Shown: in pieces, positions 1-55,987 of the stretch | How the letters are laid out: each line of letters opens with the position of its first letter | Numbering within the stretch: position 1 is the stretch's first letter | NCBI GenBank assembly: GCA_013375495.1 | Contig: JABXKC010000027.1 | Span: 1 to 55,987 of the forward strand | Direction of reading: 5' to 3' | From: Promethearchaeota archaeon | GTDB taxonomy: Archaea > Asgardarchaeota > Lokiarchaeia > Sigynarchaeales > SOKP01 | Length of the DNA: 55,987 nt | Position numbers and translations under genes: made by a program | Notes under the pieces: model-generated | Databases searched by the model: none | Told to the model about the DNA's origin: nothing | What the model saw: only the letters and a program-made list of their open reading frames with translations

Positions 1-2
1 AT

Positions 3-128
3 GTGAGATTATTCTTATCAAAATTACCATATCAATTATATTTGTCCCAAGATGAAATACTTATGGAAGTTCTTAAAAAGGACGGTCTTTTATTAAAATA
101 TGTCATTGACATAGTATTTTATACAAAA
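3..128 (+). other. Unexplained sequence in front of gatE, possible fragment of another ORF
   Basis: This stretch should encode the GatE N-terminus but does not in any frame. Frame 3 is open to position 191 and reads DEILMEVLKKDGLLLKYV in its middle, which loosely resembles the short repeats of DUF4116 proteins. That resemblance is weak. From about 131 on, the frame-3 reading is only a shadow of gatE. The stretch could be the end of another gene joined to gatE by rearrangement or misassembly, or part of an intron whose first exon lies left of the window. Confidence 0.25.
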
Positions 129-130
129 AA

Positions 131-1972
131 TTGTTTTGTAGATGTCCAAGCAAGCTACAAGGAACTAGAGCGCCAGATTTTAATACAATGAGGTATATGA
201 GACCTGTTTTGGGAGAAATGGGCACATTTGATAAAGCTATGCTAACGGAATACAAAAAGGGTAAGACTATCATCTATGAAGGTTACAACGATGTTATTTG
301 TACTTATGAGTTAGACGATACTCCCCCGTTTTCCTGTAACGAAGAAGCTAGAAAAATTGCATTAGAATTAGCTTTACTTCTTAACGCAAATATTATTGAG
401 GAGATGCATGTAAGTAGGAAAAATTATCTCGATGGAAGCGTCCCTTCGGGGTTTCAACGCACGATGATTCTAGGTACAGATGGATATATAGTATTGGAGA
501 ACAATAAAAAAATCAGAATCGACATATTAAGCTTAGAAGAAGAAGCTGCTAGGAAAATAAAAACTGAAAATAAAACTAATTTTTACAGATTAGATCGCCT
601 TGGAATTCCATTAGTGGAAGTAACAACTAAACCTGACATAAATACTCCTGAAGAATGTAGAGAATGTGCTGAAAGGATTGGGTTACTCCTGTGGATGACT
701 AATGTTAAAAAAGTACTTGGCTCAATTAGGCAAGATGTTAATGTAAGCATTAAATCTGGAACCAGAATTGAAATTAAAGGAGTTCAAAAATTGAGTTGGA
801 TACCTTTACTGATTAATCATGAAATTTCACGTCAGCTTGGTCTGATAGAGATTAGAGAAGAACTAAAAAATCGAGGAGTAAATGAAAAGGACCTCCCTAA
901 AGGGCCTGTAGATTTAACTAGTTTGATGGCAAAAACTAAATCTAAGTTCATTGCGAGTGGCTTAAAATCGGGAAAAAGACTCCATGGTTTCAATTTTAAA
1001 GATTTTAAGGGTATTTTTGGTAAACAGTTAATGGAAGATTATAGATTCGGGACTGAAGTAAGTAGTAAGGTCAAAGTTATTTCAGGTTTAAAGGGGATAA
1101 TACACTCTGACGAAAATTTAGAAAATTATACTTTATCTAAAGATGAGTTACAAAAGATTCAGAACAAATTGAATTCTAAAGAAAATGATTGTTTCGTTTT
1201 AATTCTGGGAACCATCAAAGAACTCAATAAAGCAGCAGATATAATTATTAATCGAATCGAATATGTTTTTAAAGGCGTTCCCCCTGAGACAAGAAAGGCT
1301 CTTGAAAATGGAACTACCGAGTTTTTGAGGGAATTACACGGTGGAGCACGATTGTATCCGGATACAGATTCTCCCGCTATTATGAATACAGCTGAAGAAA
1401 TTAAAAAAATTCGAAACACCTTACCTAATTATCCTTGGGATATAATTGAAGATTACGCTACAAAGTATAAAGTAGAACAGAGTTCTATTAAAGACTTAAT
1501 TTTTAAAGGAAAACTCTCTCTATTTGATAGTTTAATCGAAATCTATCCCGAAAAACCTTCGATTGTCTTAAATACAATGCTAAACAAAGCAAAAGCTATC
1601 AAGCGTGAAGGTAAAGAAATAGAAAATATAACTAATGATGATTATATAAAAATCTTCCGAGAATTGAAAAATGAAAACATTGGAAAGGAAGCTATCGAAG
1701 ATATAATGAGGTTAAAAGCAGATTCTCCAAATCTCACTATCGAAGAAACTATCGAGAAATTACATCTTGAAACTCTCTCATATGAAGATTTAAAAAAAAT
1801 AATTAAAGAAATAGTAGATAATAATTTAGAAATAATTAAAGAAAAAAAAATGAGATCCATGGGACCGCTCATGGGAGAAGTCATGAAAAAGGTACGGGGA
1901 AAAATCGATGGTGAGATCGTTTCTAAAGAATTAAAATTACAGATAACAAACAAATTAAAGGAGATGAAATAA
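131..1972 (+). CDS. gatE: Glutamyl-tRNA(Gln) amidotransferase subunit E, N-terminus missing
   Basis: GatE works with GatD to convert Glu-tRNA(Gln) to Gln-tRNA(Gln); it phosphorylates and amidates the misacylated tRNA. The protein carries the GatB/GatE core (FCRCPSKLQG, then YRLDRLGIPLVEVTT, IRQDVNVSIKSG and IEIKGVQ), a central AspRS-like insertion typical of GatE, the ARLYPDTDSP motif, and a YqeY-like helical tail ending in GPLMGEVMKKVRGK. About 613 codons are open from a TTG at 131. The conserved start, about 25 residues with the GLEIH motif, is absent: upstream codons in this frame soon meet TGA and TAA. The stop abuts the gatD start. The family call is firm; the start is not. Confidence 0.9.
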   Translation: MFCRCPSKLQGTRAPDFNTMRYMRPVLGEMGTFDKAMLTEYKKGKTIIYEGYNDVICTYELDDTPPFSCNEEARKIALELALLLNANIIEEMHVSRKNYLDGSVPSGFQRTMILGTDGYIVLENNKKIRIDILSLEEEAARKIKTENKTNFYRLDRLGIPLVEVTTKPDINTPEECRECAERIGLLLWMTNVKKVLGSIRQDVNVSIKSGTRIEIKGVQKLSWIPLLINHEISRQLGLIEIREELKNRGVNEKDLPKGPVDLTSLMAKTKSKFIASGLKSGKRLHGFNFKDFKGIFGKQLMEDYRFGTEVSSKVKVISGLKGIIHSDENLENYTLSKDELQKIQNKLNSKENDCFVLILGTIKELNKAADIIINRIEYVFKGVPPETRKALENGTTEFLRELHGGARLYPDTDSPAIMNTAEEIKKIRNTLPNYPWDIIEDYATKYKVEQSSIKDLIFKGKLSLFDSLIEIYPEKPSIVLNTMLNKAKAIKREGKEIENITNDDYIKIFRELKNENIGKEAIEDIMRLKADSPNLTIEETIEKLHLETLSYEDLKKIIKEIVDNNLEIIKEKKMRSMGPLMGEVMKKVRGKIDGEIVSKELKLQITNKLKEMK

Positions 1973-3331
1973 GTGGAAGATAAACTAAAAGGATATAAAG
2001 GTAAATCTATAGATGTTTTAAAGAAATATAAAATAGAAATCTGGGATATCATTCAAATTATTACAAACAATACGCAATTAGAAGGAATAATAATGCCTAG
2101 AAGCGAATACTCTGCTCCTGATTTTATTGAAATCAAGCTTGAAAACAACTATAATGTTGGAATAAATGTCTCTGATATAAAAAATATAAAAAAAATCGGA
2201 AAAAGAGAAGCAAACTACAAATTTCCAGAAAAAGAATTTCCATATAATGAAGCCTTACCTAAGGTTCAATTACTAGGGACTGGAGGGACGGTCGCTTCAA
2301 GATTAGATTACACGACTGGGGCCGTTATACCATCATTTACTCCAAGTGAATTATATAGTTCCGTTCCTGAACTGGCTGAGATTTGTAACCTTGATTGCGA
2401 AATTGTTTTCGAGATATTATCAGAAAATATGAAATCTGATTATTGGCAAAAATTAGCAGAAAAAGTAAAACAAGCAATAGACTCTGGTCTTGATGGGATA
2501 ATTATAGGACATGGAACGGATACTATGTCATTTACTAGCGCCGCCTTATCTTTTATGTTAAAAGATTTATCTATTCCAGTTGTCTTAACTGGGAGTCAAA
2601 GAAGCTCCGATCGTCCCTCTTCAGATGCGGCTATAAATCTGATAAACGCTGCTACTGTAGCCACTTCGGATATAGCTGAAGTTGTAGTGACTATGCTAGG
2701 CTCTCCCTCTCACGACTACGGGTTAATTCACAGGGGAACGCTAGTAAGAAAAATGCATTCCTCATTAAGAGAAACTTTTCGTACTATCGATGATATACCA
2801 TTAGGATTGGTAAAGGACAGGAAGATTAAAACTTTTAAAAATAATTACAGAAAACGAAATCAATCTGAAACTACACTCAAAACGAATTTTGAGAAGAATG
2901 TAGCCCTCATTTATTTCTATCCTGGAATGGAAAATGAGGTTATCGAATTTTACATTGATAAAGGTTATAAAGGAATTGTATTTGCTGGAACAGGTCTTGG
3001 TCACGTAAGTACCCATATCTATGATTCAATAGAAAGAGCAATACAAGAAAATATAACAATTCTCATGACTACACAGACAATTCACGGTTATGTTGGGATG
3101 AATGTCTATTCAACAGGAAGAGAACTTCAAGATTTAGGAGTAATACCAGGGAGAAATTTATTACCAGAAGTCGGATACATAAAATTAGGATGGGTGCTTG
3201 GACAGACTAGTGATTCAAAAGAAATTAAAAATTTATTGTTGACTAATATTGCTGGTGAATTTGTAGAAAGAGAAATTCCAATCGCGTTTAACTATAATAT
3301 TGACGAGTTATTAAGAAATAATAAACTCTAA
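1973..3331 (+). CDS. gatD: Glutamyl-tRNA(Gln) amidotransferase subunit D
   Basis: GatD is the asparaginase-like subunit that releases ammonia from glutamine or asparagine and passes it to GatE. The 452-residue protein has a small N-terminal barrel domain, then an L-asparaginase I-like domain. Candidate catalytic residues are Thr106 in GTGGTVAS, Thr182-Asp183 in HGTDTMSF and Lys260 in VRKMHSS. The GTG start follows the gatE stop without a gap, so the two are translationally coupled. Length is normal for the family. Confidence 0.95.
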   Translation: MEDKLKGYKGKSIDVLKKYKIEIWDIIQIITNNTQLEGIIMPRSEYSAPDFIEIKLENNYNVGINVSDIKNIKKIGKREANYKFPEKEFPYNEALPKVQLLGTGGTVASRLDYTTGAVIPSFTPSELYSSVPELAEICNLDCEIVFEILSENMKSDYWQKLAEKVKQAIDSGLDGIIIGHGTDTMSFTSAALSFMLKDLSIPVVLTGSQRSSDRPSSDAAINLINAATVATSDIAEVVVTMLGSPSHDYGLIHRGTLVRKMHSSLRETFRTIDDIPLGLVKDRKIKTFKNNYRKRNQSETTLKTNFEKNVALIYFYPGMENEVIEFYIDKGYKGIVFAGTGLGHVSTHIYDSIERAIQENITILMTTQTIHGYVGMNVYSTGRELQDLGVIPGRNLLPEVGYIKLGWVLGQTSDSKEIKNLLLTNIAGEFVEREIPIAFNYNIDELLRNNKL

Positions 3332-3387
3332 TCTAATTCCATATTTTAATCCCAAAAATCAATAAATTCTTTTTAAAATAATAAAAA

Positions 3388-3395
3388 ATTTATAC
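3388..3395 (+). promoter_or_regulatory. Possible TATA box of rpl2
   Basis: An ATTTATAC element lies about 45 bases before the rpl2 start, in a T/A-rich spacer after gatD. The spacing would allow a short leader. The background is very AT-rich, so this is a weak call. Confidence 0.3.
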
Positions 3396-3440
3396 TTTTA
3401 TTAATTAGATATTACTAATTCGAAATAATAAGTGAACTTT

Positions 3441-4169
3441 ATGGGAAAGCGTATATTAGCTCAAAGGAAAGGATACGGTCACCTATGGGCCCGATCTCCT
3501 AGTCACCGACATGTGGGAGAAGTTAAGTATCGTCCTTTCTTAAAGAACGAGAAATTAAGAAAATTTAAAGTAACTGAATTCGTTCACGCTCCTGGAAGAG
3601 GTGCTCCAATAGCAAGGATTAAGTATGAAGATGGTGAAAAAAGCCTATGGCTCCCTCCAGAAGGTATTTATGAAGGCCAGGAATTTATCCAGTCTAAAAC
3701 AGGATATGGTCAAGAAGTGAAAGTAGGAAATATCTTGCCTTTAAGAAAGATCCCCATCGGAACTCTGGTGTTTAACATTGAGGGAACTCCACAAGATGGT
3801 GGTAAATTTGCGAGAGCATCTGGAGTTGCCGCTATTGTAAGAAATAGATCAGGGGATAATATTGAATTGTTATTTCGGTCAAAAAAGACTAAGTGGTTCA
3901 ATCTAAATTGCCTTTGCACTGTTGGAGTAGTTGCTGGAGGGGGAAGAACAGATAAACCTTTCCTAAAAGCAGGAAATGCGCATCACGCTTACCGTTCTAA
4001 AGCTAAAAAATGGCCAGTTGTTCGAGGTGTCACTATGAACGCCGCTAGCCACCCATATGGAGGCGGTGCAAAACAAAGTCCTCATAAACCGACAACAACC
4101 TCAAGAAACGCACCACCTGGTAGAAAAGTGGGACAAATAGCTGCTAGACGAACAGGACATCAGAATTAA
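3441..4169 (+). CDS. rpl2: 50S ribosomal protein uL2 (L2)
   Basis: Archaeal uL2 of the large subunit, next to the peptidyl transferase centre. It starts MGKRILAQRKG like other archaeal L2 proteins, which favours the ATG at 3441 over a GTG at 3432. The C-terminal region shows the conserved RGVTMNAASHPYGGG motif, whose histidine is essential in the family, followed by the basic tail SRNAPPGRKVGQIAARRTG. About 242 residues, normal length. It usually sits in the S10 operon between L23 and S19, but here it stands alone between gatD and purB. Confidence 0.97.
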   Translation: MGKRILAQRKGYGHLWARSPSHRHVGEVKYRPFLKNEKLRKFKVTEFVHAPGRGAPIARIKYEDGEKSLWLPPEGIYEGQEFIQSKTGYGQEVKVGNILPLRKIPIGTLVFNIEGTPQDGGKFARASGVAAIVRNRSGDNIELLFRSKKTKWFNLNCLCTVGVVAGGGRTDKPFLKAGNAHHAYRSKAKKWPVVRGVTMNAASHPYGGGAKQSPHKPTTTSRNAPPGRKVGQIAARRTGHQN

Positions 4170-4316
4170 AGTCTCATTTATACTCTTTTTACAGTTTAAT
4201 TATCCAAATAAATAAGATTTCCTTAGGTATTTGTTTTTTAATAAAATTTTAAAATAAGAATAATAATTGATCTAAGATTATTTCAATTATAGAAATTATA
4301 AATCTATAATTTTGAT

Positions 4317-5672
4317 ATGGATCATAAATTTATTAATCCTGTTGAAACTCGTTATCGAACAGAATTAGCTGATCTCTTTACAGAAGATAAAAAATTAGAG
4401 TATTGGTTAAAAGTTGAAGCGATATTAGCAAAAGCACACGCAAAATTAGGTAATATTCCTCAAGATGCCGCTGAAGAAATTTATAAGAAAGCTAATTTAA
4501 ATTATGTGAAATTAAATCGGGTAAAAGAAATCGATAAAGAGATACATCATGATTTAATGGCTATGGTAAAGGCTTTATCTGAACAATGTGAAGGATCTGC
4601 TAGTAAATATGTTCATTTAGGGGCAACAAGTTACGACATTGAAGACACTGCAACAGCACTTCAGTTACGAGAAGCGTTAATGTGCATAATAAAATCTTTA
4701 AGAAAATTTTTAACCGCATTAATAAAGGTTATCGAAGATAAGAAACAACTCGTTTGTATAGGAAGAACTCACGGACAACACGCTATTCCAACTACATATG
4801 GAATGAGATTTAGTGTTTGGGCATATGAAATAGACAGACATTATGATAGATTAAAACAAACTCTAAATCGCATATCATATGGAAAAATGTCGGGTGCTGT
4901 GGGTACTATGGCAAGCTTTGGGGAGAAAGGTATTGAAATCCAGAATTTCGTAATGAAGGAACTTGATCTACTTCCAGCTTTGATAACAAACCAGGTAATT
5001 CAGAGAGATCGTCATGCTGAAGCTATTTTTCTAACATCATTAATTGGACAATCTTTAGCGAAGATTTCAAGGCAATTTCGAGTGCTCCAAAGAAATGAAA
5101 TCGCAGAAATGTTTGAACCCTTCAAAAAGAGTCAAGTTGGTAGCTCAACAATGCCCCATAAGAGAAATCCCCATAAATCTGAAAGAATCTGCAGTTTGGC
5201 TAGAGTTTTAAAATCTAATGTAATTACTGCTTTAGATAATATAGTGTTAGAAGATGAAAGAGATTTAACGAACTCTGCGAATGAGAGGATAATTTTTGCT
5301 GAAAACTTCATTCTCTTAGATTACATGATAAAACAACTTACGAAAAACATCAAGGAAGTTGAATTTGATGAAATTAAAATCGAAGAAAATTTAAACCTTA
5401 CTAAGGGAGCTATTTTATCTGAAAAAATTATGGTTAATTTAGTTGAAAAGGATATTGGAAGACAAGAGGGGCACGAAATCCTAAGAAATGCAGTAATAAA
5501 AGCAAAGAAAGAAAATCGTTTACTTAAAGAAATCCTCATGGAAAATCCGAAGATTGAGGGTGTTTTTACCAAAAAAGAAATTGATGATTTATTAAATCCT
5601 CATAATTACTTAGGAAAAGCTGTTGAACAAACTGAAAATATTTTAAAATATCTGAAAAATAAATATCATTAA
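4317..5672 (+). CDS. purB: Adenylosuccinate lyase
   Basis: Cleaves SAICAR and adenylosuccinate, with release of fumarate, in purine synthesis. The 451-residue protein carries the fumarase/aspartase superfamily signature GSSTMPHKRNPHKSE at about residues 278-292, plus GRTHGQHAIPTTYGM and HLGATSYDIEDTA, the other two substrate-binding blocks. It starts at an ATG after a 147-base spacer and is followed after 5 bases by purM, suggesting a purine operon continuing into the PfkB kinase. Confidence 0.95.
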   Translation: MDHKFINPVETRYRTELADLFTEDKKLEYWLKVEAILAKAHAKLGNIPQDAAEEIYKKANLNYVKLNRVKEIDKEIHHDLMAMVKALSEQCEGSASKYVHLGATSYDIEDTATALQLREALMCIIKSLRKFLTALIKVIEDKKQLVCIGRTHGQHAIPTTYGMRFSVWAYEIDRHYDRLKQTLNRISYGKMSGAVGTMASFGEKGIEIQNFVMKELDLLPALITNQVIQRDRHAEAIFLTSLIGQSLAKISRQFRVLQRNEIAEMFEPFKKSQVGSSTMPHKRNPHKSERICSLARVLKSNVITALDNIVLEDERDLTNSANERIIFAENFILLDYMIKQLTKNIKEVEFDEIKIEENLNLTKGAILSEKIMVNLVEKDIGRQEGHEILRNAVIKAKKENRLLKEILMENPKIEGVFTKKEIDDLLNPHNYLGKAVEQTENILKYLKNKYH

Positions 5673-5677
5673 TAAAA

Positions 5678-6874
5678 ATGTCTGACGAAAAGGATATTTA
5701 CTCTCAATTAGGGGTTTCATCTAAAAAGGAAGATGTCCATAAAGCAATAAAATCATTAGATCAAGGCTTATTTCCAGGATCGTTTTGTAAAATTGTATCA
5801 GATATAGGAAAGAGAGATGATTGGTGTTCTGTCTTTCATTCTGATGGGGCGGGCACAAAATCTAGCTTAGCGTATATGTATTTTAAAGAAACGGGTGACA
5901 TCTCTGTGTTTAAAGGGATTGTAAGAGATGCTATCGTTATGAATATAGACGACATGTTGTGCGTTGGAGCAACAGGAAATTTCTTTATATCTAACAATAT
6001 TGGCCGAAATAGCAGATATATCTCTGGAGAAATAATTAATACGATTATTAAGGAATATTATAACTATAGCAAAAAGTTGTCTGAGCTTGGTTTGAGTTCC
6101 CTAATGTGTGGAGGGGAAACGGCTGATGTAGGTGATATCGTGAAAACGCTACTAGTAGATGCTTCAGTTTTTTCAAGTATGAAAAGAAAAGATGTCATTA
6201 ATGCCTCAAAAATAAAGAATGGGGATGTAATAATTGGATTAGCTAGCGACGGAAAAGCTTCATACGAAGATGATTTTAATAGCGGAATAGGAAGTAATGG
6301 CTTAACTCTAGCTAGACATGGACTTCTTTCACACATCTATTATGATAAATATCCCGAATGTTATGATCGAAACCTTGATGAACAATTAATCTTTTTTGGA
6401 AATTATCAACTTACAGATACGATCAAAGGATTGAATATGAATGTTGGAAAAGCTCTGTTGTCTCCAACTAGAACTTATGCTCCATTGTTATTGGAAGTAT
6501 TGAAACAATATAGTGAGGAAATTCACGGAATTATTCATAATACGGGTGGGGGTCAAACAAAAATCCTCAACTATGGCAAAAGAATTGCATATTTGAAAAA
6601 TAATCTTTTTAAAATCCCTAAAATATTTGAAATGATTCAAAATTCTTCAGAAACTCAATGGAAAGAAATGTATCAAGTGTTCAATATGGGTCATCGAATG
6701 GAAATCTGTTGTAATGAAGCAATTGCAAAAGATATTAATATGATAGCTAAGAAATTCAATATCGAATCGAAAATTATTGGTCAATGCGAAAAAACACTCT
6801 CAAAAAAGAATAACCAGCTTGAAATTAAGTCAGAATTTGGATCGTTTAATTATGAGCAAAAAAATATGAGTTAA
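5678..6874 (+). CDS. purM: Phosphoribosylformylglycinamidine cyclo-ligase (AIR synthetase), long Bacteroidetes-like type
   Basis: Closes the imidazole ring of the purine precursor (FGAM to AIR, using ATP). The protein has the PurM ATP-binding core with HSDGAGTKSSLAYMY, NIDDMLCVGAT and CGGETADVGD, and a C-terminal region with SPTRTYAPLLLEVLKQ, NTGGGQTKILN and FNMGHRMEI. At 398 residues it is longer than the usual form of about 340. The opening region (SKKEDVHKAIKSLDQGLFPG) and overall layout match, from memory, the Bacteroidetes-type PurM rather than the common archaeal one, which hints at transfer. It lies between purB and a PfkB kinase. Confidence 0.88.
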   Translation: MSDEKDIYSQLGVSSKKEDVHKAIKSLDQGLFPGSFCKIVSDIGKRDDWCSVFHSDGAGTKSSLAYMYFKETGDISVFKGIVRDAIVMNIDDMLCVGATGNFFISNNIGRNSRYISGEIINTIIKEYYNYSKKLSELGLSSLMCGGETADVGDIVKTLLVDASVFSSMKRKDVINASKIKNGDVIIGLASDGKASYEDDFNSGIGSNGLTLARHGLLSHIYYDKYPECYDRNLDEQLIFFGNYQLTDTIKGLNMNVGKALLSPTRTYAPLLLEVLKQYSEEIHGIIHNTGGGQTKILNYGKRIAYLKNNLFKIPKIFEMIQNSSETQWKEMYQVFNMGHRMEICCNEAIAKDINMIAKKFNIESKIIGQCEKTLSKKNNQLEIKSEFGSFNYEQKNMS

Positions 6875-6884
6875 TTTCGAAGTG

Positions 6885-7856
6885 ATGGAAATTTTTGATG
6901 TAATTTGTATTGGGGCGGCACTTGTTGATCTTATAGCTCAAGTAGAAAGACACCCTTCTGATGATGATGAGGTGTTTGTATCAAATCTAACTTTATTATC
7001 TGGTGGGGCTGCTGCGAATACAGCTTATGCTTGCGGAAAAATCGGCTTATCAACAGCCTTCATTGGAAAATTGGGGCAAAATGATATCTTCGCTAATAAA
7101 ATAATTAGCGATTTTAATGAGGTATCTGTTGAAACGAAGTTAATTAAATATTCTAACCGTTATACGACAGGGTCTGCTTATGTGGCTTTAGATGAAAAGG
7201 GAGAAAGAAGGATATATGCTCATAGCGGTGCTGCTAATGATCTATCTAAAAATGATCTTTTAGAAGAAGAAATTGCCACCACTAAATTAATTTTTTTAAG
7301 CAGCCTAAGAAATATAGAACCCTTTTTAGAAGCAGCAAAAATAGGTAAAAATCGTAATATACCTGTGATTCTGAACCCCGGTATGTTGATTATTGACCAA
7401 GGTTTTAACTATATCAAAAATTTGTTAGAACATGTCGACATCTTAATTCTATCTCAAAGAGAATTTAAAACTCTTTTTAATTTCAAAGAAAATAATTTAA
7501 GTGAAGACTTAATTAAAGAAAGATCAGCGTCTTTATTTGTTTTAGGCATAAAAGCGATAATTGTTACGCTAGGCAAAAACGGAGCATTCTTATTAACAAC
7601 CAAACACGATGAACTGATACAACCATTAAAATCAGAAAGAGTAATAGATACAACTGGAGCCGGAGATGCTTTTTCTGCAGGTTTCATGTTTGGATTAGTA
7701 CAAAAATTTAGTCTAAAGTTTGAACACCTAAGAAATGATATAAAAATAGGTAATTTTATCGCTGGACATTGTATTCAAAAATTAGGAGCTAGAAATGGAA
7801 TTCCAGGAAGAAAAGAGGTAGAAATTTTTTTGAGAGATACAAATAAAAAAATTTAA
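6885..7856 (+). CDS. PfkB-family sugar or nucleoside kinase
   Basis: Phosphorylates a sugar or nucleoside with ATP. The N-terminal PfkB motif is SGGAAANTAYACGKIG with GKLGQNDIFA. The C-terminal signature is DTTGAGDAFSAGFMFGL, whose GAGD aspartate is the catalytic base. ATG at 6885 is preferred over a GTG one codon earlier; the gap from purM is about 10 bases. Its place after purB and purM makes a nucleoside kinase plausible, but the sequence alone does not separate that from ribokinase or other PfkB kinases. Confidence 0.85.
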   Translation: MEIFDVICIGAALVDLIAQVERHPSDDDEVFVSNLTLLSGGAAANTAYACGKIGLSTAFIGKLGQNDIFANKIISDFNEVSVETKLIKYSNRYTTGSAYVALDEKGERRIYAHSGAANDLSKNDLLEEEIATTKLIFLSSLRNIEPFLEAAKIGKNRNIPVILNPGMLIIDQGFNYIKNLLEHVDILILSQREFKTLFNFKENNLSEDLIKERSASLFVLGIKAIIVTLGKNGAFLLTTKHDELIQPLKSERVIDTTGAGDAFSAGFMFGLVQKFSLKFEHLRNDIKIGNFIAGHCIQKLGARNGIPGRKEVEIFLRDTNKKI

Positions 7857-7910
7857 AATATTTCGATATAATTATCTTTTAATCATAAAACTTGTTTGTA
7901 GATATAAATC

Positions 7911-8981
7911 ATGAGAAGACGCGAAAACCCTATAAAAATTTTATTAAGGCAACGATTTTATTTTCTTTTTGAAGTATTGGTAATTTTTCTTGGTATTTTT
8001 ATTTTTATGTTAATCCCATTTTTTCTATTACCATTCCTAATTGATATCAACTCCGTGATTTTTGAACCTCTTTATTATTTATTAAGGGCAGTAATGCTCA
8101 TCGCTGCGATTCCCGTATTTTTGTATTTGGCTAATTTTATAATGGAAAAACAAAGAAAAAAATTAATATTAGAGGAAGATATTAGTCCATCAAGAAATTT
8201 TTTAAGTTTATTTAACATAACTAAAAAAAATTTTAAATTTCAACTTCTATATGGAGTATTATTGCTTTTCTTAATTTTCATACCTCTAGATTTCTTTAGC
8301 TATCTCCTCTCACCTGACATGCTCTCTTGGACAGCCATAGCTCTAGAACCTGCTGGAGAATTCTCTTTAAATTCTTATTTCAACGAAAATTATTATATTT
8401 TTCTCTTCTCAATTATTATTGTACCTCTTATGGTTGCTATATATGAGGAATCCTTAGTAAGAGGTTTTTTATCCAACAGAGGAAGCGATTATGTTAACAG
8501 TATGTCTGCTGTAATAATAACCTCCTTTTTCTTTGGATTACTACATTTTGATATTATTTTTTTAAGGCCTTCACTAGGATTACCTGTTATCTTTCCAATT
8601 ATTTGGTTTCTACAAACCTTCTTTGTAGGGATTATTCTTGCGATGGTAGTACTAAGAAAACATTGGATATTTCCAGCGATTTTTGCCCATACTCTAAATA
8701 ATGTTATCTCCTCTTTCTCAATTTGGAACTACATAAATGGTCAGGATTTTTCGTTTATGACTATTTTCGTTTATATTCCCCTCCTTATCATAGGAATTAT
8801 ATTATTTATATGGCAATTTTCTAGAATTAAAGAAAGTTTATCAATAGGTTTTAAAGAATTCATAAATTATTTCAAACGCGATAAGAGTATAGATGAGAGA
8901 TCGTTAGATACAATTGTACGGATAATATTGGATTTTTTATTCGGATCGATTATTTTTATGATAGGATTAGTAATATTATAG
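7911..8981 (+). CDS. CPBP-family (CAAX-like) intramembrane metalloprotease
   Basis: A polytopic membrane protein of 356 residues with about eight hydrophobic segments. It has the three CPBP/Abi motifs: EESLVR near residue 180 (EExxxR), FFGLLHF near 205 (FxxxH) and HTLNN near 260 (HxxxN), which together form the metal-dependent active site in this family. Family members process prenylated proteins or small peptides; the substrate here is unknown. It starts shortly after the PfkB gene and is followed within 15 bases by a phosphodiesterase gene. Confidence 0.85.
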   Translation: MRRRENPIKILLRQRFYFLFEVLVIFLGIFIFMLIPFFLLPFLIDINSVIFEPLYYLLRAVMLIAAIPVFLYLANFIMEKQRKKLILEEDISPSRNFLSLFNITKKNFKFQLLYGVLLLFLIFIPLDFFSYLLSPDMLSWTAIALEPAGEFSLNSYFNENYYIFLFSIIIVPLMVAIYEESLVRGFLSNRGSDYVNSMSAVIITSFFFGLLHFDIIFLRPSLGLPVIFPIIWFLQTFFVGIILAMVVLRKHWIFPAIFAHTLNNVISSFSIWNYINGQDFSFMTIFVYIPLLIIGIILFIWQFSRIKESLSIGFKEFINYFKRDKSIDERSLDTIVRIILDFLFGSIIFMIGLVIL

Positions 8982-8996
8982 CGAGTAAAAAAAGCA

Positions 8997-9521
8997 ATGG
9001 TTAAATTTGGGATAATTTCTGATACTCACTTAAATATGAAAGATGAGATTAGCCTAATCGAAAATCTATTTAATCAACTGAAAGAAATTTTCAAAGATGT
9101 TGACGAAATTTTACACGCAGGAGATGTTTGTGAGGAATTTCTATTAGATTATCTAAAAAAAATAGCACCAGTCCGGTGTGTAAAAGGTGATTGTGATAAT
9201 ATTACTGGTTTGGAGGAATTTATAAAATTTCCGGTTAACAATTATAATATCGGTGTTATTCACAAGAAACCTGAACACTTGGAAGACTTTTTTAAAAGGA
9301 AAAACCTACACATTCTTATTTTTGGGCATACTCATCAACCGCTCATAAAGGGTACAACTTATAACACGCTATTGATTAATCCGGGAAGTCCAACAAAACC
9401 TAAAGCGCCGCCACCCAAAAGAGGTTTTGAGAAACCAATAGCTAGACCGACCGTTATTACGCTAAAAATTGACGAAGATAATATTTTATCTACTTTTGTA
9501 ATAAATCTCAAAAATTCATAA
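8997..9521 (+). CDS. YfcE/MJ0936-type metallophosphoesterase
   Basis: A calcineurin-like phosphoesterase of 174 residues with all metal-binding blocks: ISDTHLN at the start (D, H), HAGDVCE (D), VKGDCD in place of the usual GNCD, and FGHTHQP (two H). The LLINPGSPTKP motif near the end is typical of the archaeal MJ0936 branch. Members hydrolyse phosphodiesters such as bis-pNPP; the cellular substrate is not known. The gene lies 15 bases after the membrane protease. Confidence 0.9.
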   Translation: MVKFGIISDTHLNMKDEISLIENLFNQLKEIFKDVDEILHAGDVCEEFLLDYLKKIAPVRCVKGDCDNITGLEEFIKFPVNNYNIGVIHKKPEHLEDFFKRKNLHILIFGHTHQPLIKGTTYNTLLINPGSPTKPKAPPPKRGFEKPIARPTVITLKIDEDNILSTFVINLKNS

Positions 9522-9617
9522 AAATAAAGTTAAATAATATATATTTCATATTAAATATACATTAAATATAGAAAACCCATAGTATATTATAATTAAAATA
9601 GCTGAGTGTTTATCCAA

Positions 9618-10016
9618 ATGGTCTCAAGGTTAGAACTTGTATTAAAAGAATTAAACGAGAATGGAAACTTTAGGGCATCATTATTTTCGACATCAACAGG
9701 ATTAGTTTTAGCTTCCCAGAAATCAGATGATGTTGATGACCGAGTAGTTGCCGCAATGAGCTCGCTATTGAGCGATGCAGCCTATAAAGCTTCTGAAGAG
9801 ATGGATTTGTCCCTACTTACGAGTCTAAAAATTAAATATTTAGAAGATTACATTGTGTGTAGAAATATTATTATGCCTGATCAAAAAACACAATTTATCT
9901 TAGCAGTTTTATCTAAAAGACCCGAATCACAAGAAATTGAGGCTTATTACGATCAACTCCTCGATTGGGCCGTGGATAACGCAACACCAGATTTAGAAAA
10001 ACTCTCTACGATATAA
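9618..10016 (+). CDS. Roadblock/LC7-domain protein
   Basis: A compact protein of about 132 residues made of one Roadblock/LC7 domain: helix (SRLELVLKELNENG), two strands (FRASLFSTSTGLVLAS), a long central helix (RVVAAMSSLLSDAAYKASEE), then the second sheet half. Such proteins dimerise and bind or regulate small GTPases; they are numerous in Asgard archaea. An in-frame GTG at 9606 would add four residues, but ATG at 9618 fits the family start better. It has its own AT-rich upstream region with TATA-like runs. Confidence 0.85.
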   Translation: MVSRLELVLKELNENGNFRASLFSTSTGLVLASQKSDDVDDRVVAAMSSLLSDAAYKASEEMDLSLLTSLKIKYLEDYIVCRNIIMPDQKTQFILAVLSKRPESQEIEAYYDQLLDWAVDNATPDLEKLSTI

Positions 10017-10029
10017 GAATTAGTAATTT

Positions 10030-10704
10030 TTATTTTGTTATCATTTTATAGAATTTATATACTTCTTGAGCGACTTCTTCTTCAAACCCTACATAAAAAT
10101 GGTCAGCTCCCTTAATTATTATATAATTCTTTGGCTCTAAGTAATAATTGTAGTGCTTTTCAAAATTTTCATATAGAGCTATTGTATCTCGATTTCCTTG
10201 AATAAATAATTTATGTTTTTCACTTTGAGAAAGTTCTTTATATTCTAAACCCATAAAATCCCAAGGAAACGAAATCGCGCAATATGCAACGATTTTTTTA
10301 GAATAATTAACGGCAGAACAACCTATAGCAGCACCGTAGGAGTAACCACAGATTATTATTTTTTCGAATCTTTTCTCGTTTAAAAGAAAATCAATACAAG
10401 TTTTCATGTCAATTAACTCTCCAGCTCCAGTAGTGTGATTTCCTGAGGAAGTTCCAACACCCCTAAAATTAAATCGTAAACATGAAATATTATTTTGAAT
10501 GAATTTCTTGAAAACAGCAGAAACTACATTATTATACATATTGCCCCCATATTTTCCCTTTTTAAGGATCTAAATCCCGAAAAATTGAGGATGTGGGTGA
10601 CAAATTATAATAACAAAATGTAGATTATCTGTGTTCGATAGAAACAATTCAGCTTCAAGTTTATTATCATTATTATTAATTAATATTTTATCAATACCAT
10701 GCAT
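10030..10704 (-). CDS. COG2945-like alpha/beta hydrolase, interrupted by a 33-nt intron-like insertion
   Basis: Read on the minus strand as two exons, 10704-10584 and 10550-10030, this gives a 213-residue alpha/beta hydrolase. Exon 1 encodes 40 residues from MHGIDKILIN to CHPHPQ; exon 2 resumes with YGGNMYNNVV. Joined, they restore the family motif HPHPxYGGxMxNxVV. Then follow LRFNFRGVGTSSG, the nucleophile elbow GYSYG (Ser111), Asp162 in GNRD and His191 in GADHF, so the catalytic triad is intact. Unspliced, the frame has 11 extra codons including TAG between Q40 and Y41. Without splicing only the truncated downstream ORF from ATG 10539 would be made, lacking the first strands. Confidence 0.85.
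10551..10583 (-). other. Candidate 33-nt archaeal mRNA intron with bulge-helix-bulge motif
   Basis: The 5' exon strand (10591-10586, UCCUCA) pairs with the 3' exon strand (10549-10544, UGGGGG) in six pairs, two of them G-U. Next are a 3-nt bulge A10585-U-U10583, a 4-bp helix UUUC (10582-10579) with GAAA (10556-10553), and a second 3-nt bulge A10552-U-A10550. Cutting after the second base of each bulge, as archaeal splicing endonucleases do, removes exactly bases 10583-10551. That joins CAAT to ATGG in frame (phase 1, codon TAT). The rest of the intron holds a small GGAU/AUCC hairpin with loop UUAG. Seen in sequence; splicing itself is inferred. Confidence 0.75.
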
Positions 10705-10760
10705 AATTTTATTTAGTTTTTAATCTATAATAATAATACTGTATAAAGAATCTGGTGAAA

Positions 10761-11615
10761 ATGAGTTATAATCGTATCCTAATTGAAAAAAAATTAAAAA
10801 AATTCATATTAGAAGACAATTCCTTTATTGACATTAGTTCAAAATCAATTCCTACAAACTCTCTCTCACACGCAAAAATTATAGCTAAAAGTGATGGCTA
10901 TATATCTGGATTAGAAGAATTAGAGATTTTATTTCAAATTTTAAAGGTTGACATAACCTTCAAGAAAAAAGATGGTGATCAAATCCAAAAGGGAGATATC
11001 ATCGCAGAATTGGATGGAAAAACTAAAGATATTTTGTTAGGTGAACGTGTAGGGTTAAATCTTCTGTGTCATATGAGTGCAATAACAACAACTACTCGTA
11101 AATTTGTAAAAATAATCGAGAAATCCGGAAAAAGAGTGAAAATAGCCTGTACTAGAAAAATTCTTCCTGGTTTACGAATATTTGAAAAAAAGGCGGTAGA
11201 AATTGGAAAAGGTGATACACATCGTTTTAATTTGGATGACATGGTGCTTTTAAAGTCAACTCATTTAAAATTCTATGACGGAAATGTAGCTGAACTTCTC
11301 AAACATACGAAACTCAGGACTAGTTTCACAAAAAAGATAGAGATTGAAGTGGAAAAAGTTGAGGATGTCATTACAGCTGTAAAAAATGGCGCCGATATAA
11401 TAATGCTGGATAATATGAATCCTGATATAGTTCAAGATGCGATGAACTTGTTAAAGCAACAAAATTTACGTGATCAGGTAATTATTGAAGTTTCGGGAAA
11501 CATAACTCAAGAAAACATTGTGGATTATTTGATTTCAGAACCAGATATAATAAGTACGAGTATTCTTACTCAAAAACCTACTGAATTTGTAGATATATCT
11601 CTCCAACTTGATTAA
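10761..11615 (+). CDS. nadC: Nicotinate-nucleotide pyrophosphorylase (carboxylating), quinolinate phosphoribosyltransferase
   Basis: Makes nicotinate mononucleotide from quinolinate and PRPP in NAD synthesis. Motifs: GERVGLNLLCHMSAITT, then TRKILPGLRIFEKKAVEIG and HRFNLDDMVLLK, and IEIEVEKVED with IIMLDNM further on. Length of 284 residues is normal. ATG at 10761 is preferred over a GTG two codons upstream. The related ModD family shares the fold, but the TRK-LPG and HR-LxD motifs fit NadC. nadA and nadB are not in the window. Confidence 0.9.
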   Translation: MSYNRILIEKKLKKFILEDNSFIDISSKSIPTNSLSHAKIIAKSDGYISGLEELEILFQILKVDITFKKKDGDQIQKGDIIAELDGKTKDILLGERVGLNLLCHMSAITTTTRKFVKIIEKSGKRVKIACTRKILPGLRIFEKKAVEIGKGDTHRFNLDDMVLLKSTHLKFYDGNVAELLKHTKLRTSFTKKIEIEVEKVEDVITAVKNGADIIMLDNMNPDIVQDAMNLLKQQNLRDQVIIEVSGNITQENIVDYLISEPDIISTSILTQKPTEFVDISLQLD

Positions 11616-11627
11616 GTATAAACATAA

Positions 11628-12020
11628 TTAATCAATAATTATTTCATGAATAGAACTTATTACATCTCTAATTTTAACTATCGCTTGGAAAAGATCCTTA
11701 ATAAGTCCGAACTCTCCTACTACTAAAACGATTTCTATCTTTTTTTCAGCAATTCTCCAATCAGTAATAGCCTTAATTATTGAATGAAATTTATGATATA
11801 GCTCAGAAATTTCATCTGCAATCTGTTCTTTAAACGGATACACAAGATTTATGCTCATAATTCTATATCCTTCTAAGTTTTCGAACTTTTCGTGACTATC
11901 AATAAATTTTAATATTGAATCTCTTAGTGCTTCGCTTTTAGAACTAAATCCGCTCTGATTTCGAACTTTTTCAAACCGATCTAATAAATCATCACTAACC
12001 TGTAATGAAATAATTTTCAT
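11628..12020 (-). CDS. NikR-like ribbon-helix-helix regulator without canonical nickel ligands
   Basis: A 130-residue protein with an N-terminal CopG-type ribbon-helix-helix (MKIISLQVSDDLLDRF, then SSKSEALRDSILKFI) and a C-terminal ACT-like domain as in NikR (MSINLVYPFK, IEIVLVVGEFGLIKDL). The region that in NikR holds the His and Cys nickel ligands reads AITDWRIAEKKIE, with no His or Cys, so this is probably not a classical nickel sensor. It lies tail-to-tail with nadC and downstream of a poly-T tract that ends the previous gene. Confidence 0.75.
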   Translation of the reverse strand: MKIISLQVSDDLLDRFEKVRNQSGFSSKSEALRDSILKFIDSHEKFENLEGYRIMSINLVYPFKEQIADEISELYHKFHSIIKAITDWRIAEKKIEIVLVVGEFGLIKDLFQAIVKIRDVISSIHEIIID

Positions 12021-12095
12021 TATATCATAATTTAAAACTCTTTTAATTAAAAAGTTAGATTTTTTCCAAAATTAGATCCAATTGTTAAAATTATT

Positions 12096-12111
12096 AAAAA
12101 AAAAAAAAAAA
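12096..12111 (-). terminator. Poly-T terminator after the secreted repeat protein
   Basis: A run of 16 A on the plus strand is 16 T on the minus strand, directly after the TAA of the gene at 12112-13725. Archaeal polymerases terminate at such T tracts. It separates this gene from the NikR-like gene downstream. Confidence 0.5.
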
Positions 12112-13725
12112 TTAACCCTCTACTTTTCTTTTTCTCAATATTATCATAGTCACTCCAAGTGCGGCAAGGATACCACCAGGAATTGTCATACCATATAGTA
12201 AACCAGCGGAGAGGATTGATGGGTTAAATGGTAAATTCATTTCATATTGGGCCAAAATTGGGACAATTTCATCTCTAAATTTTGGTAACCATTTGACTAT
12301 TGCGTTCATTTGGCTATAACTCAAATCTAGAGTGGTCATTGCTTGTACAAAAACTGGTTGATTCGGATTATTGAGTAGACTATACCAAGATTGAATTCCA
12401 CTAGGATTAACTAATGCATAGTTATTTGACACATCAAATAAGAGTTCTGCAGAGACTAATTGAATTTCTGAAGGTGTAGGCACACCGACTTCCCATCCAG
12501 ATATTCCATTACCTATTGGTAGAACTAATCCATTGGGATATAATGTTCCATTGGTCCATTGAGCATAGAATAGGATCTCAGAATAACTAGTTACGGTCAT
12601 TCCCATATCGTATAAAAACAATCCAGGCACTACGTCTTCTTTAAAGGAATGGTCATAACCCCAGAGCCAATTAATAATAGCATCAAATTGAAAATCTTCA
12701 AGATTGAACACGGTTTTTAGTGCAACTTTTGTTGTATTGGCTAAATCATCAGACGCATTGGCAACAAGCCATTTTGCCAAGCCATCAGTTTCCTGTAAAG
12801 AAGGTAAATCACCACTATAAGTTATATTCATAAAAGCATACTCATTTGTAGGGTTAAACAGTTCAAGGGTAGTCGCAAGAGAAATATTTGTTGCATCTGG
12901 AAATCCGGCTTCGAATCCAATAACACTATAAGGCAATCCAAGTAAATCACCAAGATCGAGCTGTCCCATTGAGGCATTAGCCCATTGATCATAATACATT
13001 AGATCTGTAATATCTACGGTTGTTAGTCCCACATACTCCGGAGGGCACATTGAGCTTTGAAGGATTAGATTTATTGCTTCGACCATATAATAATCTGTTA
13101 TATAATTTGTTAAGTTAGTCAATTGACCCCATGTGGCGTTATAATTTGTTATCATAAAATCCTTTTTTATACTATCATTTGACGCTTCCTCATATAAATT
13201 CAAGTAATCTAATACGCCCCATCCTACATCTATGTCTTCCATTAGCCCAGGTAATCCAATTGTTTCGTTACCGAATGTTAACTTTTCTTGAGCAGTAGCA
13301 GTATAGTTTAAGGACATAGTAGCATTGGTTATATATTCAGAAACGCCTTTAATAGGGGGAAAACCCAGAAATTCAAGAAGAGAGCTGATTACAGGATTAT
13401 TTAGAATTAAATCAATTCCCGTCAGAGCAGGAGCAAACATATTATAAAACTCACTCAGTCCTCCCGCTACAAACGTACAATTAACTAAGAAGTGGATCAA
13501 AGGAAATCCTTCTACATATATACCGGATAATACGTCCGGTATCCCCATCGTCTTAAGAGTATCATTAATTTCGGGAAGAATTTCTTCCTGAATACCTAAA
13601 AGAGCATCAGGAACTCCTTGAGCCATCTCATCGTTGATAGCTGCACTTATTCCTATTCCGGTAGGTATTAAACCAACTCCAACTATAATAGCAATAATAC
13701 TGATAATTTTAGTTTTATTAGGCAC
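12112..13725 (-). CDS. Large surface-anchored protein with two related repeats, function unknown
   Basis: A 537-residue protein with an N-terminal hydrophobic segment (IISIIAIIVGVGLIPTGIGI) and a C-terminal one (GLLYGMTIPGGILAALGVTM) followed by RKRK, so the bulk should be extracellular with both ends anchored. Many N-x-S/T sequons lie between. Two related blocks are visible: YYDQWANAS with LELFNPTNEYAFMN at about 255-330, and FYAQWTNGT with LLFDVSNNYALVN at about 390-455, each followed by a W-rich helix (INWLWG, VKWLPK). The two-anchor layout is like CD36/LIMP-2 proteins, but I do not recognise the family with confidence. TATA-like AT-rich DNA precedes it. Confidence 0.7.
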   Translation of the reverse strand: MPNKTKIISIIAIIVGVGLIPTGIGISAAINDEMAQGVPDALLGIQEEILPEINDTLKTMGIPDVLSGIYVEGFPLIHFLVNCTFVAGGLSEFYNMFAPALTGIDLILNNPVISSLLEFLGFPPIKGVSEYITNATMSLNYTATAQEKLTFGNETIGLPGLMEDIDVGWGVLDYLNLYEEASNDSIKKDFMITNYNATWGQLTNLTNYITDYYMVEAINLILQSSMCPPEYVGLTTVDITDLMYYDQWANASMGQLDLGDLLGLPYSVIGFEAGFPDATNISLATTLELFNPTNEYAFMNITYSGDLPSLQETDGLAKWLVANASDDLANTTKVALKTVFNLEDFQFDAIINWLWGYDHSFKEDVVPGLFLYDMGMTVTSYSEILFYAQWTNGTLYPNGLVLPIGNGISGWEVGVPTPSEIQLVSAELLFDVSNNYALVNPSGIQSWYSLLNNPNQPVFVQAMTTLDLSYSQMNAIVKWLPKFRDEIVPILAQYEMNLPFNPSILSAGLLYGMTIPGGILAALGVTMIILRKRKVEG

Positions 13726-13839
13726 TTTTAATCTTATCTCGTATTTTTATTAAAAATTTTAATTGAATATCTTTGAATTAGTTATTTTTCAAATATGTCT
13801 AAGTAATATATAAAGATGATCAATAATTGTCAAATTATT

Positions 13840-14682
13840 TTATAATAACTTATTAATATAGTCAATACTATTGCTTAAATCCTTATTAGATGAGAGCTCG
13901 ACAATTAATGCTCCTTTATATTGATAATTTCTAATCGTTTCTAAAATAGCTTTAAAGTCAACTTTCCCCGTTCCCAACGGTGGATGAGTGTCAGAATCAG
14001 TTGTATAGTTTTCAACGAGATGCACATTTTTTATGATTTTTTGATATTTTTCCCATAATAAATTTACATCTCCGTCATTGGTGTAGAAGTGACTCGTATC
14101 ATATGTGAGAAATAGATCTGATCTCCCAATGGAGCTTAAAATTTTTTGGATATTATCTTGATCTAACATGATATGCGTGTTTTTAGGCATATTTTCTAAA
14201 CAAATATTAAGATTAAGATTATTTGTAAAATTTAGTAAAGTATTTATTGCTTTAGCTAACTGTTTCCTATTATAATCTCTTATGAACTCCAACAAAAAAT
14301 TAGCTAAACCTGGATGTATCGTCATTACCTTAACATTGATTTCTTTACAAAATTTTGCAGTTTCAATGTATGCTTCTGTTGAAGCTTTTGAAATTATGTC
14401 ATTATGAGAGCATAAGTTTATATCGATGAATGGACCATGGATTTGCTTTTTTATTTGATATGAGTTAATTAATTCAATAAATTCTTGTTTATTCGTTTCT
14501 GTAAATATATTTTGAGGATCCAGTACTATTTCTACAATTGAAATCTCATTATCTTCAGCAAATTTAAGACAATTTTCTGTAGAGTGATAATACATACTGA
14601 ATAGATCATTATACTTGCTACTGAGGCCAGAGTCAATAATATTGCCTAACGAGCTTATCCCTAACTCCATTTTATTCAACAC
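13840..14682 (-). CDS. Sugar phosphate isomerase/epimerase, xylose-isomerase-like TIM barrel
   Basis: A 280-residue AP endonuclease 2-type TIM barrel. Probable metal and active-site blocks are KQIHGPFIDI, MTIHPG, ICLENMP, YDTSHF, HLVEN, HPPLGTGKVDF and ALIVEL near the end. Such proteins isomerise or epimerise sugars or act as endonuclease IV; the Glu-Asp-His-Glu metal set is present. It ends an apparent operon with the class II aldolase just upstream (6-base gap), which favours a sugar or sugar-acid role over DNA repair. Confidence 0.8.
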   Translation of the reverse strand: MLNKMELGISSLGNIIDSGLSSKYNDLFSMYYHSTENCLKFAEDNEISIVEIVLDPQNIFTETNKQEFIELINSYQIKKQIHGPFIDINLCSHNDIISKASTEAYIETAKFCKEINVKVMTIHPGLANFLLEFIRDYNRKQLAKAINTLLNFTNNLNLNICLENMPKNTHIMLDQDNIQKILSSIGRSDLFLTYDTSHFYTNDGDVNLLWEKYQKIIKNVHLVENYTTDSDTHPPLGTGKVDFKAILETIRNYQYKGALIVELSSNKDLSNSIDYINKLL

Positions 14683-14688
14683 GAAACC

Positions 14689-15363
14689 TTAACTTTTTCT
14701 TAGTCTTTTGGGATAGCACGCAAATAAACTATTAAACATCTTTTCGTGTTCTTCAAGGTTCTTTTCAGGAATAGGTAATGGTTCTCCAATTTGTAGAGCG
14801 CCCCAATATACTTTTGCCATCTTTTCTAATACAACAGAAAACCGGACGGTGTGATCTAAAGATTTACCACATATTATAGCCCCATGATTTGCAAGAATCG
14901 CTGCATTATTTCTACCCAACGCTTTCAGTGCACTTGTTCCCATCTCATCTGTGTGGGCTTTAGTAATTTCAGTACATAGTATTTTTCCGCCGAGGAATAT
15001 TAATTGTTGTTCCATTAAAATTGGTATGCTTTTTCTTAGAACTGAAAGCATTGAAACATAAGGAGAATGATTGTGGATAACACATTTAACTTTAGGTCTA
15101 TCCTTGTACACTGCTAGATGCATTTTTACTTCCGTAGATGGAATTTTACCTGAACCAATTACATTTCCATCTAAGTCCATGTGAACAATTAACTCCGGGT
15201 TTAACAAATTATATTTGGTTGAAGTAGGAGTAACTAGTATCTCATTTTTGTTTATCCTAACACTTACATTGCCCTCTCCATCCTCAACTAGCCCTTTACT
15301 GTAGATTTCTTGAGCTCCTCTCACAACTGTTTTTCGATGTTGTTCTAATTTATCAGTTTCCAT
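14689..15363 (-). CDS. Class II aldolase/adducin family protein (fuculose-1-phosphate aldolase-like)
   Basis: A 224-residue zinc aldolase. GEGNVSVRI is the phosphate loop region, STEVKMHLAVYKDRP holds the catalytic glutamate, HNHSPYV gives two zinc histidines and ILANHGAIICG the third. Members cleave L-fuculose-1-P, L-rhamnulose-1-P, ribulose-5-P analogues or related compounds into DHAP and an aldehyde. It lies 6 bases upstream of the TIM-barrel isomerase gene and near a second aldolase domain in a fusion protein (16648-18333). The exact substrate cannot be read from sequence. Confidence 0.88.
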   Translation of the reverse strand: METDKLEQHRKTVVRGAQEIYSKGLVEDGEGNVSVRINKNEILVTPTSTKYNLLNPELIVHMDLDGNVIGSGKIPSTEVKMHLAVYKDRPKVKCVIHNHSPYVSMLSVLRKSIPILMEQQLIFLGGKILCTEITKAHTDEMGTSALKALGRNNAAILANHGAIICGKSLDHTVRFSVVLEKMAKVYWGALQIGEPLPIPEKNLEEHEKMFNSLFACYPKRLRKS

Positions 15364-15531
15364 ATGTATTTAAATTAAAGATTGATTAAAAATGTATTTT
15401 CATAGATTTAGATATTCATTATGTTATTTTTCGATTTAAAATTATAAATTCAACATAGTCCAACTTTTTTTATTTTATTTGGAAATACTTACAATGTCTA
15501 AATGAAAGTTAATTATTTAAATTGATTAATA

Positions 15532-16620
15532 ATGAGCCGTTTTATCTTACACTGCGACCTAGATTGCTTTTTTGCTGCTGTAGAAGAAAGAGATAACCCA
15601 GAGTACTCAGGGAAGCCTATAATAATAGGGGCGGACCCAAAAGATGGCAAAGGAAGGGGTGTAGTAAGTACTTGTAATTATGAAGCTCGTAAATTTGGAC
15701 TTCATTCAGCGATGCCTATATCCCAGGCCTATAAAAGATGTCCTCATGGAACCTACCTGCATCCGAATTTTGAGAAATATCAAAAAGCCTCTAAAGAAGT
15801 AATGGAGATTGTAAACTCTTATTCAGACAAGTTTCAACAAGTGAGCATTGACGAAGCGTATATAGATGTAACGGATAAATGCTTAAATTATGAAGATGTG
15901 AGGAATTTAGCTGAAAATTTAAAAAACGAAGTATATAAAAGAGTAGGCATTACCATCTCGGTAGGGTGTGCTCCAACTAAATCTATTGCTAAAATTGCTT
16001 CAGATTACAATAAACCAAATGGAATAACTATCGTTGAGCAAAATCAAATAAAAAAATTCTTAGAAAACCTAGATATCACCCAAATTCCCGGAATTGGAAA
16101 GAAATCTAAACTCTTTTACAACAAAAAAGGTATTAAAACAATTGGTGACATTATAAACCTTTCACTCCCCAAAATGGTTCAATTATTTGGGAAACATGGG
16201 GAGTGGGTGTGGAATGTTGCAAATGGATTTGATACTAGAGAAGTAAAAGAATTTCACGGTGATCGAAAATCTATAAGTAAAGAAAGAACTTTTTATGAAG
16301 ATACGGATGATCTTAATCTAATTTTATCTAAACTTGAAGAAATTAATGATAGAATTCATAAGAATGTAATTAAAAATAAGATATATTATAAAACGGTAAC
16401 TCTTAAAATAAGACTTGAAGGATTTATAACATTTACTCGTTCGAAATCCTTTATTCATCATGTTCAAAATAAAAATCAAGTATTAAAAGTAATTATTGAG
16501 TTATTGAATCAATTTTCAACTGTAAACAAGAAAGTTAGGCTTGTTGGAATAAGGTTATCAAATTTAGAAAAAGCTCCAAGTGTAGCACAAACCACATTGT
16601 TAAGTTATTTAGAAGCTTAG
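15532..16620 (+). CDS. dinB: Y-family DNA polymerase IV
   Basis: Translesion polymerase. It begins FILHCDLDCFFAAVEERDNP, with the first metal-binding aspartate in HCDLDCFF, then GVVSTCNYEARKFGLHSAMP and VSIDEAYIDVT with the catalytic Asp-Glu pair. A helix-hairpin-helix thumb (ITQIPGIGKKSKL) and the little finger domain follow. Length is 362 residues. A PCNA-binding box is not obvious; the tail ends AQTTLLSYLEA, which may serve (QTTLLSYL resembles a weak PIP box). It is a single gene between two minus-strand sugar genes. Confidence 0.95.
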   Translation: MSRFILHCDLDCFFAAVEERDNPEYSGKPIIIGADPKDGKGRGVVSTCNYEARKFGLHSAMPISQAYKRCPHGTYLHPNFEKYQKASKEVMEIVNSYSDKFQQVSIDEAYIDVTDKCLNYEDVRNLAENLKNEVYKRVGITISVGCAPTKSIAKIASDYNKPNGITIVEQNQIKKFLENLDITQIPGIGKKSKLFYNKKGIKTIGDIINLSLPKMVQLFGKHGEWVWNVANGFDTREVKEFHGDRKSISKERTFYEDTDDLNLILSKLEEINDRIHKNVIKNKIYYKTVTLKIRLEGFITFTRSKSFIHHVQNKNQVLKVIIELLNQFSTVNKKVRLVGIRLSNLEKAPSVAQTTLLSYLEA

Positions 16621-16647
16621 TTCAGATGGTTTAACTCAAATTTATTT

Positions 16648-18333
16648 CTAAATTTTCTTTGAATCCTTAAATAGATCAAAGATATCCATTTCGTAATCTA
16701 TTGTATCTTCAGGTAGAAGATTTGGCTCCTTTATTAATTTCGCTAAATAATATACTTTAGATCCTCTTTCTAAATATTTTAGAACGGTGTAAGCCCCTTC
16801 TAAATGACTCCCACAACATAAACTTCCGTGATTTGCGAGAATTACAGCATTTCTCTCTTCTAGGCTTGTTTTTACATTATTAGCTAATTCTTCACTACCA
16901 GCTTCACCGTACTCAGAGCAAACTACCTCTCCTCCTAAATAAGGTACAAGTTCTTCCATAACGGGAGGTAGCGATAAATTAAGCGTACTAAGTATCGTTG
17001 AGTAGATACCATGAGAGTGTATGATTACATTCACGTCTTCGCGTTCTTTATAAATTCCAAGATGTAGGTGTTTTTCTACTGAGGGATTTCTTTCTCCTTC
17101 GATTACTTTACCCTCAAGATCAATAATTAAAATATCATTCGGTTCCATCTCTTCGTAATTTAAGTTACTGGGAGTGATTAATACTATTTCTTCTTCCCCC
17201 TTTTTCACCCTCATGCTCACATTTCCCGCTGATCCAATAACATGACCATCATTTAGTAATCTTTTGCAAATGTTTACAATATTTTCTTTATATTTTTTGA
17301 TTTGTTGATCTAATGATTCCTTTTTTTCCTTGAATCCTTCAAAAACTTCGGGATTTAAAACATGAGAAGGAATTCCTTTATCTAACCAAGTGACTATATC
17401 ATCCAGAAGCATTCTTGATTGTCTGTGAATCACCTCAATCGTATTTCCCCCAATATGTGGTAATACAATAGCATTATTTAATCCTAAAAACTCATTATCT
17501 TCGTCAAGAGGTTCCATGGGAAAAACATCTAAAGCCGCTCCAGCAATGGTACTATTTTTTAAAGCTTCATATAGATAATCGTAGTCTACCAGGCTTCCTT
17601 TAGCCAAGTTTATTAAAAATGCTGTGTTTTTCATCATTTTTATCCTTTCCTCGTTAATTAAATTATCATTCTCATCAGTTGCTGCGGCATGAATTGTAAC
17701 GAAATCGGATTTTTTCATTAAAGTGTCTACATCAGTTTTTTCACCATATTTTTCAACGATTTCATCTGCTACATACGGATCATAAACAAGAAGATTAACA
17801 CCAAATGGTTTTAATCGTTCGGCAACACGTTGTCCTATTTGACCAAACCCAACAATCCCAATTGTTTTATCCAATAGTTCATTACCCATGAATCTATTAT
17901 AACATTTAATCCAATCTTCAAAATCAATAACTTCAAAATCATCTGAATGCAAGAACTTATCTAGTTGAGTCAAGTTTCTTGTCAATGAAATGATTAACCC
18001 TACAGTTAATTCAGCAACCGCAACTACATTTCTTAGAGGAGTATAAATAACCGGAATCTTATTTTTAGTAGCTGCCTCTAAGTTAATATTGAATGGATCC
18101 CCCCGACACGAGCCAATCAACTTTATGTTTGTATTTTCAAATAATTCAGCTTTTTTTAAATCATCTGCGACAGTAATAAAAATATCGTAATCTTTTAATT
18201 TTTCAATCATCTCCTTGACATCAAAATAGATATTTCCAGTTTCTCTCCAACTCTCATAAGTAACATCCATTTTCTTCTTCAATTCCTTTAAAACTTCATC
18301 AGATATGCTTGCTGTTATAAAAGCTCTCATCAC
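16648..18333 (-). CDS. Fusion of a D-2-hydroxyacid dehydrogenase and a class II aldolase
   Basis: One 561-residue ORF with two enzymes. Residues 1-330 are an NAD-dependent D-2-hydroxyacid dehydrogenase (phosphoglycerate-dehydrogenase type): GIVGFGQIGQRVAERLKPFG for NAD, INLAKGSLVDYDYL, AALDVFPMEPL and the catalytic histidine in LPHIGGNT. After a linker (KKESLDQQIKKYKEN), residues 350-561 form a class II aldolase: GSAGNVSMRV, SVEKHLHLGIYKERE, IIHSHGIYS and ILANHGSLCCG with the zinc histidines. Both active sites look intact, so oxidation and retro-aldol cleavage of one pathway may be coupled. The reading frame is continuous through the junction. Confidence 0.88.
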   Translation of the reverse strand: MMRAFITASISDEVLKELKKKMDVTYESWRETGNIYFDVKEMIEKLKDYDIFITVADDLKKAELFENTNIKLIGSCRGDPFNINLEAATKNKIPVIYTPLRNVVAVAELTVGLIISLTRNLTQLDKFLHSDDFEVIDFEDWIKCYNRFMGNELLDKTIGIVGFGQIGQRVAERLKPFGVNLLVYDPYVADEIVEKYGEKTDVDTLMKKSDFVTIHAAATDENDNLINEERIKMMKNTAFLINLAKGSLVDYDYLYEALKNSTIAGAALDVFPMEPLDEDNEFLGLNNAIVLPHIGGNTIEVIHRQSRMLLDDIVTWLDKGIPSHVLNPEVFEGFKEKKESLDQQIKKYKENIVNICKRLLNDGHVIGSAGNVSMRVKKGEEEIVLITPSNLNYEEMEPNDILIIDLEGKVIEGERNPSVEKHLHLGIYKEREDVNVIIHSHGIYSTILSTLNLSLPPVMEELVPYLGGEVVCSEYGEAGSEELANNVKTSLEERNAVILANHGSLCCGSHLEGAYTVLKYLERGSKVYYLAKLIKEPNLLPEDTIDYEMDIFDLFKDSKKI

Positions 18334-18433
18334 TTCTCAACTCATTTAAAAAATACTTAGTTAATTTAGTTATTAGGTTAATTAATACCAAATAATAAAA
18401 GTTAGAATCTATAAAAAGTATATTTATATTTTT

Positions 18434-18784
18434 TTAAAACATTAGGCTTCTTAGTTTCATTAAATTCCGAATTTGACCTTCAATAACCTTAATTTTTCCT
18501 GAAGAATATGCTTTTACTGCTCCAATCTCCTTATTAAATAGCTCCAGCATTATCTTTTCCGAAGAAAATTCGATTTTTACTGGAGCGTTCCCATCGCTAG
18601 TATTATCTTTTACTTCAATTCCTTGATCTTTATTTACCAGAAGCATAACATTACGGTTAGTATCTAAGAATGTTATCTGTATGGGTTCATCGTAGTTAGC
18701 TAATTTTCTTCTAACTTTCTCTGTGTTATTATAACGGTTTTCTATTTCCTTTAAACAAGATTCTATACTATCAAATTCTGACAA
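18434..18784 (-). CDS. SCP2-like lipid-binding domain protein
   Basis: A 116-residue single-domain protein. The order of strands, followed by FSSEKIMLELFNKEIGAVKAYSSGKIKVIEG and a closing helix with IRNLMKLRSLMF, matches the sterol carrier protein 2 fold. Such domains bind lipids or acyl-CoA in the cytosol. It is between two sugar-metabolism genes, with AT-rich spacers of about 90-100 bases on each side, so its partner is unclear. Confidence 0.65.
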   Translation of the reverse strand: MSEFDSIESCLKEIENRYNNTEKVRRKLANYDEPIQITFLDTNRNVMLLVNKDQGIEVKDNTSDGNAPVKIEFSSEKIMLELFNKEIGAVKAYSSGKIKVIEGQIRNLMKLRSLMF

Positions 18785-18875
18785 TTTATCACACCCCTAA
18801 AATACTATTTCAATTTTTAAATGTATTAATTAACTCTCCTTTATAAAAATTTAATAAAATTAAGTGAGAGAGAAA

Positions 18876-20390
18876 TTACAACTTGTCAATTTTATTTTTA
18901 AGGTTTTTCCATTCTAGGTAAATAGATTTATATTTCTCTGAAATGCTAGAATTACTCTTTATCTTCTCATATGTAATGAGATCTTTAATCATTGCGTTAT
19001 AATCTGAATAAAGGTCCAAGGCTTTCAGAATATTCATTGCTACTCCTATAAAAGCTGAATCTTTTACAAAAGGAATTGAAATTTCCGAATCTAGCACATT
19101 TGCTAACAATTTACTAAATTCTTCTGATTTAGCCATACCCCCTGCACAAAAAGTTCTTGTATCTAAATCAGTATAGCTATTTAAAGCACTGTAATTTTCA
19201 TATATTCCAAATGCGATATTTTCAAGAACGCTTCTAGCAAAATCTTTAATAGTTGGGAGTTCTTCAGATATCATCATAGGAGGTTGAAAAGCAAATACGC
19301 CTCTTTTTATTGAAGTTTGATTTTTAATGTTCATATTTTCGGGTCCTAAGTACGCATAAGTTGTTAAAGCTCCTGGTTGAGACATCTTTAAATATGTATC
19401 CATTAAAAAATCTGGATTATCTCCTGAATTTGATAAAAAACATTGTTTAAACCAATTATAAGAAGCACCAGTGTTACCTGCATGCCCTTCTAATAACCAC
19501 TTTCCCTTTATTGAATGACAAGATGTCCAATAATTACTCGAGGGATCAATAATGGGTTTATCTACTACGAGATGGAGAGGGGCTGTTGTACCTAAACTGA
19601 TACCAATATCTCCTCTCTCAATCGCTCCCATACCTAACAGGGTTGCTTGAGTATCTCCTCCTGTTTTTACAATAGGAATATAACTTTGATTAAAGTTGAA
19701 TTTTTTAATTAATTCTGGTTTTAATTCGCTAACTATAGTTCCTGATTCCACAATATCTGGAAAAAAATCTGGGTCGAAATCAAAGGTTTGTATTATTTCT
19801 GAACTCCACTCTCTTCTTTTTATATCTAGTAACTGAGATTCAGCAGCAGATGAGAAATCACTAACATAGATTCCTGTAAGTTTGTATACTAACCAATCAT
19901 CCAGCATTAGAACTTTACTTATTTTTGCATAAGTTTCTTCCTCTTCTTCTCTGAACCATAATAATCTAGCTAAACAAAATAATAATGAAGGACTATGAGC
20001 GGTTATTTCAAATAGATCTTTTTCTGAAAATTCATCATCTATAAGATATGCGGAATCTATTCCACGAATATCTATATTGGGTCCTCCATAAACAACATTT
20101 CCCTTTCTGTCTAAAAATATTGATGCAATTCTTTGAGCACAAGTCGATATTCCTATAATTTTGGTATTTTGATTCTTAATTTTAGTATGAACTTGATTTA
20201 CTCCATTAATTAATTTATTCCATATATCTTCCATGTCAAAACTCTTAGCAAATCCATCTATATCCTCATTAATTACATTAATATTTTGACTATTGAAGTG
20301 AACTAAATTTAAACTTTCTGAAACTAAACCAACTTTTACGGAATTAGATGAAATATCAATTACAAGAACCATATCTTCATTTTTTTCCAT
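18876..20390 (-). CDS. FGGY-family carbohydrate kinase
   Basis: An ATP-dependent sugar kinase of about 504 residues with the actin-like fold: VLVIDISSNSVKVGLV (phosphate 1), GISTCAQRIASIFLD, IPIVKTGGDTQATLLGMGAI, GISLGTTAPLHLVV (phosphate 2) and FCAGGMAKSEEFSKLLANVL (adenosine). A GGTGA ribosome site 6 bases upstream favours ATG at 20390 over TTG at 20402. Family members phosphorylate glycerol, xylulose, fuculose, ribulose or AI-2. With two aldolase domains nearby, a role in ketose or sugar-acid catabolism is likely. Confidence 0.85.
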   Translation of the reverse strand: MEKNEDMVLVIDISSNSVKVGLVSESLNLVHFNSQNINVINEDIDGFAKSFDMEDIWNKLINGVNQVHTKIKNQNTKIIGISTCAQRIASIFLDRKGNVVYGGPNIDIRGIDSAYLIDDEFSEKDLFEITAHSPSLLFCLARLLWFREEEEETYAKISKVLMLDDWLVYKLTGIYVSDFSSAAESQLLDIKRREWSSEIIQTFDFDPDFFPDIVESGTIVSELKPELIKKFNFNQSYIPIVKTGGDTQATLLGMGAIERGDIGISLGTTAPLHLVVDKPIIDPSSNYWTSCHSIKGKWLLEGHAGNTGASYNWFKQCFLSNSGDNPDFLMDTYLKMSQPGALTTYAYLGPENMNIKNQTSIKRGVFAFQPPMMISEELPTIKDFARSVLENIAFGIYENYSALNSYTDLDTRTFCAGGMAKSEEFSKLLANVLDSEISIPFVKDSAFIGVAMNILKALDLYSDYNAMIKDLITYEKIKSNSSISEKYKSIYLEWKNLKNKIDKL

Positions 20391-20416
20391 AATATTCACC
20401 AAATAAGTTTATAAAG

Positions 20417-21058
20417 TTATGATGGAGTAATATATTTCCGCACAACATTTCCTCGTGGAATTTCTTCTTCAAATAGTATTGCTTGAAAAGAGTATATTTT
20501 AGTACTTTTTAGATCTCTCCAAGCTTCAACAGAAAGCCATGCTTTACTACAAGTGTGTTCTAAGAAAGTTTTCACATCCCAATTTCTATCGTGGTCAACA
20601 GGAACTTGAGGGAGCAATAAACCTCTTCGCATGCCTTTCTCGATTATGAGCCCATCTCTTCCTATTACGATTTTTTCAATATATTCTTTCGGATCACTTA
20701 CTTCTATTAATTTAGGGGGAGTTAAAATAGAAAGTTCAATAATAATATTATCCATTTCTTCAAGCGTGACATGCGGAAAGCGTGAATCTTCTATAGCTGA
20801 ACTTACTGACACCCTATGCACAGCATCATATAATGAGAAATTAGGTTCAATATATCCGATACAACCTCTTAAGGGATTGCCTTCAACATTATGACTATTT
20901 AAAGTCACAAATGCACCATATTTATCTGTATATTTATTCTTCATTTCATCGGGAACTATCATTCTTTTATTATTTCTAAGGAAATATTCGATATTATCTC
21001 TCGCAAATCTAATTAAAACTTTTCCATCTTCTAATGTAATTATTTCTTTATCTGTCAT
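20417..21058 (-). CDS. AMMECR1-domain protein
   Basis: A 213-residue protein of the conserved AMMECR1 family. It has the invariant LRGCIGYIEPN motif at about residues 63-73, SSAIEDSRFPHVTLEEMD, and the ELSILTPPKLIE strand. The biochemical role of the family is not settled; in archaea the domain often sits next to MEMO or radical SAM genes, neither of which is here. It lies 26 bases upstream of the FGGY kinase start on the same strand. Confidence 0.9.
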   Translation of the reverse strand: MTDKEIITLEDGKVLIRFARDNIEYFLRNNKRMIVPDEMKNKYTDKYGAFVTLNSHNVEGNPLRGCIGYIEPNFSLYDAVHRVSVSSAIEDSRFPHVTLEEMDNIIIELSILTPPKLIEVSDPKEYIEKIVIGRDGLIIEKGMRRGLLLPQVPVDHDRNWDVKTFLEHTCSKAWLSVEAWRDLKSTKIYSFQAILFEEEIPRGNVVRKYITPS

Positions 21059-21119
21059 GCTCTCACTCTTAGAATTTGCTTTCAGTATATAATAGTAGAC
21101 GGTTAATTATAATAATAAC

Positions 21120-22514
21120 TTAATCAAACTGTTTTATAATATTTCCCTTAGGTTCAGCATTATCACAATTTACTTCAATTCCATTTAAAAATACTTTCCA
21201 TATCTGAACAGAGGTTTTATAATCCTCATAGGGAGAAAATTTTGCTTTTGTTTTGAATACTTCTGGGTTAATGGGATATCTTGGAATCTTATCAACTATG
21301 ATTAAATCAGCATCGTAGCCTGCTTTGATTAATCCCTTATTCTTAATTTTAAAAATTGTTGCGGGATTTTCTGAAGTAACCTTAACAAAAGTTTCAAGAG
21401 AAAGTTCATTTCTACATACCTTATCTAATAATGTTAATGCATAGGTTTCAAATCCGGGAAATCCCGAAGGTGCGTCTAAATAATCTTGAGCTTTTTCTTT
21501 CAGTGTATGAGGTGCGTGATCCGTGCCTACAAGGTTTATATTCCCTTCCTTAAGTTCATTAAACAAGAATAAGGAGTGTTCTTCATCTCTTAAGGGAGGT
21601 AGAACTTTCCCAAAATTAGGATTGCTTAGTTGTATGGTGTTTGCCAATAAAAGGTGGTGCGGTGTTGTTTCGAAGGTAATTTTTAGGTTAGGTTTCATAT
21701 CTAAAGCTTTTCGTATTAAAGAATAACTATCTTTACAACTTATATGGCAAAAATGTACGATAGGATAATTTTCTGCGCTCAAATCCAAATCTGCTATGAT
21801 TTTATAATAATTATCGAGAACAAAGTTTACATATTTAGCTTCTAGAGTGGTGGGGAACAGATTATTATGTAATATTAATATGGGTACATCAGTTAGTGTA
21901 CCGTCGTTGTAAACTTCGCTTTTTTCTTCAGGAGATAAAGGCCAATCTGGGTGTATCAATATGGGAATTTGCAATTTTGACGAGATGTTAAGAATTTTTT
22001 GAACATTCAAATAATTTGTCCAATCGATCTCATTTAAAGAGCCTAACGGATAAATTTTAAAACCAATAACGCCTAATTCAATAATTGAAATAATTTCTTT
22101 GATATTAATATCCTTAGGAACTGCCGCGATAAATCCCACATTCACATATATGTTATTTTCTGCTTTTTTCATCCACTTTTTAATTTTAGTTGCGTTTACC
22201 GCAGGAGGAATCGTATTTGGCATATTAAAAACTGTCGTAATTCCAGAAAATGCTGCTGCTAATGTTCCAGATGAAAAAGTTTCTTTTTCGCTCTGCCCCA
22301 TATCTCTTAAATGAGAATGAATATCAATTATACCAGGTAAAATTTTTCTCCTTTCGCAGTCTACTACTATCCCATCTTCATTTTTGCTTTGAATAGATTT
22401 CAGATCATCTTCAGAGTTCTCATGTATAACAGATATGATCTTTCCATTGAGGATTAATAAAGCTCCATCCTGGAGCGAGCCATTGAAATATATAAGTGCG
22501 TTTTTTAATATCAT
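21120..22514 (-). CDS. pyrC: Dihydroorotase
   Basis: Cyclic amidohydrolase of 464 residues. IDIHSHLRDMG gives the metal histidines; IGFKIYP holds the lysine that becomes carboxylated in this family; HFCHISCKDSY gives another histidine; and GTDHAPHTLKEK contains the catalytic aspartate. ETFSSGTLAAAFSGITTVFNMPN is typical of DHOase. It closes dihydroorotate in pyrimidine synthesis; allantoinase and hydantoinase are alternatives, but the HLRDMG form fits DHOase. The start overlaps the stop of the upstream TrmY-like gene by four bases (ATGA). Confidence 0.88.
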   Translation of the reverse strand: MILKNALIYFNGSLQDGALLILNGKIISVIHENSEDDLKSIQSKNEDGIVVDCERRKILPGIIDIHSHLRDMGQSEKETFSSGTLAAAFSGITTVFNMPNTIPPAVNATKIKKWMKKAENNIYVNVGFIAAVPKDINIKEIISIIELGVIGFKIYPLGSLNEIDWTNYLNVQKILNISSKLQIPILIHPDWPLSPEEKSEVYNDGTLTDVPILILHNNLFPTTLEAKYVNFVLDNYYKIIADLDLSAENYPIVHFCHISCKDSYSLIRKALDMKPNLKITFETTPHHLLLANTIQLSNPNFGKVLPPLRDEEHSLFLFNELKEGNINLVGTDHAPHTLKEKAQDYLDAPSGFPGFETYALTLLDKVCRNELSLETFVKVTSENPATIFKIKNKGLIKAGYDADLIIVDKIPRYPINPEVFKTKAKFSPYEDYKTSVQIWKVFLNGIEVNCDNAEPKGNIIKQFD

Positions 22515-23176
22515 CTATTTAAATCTTTATCTATATTTTCTTTTTGGTCAATTAGAAAATTGACATATAAAATTTTATTTTCAACCCCTTTTATATTTGA
22601 AAGATTAGCATATTTTAATTTGTATTTTTCATCAATCAGTCTCAAAAAATCGACTAAACTGCGTAAGTTTTGAGGAAAATGAAAAATATAACAATATTCC
22701 CTTAGATTATCTAATTCTTCTAAGTTGATGATATCTGATTGCATATTTTCTTTTTCAAATTCGTTAATAACTATTATCTTATCATTATATAAATCAATAA
22801 TGTTTTCTAAAATCGATTCACCATTCAACAATCTCTTAACGAAAATCCCGGGAGTAGATTTTTGCATTCGTTGAGATTTTATTGCTTCAACTCCGTTTAA
22901 TTTATCCAAAGCCCTCTTCAAGAGTAGAGCTTGAGATCTCTCATCAGAGCCTAAATATCTCAGAGAGTTACCTTTAAACTTTATTAAAATATGGGTCGAA
23001 TCAATATAGATGTATAAATTATTGTCTTTTCTTATTGAATAAGAACAACAGAAAGATTCTCGTATAATTGAGCATACATTATATACATCTAGAGGTGTTT
23101 GTCCATTATCTATAACCTTCTTGGAATAATCGGAAATATTTTCAATAAATAATAAGAAATTTACCAATCGAATCAA
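22511..23176 (-). CDS. TrmY-like SPOUT methyltransferase (tRNA pseudouridine-54 N1), divergent
   Basis: A 221-residue protein matching the DUF358/TrmY pattern: a conserved VCSIIRESFCCSYSIRKD block (family form: C-S-N-A-F-S-H-x-R-D), then ILIKFKGNSLRYLGSDERSQ, which equals the family GxxxRYLxPDERS motif. The C-terminal cofactor-binding part is poorly kept: where the family has a GDHxG loop, this has FHFPQNLRSL, and the end reads KILYVNFLIDQ. It may be a fast-evolving TrmY or a member that lost SAM binding. The start is uncertain: TTG at 23176 or TTG three codons later. Confidence 0.65.
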   Translation of the reverse strand: MIRLVNFLLFIENISDYSKKVIDNGQTPLDVYNVCSIIRESFCCSYSIRKDNNLYIYIDSTHILIKFKGNSLRYLGSDERSQALLLKRALDKLNGVEAIKSQRMQKSTPGIFVKRLLNGESILENIIDLYNDKIIVINEFEKENMQSDIINLEELDNLREYCYIFHFPQNLRSLVDFLRLIDEKYKLKYANLSNIKGVENKILYVNFLIDQKENIDKDLNR

Positions 23177-23191
23177 AACTAAATAATCGGT

Positions 23192-24553
23192 TTAAAATCC
23201 ATCGAATTTTTTAAATATATTATCAAAACCTGGTGGCAAACCTGTTCCACCTTTTTTCCCTTTCTTTTGCATTTGTAAAGCCTTCTTCATAAATTTCTTC
23301 ATTTGATTGTATTGATCGAGCATCCTATTTATTGTAGTATAATCTGTTCCGCTTCCTATAGCAATCCTTCTTTTTCTCGTTTTTTTAATAATTTTTGGAT
23401 CATCTTTTTCTTCTTGAGTCAAAGAATTTAAAACTACTTCCCACTTCTCTAAGTTTTTTTCAGCATCATCAGATAAAGCATCAGGAATATTACCTCCTCC
23501 CATCATTGCTAAAATTTGTTTCATTTTTCCGACTTTTTTAATACTCTTCAATTGAATATAAAGATCGTCCAGTGTGAACTTACCCTTCATCATCCGTTTA
23601 ACCAAATCAGGATCTACATCGATTTCAGCTTCTTGTACTCGTTTAACCAGACCCTCTAGGTCGGGAACTCCTAATAGGGTGCCTACAAATGTAGTTGGAT
23701 TAAACTCTTCGAAATCCTCCAGCTTTTCACCGACACCAATAAATCTAATAGATTGATTAGTAGCAGCACATGCAGAAAGTGCTCCACCTCCTTTAGCTGT
23801 TCCGTCTAATTTCGTAACGATAATACTCCCGATATTAGTAGCCTTTGCAAATTCTTCTGCCTGGGAATAAGCTTGTTGACCTAAACTACCGTCGATTACT
23901 AAGATCACTTCGTTAGGTTTTAAACCAGTTTCAATTTTTTCCATTTCTTTCATTAATTCTTTCTCTTCCTTATGTCGACCAGCTGTATCAACTATAATAA
24001 TATCGTGTTCGTCATTAATAGCTTTTTTCGTTTCTCTAACCGCAAGTTTAACAGCATTTTTTTCGTTTGGATTTCCATAACATTTTACTCCAATTTGGTC
24101 TGTTAGCTGAACAAGTTGTTCATAGGCACCAGGTCGCCATGTGTCTGTCGTTACTGCGGCGACCTTATATCCTTTGCTCTTGTAAAATCGCGATAACTTT
24201 CCAACTGTTGTAGTTTTACCTGAACCTTGAATTCCAACAAGCAATATTACATTACTTTTTCCAGGTTTAATTCTAATTGGAGCGGGTTTTCCCCCTATTG
24301 TTTTTACTAACTCATCGTGAACAAGCTTGATTATAAAATCCTTCCTTCTCGCTCTTTTTAGATCAGTGTTCATTGCTTCTTTTTTAATATTTTCAGTCAT
24401 CTGGAAAACTAATTCAACTTTTACGTCAGCACTTAGTAAGGCTCTTTGTAAGTCTTGAATAATTGCGTTAATTACTTCTTTGTCAATTTGAGGTAATCCT
24501 CGCAACTTCCGCATTATTATTTCTAAATCTTTCCCCAGTTTTTTAAACGCCAT
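23192..24553 (-). CDS. srp54: Signal recognition particle 54 kDa protein
   Basis: The SRP GTPase that binds signal peptides and SRP RNA. N domain at 1-85, then the G domain with [14 protein letters not shown] (P loop), [29 protein letters not shown] and [12 protein letters not shown], and a methionine-rich M domain from about 300 ([42 protein letters not shown]). Length of 453 residues is typical. It is the first gene of a minus-strand run and diverges from aif5A. Confidence 0.97.
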
Positions 24554-24630
24554 AATAAATCGGGTTTTGTATTTATTATTTAATAATGAAAATAAACAAA
24601 AACTAATATTTTTTTTTAAATGATTATAAT

Positions 24631-24640
24631 ATTATATAAA
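24631..24640 (+). promoter_or_regulatory. Probable TATA element for aif5A
   Basis: ATTATATAAA, about 70 bases before the aIF5A start, in the divergent spacer between srp54 and aif5A. Transcription would begin near 24660 and give a leader with AAAAGGAGAAA as ribosome site. Confidence 0.4.
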
Positions 24641-24708
24641 AAAGAAATGTGAAAATAAAAAATATTACTGATTAATATTTAGAGAAAAAGAAAAGGAGAA
24701 AATAATTT

Positions 24709-25137
24709 ATGTCAATCCGTAGAACTGAAATTCAAAAGTTAAAATCAGGGCAGTATATTATGGTGGAAGATGAACCATGTATTATTAAAGCAACTGAACG
24801 ATCTAAAAGTGGCAAGCATGGACATGCGAAAGTTCGCGTTGTATGTGTCGGGGTGTTCGACAATAACAAGAGATCTCTCACAATTCCCTCTGGTCACATG
24901 TGCGAAATTCCCGAAATCATCAAAGGTACTGCTCAGATTAATTTTATTGAAGAAACTTCAATCAATATAATGGATTTAGAGACTTATGAGTCCGTGGATG
25001 TTAATTGGCCCGCAGAAGAAGATTTAAAAGCAAAATTGAAGGATTTACAGGCGGACCCCGGAAAGATGTCTTTAGCGCAAGTAGAATATTGGCAACTTGC
25101 TGGAAAAACATTAATAAACAGAGTTATTATAAATTAA
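24709..25137 (+). CDS. aif5A: Translation initiation factor aIF5A
   Basis: The archaeal EF-P/eIF5A orthologue that helps ribosomes through difficult peptides. It carries the loop SKSGKHGHAKVRVV, in which the central lysine (KHGH) is the site of hypusine or deoxyhypusine modification. An N-terminal SH3-like domain precedes an OB domain (residues 75-142). Length of 142 residues is normal. A good ribosome site, AAAAGGAGAAA, precedes the ATG. Confidence 0.96.
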   Translation: MSIRRTEIQKLKSGQYIMVEDEPCIIKATERSKSGKHGHAKVRVVCVGVFDNNKRSLTIPSGHMCEIPEIIKGTAQINFIEETSINIMDLETYESVDVNWPAEEDLKAKLKDLQADPGKMSLAQVEYWQLAGKTLINRVIIN

Positions 25138-25241
25138 TGTATTAGAACGACTAAAACAAAGATTTTATTTCAATTTCCCAAATTTTTATATTTTTTAATT
25201 TATTATTCTTGAGAAAAACCTAAAAAAGAAGCCTGAGATTC

Positions 25242-26168
25242 ATGGACAAAAAACCCATTTCATTAGCTTGCAGAATGGATTCTGAGAGAGCAATAAAATT
25301 AACAAAGAAGATTTTTGAATTTCTCGTGAAAAAAGGTGAAGTCGTTCAAATGGAAACCAGAATCGCTCCTAAGATTTTTCCACATAACGCTAAAGATTTA
25401 AAGGAGATGACGGCTGAAAATACCAAATTTTTAATTTCTATTGGTGGAGATGGAACGATACTCAGAGTGGCAGGTGGTTTACCACATCGCAACGCACCAC
25501 CTATTTTAGGAGTGAATATTGGATCTATAGGTTTTTTAGACGAGTCTAATAAGGGAACCATTTTTAACGATATAATCCGCGTATTGAATGGAGACTTTTT
25601 AATAGAGAAGTGTTCTAAATTAACTGCATTTGTGGTTAAGGGTTCTGAGGAAATTAGATTGAGTAATGCTTTAAATGAAATCCTAATTATTTCATCAAAG
25701 AGCTCAAAAGTTCTTTTAGCGTCTGTTAAAATAGATGGTTGTTTTCTAAATCGTAGTTATTTAGATGGTATAATTATATCTACTGCTGTAGGCTCTACAG
25801 CGTATAATTTAAGTGCGGGAGGTGCGATTATTAAATCTAATATGGATGCGATGCAATTAACTCCATTGAATAGTTTTGCCCGATCGGGATTGAAACCAAT
25901 GATACTTCCAATTGACAGTGAGATAGAAGTCCAACTTTTAAGGCAACGGTTAAGTGCAAAGATTATTATTGATGGTCAAAAAACCATAAAAGAAATCCAA
26001 CCAAAGACAATTATTAAAATACGCAAAGCAAATTCCCATACAAGTTTTATTCGTCTTTCCAAGAGTTTAAGCGATAATTATATTAGGCGTTTAAGAAAAA
26101 AAATAATAGGAACTATAAAGGTGCCTTTAGACGACGGTCCAGAAGAAGAATTCAATTCTGGTTTTTGA
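25242..26168 (+). CDS. nadK: NAD kinase
   Basis: Phosphorylates NAD to NADP with ATP or polyphosphate. ISIGGDGTILRVAGG is the diagnostic GGDGT motif, followed by ILGVNIGSIGFLDE, and STAVGSTAYNLSAGGAI is the second conserved block. Length is 308 residues. The C-terminal tail runs past the usual end and overlaps the start of the NOB1 gene by about 14 bases in another frame. Confidence 0.93.
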   Translation: MDKKPISLACRMDSERAIKLTKKIFEFLVKKGEVVQMETRIAPKIFPHNAKDLKEMTAENTKFLISIGGDGTILRVAGGLPHRNAPPILGVNIGSIGFLDESNKGTIFNDIIRVLNGDFLIEKCSKLTAFVVKGSEEIRLSNALNEILIISSKSSKVLLASVKIDGCFLNRSYLDGIIISTAVGSTAYNLSAGGAIIKSNMDAMQLTPLNSFARSGLKPMILPIDSEIEVQLLRQRLSAKIIIDGQKTIKEIQPKTIIKIRKANSHTSFIRLSKSLSDNYIRRLRKKIIGTIKVPLDDGPEEEFNSGF

Positions 26169-26685
26169 TACAAATATATTTTTAACTGGTATAGATTTTA
26201 ATTATTTTAAAGAAACGATAGTCTCTACTCCAGCAATAATTCAAGAGATTAAAGTTGAAAAGTATAAAGATCAGAATAGAAATATATTACAAAGAATTGA
26301 ACTTGCTATAGAAATGGAAAAATTAACTATAAAAAACCCTACTGAATATTTTATTAAGTTAGTGGAAAAAAAATCTAAAGTAACTGGTGACATTAACGCT
26401 TTATCAAAAACCGACGTAGAATTAGTTGCCTTAGCTTTAGAATTGATGAATACTACAGATAACGAGATCATACTATACACAAACGATTATTCCATGGAAA
26501 ATTTATGTAGCGCATTAAATCTGAAGTTTAAAGCCTTATTTAAGAATGGGATAAAATCTAAGATTTTTTTTGAAGTTTATTGCCCATACTGTAAAATAAT
26601 ATACAAATCTGAAGATTTAAATAAAAATTGTGATAGGTGTGGATTAAAACTAAAAAGGCGTTTTTTAAAAAAAGAAAAAATATAG
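26155..26685 (+). CDS. nob1: Ribosome biogenesis endonuclease NOB1 (PIN domain plus zinc ribbon), non-canonical start
   Basis: Matures the 3' end of 16S rRNA. The PIN domain begins at once with VFDTNIFLTGIDF; acidic active-site residues are the Asp in VFDTN, the Asp in SKTDVELVALALEL and the Asp in YTNDYS. A C-terminal zinc ribbon follows (CPYC, then CDRC). The open frame between the upstream TAG and VFDTN contains no ATG, GTG or TTG; candidates are ATT (26155) or CTG (26158). The first ATG, 26314, would remove the first third of the PIN domain. It overlaps the end of nadK. Confidence 0.85.
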   Translation: MLVFDTNIFLTGIDFNYFKETIVSTPAIIQEIKVEKYKDQNRNILQRIELAIEMEKLTIKNPTEYFIKLVEKKSKVTGDINALSKTDVELVALALELMNTTDNEIILYTNDYSMENLCSALNLKFKALFKNGIKSKIFFEVYCPYCKIIYKSEDLNKNCDRCGLKLKRRFLKKEKI

Positions 26686-26745
26686 TGCAAAATATATAGG
26701 AAAAAAACCAAATTAACATTGGATTAAAATATTAAAAGATAAACC

Positions 26746-27801
26746 ATGGGCACTAAAATTAACGAGCTAGTGAAAGAAGTAAGAAGAACTATAACCTTTG
26801 AAAACCTTTTAAATAAACACATTGCTATAGACGCTTTTAACACGATCTATCAGTTTTTAGCTATAATTAGGCAAAGAGATGGCACTCCCTTAAAAGATTA
26901 TAATGGAAATGTAACTTCTCATCTATCGGGATTGTTTTACAGGACAATTAATTTTTTAGAACATAATATTAAACCAATTTATGTGTTTGACGGAGTTCCT
27001 TCTGAGCTAAAATTAGAGACCATAAAGGAAAGAAGGAAGATTAAGGAAGTAGCTAAGGAAAAAATGATTACAGCTCAAGAGAAAGAAGATTTTGGTGCAG
27101 CAAAAAAATTTGCTCAGATGACATCTAAATTAGATACCGGTATGATTAGCGAGAGCAAAAAACTATTAAAATATCTTGGTATCCCAATTGTCGAAGCTAG
27201 TTCTGAGGGTGAAGCCCAATCTGCCTTTTTAGTTGAAAATGGTGATGCTTGGGCTTGTGCATCTCAGGATTATGATACTTTATTATTTGGAGGAGAAAGG
27301 TTAATACGCAATTTTGCTGTAAGTAGGAGTAAAAAACTTAAAAATACAACTGTAACTTTGGATATAGAATATATCTCATTATCAAAATTTCTTGAAGGTT
27401 TAAAAATTACTAGAGAACAGTTAATTGAAATGGGGATATTAATTGGAACAGATTTTTTTCCTGGAGTTAAGGGAATTGGTCAACACAAAGCTCTTGATCT
27501 GATCAAAAAATATGGTTCGTTAGAAAATATAATAAAAAATAATGTAAAAATTGGCAATATAGAAATTATACTTGAAAAAGATCTAATTAAACAAATAAAA
27601 GAGATCTTTTTATACCCAAATATAAAAAAAAATTATCCAAAGATAATCTGGGAAAAAATAAAATACGAGGAAGTTGAGGAATTACTTATTGAACAACATA
27701 ATTTTTCAAAACAGAGAGTCCTAAACGCTATTGAACGTTTGAAAAAGCAAAATTCTTCCAAAACACAAGTGTCTTTAGATAGTTTTTTTAAAAAAAAATA
27801 A
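26746..27801 (+). CDS. fen1: Flap endonuclease 1
   Basis: Structure-specific nuclease that removes 5' flaps in Okazaki fragment maturation and repair. MGTKINELV is the usual start; IAIDAFNTIYQFL, PIYVFDGVP, EASSEGEAQSAFL, ASQDYDTLLFGG and LIGTDFFPGVKGIG supply the acidic metal ligands and the H3TH motif. The tail TQVSLDSFF is a PCNA-interacting (PIP) box. Length of 351 residues is typical. A short spacer separates it from nob1. Confidence 0.97.
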   Translation: MGTKINELVKEVRRTITFENLLNKHIAIDAFNTIYQFLAIIRQRDGTPLKDYNGNVTSHLSGLFYRTINFLEHNIKPIYVFDGVPSELKLETIKERRKIKEVAKEKMITAQEKEDFGAAKKFAQMTSKLDTGMISESKKLLKYLGIPIVEASSEGEAQSAFLVENGDAWACASQDYDTLLFGGERLIRNFAVSRSKKLKNTTVTLDIEYISLSKFLEGLKITREQLIEMGILIGTDFFPGVKGIGQHKALDLIKKYGSLENIIKNNVKIGNIEIILEKDLIKQIKEIFLYPNIKKNYPKIIWEKIKYEEVEELLIEQHNFSKQRVLNAIERLKKQNSSKTQVSLDSFFKKK

Positions 27802-27886
27802 ATTTTATTGTTAGAAAAAGCAAAAATTTTTACAAAATCAATATTTCATATTTATAGATAATTATATTTTATTTAATCGATCTAAA

Positions 27887-30106
27887 ATGTCAGCTAAAGA
27901 AAACGAGAAAAGTGATACCACCAGTAAAGAAATAGCTTTAAGGGTACAAGAAGCGAAAAAAAGAGATATTGGCCGAAACATTGCTAGAATTGATCAAGAA
28001 ACTATGGAGAAGCTAAATATTAAAACTGGTGACGTCATAGCTCTTATTGGAAAAAAGGAAAGTGCTGGGATTGCTTGGCCAAGTTATCCTCAAGATAGTG
28101 GATTAGGAATTATTCGTATTGATTCTAGATTGAAAAAAAATACAGGAGCAAATATTGATGAAACGATACAAATTAGGAAAGTCAATGCACAATCAGCCCA
28201 AAACATTGTTTTAGCGCCGATAAGCGTAAAAATAAAATCAAATCCTCGATTTGAAACGTTCGTCAAGCGAAAATTAAACAACTACCCCGTTACAATTGAA
28301 GATTTCATATATATTTCTATTGGTATTAGTAGAGAGATTACGTTCAAAGTTATAAATATGAGACCTAACGGAGTATGTACAATCAAACCGGAAACTGCTC
28401 TACATATTAGTGAACATATTACTGAAGATGAAGAAAGAGGAGCAGATTATGTTACATACGAGGAAATTGGAGGATTAGATCGAGAGATACAGAGGGTTAG
28501 AGAAATGGTTGAGCTCCCACTTAGACATCCCTCTTTATTTAAGCGATTAGGGATTGATCCTCCAAAAGGAGTTTTATTACGAGGTCCTCCAGGGTGCGGA
28601 AAAACGCTTTTGGCAAGAGCTGTTGCTAATGAAAGCGAAGCCTTTTTTATTTCTATAAATGGACCAGAAATTATGAGTAAATTTTATGGCGAATCTGAGA
28701 AAAAACTTAGAAATATATTCATAGAAGCTGAAGAAAAGAGTCCGTCTATTATTTTCATTGATGAGATCGATGCCATTGCCCCAAAAAGAGAAACTGTAAC
28801 TGGTGAAGTAGAACGGAGAGTTGTTGCTCAACTGCTAGCTCTGATGGATGGACTACATAGCAGAGGTAGAGTAATCGTTATAGGCGCAACAAATAGACCT
28901 AATAGCTTAGATCCCGCATTAAGGCGCCCAGGTAGATTCGATCGCGAAATAGAGATAAAAGTACCTAATGAAAAAGGAAGGAGAGAAGTATTTCAGATTC
29001 ATACGAGGAACATGCCCCTCGATAAAAAAATATCGTTAAAAGAATTTGCTAACATTACTCACGGATTTGTAGGAGCAGATATTTCTGCAGTCTGTCGGGA
29101 AGCAGCAATGTCTGCACTTAGAAGATATCTACCACATATTGATTTGGAATCCGAAATAATTGATCCCGAATTGCTAGAACAAATCGAAGTTACTAAAGCA
29201 GATTTTGAAGAGGCTTTAAAGGAGGTAATGCCATCTGGAATAAGAGAAGTGTTTGTAGAAGTACCAAATGTTACCTGGGATCAGATAGGCGGATTGGAAG
29301 ATTTAAAGCAGAAGTTAATAGAATCTGTTGATTGGCCTTTGTCAAATCCAAATATTTTTAAACGTATGGGAATAACTCCTCCAAGAGGTCTCTTACTTTA
29401 CGGTCCCCCCGGATGTGGTAAAACTCTTTTAGCTCGAGCAGTTGCTAACGAAAGTAAAGCTAATTTTATATCTATTAAAGGTCCCGAGTTATTATCCAAA
29501 TATGTGGGAGAAAGTGAAAAAGCAATTCGCGAAGTTTTTCGAAAAGCCAAAATGGCTGCACCTTGCATTATATTTTTTGATGAATTTGATTCTATAGCTC
29601 CAAGTAGAGGCAGACATACAACTGACTCAGGAGTTTCAGAAAAAGTACTCTCTCAATTCTTAACTGAACTGGATGGGTTAGAAGTAAAGAAAGATATTGT
29701 AGTAATTGCTGCTACCAATCGACCCGACATTTTAGACCCTGCTTTAATAAGACCTGGAAGAATAGATAGAATTATGCTAGTTCCCGCTCCTGATGATAAA
29801 GGAAGAGAAAAAATTTTAAATATTTTTACCAAAGATATGCCCCTAATGAGCAACATAGATTTAAGTGCCTTAAATGAGAAGCTAGAGGGTTATTCTGGGG
29901 CCGATGTAGAAACTTTATGTCGCGAAGCAGGTATGATTGCGCTAAGAGAAAATATAAGGGCAAGAAAAATTTCGGAAGATCATTTTAAATTGGCCATGGA
30001 ATCGATGAACCCTAGCATTACTCCGGAGATAATTAAATTTTATGAAGGTTTTGGAAAAAAAATAAAAAATCTAATCATAGAACAAACAGATCGAATGGTT
30101 ATCTAA
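27887..30106 (+). CDS. cdc48: Cdc48/VAT-type double AAA ATPase
   Basis: The archaeal unfoldase that feeds substrates to the proteasome. N domain at 1-190 (double-psi barrel, [18 protein letters not shown]), D1 AAA module with [13 protein letters not shown] near 230 and [15 protein letters not shown], and D2 with [13 protein letters not shown] near 505 and [15 protein letters not shown]. Arginine fingers are in [13 protein letters not shown] and [12 protein letters not shown]. Length is 739 residues. A TATA-like TTTATAGATA about 35 bases upstream points to a short leader. Confidence 0.97.
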
Positions 30107-30186
30107 GATTCATAAAGTTAATTTGAGAGATATCATTTCTATTTAATGAATATAATTATTAATTTTACTTAATTAAAAGGTGAATA

Positions 30187-30462
30187 ATTATCGAACCACA
30201 AAGATGGAACCAAAAACCCGTAGTCAATTCTTTAATTGACATACTAATTAAAAATAAGGGAGAAATATTAGATAAACGATTGGAAGAACTACTCAAGAAG
30301 GAATTCTCTTTTATTAATCCATTAACGTTAGAGGAATTACTAATGAAGTTAGAAAGTCGAAGCATTATTAATGTTTTTCGAGTCTCAAAAACTAAGAAAA
30401 TGATTGTACTTAACAAAAGAAATCAAGAAATTAAAAGTGAAATTATGGAAGAGCTAAATTGA
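30187..30462 (+). CDS. Small conserved-looking protein, possible winged helix, non-canonical start
   Basis: A protein of about 91 residues not covered by a normal start codon: after TGA at 30181 the frame reads ATA ATT ATC GAA CCA CAA AGA TGG. An AGGTGA ribosome site at 30178-30183 lies 3-6 bases before ATT (30187) or ATC (30190). The alternative TTG at 30280 would cut the protein to 60 residues. The predicted pattern of helices with a turn and strands (SLIDILIKNKGEIL, LTLEELLMKLESRSII, VFRVSKTKKMIVLN) suggests a winged-helix fold. It overlaps the end of herA tail-to-tail by 9 bases. Function unknown. Confidence 0.6.
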   Translation: MIEPQRWNQKPVVNSLIDILIKNKGEILDKRLEELLKKEFSFINPLTLEELLMKLESRSIINVFRVSKTKKMIVLNKRNQEIKSEIMEELN

Positions 30463-31980
30463 TTGGAGCTTTTTCCAATTTACACATTCTTGCGATAAAG
30501 ATATATTTTCAGATTGAGACTTAAATTTTCTTTCCCTGATATCTATAAAGATAGGATAATTTACTGCATTTCCCATCATTAACATTTCTCCTACTCCTAA
30601 ACTTGAGATCATGTCCGCGTAATCTTTAGTAATTGTTTCCGAGCTATCCATCAAGTGTTTTAAATCGTAGGGATTTTTGATGTTTAGAATTAGCTTTGAA
30701 TTTGTTTGAGATAAAGCGGTCGTACTTAGCTTTTTAGGTCTTTGGCTTATCAAACATAAACAAGCCATAAATTTTCTCCCTTCTCTGGCGATAGTCTCAA
30801 TAATATATTTTGATAATGCTTTAGAATGAGCTGCTTCCGGACAAAATTGATGGGCTTCTTCTATAATTAACAAGAATGGAGGAATTTCGTTTTTTCTTCT
30901 TAAATAAAACAGTTGATTACATATATAGTCAACAATAATTTGTTTTTTACGAATTGATATTTCATTTTGAAGGTTAAAAATAGAAATTTCGCCTTGTTTT
31001 AAGACATTTCTCATTACTGGATTTTCTTGTGGTCCAAAAAGATTTAAACGTTCTAATTCAGATAACCATCCAATTAAGGCTTGTTTTGTGCTTTTCCCGC
31101 CCTCTGGTTCTTTTTCAATTAATTCTATAATGCTATTAAGAGTAAATTTCTTTTTTAAATCCTCCTTTTTTCTTAGTTTCTTAATATATTTAGACAGCTC
31201 TCTTATCTGAACATTAGAAATTAGTTCTTGATATTTTTTATAAGCAAAAGCGTTCAATTTAGGGACAGAAATTTGAAAATATGAGGTATCAATAACCTTA
31301 ACTTTATTTTTTAATTTGGAAACAGTATTTATATATTGATATTCTCCATGAACATCAATCAATATAATTGCAGGAGTCTCAGAAGCTTTTTCTCGCGTAA
31401 GTAGCTCTTCAATAATAATTGATGTAAGATAACTTTTACCTCCTCCTGAAATTGAAAGAATAGCAAAATGCTTATTTAATAATCGATCCATATTAATATA
31501 AGCATCTAGATTGGATACCTTCACTTTACCCAAATTTAGTCCGTGTTTTTGATCAAGACCAATAAAACTCTTGAGAATTTCTTCGTCAACTAAATATACT
31601 TCCTTACCCGGACTTGCAGGATACATCATCCTTTTCATCGATTTTATTTCAAATTCGCTAGATTCTTTGAATTCGATAATCCCTAAATTCCTCACAATTG
31701 CAACAGCATATTCAAAATCATCGCTCGGAAATAAACCTTTAAGAATATTTGGATTACTTTCGTTATTGTAAGCTTTAATTGTTAAGGCATCCGAAAAATA
31801 TTCGTTTAACAACACGATTTTCTCAACTATGCCAATTAAATATCCTTCAATCGATTTTGTAGACACAAATAAACCTTTTTTAACAAAAATCCCATCCGTT
31901 CGTTTATTTATTACAAACGGGTATTTGGAAACATCAGGCAATTGAAGGAAATTAAAAACAATACCAAGCTTAGTGGACAT
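30454..31980 (-). CDS. herA: HerA-type DNA translocase/helicase
   Basis: Hexameric ATPase that works with NurA, Mre11 and Rad50 in end resection. N-terminal HAS barrel (1-130), then the ATPase: ILSISGGGKSYLTS is the Walker A with Ser in place of the first Gly; IILIDVHGEYQYI, FLLIIEEAHQFCPE (Walker B) and LISQRPKKLSTTALSQTNSKLI (sensor and arginine finger region) follow. Length is 508 residues. No nurA, mre11 or rad50 gene is in the window, unlike the common linked arrangement. It is tail-to-tail with the small unknown gene. Confidence 0.88.
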   Translation of the reverse strand: MSTKLGIVFNFLQLPDVSKYPFVINKRTDGIFVKKGLFVSTKSIEGYLIGIVEKIVLLNEYFSDALTIKAYNNESNPNILKGLFPSDDFEYAVAIVRNLGIIEFKESSEFEIKSMKRMMYPASPGKEVYLVDEEILKSFIGLDQKHGLNLGKVKVSNLDAYINMDRLLNKHFAILSISGGGKSYLTSIIIEELLTREKASETPAIILIDVHGEYQYINTVSKLKNKVKVIDTSYFQISVPKLNAFAYKKYQELISNVQIRELSKYIKKLRKKEDLKKKFTLNSIIELIEKEPEGGKSTKQALIGWLSELERLNLFGPQENPVMRNVLKQGEISIFNLQNEISIRKKQIIVDYICNQLFYLRRKNEIPPFLLIIEEAHQFCPEAAHSKALSKYIIETIAREGRKFMACLCLISQRPKKLSTTALSQTNSKLILNIKNPYDLKHLMDSSETITKDYADMISSLGVGEMLMMGNAVNYPIFIDIRERKFKSQSENISLSQECVNWKKLQSI

Positions 31981-32056
31981 TGATTTAGGTAAGAATAAAA
32001 AATATTAAAAAGAAGATAAGTGGGAGAATTTACTGATTTAAAAAGATTTTATTCTA

Positions 32057-32078
32057 GAAAAAAAATAAAAAGAAAAAA
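32057..32078 (-). terminator. T-rich tract downstream of the 32088 gene
   Basis: On the minus strand this is a run of T-rich blocks about 10 bases after the stop of the membrane protein gene, of the kind that stops archaeal RNA polymerase. It lies before herA on the same strand. The call rests on composition alone. Confidence 0.35.
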
Positions 32079-32087
32079 GTATTAGCT

Positions 32088-32684
32088 CTATCTTTCCAAT
32101 TTTCCCATAATTCTTAAAATTATATAGTATCCGTTTTTCCAAAAGTAGATCATAAATAAAGTGATTGCTAAGATTGCAAAGAGAGAAATTCCTGAGAACA
32201 AAATCCAATTACCCGCTGAAAATACTAATATTAATACAGAAAAGAGCGAATTTTGGCTAGGCGCCAACAACATCTCTTCAATTATAGAGACTAATACACC
32301 GATAATAATTGCCATTATACTGATTAGCAAACCCCCAGCAGCTATTTTAACATCAACACGATTTTTGTACTTTTCTTCAATTTCTCTCACGTTAAAAATG
32401 AAGTGTAAAACCCATTTTCTTCCTTTTTTGTATAATCCGAAGAAAAATATCAACAGAAAAAACAGAACTGCCAAAATTCCTGCGATTATGGCTATTTGGG
32501 TTCCTCTACTCAAAGCAGCAAAAAATTCTGGCTTCCCAATTGGCATATAAAAGTCAAGTATTGACCAAATACCTCCCGTAATGCAAGTCAAGCAAGAAAC
32601 AACGATTATTATGTAAAAAAAAACTCCAATTCTTTTCTGACTTGAAGTATAAAGCTCGTCAGAACTTGAATATGATTCTTCCAT
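32088..32684 (-). CDS. Membrane protein with four or five TM segments, function unknown
   Basis: About 198 residues. A polar N-terminus (MEESYSSSDELYTSSQKR) is followed by hydrophobic segments near residues 20-45, 55-80, 110-132, 143-162 and 168-188, with a basic loop KKGRKWVLHF. No catalytic motif is seen. AAGTGAT just upstream supports ATG at 32684 over an earlier GTG. It lies between an FGGY kinase and herA on the same strand; nothing indicates its role. Confidence 0.65.
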   Translation of the reverse strand: MEESYSSSDELYTSSQKRIGVFFYIIIVVSCLTCITGGIWSILDFYMPIGKPEFFAALSRGTQIAIIAGILAVLFFLLIFFFGLYKKGRKWVLHFIFNVREIEEKYKNRVDVKIAAGGLLISIMAIIIGVLVSIIEEMLLAPSQNSLFSVLILVFSAGNWILFSGISLFAILAITLFMIYFWKNGYYIILRIMGKLER

Positions 32685-32787
32685 TTTTATCACTTATCTA
32701 ATTTGTTTAAAAAATCTATAACATTTTATATATATAAAATTGAGTATTATGGCTAAAATTAAAAAAAGATACAAAAAAATTAATGAT

Positions 32788-34326
32788 TTAATCAGAATTT
32801 TTATTCTGGGTTATATCGATGTAATTTTTGTAAAAATTCTTTTCACTCAGTATTGAGTATAACTCTTTCGATAAACTGTATATTTCGTTGTAAGTATTCT
32901 GATGATCAATATTAGGATTCCATTTTTTATCCACTTTACAAATGCTATCAGCAGCACTAACCACATCCGAAAACAACCCTGCGCCCGTTGCTGCGAGAAT
33001 TGCTGCTCCTAAAGATGTGGCTTCCTCAATAACGTTCCGAACACAAATCATTCCTAAAACATCAGAATAAATTTGATTCCAGAAATTTGAACGAGAACCT
33101 CCTCCAGTAAGCTTTAGTTCTTTAGGTTCTATTCCTAATTCGCTGAAAACCTCAATATTTTTTTTAACTTCAAAAGCTACTCCTTCTAGAATAGCCCGGG
33201 TTATGTCTCTTCTCTTATGACCTAAAGATAACCCATATATTATTCCTCTTGCGTATGGATTCCAATGCGGTGCTCCAGCGCCGACTAAATGAGGAATTGC
33301 TAGCAACATATTCGCACCTATAGGTGATTGTTCTGCTTCTTCTGTTATAATCTCATATGGATCTTGATTTTGTTCAGAAGCAAGTCTACACTCTTCGGTC
33401 CCTAGCTCGTCCCTAAACCACCTTAAAAAAGCGCCAGTAGTGAAAATACTCGCTTCTTGAACCCATTTGCCAGGGATTGCATGACAACTGCATAAAACTC
33501 TCTGTTTAGGATCAAAATTAGGTTTTTCCAGAAATGCCAACATAAAACTTCCAGTTCCCGTAGTTAGTTTTACATTTCCAGGGGTGACTACTCCTACACC
33601 TAATGCTGCTGATTGTTGGTCTCCTGCTCCGGAAACAACTAAAGTTTTTTTATCAAATAAAATTTCGTCGGAATTAATTTCTCCTATCTCAACTCCGCTT
33701 TCGATCGTCTCTGGCATCTTATCTAAATCTAGTTCTAATTCTGAAGCAATGTCTTCCGAGTATTTTAACTTTTTAATGTCAAACAGCATTGTTCTCGATG
33801 CGTTAGAATAATCTGTATAAAATTTCCCCGTTAATTTATAGATAATAAAATCCGAAACTAAAAGGAATTTATGTGCCTTTTGATAAATTTCCGGTTTTTC
33901 ATCTTTAAACCAGAGAATCTTCGTTGCCGAAAAATAAGGATCTATCGTCAATCCTGTCGTCCGATAAATTTTGTCTATACCTATTTTTTTCTTAATATAA
34001 TCTACTTGATCTGTAGTACGTCTATCTTGCCAAACTAGTGCGTTATGTAGTGGATTGCCTTCTTTATCAACTGGTACAATAGTCTCTCGTTGGTTTGTTA
34101 CTGAAAGACTCACTATTTCCGATTTATCTATTCCACTCTTTTTTATGGCACCTTCAGTTGTTTTCTTGATAGATTCCCACCATGAATTGGCATTCTGCTC
34201 CACCCATGAAGGTGAGGGATAATAACTCTCCCACTCTTGATAATCACTTGCTATTATTGATCCTGCCAAGTCAAAAATATACGTCCTACATCCAGTAGTT
34301 CCAAGGTCAAGTGCGGCTACAAACAT
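32788..34326 (-). CDS. FGGY-family kinase (glycerol kinase or xylulokinase-like)
   Basis: A 512-residue ATP-dependent kinase. VAALDLGTTGCRTYIFD (phosphate 1), LSVTNQRETIVPVDKEGNP and NALVWQDRRTTDQ are strongly glycerol kinase-like, as is TGLTIDPYFSATKILW. The C-terminal GGGSRSNFWNQIYSDVLGM is closer to xylulokinases. A second FGGY kinase lies at 18876-20390, with aldolase genes between. No glycerol transporter or glycerol-3-phosphate dehydrogenase is adjacent, so the substrate stays open. Confidence 0.85.
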   Translation of the reverse strand: MFVAALDLGTTGCRTYIFDLAGSIIASDYQEWESYYPSPSWVEQNANSWWESIKKTTEGAIKKSGIDKSEIVSLSVTNQRETIVPVDKEGNPLHNALVWQDRRTTDQVDYIKKKIGIDKIYRTTGLTIDPYFSATKILWFKDEKPEIYQKAHKFLLVSDFIIYKLTGKFYTDYSNASRTMLFDIKKLKYSEDIASELELDLDKMPETIESGVEIGEINSDEILFDKKTLVVSGAGDQQSAALGVGVVTPGNVKLTTGTGSFMLAFLEKPNFDPKQRVLCSCHAIPGKWVQEASIFTTGAFLRWFRDELGTEECRLASEQNQDPYEIITEEAEQSPIGANMLLAIPHLVGAGAPHWNPYARGIIYGLSLGHKRRDITRAILEGVAFEVKKNIEVFSELGIEPKELKLTGGGSRSNFWNQIYSDVLGMICVRNVIEEATSLGAAILAATGAGLFSDVVSAADSICKVDKKWNPNIDHQNTYNEIYSLSKELYSILSEKNFYKNYIDITQNKNSD

Positions 34327-34421
34327 GTTAAATAATTCTCTTTTATATTTTATTTTAAGTGATAAGTTACTGATGGGAACATAAAATAAAAATTATTATT
34401 AAAACTATGTAAAAAAAAGTT

Positions 34422-35099
34422 TCATTTCACTCTTTTAAAGCCACAATTTTGACATACAAGTCCGACTTCGTTACTATAAACCTGTGTTAGTGGAGTATTA
34501 CAAATTGGACATTTTAGTTCAGAAGTTGGGAACCATTGTCCCTTAATATTAGGCATTTGTTTTAAAGTGTTAATAAACTTTAATTTCTCTAAATCCTTTT
34601 TATTAATCTGTAACAGCTGTTGCTCTTCGACGATAGATTTTCCTCTTGGTGCTAAAACTATTAAAAATTTCATCATCTTTGGATTGTTTAGTAATGATAA
34701 AGTTCTTAATATAGCTCCTTCTTTATGGGCCTCGAACAATTTAGCTAATTCTGGAGGGGCTAAAGCTACTAATATTGCTTGTGAATCTTTGGATTCGTAT
34801 TCAATCTTTTGGATAAGAAATTGAAAAATTCTTCTTTTTTGGTCCATCCCCCAAATAAAATTCCAAGGGTTTATGTCATAATCCTCATTATTAGGACCAA
34901 CTATTCTTTTAATGGATTCTACCCATGAATAATGTTTGAAATTATACATATTAGAGAGTAAATCATCAAAGAATCCCGGTTCAATTATAGGAAAAGTTTT
35001 GATTATACTTTTAAGCGATAACAGCTTAACTTCTGTCAAAATTTTTGTGTTAAGATTATCCCACGGTGTATAAGTGAAAACTGTAAAGAAATTACTCAT
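34422..35099 (-). CDS. Uncharacterised protein with C-terminal zinc ribbon
   Basis: A 225-residue protein I do not recognise. Residues 1-180 are mainly helical with no clear motif; hydrophobic strands read AILVALAPPELAKLF and KFLIVLAPRGKS. The C-terminus is a zinc ribbon with CPIC and CQNC pairs about 17 residues apart, suggesting a nucleic acid or protein-binding role. It follows the FGGY kinase region on the same strand, with an unrelated divergent gene upstream. Confidence 0.6.
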   Translation of the reverse strand: MSNFFTVFTYTPWDNLNTKILTEVKLLSLKSIIKTFPIIEPGFFDDLLSNMYNFKHYSWVESIKRIVGPNNEDYDINPWNFIWGMDQKRRIFQFLIQKIEYESKDSQAILVALAPPELAKLFEAHKEGAILRTLSLLNNPKMMKFLIVLAPRGKSIVEEQQLLQINKKDLEKLKFINTLKQMPNIKGQWFPTSELKCPICNTPLTQVYSNEVGLVCQNCGFKRVK

Positions 35100-35231
35100 G
35101 ATCTTTTAAACCTAATACAAATTATCCTTTTAATTTAATTATTTTTGAAATAATAATAGTTTAAATTATAAAAATAAGATTTAAGAAATATTACTCTTAT
35201 TCTTTTATTAAATATTAAACGAGATCATTAA

Positions 35232-36383
35232 ATGAATGGAATTTGGGACGAAAAAGCTGATGCAATAAAGAAAGGAGATAACCTTCGGGATGTTTCATCT
35301 CTTATCAATAAAACTCTTAAAGATGATGAGGGTTTTACTCATTTTATCTTTAGTAAAGCTAATTTTAAAAATCCTTGGTACGCTATACCAGAAGACGATT
35401 TCAAATTGTTTGAAAACTTTATTGAAGGCGGATCTAGAGCGTATCCTTCTGATGGTAGCATACCATGTGATATAGTGGCGAGAGAAGCGAGAAAAGTTCT
35501 CAAGAAAATTGAACTGTGTTCCCAAGATCCTAATCACCATTATTGTGAAGATGCTCGTGAAGTATTAAAAAATGGAAAATTTTCGTTACTTAGAGGCACA
35601 TTAAAACTCTATTTAGGCAAATATACCACCCGGGATTGGAGAAGAAAAAGATTTACAGACGATATCGATTTTTGGATGTTCCAGACGGATTTATTGGACT
35701 CTTCTTTGAAGGGGTGTAGTTTTGTAAAAGATAAAGAAACAGGTGAATGGCAAAAAACCGTAGAATGGAATAAATTTGAGACTAAAGAAAATAGACGCGA
35801 AACTCTTTTTGCTGCGAATAACCTTAATCAATTACTCGATTTTGGAGCTGGTAGTTATCTCACTGGTTCAAGGTTAAAAGAAATTTTTGATAAAAAAATT
35901 AAAAGAGGTCACGATGTAGATTTAAGCGATATTATAAATGTAGCAATGGTGAACAATGGCGTTGATGGTATACACAAAGATGAGTGGTTAGATGCATGGA
36001 GTTCTTTTGAACAGGCGGCTAATACGCGAAATACCAGAACCACCTCTAATTTAATAAGCATTTGCCGCTATTCCTTATCAATTGCAGATCACCTCGAAAA
36101 AGTTAGCGAGGCTATTAGAAAGTATAAAGATCATATTTTAGACAAATCTAAATATTCAGACGAGAGAATAAAATTCCTCTGTAATATCTCTACTCATTGG
36201 CAAAAATTTTATAATGCTAACGGAGTAGATGAAACAAGAAAGATTATTCATGATTTTTACGAAGAACAAGCAGAAGAGAAACCGTTGCATGCACAAAACC
36301 TAAGAAAATTTGCTAAGAGTATCCTAAAACTACTTAATTCCAAATACGAATATCTTAAGATTACATTCGAAATTGAGCTTTAA
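35232..36383 (+). CDS. Uncharacterised 383-residue protein, possible nucleotidyltransferase-like motif
   Basis: A clean ORF with normal codon use, but no family I recognise. KYTTRDWRRKRFTDDIDFWMF (two overlapping parts, TRDWRRKRF and TDDIDFWMF) recalls the DxD strand of nucleotidyltransferases of the AbiEii type (RxTxDIDF), a weak likeness. It is rich in Asp, Trp and basic residues, with no TM segment or signal peptide. The C-terminal half is helical (SICRYSLSIADHLEKVSEAI). It may form a pair with the glutaredoxin-like gene 50 bases downstream. Confidence 0.5.
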   Translation: MNGIWDEKADAIKKGDNLRDVSSLINKTLKDDEGFTHFIFSKANFKNPWYAIPEDDFKLFENFIEGGSRAYPSDGSIPCDIVAREARKVLKKIELCSQDPNHHYCEDAREVLKNGKFSLLRGTLKLYLGKYTTRDWRRKRFTDDIDFWMFQTDLLDSSLKGCSFVKDKETGEWQKTVEWNKFETKENRRETLFAANNLNQLLDFGAGSYLTGSRLKEIFDKKIKRGHDVDLSDIINVAMVNNGVDGIHKDEWLDAWSSFEQAANTRNTRTTSNLISICRYSLSIADHLEKVSEAIRKYKDHILDKSKYSDERIKFLCNISTHWQKFYNANGVDETRKIIHDFYEEQAEEKPLHAQNLRKFAKSILKLLNSKYEYLKITFEIEL

Positions 36384-36435
36384 TTTTCAAATTATAAAAT
36401 AAAAGTTTAATAATTTGTGTTTTAATCTTTCAATC

Positions 36436-36732
36436 ATGACTCAATTTAAGATTGTAATTAAAAAAAGTTGCTTTTTCTGTGAAATGTTACTAACTTGGCT
36501 CAAGGATAAAAATATTGATTATAAAGTTTTAGACTACCAAGATCCTAAAGATTTTGACGATCCTCTAATGAAAAATCCTACGTTCAATAGCCTTTATTGT
36601 GATATGAGCGCCTGTGTTGAAAGTCTACCGTTAGTAGTGAAAAACAATAAAGAGTTCTTCTACAGCGAAATTTGGGATTTAGTTAATAATACTATCGTAG
36701 AAGAAAAAGCTAAGGAGATTTTTGAAATATAG
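36436..36732 (+). CDS. Glutaredoxin-like small thioredoxin-fold protein
   Basis: A 98-residue protein from ATG at 36436 (a GTG at 36415 is a less likely start). FKIVIKKSCFFCEMLLTWLKDKNIDYKVLDYQD is the beta-alpha-beta opening of glutaredoxins with the CFFC redox pair; SLPLVVKNNKEFFYS contains the cis-proline loop (SLP) and following strand. It probably reduces disulfides or handles thiol adducts. Position after the 383-residue unknown gene gives no further hint. Confidence 0.8.
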   Translation: MTQFKIVIKKSCFFCEMLLTWLKDKNIDYKVLDYQDPKDFDDPLMKNPTFNSLYCDMSACVESLPLVVKNNKEFFYSEIWDLVNNTIVEEKAKEIFEI

Positions 36733-36802
36733 TGTTAAAAATGTGCTTTTTTTAGATTTAAATTAATTTAAGCTTCTTTTTTTAATTTGAGGAGCAAATC
36801 TT

Positions 36803-36822
36803 CGTGAAACTGAACTTTCACG
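36803..36822 (+). other. Perfect 7-bp hairpin between convergent genes
   Basis: CGTGAAA, a 6-base loop, TTTCACG. It is in the 190-base spacer between the glutaredoxin gene (plus) and the MFS gene (minus), both ending here. It could mark a small RNA or a processing site. No T tract follows directly, so it is not a classical terminator. Confidence 0.4.
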
Positions 36823-36908
36823 TACTTAAATATATCTTTCCAGAATATCTCAATATAGCTCTCGATAATACACCTCTAAATTTTAAAAATGAGTTTAAAT
36901 ACAATTAG
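36804..36908 (+). CDS. Possible 34-residue small ORF
   Basis: GTG start preceded by TTGAGGAG about ten bases upstream, then MKLNFHVLKYIFPEY and further to TAG. The sequence could be a small protein, a fragment of a decayed gene, or chance. Its first codons form one arm of the hairpin at 36803-36822. No family recognised. Confidence 0.2.
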   Translation: MKLNFHVLKYIFPEYLNIALDNTPLNFKNEFKYN

Positions 36909-36924
36909 ATAAAAGAATTGTTTT

Positions 36925-38196
36925 TTATTCACTTCTTTCTTCTCTCAATTCTAATCCTAATTCTTCTACCAAAGTATCAGTTTTTTTAGTAAGACGTTTT
37001 TTTGTAACTCCATTAAGGATCAAAAAACCAAAGATAGCAATCAAGCATAAAATTCCCGCAATGTACCATACCCATTTCTGTCCAATATAAAAATAGACTA
37101 TACTAGCCCCTGAAATTCCAAATAAAGTTGGAATAGACCAATGAAAGCCGTAAACTGCCATATATCTACCTCGCTTATCTTCAGAAGCAAATCGTGCAAC
37201 AGTAGCTTGCGAAACTGGTATTACAATCATTTCCCCTACTGTTAGAATAGCCATCGCTACGAAAAACAAGTACCATTCAGACACAAAACCATACATCACA
37301 AAACCAATCATATAAAAAAGTGTACCTAAAGCCATCATTTTCATAGGTGCATACTTTGCAGTCCTTCTTGTGATCCAGAACTGAAATGCTACTACCATCA
37401 AAGCATTCATACTTAGTAAAGCTCCAAACCACTCTAATGGGAAATTGTACAATTCCCATAAAAATACCGATAATGTACTGTTCATTTGCATGTAAACTAA
37501 CACCGTCAAAGCAGATACAGCGAGAAAGAGTATGAAAACATAATCTTTTACTACTTCTATGTAACCTATTAGCGTTTTCCCTAACGATTCTTCGGGTTTA
37601 TCATCTTGTTTTTCCGGTTTCGTTTCAGGGATAACAATGAATACAATTAATGCAGTTATTAAACTACTGACAGCATCTGAAACAAACAATATCAAATAAG
37701 AATACCTATATAGCATTCCCCCAAGAATCGGACCTCCTACTGCTGAAAGATTTACAGCTACTCGCAATAATCCAAATCCATCTGCTCGTTTATCTTCTGG
37801 AAGTAAATCCACAACCATTGCTTGCCGTGCTGGACCTCCTAAATCACCTAAAACGCCTAAAACTGCTGCTATTATGAAAAAAAGATATAAATCATTAACT
37901 ATTCCCATCAGGATACTTCCAATACCACTTGAAATTAAACCGAAAAGTAGCATCGACCGACGACCATATTTATCAGTTAATGCACCTCCTATCGTACTAC
38001 CAATTATGCTTCCAAGCGCAAATATAAAAAATAAAACTCCTACCTCTATTATTGTCACATTAAAATGATCGATAAGATATACTGAAAAAAAGGGAAATAA
38101 TAAGAAACCTCCTAATCTATCAATGAAAGTGGCTAAAACCAAGACTCTAAATGGATTTGGGTACTTTTTCTTTTCCTTTTTACCTTCTGTAACCAT
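36925..38196 (-). CDS. Major facilitator superfamily transporter
   Basis: A 423-residue membrane protein with 12 likely TM segments. The signature between TM2 and TM3 reads GGALTDKYGRRSMLLFG, and a related one appears in the second half (ITRRTAKYAPMKMMALG). RQAMVVDLLPEDKRADGFG and RFASEDKRGRYMAVYGFHWS resemble the drug-efflux DHA1 branch of the MFS. The substrate is not predictable. It diverges from the acyl-CoA dehydrogenase gene. Confidence 0.9.
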   Translation of the reverse strand: MVTEGKKEKKKYPNPFRVLVLATFIDRLGGFLLFPFFSVYLIDHFNVTIIEVGVLFFIFALGSIIGSTIGGALTDKYGRRSMLLFGLISSGIGSILMGIVNDLYLFFIIAAVLGVLGDLGGPARQAMVVDLLPEDKRADGFGLLRVAVNLSAVGGPILGGMLYRYSYLILFVSDAVSSLITALIVFIVIPETKPEKQDDKPEESLGKTLIGYIEVVKDYVFILFLAVSALTVLVYMQMNSTLSVFLWELYNFPLEWFGALLSMNALMVVAFQFWITRRTAKYAPMKMMALGTLFYMIGFVMYGFVSEWYLFFVAMAILTVGEMIVIPVSQATVARFASEDKRGRYMAVYGFHWSIPTLFGISGASIVYFYIGQKWVWYIAGILCLIAIFGFLILNGVTKKRLTKKTDTLVEELGLELREERSE

Positions 38197-38361
38197 AATT
38201 AACCCATTAAATCATTAAATAGTATCGTTTAAGAATTTCTGGTTTTTAAAAATACCAAATTCCCCATATGTTAATGATAACTCTAATAATTGTAAACTAA
38301 TAAATTTTAATCAATATATTATCTTTATTGAGTATAATAAAAAATCAAGGGAGAATTGAAA

Positions 38362-39606
38362 ATGTTTGATTATATAATAAGTGAAGATGCCAAAAAGATA
38401 AAAAAAGAGGTACGGGCATTTGTAAGAGACGAAATTCCTCACTCTTTAATTAAAAAAATGGATAAAGAAGAAATTAATTACCCTACAGAGTATTTACAGA
38501 AACTTGGTGAAAAAAATCTTATAGGATTAAGATTTCCTAAGGAATATGGAGGACGAGGCTTGAATTGGGAGTGTGAGGTCGTTGCTCTTGAAGAAGTAGG
38601 CGTATTAGGAAGCTCACTACCTTGCTTATATTCTCTTCCTATAATTACTGGGGAAGCTATGAATATGTTTGGGTCTGAGGATCAAAAGTTAAACTACTTA
38701 AAACCCATGTGTGAAGGAAAAAAATATACAGCAGAAGCATTAACAGAACCAAGAGGGGGTTCTGATTTTTTTGGTGCGACTTGCACGGCTGTCAAAGAAG
38801 GTGATTATTATATATTAAACGGGGAGAAACGTTTTGTTGTAGGAGCTGAAGGCGCTGATTTTTTCCTCGTTTATGCTAAAACCAATCTTGATCCTAAATC
38901 TGACCCTAGGGCGTCGCTTAGCCTATTTATTGTAGATCGGAGTAAGGGCGTTGAGACGGAATATATATATGGACTTCTTGGAACAAGGGGAGGTGGCGCT
39001 GGAAGACTTAAATTCGAAGATGTTCAAGTACCTCAAGAAAATGTCATTATGGGAGAAGGGAAGGGAGGTTTAATTTTTTATCAAATGATGGTTCCTGAAC
39101 GCCTTACAACCGCATCAGGCTCATTGGGATCGGCTAGAACATGTCTTCACATTGCTACTAAATACTCAACTAAAAGGAAAGCTTTTGGACAGACAATTAA
39201 AAACTTTCAAGCCGTTAATTTTAGAATAGCAGATAGTATTACACTCTTAGACGCTGCGAGATCAATCGTTTTAAATACCGCAAGGACTATTGATGCTGGA
39301 GCTCCGGCAGCTTTACAGAGAAGACTTGTATCAGAATCTAAAAAATTCTCTACTAAAGCATGTTGGAAGGTTATCAATAACGCTATGCAAGTAATGGGGG
39401 GAATTGGATATACTACGGTTTATCCCATTGAAAGAATACTTCGCGATTCGAGACTTGGAGAAATCTGGACTGGAACCTCAGAAATAATGAGTTTAATTAT
39501 TCAGCACGAATATTATAAAGAGTTGCTAAGCGAAAAATGGCTTGATCGAGATGTAGAAAAAGATGCAATTGATGCAGATCAAGAAGAAGAAAAACATTTT
39601 GGTTAA
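38362..39606 (+). CDS. Acyl-CoA dehydrogenase, catalytic glutamate in the isovaleryl/long-chain position
   Basis: FAD-dependent desaturase of acyl-CoA, about 414 residues. N-terminal helical domain, then [13 protein letters not shown] (FAD and substrate binding), beta domain, and C-terminal helices with [12 protein letters not shown] and [20 protein letters not shown]. The usual catalytic Glu of short and medium-chain enzymes (in YEGT) is replaced by Thr (IWTGTSEIM). Instead a Glu stands in PERL at residue 246, matching the base of isovaleryl-CoA and long-chain dehydrogenases. GGGAG supports ATG 38362. No ETF or other beta-oxidation genes are adjacent. Confidence 0.9.
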
Positions 39607-39645
39607 AGGAAAATATTCGAAAATCAAATTTTTTTATTATTTTAC

Positions 39646-40794
39646 TTACTTTTGTTTCGATAAATATCGTATTTTAACCAGTAAATCCCTTAATTCCATT
39701 TTATCATTATCCGTTGTGATGTATTTCTTCTTAACACCCTCAGCGAGAGGAATTGTTTTAATTTTATTTCCTTGAAGCGAAACCATGTTTCCAAATTTAC
39801 CATCCAAAACCAGTTTCATAGATGCAAGTCCAAAACGCAATCCTAAAATCCGATCAAAGGAATTTGGCGTTCCAGCGCGCATTGTATGACCAAGAACTAC
39901 GCTTCTACATTCAAAATCAACGCCATTATTCCGAAAATCTGCTTTAAGATCCTCTCTTAAGTTTAATTCGTCAACAATTATTTTAGATATATTTAGTTTT
40001 GCGAGTAAAGGATTACCAAATGTATCTTTTGGCAATTTATCAATAGTCTCTTTCGAAATAGTCTTAAAATCTCTTTCTAACGATTCATTTTTAGGATAAG
40101 CACCTTCAGATGTTGCTATAATGTGATAAGTATATCCCGCATTTACTCTACTTCTAAGTACATCAACGATATCTCTTTCGAAATCAAACGGTGTTTCAGG
40201 GATAAGTATTATATCTGCACCTGCAGAAAGTCCGCTATACATGGTAAGAAATCCTGCATCCCGACCCATAACCTCAACTACGAATACTCTTTGGTGTGAT
40301 CTTGCCGTAGTGGTTAGATTATCCATTGCGTTTGAGGCTAGTTGTACAGCGCTCCAAAATCCAAATGTATAATGCGTTCCCGCAAGGTCATTATCAATAG
40401 TTTTTGGACAACCGATTACATTTGCTTTTGCGTATTTACACATAGCGTCCGCAACACTTAAAGTGTCATCTCCTCCGATTGCAATCAATGCGTCAATATC
40501 AAAGTCTTCTAATTTAGCAACTAAATCTTGAGCAACTTTCTCTTTAGATTCAGCACCTTTGAACGGATTGGTTCTGCTTGTGTATAATATAGTTCCTCCA
40601 ATGGTATGTAAGTCATCGTGTTCTGCAATTTTGAGCGGAATTGTTAGATTTTCCATAAGTCCTTTCCAACCTTTAAGAATTCCGACACATTCTATACCAG
40701 CATCATAGGCTTTTAACATTATTCCATAAATTACTGAATTTAAGCCTGGGCAATCGCCACCTCCAGTGAGGATTCCTATTTTTTTAATTGTCAA
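39646..40794 (-). CDS. pfkA: 6-phosphofructokinase of PPi-dependent type
   Basis: Phosphorylates fructose 6-phosphate. A 382-residue PfkA-family protein with GILTGGGDCPGLNSVI, IGGTILYTSRTNPF, ALIAIGGDDTLSVADAM and IGCPKTIDNDLAGTHYTFGF. The GGDDT form (Asp where ATP enzymes have Gly) together with PKTIDND (Lys where ATP enzymes have Gly) is the known mark of pyrophosphate-dependent enzymes. Start codon is TTG at 40794. The enzyme would make glycolysis at this step reversible. No other glycolysis gene is adjacent. Confidence 0.9.
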   Translation of the reverse strand: MTIKKIGILTGGGDCPGLNSVIYGIMLKAYDAGIECVGILKGWKGLMENLTIPLKIAEHDDLHTIGGTILYTSRTNPFKGAESKEKVAQDLVAKLEDFDIDALIAIGGDDTLSVADAMCKYAKANVIGCPKTIDNDLAGTHYTFGFWSAVQLASNAMDNLTTTARSHQRVFVVEVMGRDAGFLTMYSGLSAGADIILIPETPFDFERDIVDVLRSRVNAGYTYHIIATSEGAYPKNESLERDFKTISKETIDKLPKDTFGNPLLAKLNISKIIVDELNLREDLKADFRNNGVDFECRSVVLGHTMRAGTPNSFDRILGLRFGLASMKLVLDGKFGNMVSLQGNKIKTIPLAEGVKKKYITTDNDKMELRDLLVKIRYLSKQK

Positions 40795-40871
40795 ATGATT
40801 TCACACCTATTTTAAATCAGTTTTAAATATTTATATCTATTTAGGAATTATGATAAATTCACTTATTACTT

Positions 40872-41441
40872 TTAATCCAATTCTTCATTTTCAATTTTTT
40901 GGAATGAGTAGTTTGATTCATCCTCTGGAATTATATAACTTCCTCCTCCTTTGTCAGTTATTATTAAAGTGAATTTAAATTCTCCCTTTAGCGCTTTATT
41001 TAGGTCTTGTAAAACTATATCAATTTCTTCTATTTGAACATCGTCATTTTCGAGATTTTTGCGATAAATTGAAACAGCATTTTCAAATCTAAATAAAATG
41101 CCTTCCACATTGGTGTAGTAAAAGTCTGCGTTTGGACCGGGCTCTACAAATAATTCCAACTCCGGAATTTCTAATCTTCCTACTGGGGAACGGTAAATTT
41201 TTGATTTTAAATCTTTTTCGTTTGAAACCTTTAAAGTCATTATTCCGGGAGTATTGTTAGTGGTTAGTGGAATTATATCATTATTCGTAAAATTACAAAT
41301 GTTACATTCGAATCTAATTAGTATCATTTTATCTCCGTCAGGTACGTCGTAAGTAGTTTTAAGAATTTTTATCTTACCCTTTTCACACGAAGGGCATTTG
41401 AATGAAAATTCTACCTCTTCATTTTTTGATTTTTCTGACAC
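40872..41441 (-). CDS. ZPR1-like zinc finger protein
   Basis: A 189-residue protein with one ZPR1 unit: a C4 zinc finger (FKCPSCEKGKIKIL, then RFECNICNFTNND) followed by the beta-rich half (KSKIYRSPVGRLEIPELELFVEPG, then TNVEGILFRFENAV) and a C-terminal segment with GEFKFTLIITDKGGGSYIIP. Eukaryotic ZPR1 has two such units and helps fold eEF1A; archaeal forms have one. A promoter region shared with the por operon lies upstream (238 bases). Confidence 0.9.
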   Translation of the reverse strand: MSEKSKNEEVEFSFKCPSCEKGKIKILKTTYDVPDGDKMILIRFECNICNFTNNDIIPLTTNNTPGIMTLKVSNEKDLKSKIYRSPVGRLEIPELELFVEPGPNADFYYTNVEGILFRFENAVSIYRKNLENDDVQIEEIDIVLQDLNKALKGEFKFTLIITDKGGGSYIIPEDESNYSFQKIENEELD

Positions 41442-41680
41442 ATTTACTCACTATCTACATTATTGGAGGTTAAGTTATAGTTTTCATTATTTTTCAACCA
41501 TTTAAGTGGCGTCCTTATAAATTTTATCCAGAAATTTTTAATTTATTGCTAGTTACTTTACCTTAGTAGTTCTATTTACGATAATTTTATAAGTTTTCCA
41601 AAAAAAATACTATATTATAGTTTTACGGCTTTTATTATTATCAATATTATATGATCGAATAAGTAAAAGGTTGGAAAAAA

Positions 41681-42265
41681 TTGACGGATAATGGAATAAT
41701 AGAAATTACCTTTCATGGTCGAGGAGGTCAAACCGCTATCACTGCTAGTCAACTTCTAGCACAAATGGCTTATGAAGAGCGTTTTAAAGACGCTATTGCT
41801 ATACCTATTATTGGAGCAGAGAGGAGAGGAGCACCAATCCAAGCATTTACTAAGTTATCAAGGAATAAAACGATAAAAACATACGATAGTGTAAAAAATC
41901 CCGATTATATGTTAATTTTTGACCCTTCCTTGTTAGATATTCCTAGAGTTCTAAAAACGGTAAAAAGCGGAGTCACACTACTAATTAATACAAAAAATCC
42001 AATCGATACTTGTGAATTTCCCGAAAATATAAAAATTTACATTGTTGACGCTACAGGAATCTGTATAAAACTAGGATTTATGCATTCGAGTGGCCCCATT
42101 TTGAACATTCCAATGCTGGGGGCATTTGGGCAATTAACTGGTTTTTATAATTTAGACACTATGAAAAAAGTGTTATATGGAGAATATGGAGAGGTCAGGG
42201 GTAAGACAAATTTAGAAGTCGCCATCGAAGCTTATAATAATGTTAAGGAGGTAGAATTTGAATGA
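41681..42265 (+). CDS. porG: 2-oxoacid:ferredoxin oxidoreductase gamma subunit
   Basis: First gene of a porGDAB operon. GRGGQTAITASQLLAQMAY at the start is the conserved gamma-subunit motif, with PIIGAERRGAPIQAF next, and NIPMLGAFGQLTGF near the end. 194 residues from a TTG start. Together the subunits oxidise pyruvate or another 2-oxoacid to acyl-CoA and reduce ferredoxin. Its end overlaps the porD start by four bases. Confidence 0.92.
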   Translation: MTDNGIIEITFHGRGGQTAITASQLLAQMAYEERFKDAIAIPIIGAERRGAPIQAFTKLSRNKTIKTYDSVKNPDYMLIFDPSLLDIPRVLKTVKSGVTLLINTKNPIDTCEFPENIKIYIVDATGICIKLGFMHSSGPILNIPMLGAFGQLTGFYNLDTMKKVLYGEYGEVRGKTNLEVAIEAYNNVKEVEFE

Positions 42266-42600
42266 ACAAGGCGATTTGGAAGAATATATGTGAAGATAAA
42301 GATAAAAGACCTGAAGTTCAAGAATATAAAAATTGGAAAGAACTGCCTCCAATCCCCATATCACTTCCTATAAAAGGAAGTATTGGAACCACAGGAGATT
42401 GGAGAACGTTTAAACCCGTTGTTGATCGAGATACTTGTACTAAATGTGGCATTTGCTGGATGTATTGCCCCGAAGGGACAATAATTAGAAATGATGAAGG
42501 AGAATTTGAAGTCGATTATGTTTATTGTAAAGGTTGTGGTATATGTGCAAAAGAATGTCCCACAAAAAGTATAGAAATGATTAGAGAGAGTGAAGTTTAA
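42262..42600 (+). CDS. porD: 2-oxoacid:ferredoxin oxidoreductase delta subunit (2x[4Fe-4S] ferredoxin)
   Basis: A 112-residue ferredoxin-type subunit. CTKCGICWMYCPEG and CKGCGICAKECPTK each give four cysteines for a [4Fe-4S] cluster. The N-terminal part contains KGSIGTTGDWRTFKPV, typical of PorD. The ATG overlaps the porG stop (ATGA). Confidence 0.95.
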   Translation: MNKAIWKNICEDKDKRPEVQEYKNWKELPPIPISLPIKGSIGTTGDWRTFKPVVDRDTCTKCGICWMYCPEGTIIRNDEGEFEVDYVYCKGCGICAKECPTKSIEMIRESEV

Positions 42601-42601
42601 T

Positions 42602-43858
42602 ATGGTTGAAGCACAAGAAGGTTTTACTCAGAAAAAAGAAACTAAAATAATAAAGGGAAATGTAGCAGCAGCTTACGCTGCAAAATCTGCACGGGTCCAA
42701 GTGATAAGTGCTTATCCCATTACCCCACAAACAACCGTAGTAGAAAAATTATCAGAGTTCGCAGATAATGGTGAAATGCCTGGAACTGAATATATTAAAT
42801 TCGAGTCAGAACACTCTGTGATGGCTTCTATCATTGGTGCAAGCACTGCAGGGACTCGTACTTTCACTGCTACCTCAGGACAAGGATTATTTTACATGTA
42901 TGAAATGATTCATTGGGCTGCAGGTGCTCGTTTACCTATTGTTACTACAATAGCTTCAAGAGGTCCCGCCCCTCCATGGAATATTTGGGCAGACTTCACA
43001 GATGTAATAAGCTGTAGAGATACTGGTTGGATGATTTCATTTGCATCAGGTCATCAAGAGATCTATGACGATATATTAATGTCATATAAAATTAGCGAAG
43101 ATTACGATATTTTATTACCTAAATTAGTAGCTTATGGTGGATTTACTCTATCTCATACATCTAAACCAGTAACCATAGAAGATCAAGATGAAGTCGATGA
43201 TTTTTTACCACCGCTTCCAGATGAGAGAGGATGGCCTCATATTTTTCTCGATCCTGAAAGACCAATGATGCACGGAAATCTAATCATGCCATCCGGTTTT
43301 TACAATGAATTTAGATTAAAAATCCACTATACTCACACTATCGCAAAACAAAAAATCAAGGATGTTGCTGCAGAATTCGAGAAAAAGTTTGGTCGATCTT
43401 ATGGAAATGGATTAATTGAAGAATATAAAATGAAAGATGCGGAAGTTGCTATACTTAATTACGGTGAACTTGCTATGCAGATGGAAGATGCGGTTGACGA
43501 TCTTAGGAATGAAGGCTATAAAGTGGGATGTGTAAAGTTAAGATATTTTCGACCATTTCCAGTTGAAGATATAATCCAAATTGCAAATAAAGTTAAGGTT
43601 CTTGGTGTAGCTGATAGAGCTACTGCGTTTGGATCTCCAACTGGAGGACCTGTAAGTTGTGAACTGAAAGCAGCTCTGTATGGTTCTGGAGTAACTACAA
43701 AAGTTTTACCAATTGTAATGGGTTTAGGTGGTAGAGAAGTAGGATTAGAACAGCAAAAAAATCAGTTAAAAGTATTGAATAAGTTAAATGAAACTGGAGA
43801 GCTTCCAAAAGATATGATTGAAGGGACTTTCTGGGATGGCTTATTGGAGGTCGATTAA
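42602..43858 (+). CDS. porA: 2-oxoacid:ferredoxin oxidoreductase alpha subunit
   Basis: A 418-residue subunit from ATG at 42602, one base after the porD stop. GNVAAAYAAKSARVQVISAYP and ITPQTTVVEKLSEF carry the conserved YPITPQT motif; FTATSGQGLFYMYEMIHWA and RGPAPPWNIWADFTD follow. The C-terminal domain is transketolase-like (VLGVADRATAFGSPTGGPV). Binding-site features fit pyruvate or branched-chain 2-oxoacids; the exact substrate is not certain. Confidence 0.93.
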   Translation: MVEAQEGFTQKKETKIIKGNVAAAYAAKSARVQVISAYPITPQTTVVEKLSEFADNGEMPGTEYIKFESEHSVMASIIGASTAGTRTFTATSGQGLFYMYEMIHWAAGARLPIVTTIASRGPAPPWNIWADFTDVISCRDTGWMISFASGHQEIYDDILMSYKISEDYDILLPKLVAYGGFTLSHTSKPVTIEDQDEVDDFLPPLPDERGWPHIFLDPERPMMHGNLIMPSGFYNEFRLKIHYTHTIAKQKIKDVAAEFEKKFGRSYGNGLIEEYKMKDAEVAILNYGELAMQMEDAVDDLRNEGYKVGCVKLRYFRPFPVEDIIQIANKVKVLGVADRATAFGSPTGGPVSCELKAALYGSGVTTKVLPIVMGLGGREVGLEQQKNQLKVLNKLNETGELPKDMIEGTFWDGLLEVD

Positions 43859-43860
43859 AT

Positions 43861-44799
43861 ATGGTATCTATTAAAGAAGCATTAGAAATAGGACAAGAAG
43901 AATATTTTTTAGCGGGGAATTCCACATGTGCGGGGTGTGGTCTTGAAGTCGCTTTAAGATGGGCTATGAAAGCTCTTGGACCAAATACATCTTTAGTTAC
44001 ACCCGCTAGTTGTTTGAATGTTGTGGTTGGATTATGGCCTAAGACTGCACCAAATTTTCCGTTTATGAATATGGCATTTGCAGCAGCAGCAGCAGCAGCA
44101 ACAGGAGTTTCAGCAGCTTTTAAAGCAAAAGCACATAGATTTCCAGGCAGAGTTTGGGAAAAAATGACAACATTAGTATTTGCTGGTGATGGAGGAACTA
44201 CAGATATTGGGATTCAGGGATTAAGTGGTGCTGCTGAAAGAAACTCCAATATTATTTATTGTTGCTACGATAACGAGGCTTACATGAATACAGGAATTCA
44301 ACGATCTTCTAGTACACCACATGGTGCAATAACAACTACAACAACCTTAGGAAAAGAACGATATAAGAAAAACTTACCAAGAATAATGGCTGCACACGAG
44401 CTTCCTTATGTTGCTACTTGTTCTGTAAGCGAACCTCTCGATATCTATGAGAAATTTAAAAAAGCAAAATCAATTCACGGGTGCAAATATATTCATATTT
44501 TAGCTTCTTGCCCTCCTGGATGGGGTATTGCATCCGAAGATGCTATAGAAATTCCTCGGTTAGCAGTTAAAACAGGTTCATGGATTTTATACGAAATCGA
44601 AAACGGTGTTTTAACATTATCAAAAAAAAGTAAACCATTGTTAAATCCTTCAAAAAGACTTCCGTTAATTGATTACTTATCGAGACAAAAACGATTTTCA
44701 AAAATGTCTGAAAAAGATTTAATTGAACTTCAAGAGAGACTCGATCTTCAGTGGTCTAACATCGCTGATGAATTATCTTGCCAAGAAAATCATCAATGA
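43861..44799 (+). CDS. porB: 2-oxoacid:ferredoxin oxidoreductase beta subunit
   Basis: The thiamine diphosphate-binding subunit, 312 residues. STCAGCGLEVALRW holds cluster-binding cysteines. FAGDGGTTDIGIQGLSGA is the ThDP/Mg motif, continued by YCCYDNEAYMNTGIQRS. A (GCA)7 tract at 44080-44100 encodes seven alanines in MAFAAAAAAATG, a region that is alanine-rich in the family but not usually so uniform. It closes the porGDAB operon. Confidence 0.93.
   Translation: MVSIKEALEIGQEEYFLAGNSTCAGCGLEVALRWAMKALGPNTSLVTPASCLNVVVGLWPKTAPNFPFMNMAFAAAAAAATGVSAAFKAKAHRFPGRVWEKMTTLVFAGDGGTTDIGIQGLSGAAERNSNIIYCCYDNEAYMNTGIQRSSSTPHGAITTTTTLGKERYKKNLPRIMAAHELPYVATCSVSEPLDIYEKFKKAKSIHGCKYIHILASCPPGWGIASEDAIEIPRLAVKTGSWILYEIENGVLTLSKKSKPLLNPSKRLPLIDYLSRQKRFSKMSEKDLIELQERLDLQWSNIADELSCQENHQ
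44080..44100 (+). repeat. Trinucleotide tract (GCA)7 inside porB
   Basis: Seven perfect GCA codons in a row, encoding polyalanine. The identical codon choice points to slippage-generated sequence rather than amino acid selection alone. Confidence 0.9.
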
Positions 44800-44844
44800 A
44801 GCTTTTTTCATTATATAATTAAGTTTTAATCCAGTTGAATCCAA

Positions 44845-45513
44845 ATGGGTTTATTAATAAAACTAAAAGGAAAAAACATTCAAGATTTAGACTTTATTTT
44901 CGAAACTGTATTAGAGAACATTCTTGAGGGTAAACTGATTGCTTTTCCAACTAATTCAGTTTATGGTCTAGGGGGAGATCCTCTCAATCTTGAAGTAATA
45001 AATAGAATTTACGATATTAAGTATCGAGATCGAACAAAAGGATTATTGCTTTTAGTTGCAGATACTGAAGAAGCGGAAAAGGTCGCAGAATTTAGCAAAA
45101 CGGGTTATAAATTAGCTGAACGCTTTTGGCCCGGTCAATTGACATTAGTATTAAAAAAAAAAGAACCAAATATAATTCCTCCAGAAGTCACTGCATTTAA
45201 AGATACAATTGGTATCCGCGTGCCGGAAAACGAGATCGTCCTAACTATTTTAAAAAAATTAAAATCAAAAGGCTATTTTGGTGGTATAATTGGAACTTCA
45301 GCTAATTATTCTGGAGAACCCCCCTCTATAAGTGGCGATGAAGTGGCGAAAAAATTTTTAACACCAATAGATTTAATCCTTGATGGGGGAAAAACCAAAA
45401 CGCAAGTTCCAACAACAATCCTAGATTGCACCTCGGATGATTTAAGGTTACTGAGGATAGGGATTATAAAAGAAGAACAATTTGAAAGTTTTATTGAATC
45501 TGATAAAGAATAA
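44845..45513 (+). CDS. tsaC: Threonylcarbamoyl-AMP synthase (Sua5/YrdC family)
   Basis: Makes threonylcarbamoyl-AMP, the donor for tRNA t6A37. A single YrdC domain of 222 residues without the extra Sua5 C-terminal domain: GKLIAFPTNSVYGLGGDP, YDIKYRDRTKGLLLLVAD (KxR-SKxxP-like), RFWPGQLTLVLKKK and GIIGTSANYSGEPPS. KEOPS subunits Cgi121 and Pcc1, which use its product, are encoded within 6 kb. The THUMP gene follows after 16 bases. Confidence 0.92.
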   Translation: MGLLIKLKGKNIQDLDFIFETVLENILEGKLIAFPTNSVYGLGGDPLNLEVINRIYDIKYRDRTKGLLLLVADTEEAEKVAEFSKTGYKLAERFWPGQLTLVLKKKEPNIIPPEVTAFKDTIGIRVPENEIVLTILKKLKSKGYFGGIIGTSANYSGEPPSISGDEVAKKFLTPIDLILDGGKTKTQVPTTILDCTSDDLRLLRIGIIKEEQFESFIESDKE

Positions 45514-45529
45514 CTGTTAGGAGTGTATT

Positions 45530-46060
45530 TTGAATAACTTTAATTTATTAATCTCGACTTCGAGATTTAACGAAGTGAATGCAAAAGCAGAAATTTGGTT
45601 TACTCTATTAATGTGTGGTGATAAGTATCCCATTATTTCAGGAATTAAATATCCCGGATTAATAACTGCTGCGACCAATATTGATACTAAAGAAGTTATA
45701 AAAAAGATCAAAGAAATCCTCGAAGAAGATCCGGATTTCTTTCAATTCATCCTTAAAATTATTCCTATTGATTACGTGTGTGAAACCAAACTAAATGTTA
45801 TAAAAAGTTTTGTAGAAAAATATCACCCTCTTTATTTAAATAAGGAAGATTCTTTTAAGATTGAATTGAATCGTAGAAAAAGTGAAGTCATAGAAAGAAA
45901 TCCCTTAATTGAAGCGGTAGCAAAATTTATTAATAATAAAGTAGATTTGGATAACCCCGATAAAATTATAAGGATTGAACTTCTGGGAAATGTTAGTGGG
46001 ATATCGTTTCTAAACCCTGATGATATCTTTATCATCCATAATAAGTATAATCAGTTCTAA
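45530..46060 (+). CDS. THUMP-domain protein (Tan1/THUMPD1-like)
   Basis: A 176-residue protein with TTG start after TTAGGAG. An N-terminal ferredoxin-like part (NLLISTSRFNEVNAKAEIWF) and a THUMP domain (FILKIIPIDYVCE, then SFKIELNRR, IRIELLGNVSGISFL and IFIIHNK). Related eukaryotic proteins deliver tRNA to the acetyltransferase Kre33/NAT10; archaeal ones are tRNA-binding. Its end overlaps cgi121 tail-to-tail by four bases. Confidence 0.82.
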   Translation: MNNFNLLISTSRFNEVNAKAEIWFTLLMCGDKYPIISGIKYPGLITAATNIDTKEVIKKIKEILEEDPDFFQFILKIIPIDYVCETKLNVIKSFVEKYHPLYLNKEDSFKIELNRRKSEVIERNPLIEAVAKFINNKVDLDNPDKIIRIELLGNVSGISFLNPDDIFIIHNKYNQF

Positions 46061-46713
46061 AAAGATTTCCTTTTCTCTAAGCTTAATAAAACCATTTTTT
46101 CACATAATAAATCGTTTAGAGCCTCAAATAACCTCTCTAAATTTAAAGAATTTATATCTAATTTGTCGTTTTTGTATCCATAAGAGCGCAAGACGGTTAA
46201 TATCTGGTTGTCAGAAAAGTCAAAATATTTCTTAACACGATTAAATTTATCAGTAGATAACTTTTCTAAATTTAAACTTATATCTTGAGAATGTAAATTT
46301 TTATTTACTTCAATAATTAGCTGTTTAAAATTATCGCTTGAAGAAATTATACAATAACTTATTCTCTTATTATGAAAATTATAATCATTTACCCCAAAAC
46401 ATTCGAGGCTTATACTAATTTGTCTTTTTGCAGCTAAATATAGAAGCAATTCAAGATTCTTTTTATTTGAAATATTATTCTTAGTATGAAACGCTTTTTG
46501 GACGAAATAACAAGCATGTAGTATATGTTCTGAGTTTAAAATATATCTATCGTTAAAGAATTGTAAAATAGTATCTTCGTAATTACTTTGGATAAGCTCA
46601 ATTAATTCCACTAATTCGTTTATTTGAACTTCTTTTGGATCAATCTCAATCTGGTTAATTCCAACATAATAATTAGGCAATTCATTCGAGTTCTTAATTG
46701 AATAGATTTTCAT
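46057..46713 (-). CDS. cgi121: KEOPS complex subunit Cgi121
   Basis: Auxiliary KEOPS subunit that binds the tRNA 3' end and Bud32. NSEHILHACYFVQKAFH and LELLLYLAAKRQISISLECFGV are the family motifs (HxxxAxxxAxxA; LLYxxxxRQI). KKYFDFSDNQILTVLRS is followed by a C-terminal helix, LLCEKMVLLSLEK. ATG at 46713 overlaps the ecfT stop (ATGA), so it is preferred over a codon 15 bases upstream. About 218 residues. Kae1 and Bud32 are not in the window. Confidence 0.8.
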   Translation of the reverse strand: MKIYSIKNSNELPNYYVGINQIEIDPKEVQINELVELIELIQSNYEDTILQFFNDRYILNSEHILHACYFVQKAFHTKNNISNKKNLELLLYLAAKRQISISLECFGVNDYNFHNKRISYCIISSSDNFKQLIIEVNKNLHSQDISLNLEKLSTDKFNRVKKYFDFSDNQILTVLRSYGYKNDKLDINSLNLERLFEALNDLLCEKMVLLSLEKRKSF

Positions 46714-47486
46714 AAAGGTAAACTCCATCTAAACCATAATGGCATTAACAGAAAGTTAATTCTAATGTATATGAATAAAGTCAGTAAAAAAATCAAGTAT
46801 AATGAAAATATCCAATCTTTTAAGGAATATTTTATTGTATAATAAAATGTCCGATCCTTCTTATTACCAAAAGATCGCGATTCTAAAGCTTCTGCGACAT
46901 TAAATGCTCTTTTTATAGAACTTATTATAAGGGGAACAAGGAGAGGAAATAGATTTTTTATTTGATTTATAATTCCTTTTTTTTGCATTTCATAACCTCG
47001 ACTCTGCTGAGCATCTATGATATTTTGTGTTTCTATAGCAATAGTTGGAACAAACCTAAATGCTAACGAGAAGGAAAACGCATACTCGTATGGAATTTTC
47101 ATAGAAATTAGAGATAGAGCCAAATCATTTGGATCTACAGTTAAAAAAAATAAAGAAAAAGCTGAAATCATTATAGAAATCCTTAAAATCATACCTATGG
47201 AGAACGATAATCCATTTTCATCAATAAATAGAGTATTAAGAACAACAATAAAAATGTAGAGGAAAGACATTCCTTTGACGCTCTTCACCCATTTTTTAAA
47301 CAACCTTCCTATAATTATTACTGGGAGTAAGGTTATTAAAAGTAATAATAAGGGAATTATTTCCTGAAATAATAGAGCGCTAATAGTATATGTAATCGCT
47401 AGTAATAATTTAGCTCTTGGATCCAAGTTGTGTAAAAATGTCTCTTTTTTCAAGAATTTGAACGCACTCAGAAATTCTAAAGACAA
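46710..47486 (-). CDS. ecfT: ECF transporter transmembrane subunit EcfT
   Basis: A 258-residue membrane protein with about five TM segments. The coupling helices carry DAQQSRGYEMQKKG and ALESRSFGNKKDR (the two A-R-S/G motifs that contact the ATPases). It starts at TTG directly after the ecfA2 stop codon. With two ATPase genes it forms the energising module of an energy-coupling factor vitamin or metal transporter. No substrate-binding S component is seen in this window. Confidence 0.9.
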   Translation of the reverse strand: MSLEFLSAFKFLKKETFLHNLDPRAKLLLAITYTISALLFQEIIPLLLLLITLLPVIIIGRLFKKWVKSVKGMSFLYIFIVVLNTLFIDENGLSFSIGMILRISIMISAFSLFFLTVDPNDLALSLISMKIPYEYAFSFSLAFRFVPTIAIETQNIIDAQQSRGYEMQKKGIINQIKNLFPLLVPLIISSIKRAFNVAEALESRSFGNKKDRTFYYTIKYSLKDWIFSLYLIFLLTLFIYIRINFLLMPLWFRWSLPL

Positions 47487-48362
47487 CTAATGATTTTCCT
47501 CCTTCAAATTTGTAACCTTATTTATCAAATAATTATCCAGAAAATTAACCAATTCGTTTTCTCTTATGACTTCTTTAGGAACGATAATTCCTATTTTTTG
47601 AAGTTCTTGTTTGAATAGATAGATTTGTGGCATAATTAATGAAGATTTTGAGATTAAAAACTCATTAGTAAAAATATTCTGTGTTGGACCATCCGCAATA
47701 ATATGTCCTCCTCCCATCAAGATTGTTCTTGGAACGTGTTCTACTGTAAATTCTATATTATGCGTTACCATTATTATTGTTTTTCCCCTTTCTAACTCGT
47801 TCTTTATCAATCCAAGGAGGAAATTTATTTCTTTTGCGTCTTGCCCTAATGTTGGTTCATCAAAAACTAGAATGTCAGGGTCACGACAAATAATTGAAGC
47901 TATAGCTAATTTTTTTGATTCTCCACCAGACAGGTTTAATGGGGATCTTTTACGATATTTTTCGAGGTCAAATTCTTCTAGTATTTGATTAACTTTAATT
48001 TGAATTTCTTCTTTTTCTAAATCTAGATTTTTCAAGGAAAATTTAATTTCATCCTCTATCGTATTAGAAAATAATTGATGCATAGGATTTTGGAAGATAA
48101 TTCCGACTTTTTTAGATATTGTAGCTATGGTTTTTGAATCTAAATTTTCTCCTTCTATAAAAATACTTCCTCTTGTAGGCCGAATTAATCCATTAAACGT
48201 ACGAATCAAAGTAGTTTTTCCCGCTCCATTTTGACCCATAATTGCAATAAATTCACCCTGATTAATATTTAATGAAACTTGCTTTAAAGCTACTGTTCCG
48301 TTTGAATACACATAATCAACATCATGTACCATTATTAAAGGTAGCGAATTTTTATCCTTCAT
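47487..48362 (-). CDS. ecfA2: ECF transporter ATPase EcfA2
   Basis: A 291-residue ABC ATPase. GQNGAGKTTLIRTFNGLI (Walker A), IIFQNPMHQLFSNTIEDE (Q loop), LNLSGGESKKLAIASIIC (signature), PDILVFDEPTLGQD (Walker B) and MVTHNIEF (H loop). The C-terminal extension after residue 240 is usual in EcfA. Located between ecfA1 and ecfT. Confidence 0.92.
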   Translation of the reverse strand: MKDKNSLPLIMVHDVDYVYSNGTVALKQVSLNINQGEFIAIMGQNGAGKTTLIRTFNGLIRPTRGSIFIEGENLDSKTIATISKKVGIIFQNPMHQLFSNTIEDEIKFSLKNLDLEKEEIQIKVNQILEEFDLEKYRKRSPLNLSGGESKKLAIASIICRDPDILVFDEPTLGQDAKEINFLLGLIKNELERGKTIIMVTHNIEFTVEHVPRTILMGGGHIIADGPTQNIFTNEFLISKSSLIMPQIYLFKQELQKIGIIVPKEVIRENELVNFLDNYLINKVTNLKEENH

Positions 48363-48374
48363 TTCTACTTCGAG

Positions 48375-49214
48375 TTATTTAATCGTTTTTAATAAACTTA
48401 CAGCATCTTGAATAGAAACTGGAATATCATTTAGAAATTGATTTCTATTTTTTAATTCATTAAAGATTGAATATATTTTTGGCTTGTTAATATTCAAATT
48501 TTCAAACGTGTTAGTATTTATAACTTTATCCTTCGTACCATGAGTTAAAATCTCACTTTCCTTCATTAAAATTATCTCATCTACTAATGGGAGAATTAAA
48601 TCCATTCTGTGTTCGCTAATTATGATAGTTATCTTTTCTTCAACTTGAATTTTTTTTAGTAGGTTTAAAATTTTCCTTGCAAATAATGGGTCCAGGTTTG
48701 CTGTTGGTTCGTCTAAAACGATAACTTTGGGCTCTAATACTAATATTGAGGCAATAGCGACTCGCTGTTGTTCACCTCCGCTTATCTCAAAAGGGGCTTT
48801 ATCCAAAATACTTTCAATCTCAGTTATTTCTACAGCCTCTTTAATCTTTTCTCCTATATCCTCCTTTGGAATTCCAAGGTTTTCCAAACCGAAAGCTATC
48901 TCATGTTCTACATTCATTGTAATTAACTGATTTTCAGGGTTTTGGAATACTATCCCCACATCATTAGATAATTCAGAAATACTTGTCTTAGTGGTGTTTT
49001 TTCCTGAAATTTCTACATGTCCTTTATAATAACCTGCATAAAATTGGGGAATTAATCCATTCAGGCATCGAATTAATGTGGTTTTCCCAGATCCCGTCTC
49101 CCCAGCTAATAATATAAATCTATTCGAATTTAATGCCAAATTAATATTTTTAAGCGCATACTCGTCGTTTCCTTTGTATCGAAAATGAAAATTACAAAAT
49201 TTAATCAAGCTCAT
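48375..49214 (-). CDS. ecfA1: ECF transporter ATPase EcfA1
   Basis: A 279-residue ABC ATPase, first gene of the ecfA1-ecfA2-ecfT set. GETGSGKTTLIRCLNGLIPQ (Walker A), IVFQNPENQLITMNVEHE (Q loop), FEISGGEQQRVAIASIL (signature), PKVIVLDEPTANLDP (Walker B), IISEHRMDL (H loop). The FQNPENQL form is characteristic of ECF and cobalt transporter ATPases. Confidence 0.93.
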   Translation of the reverse strand: MSLIKFCNFHFRYKGNDEYALKNINLALNSNRFILLAGETGSGKTTLIRCLNGLIPQFYAGYYKGHVEISGKNTTKTSISELSNDVGIVFQNPENQLITMNVEHEIAFGLENLGIPKEDIGEKIKEAVEITEIESILDKAPFEISGGEQQRVAIASILVLEPKVIVLDEPTANLDPLFARKILNLLKKIQVEEKITIIISEHRMDLILPLVDEIILMKESEILTHGTKDKVINTNTFENLNINKPKIYSIFNELKNRNQFLNDIPVSIQDAVSLLKTIK

Positions 49215-49255
49215 GAAATGGATTCACCATCATTCTTTTTAGTTTATAAGGATAG

Positions 49256-50251
49256 TTAATTAATTAAAGTTTCTTTTATTTTATCGATTAATTGATTGAG
49301 AACTTCCTCTACATCATTCTTACCATTCAAAGTAGCAGCACCATCGTGTCCACCACCATTCACATTATAAATTTCACTGATAATTTTCCCGAGATGTAAA
49401 CCCGTTTTTAGACAAACTTGTTTTTTTGCTCGAGTAGTGATTCTATAATCAGATTTATCTTCAGATACGACAATTCCAATGTCAAAACCCACTTTTATTA
49501 AGAGTGAAGCTGCAGAAGCGCTAAAGCTACTAAGATGTGATACTCCAATTAACCAATCGTTTATTCGAATTAAATTAACTCTTTGAAGTGCTTTAATTCG
49601 TGCAATTTTCTCTGAGACATCTTTTTCTCTTTCTAATAAGGGTAATACATCTTGAATTTCTACTTGACCTTGTAAGATGGTATTTAAATTTTGTATAGTT
49701 TCAGTACTTCCATAACTGAGAAATCCAGAATCGGTCAATATTGCTGATACTAGAAGATATTTATATGGTATTGGAAGCTTTATGTCGTAATCGACAAAGA
49801 ATTCTAACACCATCTCTGAAGTAGAAGAATAGTTATCAAAAATCAAATTAAGCGACGAAATATTATTCGGATACTTTTTATGTAAATTTAAATGATGATC
49901 TATGAAAATATAAGGAATATTCAAATCGTTGTCATTAAATAGCTTTATTTGGTCTAGATTATTTGAGTCGACGATTATAACAACATCAGCATTTAAGAAC
50001 TCTTTATTTGTATGAAAAGAGAGGTCAAAGTTAGGAAATTTCTGGGAAAATTTTTTTAAAAAGCTTTTAGTATGTTTAGATAGTTCTGAAAATATCAAAT
50101 TTATATTTTTATTTGAAAAAAAATTTTCAAAAAAGAATTTTAAACTCAAGCCAGAGATAAATCCATCAAGATCAACCAAATCGTGAGATGTAATTAAAAG
50201 ATTTTTTCCTTTTAAGTATTTTAACAAATCATCTTTTTTTGATATAAACAT
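49256..50251 (-). CDS. DHH/DHHA1-family phosphoesterase
   Basis: About 331 residues from ATG 50251; the longer ORF to 50347 would overlap prefoldin. LLITSHDLVDLDGFISG (motif I), VVIIVDSNN (II), YIFIDHHLN (DHH, III), TDSGFLSYGST (IV) and a DHHA1 domain ending in NVNGGGHDGAATLNG. Relatives act as NrnA-type oligonucleotide or pApA phosphatases or as RecJ-like nucleases. It follows prefoldin beta directly. Confidence 0.85.
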   Translation of the reverse strand: MFISKKDDLLKYLKGKNLLITSHDLVDLDGFISGLSLKFFFENFFSNKNINLIFSELSKHTKSFLKKFSQKFPNFDLSFHTNKEFLNADVVIIVDSNNLDQIKLFNDNDLNIPYIFIDHHLNLHKKYPNNISSLNLIFDNYSSTSEMVLEFFVDYDIKLPIPYKYLLVSAILTDSGFLSYGSTETIQNLNTILQGQVEIQDVLPLLEREKDVSEKIARIKALQRVNLIRINDWLIGVSHLSSFSASAASLLIKVGFDIGIVVSEDKSDYRITTRAKKQVCLKTGLHLGKIISEIYNVNGGGHDGAATLNGKNDVEEVLNQLIDKIKETLIN

Positions 50252-50267
50252 AAAACTTTCATATGAA

Positions 50268-50624
50268 TTATTGATTTTGGAGATCTGCTTGAAGAGATTT
50301 TTGCATATTCTCAAATGTGCTCTTAGTTCTTTCAATTTTTTGAGCAAGCGTGGTAGATCGCATATTTAAAGTTTCTTTGTCAGATTTTTTCTCGTCTAAA
50401 AGTTTGTTTCTTTCGCTTTTAACCAAAATTCCTCCAATCTGCTTATATACTACTGTATCAGGGCTAGCTTTCTCCAATTCATCTAGTGCTAATTCTGTTT
50501 CTCTTATAGTACTATCAATTTGTAGCTTCTGTTGGGTAAGGAGCTCTAGAGATTGTCCTAACTGAGTTAAATTTTGAAATTTTTTTTTTGTTTCATCATC
50601 TAGTTGGTCTAAATTTATTGTCAA
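50268..50624 (-). CDS. pfdB: Prefoldin beta subunit
   Basis: A 118-residue chaperone subunit with two coiled-coil helices linked by a beta hairpin: ETKKKFQNLTQLGQSLELLT, then VVYKQIGGILVKSERNKLL (the hairpin with the conserved VYKxxGxxL pattern), then a second long helix. It forms a hexamer with the alpha subunit and passes substrates to the thermosome. Start is TTG at 50624. Confidence 0.92.
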   Translation of the reverse strand: MTINLDQLDDETKKKFQNLTQLGQSLELLTQQKLQIDSTIRETELALDELEKASPDTVVYKQIGGILVKSERNKLLDEKKSDKETLNMRSTTLAQKIERTKSTFENMQKSLQADLQNQ

Positions 50625-50703
50625 CGATATTCACATAATAATTTTTATGATTACAAATGTAATTTAAAATTTGAAATTTACGAATAATATTGCATATATA
50701 ATT

Positions 50704-50973
50704 TTACGATTTCTCAACAATTTTCAATACTCCCTCAATAGTTCTCCCAAAACTAATGATTTCATTGATACTTGCCCTGAAAGCAGTTATATCATTACTT
50801 TCAATTATAAAAACTAGAGATTTTTCCTCTTTTTGTAAAGAAATTGTGGATCTTTTTGATTTTTGAATATTAAATTCTGGCAAAAAGGAGGTATAGGAAA
50901 TATCACATAAATTAGAATTTTTAAATTGAAGTTCAAGAGTAGATTTAATTTTGTAAAAATTACTATTATTCAT
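50704..50973 (-). CDS. pcc1: KEOPS complex subunit Pcc1
   Basis: An 89-residue protein of the Pcc1/LAGE3 family: KSTLELQFKN (first strand), SYTSFLPEF, KRSTISLQKEEKSLVFIIES and DITAFRASINEIISFG (the A-L-R-A-S-x-N helix). It is the dimerising subunit that contacts Kae1 in the t6A complex. Overlaps the eL43 gene by one base, the standard archaeal order. Confidence 0.88.
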   Translation of the reverse strand: MNNSNFYKIKSTLELQFKNSNLCDISYTSFLPEFNIQKSKRSTISLQKEEKSLVFIIESNDITAFRASINEIISFGRTIEGVLKIVEKS

Positions 50974-51263
50974 TATTCTTCAATAGTTTCGAGTTCTCGC
51001 TGTTTTCGCTTCGCTATTCTGAAAGATTCCGCTCCACGGGGGGTTTGAGTGTTATAAGCGCCTCCAGTAAACTTTGCATTACATTTTTTACAATGCCATA
51101 TACCTGTGGAGATTCTATTAATTGAACCTCTTGTTTCGCATCGTGGACATTTTAATTTCCCACCTTTCTGATTTTCCATTATAAGGCGCCACTTCTTCCT
51201 TACATTGGCTCCGTATCGGGGTCCAAAGGCCGCAGAAATTCCAGTTTTTTTCGTTTTACCCAT
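50973..51263 (-). CDS. rpl37ae: 50S ribosomal protein eL43 (L37Ae)
   Basis: About 96 residues, starting MGKTKKTGISAAFGPRYG. A zinc ribbon has two CxxC pairs (KCPRCETRG and HCKKCNAKFTGG), then AYNTQTPRGAES. ATG 51263 is preferred; codons upstream (GTG at 51272) lack family similarity. It is transcribed with pcc1 and the prefoldin gene. Confidence 0.95.
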   Translation of the reverse strand: MGKTKKTGISAAFGPRYGANVRKKWRLIMENQKGGKLKCPRCETRGSINRISTGIWHCKKCNAKFTGGAYNTQTPRGAESFRIAKRKQRELETIEE

Positions 51264-51485
51264 CAAGATCACATGTTTCTTTTAAAATACTGTGTTTAAA
51301 TAAAAACTAGTATAAACTTTAAATTTTTCCATATAAGAAAAATAGATTAATCTAAATCTACTAGCTATTTGGGAATATTAATCCTAAGCTATTAAAAAAC
51401 TAAGTAAATTTAGAGGTTAAACTATTGATCATCTATCTAAATCAATAAAAAATAAAATATTAAAAAATATAATTAAATAAAAGTG

Positions 51486-52310
51486 TTATTTATCGAATTT
51501 GTATTGCCATAGGTTTAATTCTTTCTTAACCTTGTTACCCATTTCAATAGATTTTTTGCTCAGCATTTCTATTTCTTCTATAGAAAAAGTAGCATAACCA
51601 CTTTTTTGAATGGATGTTATTTTGTCTTCGGTTACCGAAATGGAGATTTTTCCATCACAAACTAATTCCTCCGGTAAGCTAGGATCCAAGAAGATGATAT
51701 CCCCAATTTTTCCATAGGTAATCACCATAGGTATTTCATTTACAATAGTTTTTCCAGTCAAATATTTGCCTGTCCATTCAATGTTTCCATCTTCCCATTT
51801 TCCTTCTGGAATGCGGCTTGAAATTAATGTGGTTAAAGCACTTACTCCTCCTGCATCAATTAGATTTCCAGAATAATTAATCACATATATATCTACGAAT
51901 AGAATGTACACCGCTTCTTTTTCCTTTATACATAATTTTTTAGTTTGGACGCAATCTGCATGTCGAATTCCTCGATCAACTACACGCGCAAGTTCTATTG
52001 ATTGTTCGTCAGGAGGGCCTCTTTCAAATAGAGGAGATGCTAAAGGTAATAATTCTGCCATAAACGTACAAACTCCTTCATTTGGAAGATCTGGAAAAGG
52101 TGTACCCACTTCGTACTTCAATCCGGTAATTATTTTTGTCTCTCCTAAAGTTACTTCAGCAGAGCCTTCTGCTGAGGCAATAACATCACTTTTCACCGTC
52201 CAATCTCTGTATCCCCAAAGATCTCTTCCATCAATTCGTTCTCCTTTTTTCAAATTAGAAAGAATATAATTCTTTTCTATTGTTGAAATCACTCGTTTTA
52301 TATTCATCAT
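51486..52310 (-). CDS. rrp42: Exosome complex subunit Rrp42
   Basis: A 274-residue RNase PH-fold protein, the non-catalytic ring partner of Rrp41. GERIDGRDLWGYR opens the fold; GSAEVTLGETKIITGLKYEVG, LPLASPLFERGPPDE and VNYSGNLIDAGGVSALTTLISS are the family blocks. It overlaps the rrp41 stop at the double ATG (52310 or 52307). Confidence 0.95.
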   Translation of the reverse strand: MMNIKRVISTIEKNYILSNLKKGERIDGRDLWGYRDWTVKSDVIASAEGSAEVTLGETKIITGLKYEVGTPFPDLPNEGVCTFMAELLPLASPLFERGPPDEQSIELARVVDRGIRHADCVQTKKLCIKEKEAVYILFVDIYVINYSGNLIDAGGVSALTTLISSRIPEGKWEDGNIEWTGKYLTGKTIVNEIPMVITYGKIGDIIFLDPSLPEELVCDGKISISVTEDKITSIQKSGYATFSIEEIEMLSKKSIEMGNKVKKELNLWQYKFDK

Positions 52311-53074
52311 TGTTTATTCTCTCCTCCTTTATATTCTTCTTGAATTTCAATATACTTCTTTTTTAGGGTGGAGAGTTGAATCTCATGGATCTTTGTAAGA
52401 GCGTCTTTAGCTAAAGTTAAACTTTCGCTAAATTCTTCTAAATCCATCTTTCCATCGAATTGAAGTAACGACATTTCCTCGTTAAACCATGTCATAGCAC
52501 AAGGTAAATCAGCTTCGCCAGCTTTATCTTCTATTCCCGACAGATCAGTTATCAATTCTCCATCGATTTTTCCCATTGCAACGGCGGTTACTAAACTCCT
52601 CATTGGCACGCCTGCATCTGCAAGCGCTAAAGCGGCTACTGTGATACAAGCACATCGAGTTCCGCCATCAGCATCCATCACATTAATAAACACTTCAAAG
52701 GAAGTTCCGGGATAAAGTTCTAGGAATAATACTGGTTCTAAGCAATCAGTTATAACCATAGATATTTCTTTTTCCCTACGACCGGGAGCAGGACGTTTTC
52801 TATCAAATACAGAAAAAGTTGCCATTCTATAAAAAACCCTAAGAATGCCTCTATCAGGCTTTGCTAAATGGTGAGGATGGACTTCTCTAGGGCCATAAAC
52901 AGCAGCGTAAATCTTGTTGTTTCCCCATTCTAAATATGCCGAACCATCTGCATTTTCTAACACTCCTACTTCCATTTTTATTGGTCTTAATTCGTGTTTA
53001 TCTCGGCCATCAAGTCTCTTCCCGTCTTCACGAAATAACTTTTCTGGATACTCATCTTTAATAATTAATGGCAT
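52307..53074 (-). CDS. rrp41: Exosome complex catalytic subunit Rrp41
   Basis: Phosphorolytic 3'-5' RNase of the archaeal exosome, 255 residues. DGRDKHELRPIKMEVGVLENADG, MATFSVFDRKRPAPGRREKE (phosphate-binding Arg), then LYPGTSFEVFINVMDADGGT and VAMGKIDGELITDLSGIEDK with catalytic aspartates. The start follows directly on the rrp4 stop. Confidence 0.96.
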   Translation of the reverse strand: MPLIIKDEYPEKLFREDGKRLDGRDKHELRPIKMEVGVLENADGSAYLEWGNNKIYAAVYGPREVHPHHLAKPDRGILRVFYRMATFSVFDRKRPAPGRREKEISMVITDCLEPVLFLELYPGTSFEVFINVMDADGGTRCACITVAALALADAGVPMRSLVTAVAMGKIDGELITDLSGIEDKAGEADLPCAMTWFNEEMSLLQFDGKMDLEEFSESLTLAKDALTKIHEIQLSTLKKKYIEIQEEYKGGENKQ

Positions 53075-53884
53075 TTAATTTATACCTCTTTTCTTTTTTT
53101 CATCTTCAATATATTCAGACACTCGGTCTGTTAACCCAACTGTATGGGCTTCTTTTTCAATTTTCTTTATGGCATCAATTAATAACCTTTCATGGGTTAT
53201 ATCTTCACCTTTTAACCATATACGACCATTCTGAGTTACGAAAATATTACAATTAGTCAAATTCTTTAACATTTTAATCATAGAACCACTACGTCCAATC
53301 ACTCGAGGAATTTTTGGAGGATCAATTGAAATAACCAATCCATCTCTTCTTTTACCTAAATATTTACCTACTGTTGTTAATTCTGGTGAATTTAGTCTGT
53401 CTGCTGAAAGTACTTTTACAATCAAAATATCTCCAATCTGATACTTCTCAGTAGAATTATCTTGATTATCTGGAGCTCCACCCCTAAATCCCCTTGGTTT
53501 TCCTCTTTTTACAGTGTTTTTCGGCTTTAAAATTCCTTGTTCCTTCGCGTTAATATCACATCTATATTTAACGGGATTTTTGTCAGTAACTAATGCGATG
53601 ATCTTATCTCCTGGTCTAGGTGTATAGAATCCCCTAAGTGGAATAACATTAATATAATTTCTTTGAATCTGTTTTAGACCAATATTTAAAGAGATTATCT
53701 TTGTTCTATCTTTATTAAAAATAGTTCCTCTTCCTGGAAGAAAATTTTTCGTATCTTCTGTTAATACTTCACCAGGGACTACAACATCTCGAGAAGCTTC
53801 ATCATCGTTAAATTCGTCGATATCCTCAGTCTCGTTATCTTCTGTGGTAGAATCTTCAATAGATTCATCTTGTTCATGTTCCAT
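53075..53884 (-). CDS. rrp4: Exosome cap subunit Rrp4 with acidic N-terminus and basic insertion
   Basis: A 269-residue RNA-binding cap protein. Residues 1-35 form a Glu/Asp-rich tail. An NTD follows (VVVPGEVLTE, LPGRGTIF), an S1 domain (FYTPRPGDKIIALVTD, continuing at IGDILIVKVL) and a KH domain with the GxxG-type loop IPRVIGRSGSMIKML. A stretch of about 25 basic and Gly-rich residues (KRGKPRGFRGGAPDNQDNS) is inserted in the S1 domain. The order rrp4-rrp41-rrp42 is the standard archaeal one. Confidence 0.93.
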   Translation of the reverse strand: MEHEQDESIEDSTTEDNETEDIDEFNDDEASRDVVVPGEVLTEDTKNFLPGRGTIFNKDRTKIISLNIGLKQIQRNYINVIPLRGFYTPRPGDKIIALVTDKNPVKYRCDINAKEQGILKPKNTVKRGKPRGFRGGAPDNQDNSTEKYQIGDILIVKVLSADRLNSPELTTVGKYLGKRRDGLVISIDPPKIPRVIGRSGSMIKMLKNLTNCNIFVTQNGRIWLKGEDITHERLLIDAIKKIEKEAHTVGLTDRVSEYIEDEKKKRGIN

Positions 53885-53974
53885 TTTTTTTCACTCTCAT
53901 ATTATACCATATGTATTTACTTAACCATAGCTGTAAAAAAATAACCGATAACAAAAATTAGTTAAATATTTTGG

Positions 53975-54766
53975 TTAAGATTTCATAAGTTTTGTTTGAA
54001 CTCTTCCATGAGTTAACTTATTCAATTTATCTATTAATTCCATTTGCAAACCTGCTGGTAAACTTACTACTGATACCCACGATCCATCCGATTGCCACTC
54101 CTCCTTCTTAATTTGTGCTAATTGCGCTACAATATTATAACCCTTCGCCGTAAAGTCTGAAGGAATTTTTAGTGCAAGTTCCACTTGTTCCATTCTAATA
54201 GGTATAATTGCTCGAATTTGTTTAAGAACATCATCAACTTGTTCTTCCGCATTTCTCATCAAGTCAACTTTAACTTTAGCTTCTTCTATGGCTTTTTCTA
54301 TTCTCTGATAAGGGTGTGGTTTTTTATTTTGAGGATTTATCGCATTTTTGGTAATTATAGTTATGATTTGTTTTAATTTTTTCTCTCTCTCTTCATCTCT
54401 TTGCGTTCGAGTCCATTGAATATCACCTTCTAATAAAACATGACTCGCAATAATTCTTCCTTCACTAGTATCAAAAACAGCCTCCATATCACCATCGGTA
54501 GCTTTTTTTCCTCTCCTCAAATCCTCAAACACAATAAAACTTTCAAAAATTAATTCTATCGAGATTTTAGGATTTTTTAAAAGTTCTTCAACAGAAATGC
54601 GAGATTTTTCTTTTCCTTCTACAAGACGCTTATTGATTTCTTCTCGTATTATTTTCTTTGCCTCCCATGCTTTATCTGGTGCTAACAGCATCTCAAATGT
54701 TCGACCTTCTTTTTCAATGCGTCCAATGATGAATCCGCCCAAATCAATTCTTGCTCTATCTATCAT
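53975..54766 (-). CDS. sdo1: Ribosome maturation protein SBDS
   Basis: A 263-residue SBDS orthologue, which helps release aIF6 from the 60S-type subunit. Domain I ends near residue 95 with FEDLRRGKKATDGDMEAVFD. Helical domain II has NPQNKKPHPYQRIEKAIEEA, and domain III has a ferredoxin-like fold (MEQVELALKIP, AKGYNIVAQLAQIKKEEW). Usual neighbour of psmA and rrp4. Confidence 0.93.
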   Translation of the reverse strand: MIDRARIDLGGFIIGRIEKEGRTFEMLLAPDKAWEAKKIIREEINKRLVEGKEKSRISVEELLKNPKISIELIFESFIVFEDLRRGKKATDGDMEAVFDTSEGRIIASHVLLEGDIQWTRTQRDEEREKKLKQIITIITKNAINPQNKKPHPYQRIEKAIEEAKVKVDLMRNAEEQVDDVLKQIRAIIPIRMEQVELALKIPSDFTAKGYNIVAQLAQIKKEEWQSDGSWVSVVSLPAGLQMELIDKLNKLTHGRVQTKLMKS

Positions 54767-54882
54767 AGAAACTTTTCTCTAATTAATGTATAAAAATATC
54801 TCGCTTGTTTACGCAATTTGCCTTCTATTATTAGATAAACGTTAATGAGGTTTAACCTTAAATTATAAACATTTTTAGAAGA

Positions 54883-55599
54883 TTACAATTTACTCAATAA
54901 ATCTTCCTTTTCTTGATCACTTAATAATTTAAATTTTGCATCATCTTTCATAATGAAAGCTACATCACATGTATCCTTACTTAAATTATCACCCATCAAT
55001 TCCTTCAATGTTCTTAATGGCAATAGCTTTAATTCCTCATCACTTATATCTTCTTTATAATGTTCTTCAAGGTAAGCTCTTGCTTCGGTCGCTCCTGACC
55101 CAATCGCAAAAGCTTTATACCCCCACATAGCTCCACTTGGATCCGTTAGATACAAGGAAGCCTCTCCATTCGTATCAACTCCAGCTATAAGGAAACTCAC
55201 CCCAAATGGGCGTACTCCAGCGTTCTGAGTGAAGAGCTGAAGGTATTCGCAAATATTAAGGGTACTATCTTTAACAGAAATTTTTTCATCATAATTTAAA
55301 ATGTTTACCTGTGCTTGGACGCGAGCTTTATCAACTAAGACTCTTGCGTCTGCTGTTAACCCTGCAATGGCTACGCCAATATGCTCGTCAACTTTAAAAA
55401 TTTTCTCAGAACCAATAACTTCTTGAAGTTCGGAACTTTTTTTCTCAACAGTAAACACAACAGAACTATTATTTCTACATACAATAGCCGTTGTTCCTCT
55501 TCTCACGGCTTCTATGGCGTACTCAACCTGAAAAAGACGACCCTCAGGGGAAAACTGAGTTATAGCCATATCATAGCCCCTTCCTGCTTGCTGGAACAT
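54883..55599 (-). CDS. psmA: Proteasome alpha subunit
   Basis: A 238-residue outer-ring subunit of the 20S proteasome. YDMAITQFSPEGRLFQVEYA is the alpha-type signature, then IEAVRRGTTAIV and a conserved core (GVAIAGLTADARVLVDKARV, TQNAGVRPFGVSFLIAG). The N-terminal gate residues (MFQQAGRGYDM) are present. It is probably the first gene of the exosome-proteasome run, and its product works with Cdc48, also encoded here. Confidence 0.96.
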   Translation of the reverse strand: MFQQAGRGYDMAITQFSPEGRLFQVEYAIEAVRRGTTAIVCRNNSSVVFTVEKKSSELQEVIGSEKIFKVDEHIGVAIAGLTADARVLVDKARVQAQVNILNYDEKISVKDSTLNICEYLQLFTQNAGVRPFGVSFLIAGVDTNGEASLYLTDPSGAMWGYKAFAIGSGATEARAYLEEHYKEDISDEELKLLPLRTLKELMGDNLSKDTCDVAFIMKDDAKFKLLSDQEKEDLLSKL

Positions 55600-55724
55600 A
55601 ATTCTCTCCTAATAGAATTTTTAATTAATTTTTATTACATATTATTTTTTTGCTATTTTAATAATCAAATTATCAATAAAATTTATATTTTGTCTAAATA
55701 AACTATAACCTTTATTGTAATTTG

Positions 55725-55748
55725 TATCTGGATCTGAAAATCCAGATA
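55725..55748. repeat. Perfect 9-bp hairpin in the spacer upstream of psmA
   Basis: TATCTGGAT, a 6-base loop, ATCCAGATA. It lies between the partial gene at the right edge and psmA. On the minus strand it follows the end of the partial gene by about 125 bases. It may be a terminator or processing structure; no long T tract adjoins it. Confidence 0.5.
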
Positions 55749-55782
55749 AAAATTTTAAAAGAAAACAAGAAAAAAAAATGAA

Positions 55783-55836
55783 AGATTTGAAATCTCATCT
55801 TGTAAGATAGCAAATCAAATTTTTGAATTACAAGAT
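55783..55836. repeat. Nested inverted repeats in the same spacer
   Basis: AGATTTGAAATCT (55783-55795) is a near-perfect palindrome around a central G. ATCTTGTAA (55797-55805) pairs fully with TTACAAGAT (55828-55836) around a 22-base loop. Together with the hairpin at 55725 they make the 273-base spacer unusually structured; it might encode a small RNA, but no known type is recognised. Confidence 0.4.
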
Positions 55837-55872
55837 TCTATACCAATCTCTTACTTTTTATTATTTATTGAG

Positions 55873-55987
55873 TTAAGATCTCAATTCAAACTTGTCTTTA
55901 ATTCCTAAATTAGTCAGTAGAGTTTGCATTTCACTGATATCTGGCACTGAAACTGCTGGTAACCCTAATTCTTGGCGCCTATGTTCG
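55873..55987 (-). CDS. C-terminal fragment of an unrecognised protein, cut by the window edge
   Basis: On the minus strand the last 37 codons of an ORF enter from the right: EHRRQELGLPAVSVPDISEM, then QTLLTNLGIKDKFELRS and TAA. Codon use looks genuine. I do not recognise the family from this tail. It is on the same strand as psmA, separated from it by a structured spacer. Confidence 0.55.
   Translation of the reverse strand, partial: EHRRQELGLPAVSVPDISEMQTLLTNLGIKDKFELRS

Follow-up and report, generated by a model that had tools for sequence, protein, structure and literature searches.

A predicted tRNA-type intron in the mRNA of a Lokiarchaeal hydrolase and similar inserts in other protein genes of its relatives

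An alpha/beta hydrolase gene of a Lokiarchaeal genome is interrupted by 33 nt which very probably represent an mRNA intron of the EndA/RtcB type, cut at a bulge-helix-bulge (BHB) and followed by ligation of the exons; cleavage, ligation and the making of the enzyme from spliced mRNA were inferred from genomic sequence. The RNA of the insert is predicted to fold into the signal of tRNA splicing and relatives carry or lack the insert precisely, so that the mRNA is likely spliced. EndA would cut the hydrolase mRNA at the BHB and release the 33-nt insert, RtcB would join the exons after cutting, and the spliced mRNA would be what yields the enzyme. The DNA analysed, a stretch of 55,987 nucleotides, is called the window below. 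Its first-pass annotation had proposed a BHB intron in a protein-coding mRNA, in a new host gene. The evidence supports this proposal well: the insert is present in 19 relatives and absent from 38, its length shifts the frame in three, canonical cuts at a BHB restore the frame, and the family has genes for EndA and RtcB.

The hydrolase gene and its insert

The hydrolase is encoded on the minus strand, with an ATG start at 10704 and its end at 10030. Its divergent upstream neighbour codes for a quinolinate phosphoribosyltransferase (10755-11615) and a convergent ORF is located at 9606-10016. On the minus strand the frame reads CAC CCA CAT CCT CAA, then TTT TTC GGG ATT TAG ATC CTT AAA AAG GGA AAA, then TAT GGG GGC AAT. 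The sequence confirmed the initial reading that 33 nt (11 codons) with an in-frame TAG (10572-10570) interrupt the motif HPHPxYGG, splitting HPHPQ from YGGNM; the TAT codon after the insert begins at 10551. Taking the 33 nt out keeps the frame and gives HPHPQ-YGGNM in a single open frame of 213 aa from 10704 to 10030, with GYSYG, GNRD and GADHF downstream (presumed triad Ser, Asp and His), also as first described. The interval 10544-10591 originally assigned to the intron does contain the insert, but takes in flanks as well. The joined protein matches Abhydrolase_1 over residues 31-129, which spans the junction at 40/41. The ORF list holds the second part alone, as 169 aa from an internal ATG (window 10030-10539). 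An unspliced mRNA would stop after 44 codons with the catalytic domain absent, so that splicing would be needed for making the enzyme. The predicted exon-exon junction of the mRNA is ...CATCCTCA^ATATGGGGG..., and the gene is divided as follows.

10586-10704, minus strand: exon 1, from the ATG (10704-10702) to CCT CA^; MHGIDKIL...IIICHPHPQ; 40 codons, the last finished by exon 2; start and sequence conserved with and without insert
10553-10585, minus strand: intron, 33 nt; predicted cuts CA^A...AA^A, deduced from the 2/1 rule of BHB bulges; same junction in 19 of 57 relatives
10030-10552, minus strand: exon 2, ^A TAT GGG GGC ... TAA, with GYSYG, GNRD and GADHF; fold of the intronless homologue

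A structure model of the intronless homologue from genome G041 has a mean pLDDT of 92, and its closest solved folds are PDB 3trd, 2i3d and 2fuk.

Relatives with and without the insert

A search for relatives having the same gene with and without the insert had been suggested in the first-pass annotation. With exon 2 as query, the 65 genomes of the family gave 58 matches, from which G020 (a fragment without the junction) was left out, leaving 57 relatives. The insert was found at exactly the same junction in 19 of them. The motif is contiguous in the other 38, as had been claimed for hydrolases of this type; these read HPHPx[YFM]GG, with HPHS in four, and at the junction the residues of intronless relatives are like those of the spliced product. 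Carriers belong to three genera, with 16 of 22 genomes in group g1, 2 of 5 in g7 and 1 of 17 in g8. Including the window (n = 20), the insert measures 33 nt in 15 sequences, 32 nt in one, 31 nt in two and 30 nt in two. Three of these 20 lengths are not multiples of three and shift the frame, and an in-frame stop is present in all 20. The letters of the insert diverge among carriers (UUUUUCGGGAUUU..., AUUGAUUGAGAG...). The nearest genome, G001, has 25% of 31-letter words in common with the window. Outside the family, the hydrolase was matched in 14 of 18 genomes of the class, and in none of these 14 was a stop seen inside the gene. The comparison of relatives makes two readings considered at the outset very unlikely, namely an assembly error and a gene decayed in all relatives.

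On the protein tree, the intron label requires at least five changes, four of which are forced by starred branches. G041 has no insert and nests among carriers, sharing a starred group with four of them, the window being one; a further carrier, G025, pairs with G021, which has none. A second tree with database proteins added, where shortened proteins of 168-169 aa were scored as carriers by assumption, needed seven changes, three of them forced. The repeated label changes would fit gain and loss, as for introns. At the junction of G041 (contig C16; L009, L103) the sequence reads CAT CCT CAA TAT, an apparent precise loss of the insert within a carrier clade. Its sequence is as expected for a loss via a spliced RNA copy or via recombination with an intronless gene.

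Selection on the encoded protein appears to act on both exons. Pooled pN/pS is 0.33 in exon 1 and 0.22 in exon 2 (uncorrected counts over 12 overlapping carrier pairs). Carriers keep the start and sequence of exon 1, which in the absence of splicing would be a useless fragment. The codons CAT CCT, which form the exon 1 side of the central helix described below, occur in 20 of 20 carriers vs 11 of 38 non-carriers, an excess that comes down to few independent events on the tree (1.6 vs 0 in 4 pairs, not significant).

A covariance model of the hydrolase intron gave E-values of 1e-11 or better solely at the 19 carriers' own inserts. The next 18 matches (E < 0.01) comprised 11 intronless junctions of the hydrolase gene, one on the opposite strand of the G001 insert, and six elsewhere; the one of these six that was examined (L092) lies in stop-rich sequence. 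No dispersed copies of the intron were seen by this search, with that one of the six examined.

With the spliced hydrolase of G048 as query, the two best database matches were 169-aa truncations with 91-93% (clusters of 70 and 24 sequences). Among the best 120 of 359 matches no full-length protein exceeded 72%, hence no sign of a cDNA. Databases hold exon 2 alone as a protein of 168-169 aa (P0018, P0035, P0049, P0083, P0093, P0098, P0121, P0122). Carriers are probably mis-annotated as a rule.

Predicted structure of the insert

A BHB consists of two bulges on opposite strands and on opposite sides of a 4-bp helix. Bulges of 3 nt and a 4-bp helix are also given in the available text of PMC6379350. 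The hydrolase insert can form this structure, with two 3-nt bulges (CAA and AAA) 4 bp apart, an outer helix h (CCCACA/UAUGGG, one C.A mismatch), a central helix H (UCCU/GGGA) and an inner helix h' (UUUUU/AAAAA) closed by a hairpin. Its elements are listed in the order of the mRNA.

10592-10597, minus strand: outer helix h, 5' strand CCCACA; pairs with UAUGGG at 10551-10546, C10593.A10550 mismatched
10588-10591, minus strand: central helix H, 5' strand UCCU (exon 1); 4/4 pairs in 18 of 20 sequences, 3/4 in two of g7 (register shifted by one)
10585-10587, minus strand: 5' bulge CAA of the BHB register, predicted cut CA^A
10580-10584, minus strand: inner helix h', 5' strand UUUUU; pairs with AAAAA at 10563-10559, then hairpin GGGAU(UUAG)AUCCU
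10559-10563, minus strand: inner helix h', 3' strand AAAAA
10555-10558, minus strand: central helix H, 3' strand GGGA (intron)
10552-10554, minus strand: 3' bulge AAA, predicted cut AA^A
10546-10551, minus strand: outer helix h, 3' strand UAUGGG (exon 2)

Canonical cleavage behind the second base of either bulge (CA^A, AA^A) gives CCT CA^A TAT GGG, which encodes HPHPQYGG and restores the frame. The first-pass annotation had drawn another fold, with an outer helix UCCUCA/UGGGGG, bulges AUU and AUA and a central helix UUUC/GAAA. This fold had to be rejected, as its bulges face each other between the same helices and form a 3x3 internal loop; its best completion reaches -9.7 kcal/mol, vs -13.8 for the true BHB and -15.1 for the predicted minimum of the window's insert. 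The claim of a canonical BHB at the insert nevertheless stood, together with the same spliced mRNA, but with helices that differ from those drawn.

The first three pairs of h' are kept in all 20 hydrolase sequences, and one pair of h' changes from U-A to C-G in 3 of 16 distinct sequences. Compensatory changes in h were found in G043 and G055 (A-U to G-C) and in G060 (C-G to U-A). The outer helix has only 3-5 of 6 pairs, and is weaker (3-4 of 6) in G052, G059, G054, G050, G038, G060 and G018. The BHB is never the predicted energy minimum. The gap between the two is 0.5-1.5 kcal/mol in g1 and g8 and widens to about 3.5 in both sequences of g7. The consensus preferred by RNAalifold is a rod that has 2x2 loops and shares h' but not H. 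When the letters of the insert were shuffled and the exons kept, equal pairing was obtained in 0 of 4000 shuffles for the window, and none of the 20 sequences was equalled in more than 0.5% of its 4000 shuffles; when the register could be chosen freely, p stayed at or below 0.05 for all 20. Covariation in the hydrolase alone is modest. Over 16 distinct sequences, 89.7% of the cells are paired vs 88.1 in shuffles (7 of 500 as high) and six cells show double changes vs 2.3, with pairs having a double change equalled in 110, further pair types in 334 and the covariation score in 39 of 500 shuffles. Slid structures reach at most 74.6% paired cells.

Both strands of the window together hold 299 BHB-like motifs by strict criteria (H 4/4, h at least 5/6, h' at least 4). 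Nine of them, the hydrolase site included, would link two frames that are closed otherwise. When the criteria were relaxed and a coding score was added, the hydrolase site ranked 11th on its strand. Scanning of the window for the motif, with or without coding score, was dropped since the true site was not singled out. By itself a BHB-like motif is weak evidence. The motif alone being too common, genomes were compared, and it is the comparative evidence that decides.

Similar inserts in other genes

Contigs of G048, G054, G025, G033, G017 (two, in part) and G024 (in part) were compared together with the window, in total 1,129,627 bases. Mechanical ORFs of at least 80 aa formed 201 clusters present in at least two of the seven genomes, and each ORF was compared by tblastn with the other contigs. 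Five further sites with similar inserts were found in relatives, in four genes coding for an Elf1-like transcription factor, an epimerase, an RNase HII and a phosphofructokinase (two sites), and the hydrolase insert does not stand alone. With the hydrolase included, the compared contigs hold 15 inserts (four each in G048 and G025, two each in G054 and G033, one each in G017, G024 and the window), i.e. one per 75 kb. Without the five hydrolase inserts there are 10, or one per 113 kb, most contigs having been picked for holding or adjoining the hydrolase. Genomes of the family probably hold tens of introns each; as genes without an intact comparator are missed, this figure is an extrapolation. 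A candidate 16-nt insert in G017 was examined and not kept, and a suspected frameshift at 50268-50624 of the window turned out to be two separate genes, for a prefoldin and a DHH protein.

In the Elf1-like factor (PF05129) the insert lies at CP[ENQD]^CGE of the zinc ribbon. Both halves of the motif were found in 48 of the genomes that were read, 28 with insert and 21 contiguous, G029 having one copy of each. The lengths are 32 nt in six, 31 nt in 13, 30 nt in eight and 28 nt in one. The two Elf1-like copies of G029, with and without insert (L205, L285), sit in one bin, and the second copy could be a paralogue or contamination. Among the best 120 of 475 database matches the best full-length Elf1 protein reached 89%, and gave no sign of a cDNA. 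The NAD-dependent epimerase (PF01370) is broken at FGHVN^PVGP by a 31-nt insert in 10 of the loci read, with 23 contiguous by motif; in the search, 50 genomes gave one full-length match, 11 a match split at the place of the insert and one a partial match. The RNase HII-like gene, matched in 59 genomes, has 30-nt inserts at GIDEAGR^G in 10 of 30 loci read (16 contiguous, motif not found in four), to which G024 is added as the eleventh; further genomes show stops in this gene.

The phosphofructokinase-like gene was matched in 54 genomes, and 30 loci were read. At site 1 (GGG-D-C) the insert is present in G048, G053 and G021, with 26 loci contiguous and one where the motif was not found. The junction first set there, of 34 nt, gave p of about 0.9; it was corrected by hand to an Asp codon split GGAG^...^AC, which gives a 31-nt insert, the product TGGGDCPGL and H 4/4 in 3 of 3. 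Site 2 (IGGD^DT) is occupied in G048 and G047, with 21 loci contiguous and seven without the motif found, and H has only 2/4 pairs. One gene (G048:C70:27410-28625, L325) carries both inserts, of 31 and 30 nt; that of the window (39646-40794) is contiguous at both sites. The names RNase HII and phosphofructokinase are our assignments, presumed from motifs.

The frame is closed by a stop or a shift in all 58 hydrolase, epimerase and Elf1 inserts. A canonical-cut register which restores the product, chosen by score, lies at d=-2 in 10 of 10 epimerase and at d=0 in 28 of 28 Elf1 inserts. H has at least 3/4 pairs in all of them, being complete in 2 of 10 epimerase and 7 of 28 Elf1 inserts and having one mismatch in 8 of 10 and 21 of 28; for RNase HII, H is 4/4 in 8 of 10 and 3/4 in 2 of 10. 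Shuffling gave p of at most 0.05 in 9 of 10 epimerase and 27 of 28 Elf1 inserts, the exceptions being G012 (epimerase, 0.112) and G037 (Elf1, 0.092). All six insert sites fall within motifs that are highly conserved and apparently serve catalysis or metal binding. The pattern may come from a bias of detection, or conserved targets may truly be preferred, in the manner of homing introns.

Covariation between exon and intron was followed in 21 of 27 distinct Elf1 inserts, six near-duplicates being left out. The cells are paired to 87.6% vs 73.3 in shuffles, with 11 pairs showing double changes vs 7.0, 49 double-change cells vs 15.7 and a covariation score of 0.417 vs 0.173; none of 500 shuffles was as high in any of these, bearing in mind that related sequences can beat shuffles without any structure. 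Slid structures reach at most 44.9% paired cells and a score of at most 0.110, a comparison that favours the structure tested, which was drawn from the same sequences. In H, two of the covarying pairs have one base in the exon and the other in the intron (A-U/G-C/U-A; G-C/A-U/C-G, the second of them unpaired in 8 of 21). In the RNAalifold consensus for Elf1, H is unpaired.

Splicing enzymes in the family

EndA-type matches (PF01974) number at least two in 53 of the 65 genomes, one in 11 and none in one. At least two were found in 16 of the 19 carriers, the single matches being in G017, G018 and G060. Putative catalytic and structural subunits were both recognised in G001, the genome in which the subunits were read. 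One, of 200 aa, aligns best with the tRNA-splicing endonuclease 3p1z, including a His, which we take to be the catalytic residue, and the residues KPR; the other, of 202 aa, has Ser where 1a79 has His. The EndA of G001 is thus probably of the heteromeric type and would form an (alpha beta)2 tetramer. In the available text of PMC2738675, mRNA introns are tied to hetero-oligomeric EndA, and in that of PMC6379350 the Lys of the crenarchaeal loop is tied to broad EndA specificity. In our reading, the Lokiarchaeal Lys in KPR would be the equivalent of this loop Lys. An RtcB gene was found in 20 of the 21 genomes asked, the match of G056 being a fragment; G018 was the one of the 21 with no match. 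In cbf5, no stop or intron was found in the 64 of 65 family genomes having a match above the cut-off (two partial); the host of the intron described here is the hydrolase.

Alternative explanations

Programmed translational bypassing, in which the ribosome hops over a stretch that the mRNA keeps, is known from T4 gene 60 and the byps of yeast mitochondria. Aided by the hairpin, it would suit an insert of 28-33 nt placed between codons, with the frame restored at any length, and identical take-off and landing-side codons do occur in 10 of 28 Elf1 inserts. However, such matching codons are found in none of the 20 hydrolase and in one of the 10 epimerase inserts, these three genes having been counted, and bypassing would need neither a 3-4-3 BHB at the junction nor covariation between exon and insert; we hold it to be improbable. 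Simple readthrough was rejected, as it cannot serve the lengths that shift the frame, which were seen in 3 of 20 inserts for the hydrolase, 10 of 10 for the epimerase and 20 of 28 for Elf1. Removal by a machinery other than EndA, RNA-based or protein, which would recognise a rod-like hairpin, draws on the predicted minimum being a rod with internal loops or another fold, and not the BHB. Against it stands the canonical register that restores the product with H of at least 3/4, seen in 58 of 58 hydrolase, epimerase and Elf1 inserts, 10 of 10 of RNase HII and 3 of 3 at site 1 of phosphofructokinase (site 2, with 2/4, is the exception), as do the exon positions of H that covary with the intron in Elf1. 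No Rfam match at gathering score was obtained within the window, and a group I or II catalytic core was not recognised in the 33 nt. Such a machinery is regarded as very improbable.

The insert could also mark a decaying pseudogene, with the enzyme inactivated, or a split gene making two peptides. The TAG closes the frame, an ATG lies just behind the junction, and the second part alone (168-169 aa) makes up 6 of 120 database proteins listed. Both parts nevertheless look under purifying selection, and carriers keep open frames with the same start, the insert being carried by 19 relatives in three genera. As for two peptides, the ATG behind the junction is CTG in G048, and the second part would lack HPHP, which is invariant in 19 aligned intronless homologues. 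This makes decay or splitting highly implausible. An assembly artefact might be suspected since the assemblies are presumably metagenomic, but the insert recurs with diverged letters at the same codon in separate assemblies, and the chance of an artefact is practically negligible.

Significance and comparison with known systems

Beyond the hydrolase, we consider it fairly probable that Lokiarchaeota practise genome-wide splicing of mRNA by the tRNA-splicing enzymes, with tens of BHB introns of about 30 nt per genome, two in some genes, placed in active-site or metal-binding codons of core genes (Elf1, RNase HII, phosphofructokinase) and precisely gained and lost. These archaea are close to eukaryotes and may commonly splice their mRNA. 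If true, a non-spliceosomal intron system would exist in the archaeal kin of eukaryotes, unseen since gene callers shorten the proteins, and databases would contain truncated versions of many Lokiarchaeal proteins. The proteome of archaea near eukaryotes would be shaped by EndA and RtcB, and gain and loss of mRNA introns could be studied outside the spliceosome. Frequent mRNA splicing in a lineage without spliceosome thereby becomes directly testable.

The host protein shares its fold with hydrolases of the type that the first-pass annotation named COG2945 (PDB 3trd, 2i3d, 2fuk), and HPHPxxGG is present in 3trd and 2i3d; we know of no intron in the genes of these three proteins. The nearest known system is that of the cbf5 introns of Desulfurococcales and Sulfolobales, for which the available text of PMC2738675 gives lengths of 16-44 bp, so that the 33-nt intron is not among the shortest imaginable, as had been thought in the first-pass annotation. 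Common to both are a short coding BHB intron, gain with lineage-specific loss, a host with hetero-oligomeric EndA, and mis-annotation. The cbf5 case concerns one gene with a spliced cDNA seen, whereas the present one concerns another archaeal group and six sites in five other genes, for which splicing is predicted. Introns in other protein genes are there predicted and not confirmed, as far as that text goes. In PMC7714728, to the extent of its available text, the cbf5 intron is the only further mRNA example reported besides the authors' own case in a 5' UTR. That case, HVO_1309 of Haloferax, shares the processing of a BHB in mRNA by EndA (predicted here), but its BHB sites lie in the 5' UTR and leave the coding frame uninterrupted. 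Abundant tRNA introns are described for three Asgard genomes (Atabeyarchaeia, Freyarchaeia) in the available text of PMC11291895. These resemble the present inserts in their Asgard hosts, their number and presumably the enzymes; there the host RNA is tRNA, and that text holds no mRNA introns in these genomes. In the open-licence PMC papers searched, coding BHB introns were not found described for Asgard archaea, and such introns are confirmed for cbf5 alone, in Crenarchaeota; here, the comparison of about 200 gene clusters in one Asgard family gave six sites in five genes.
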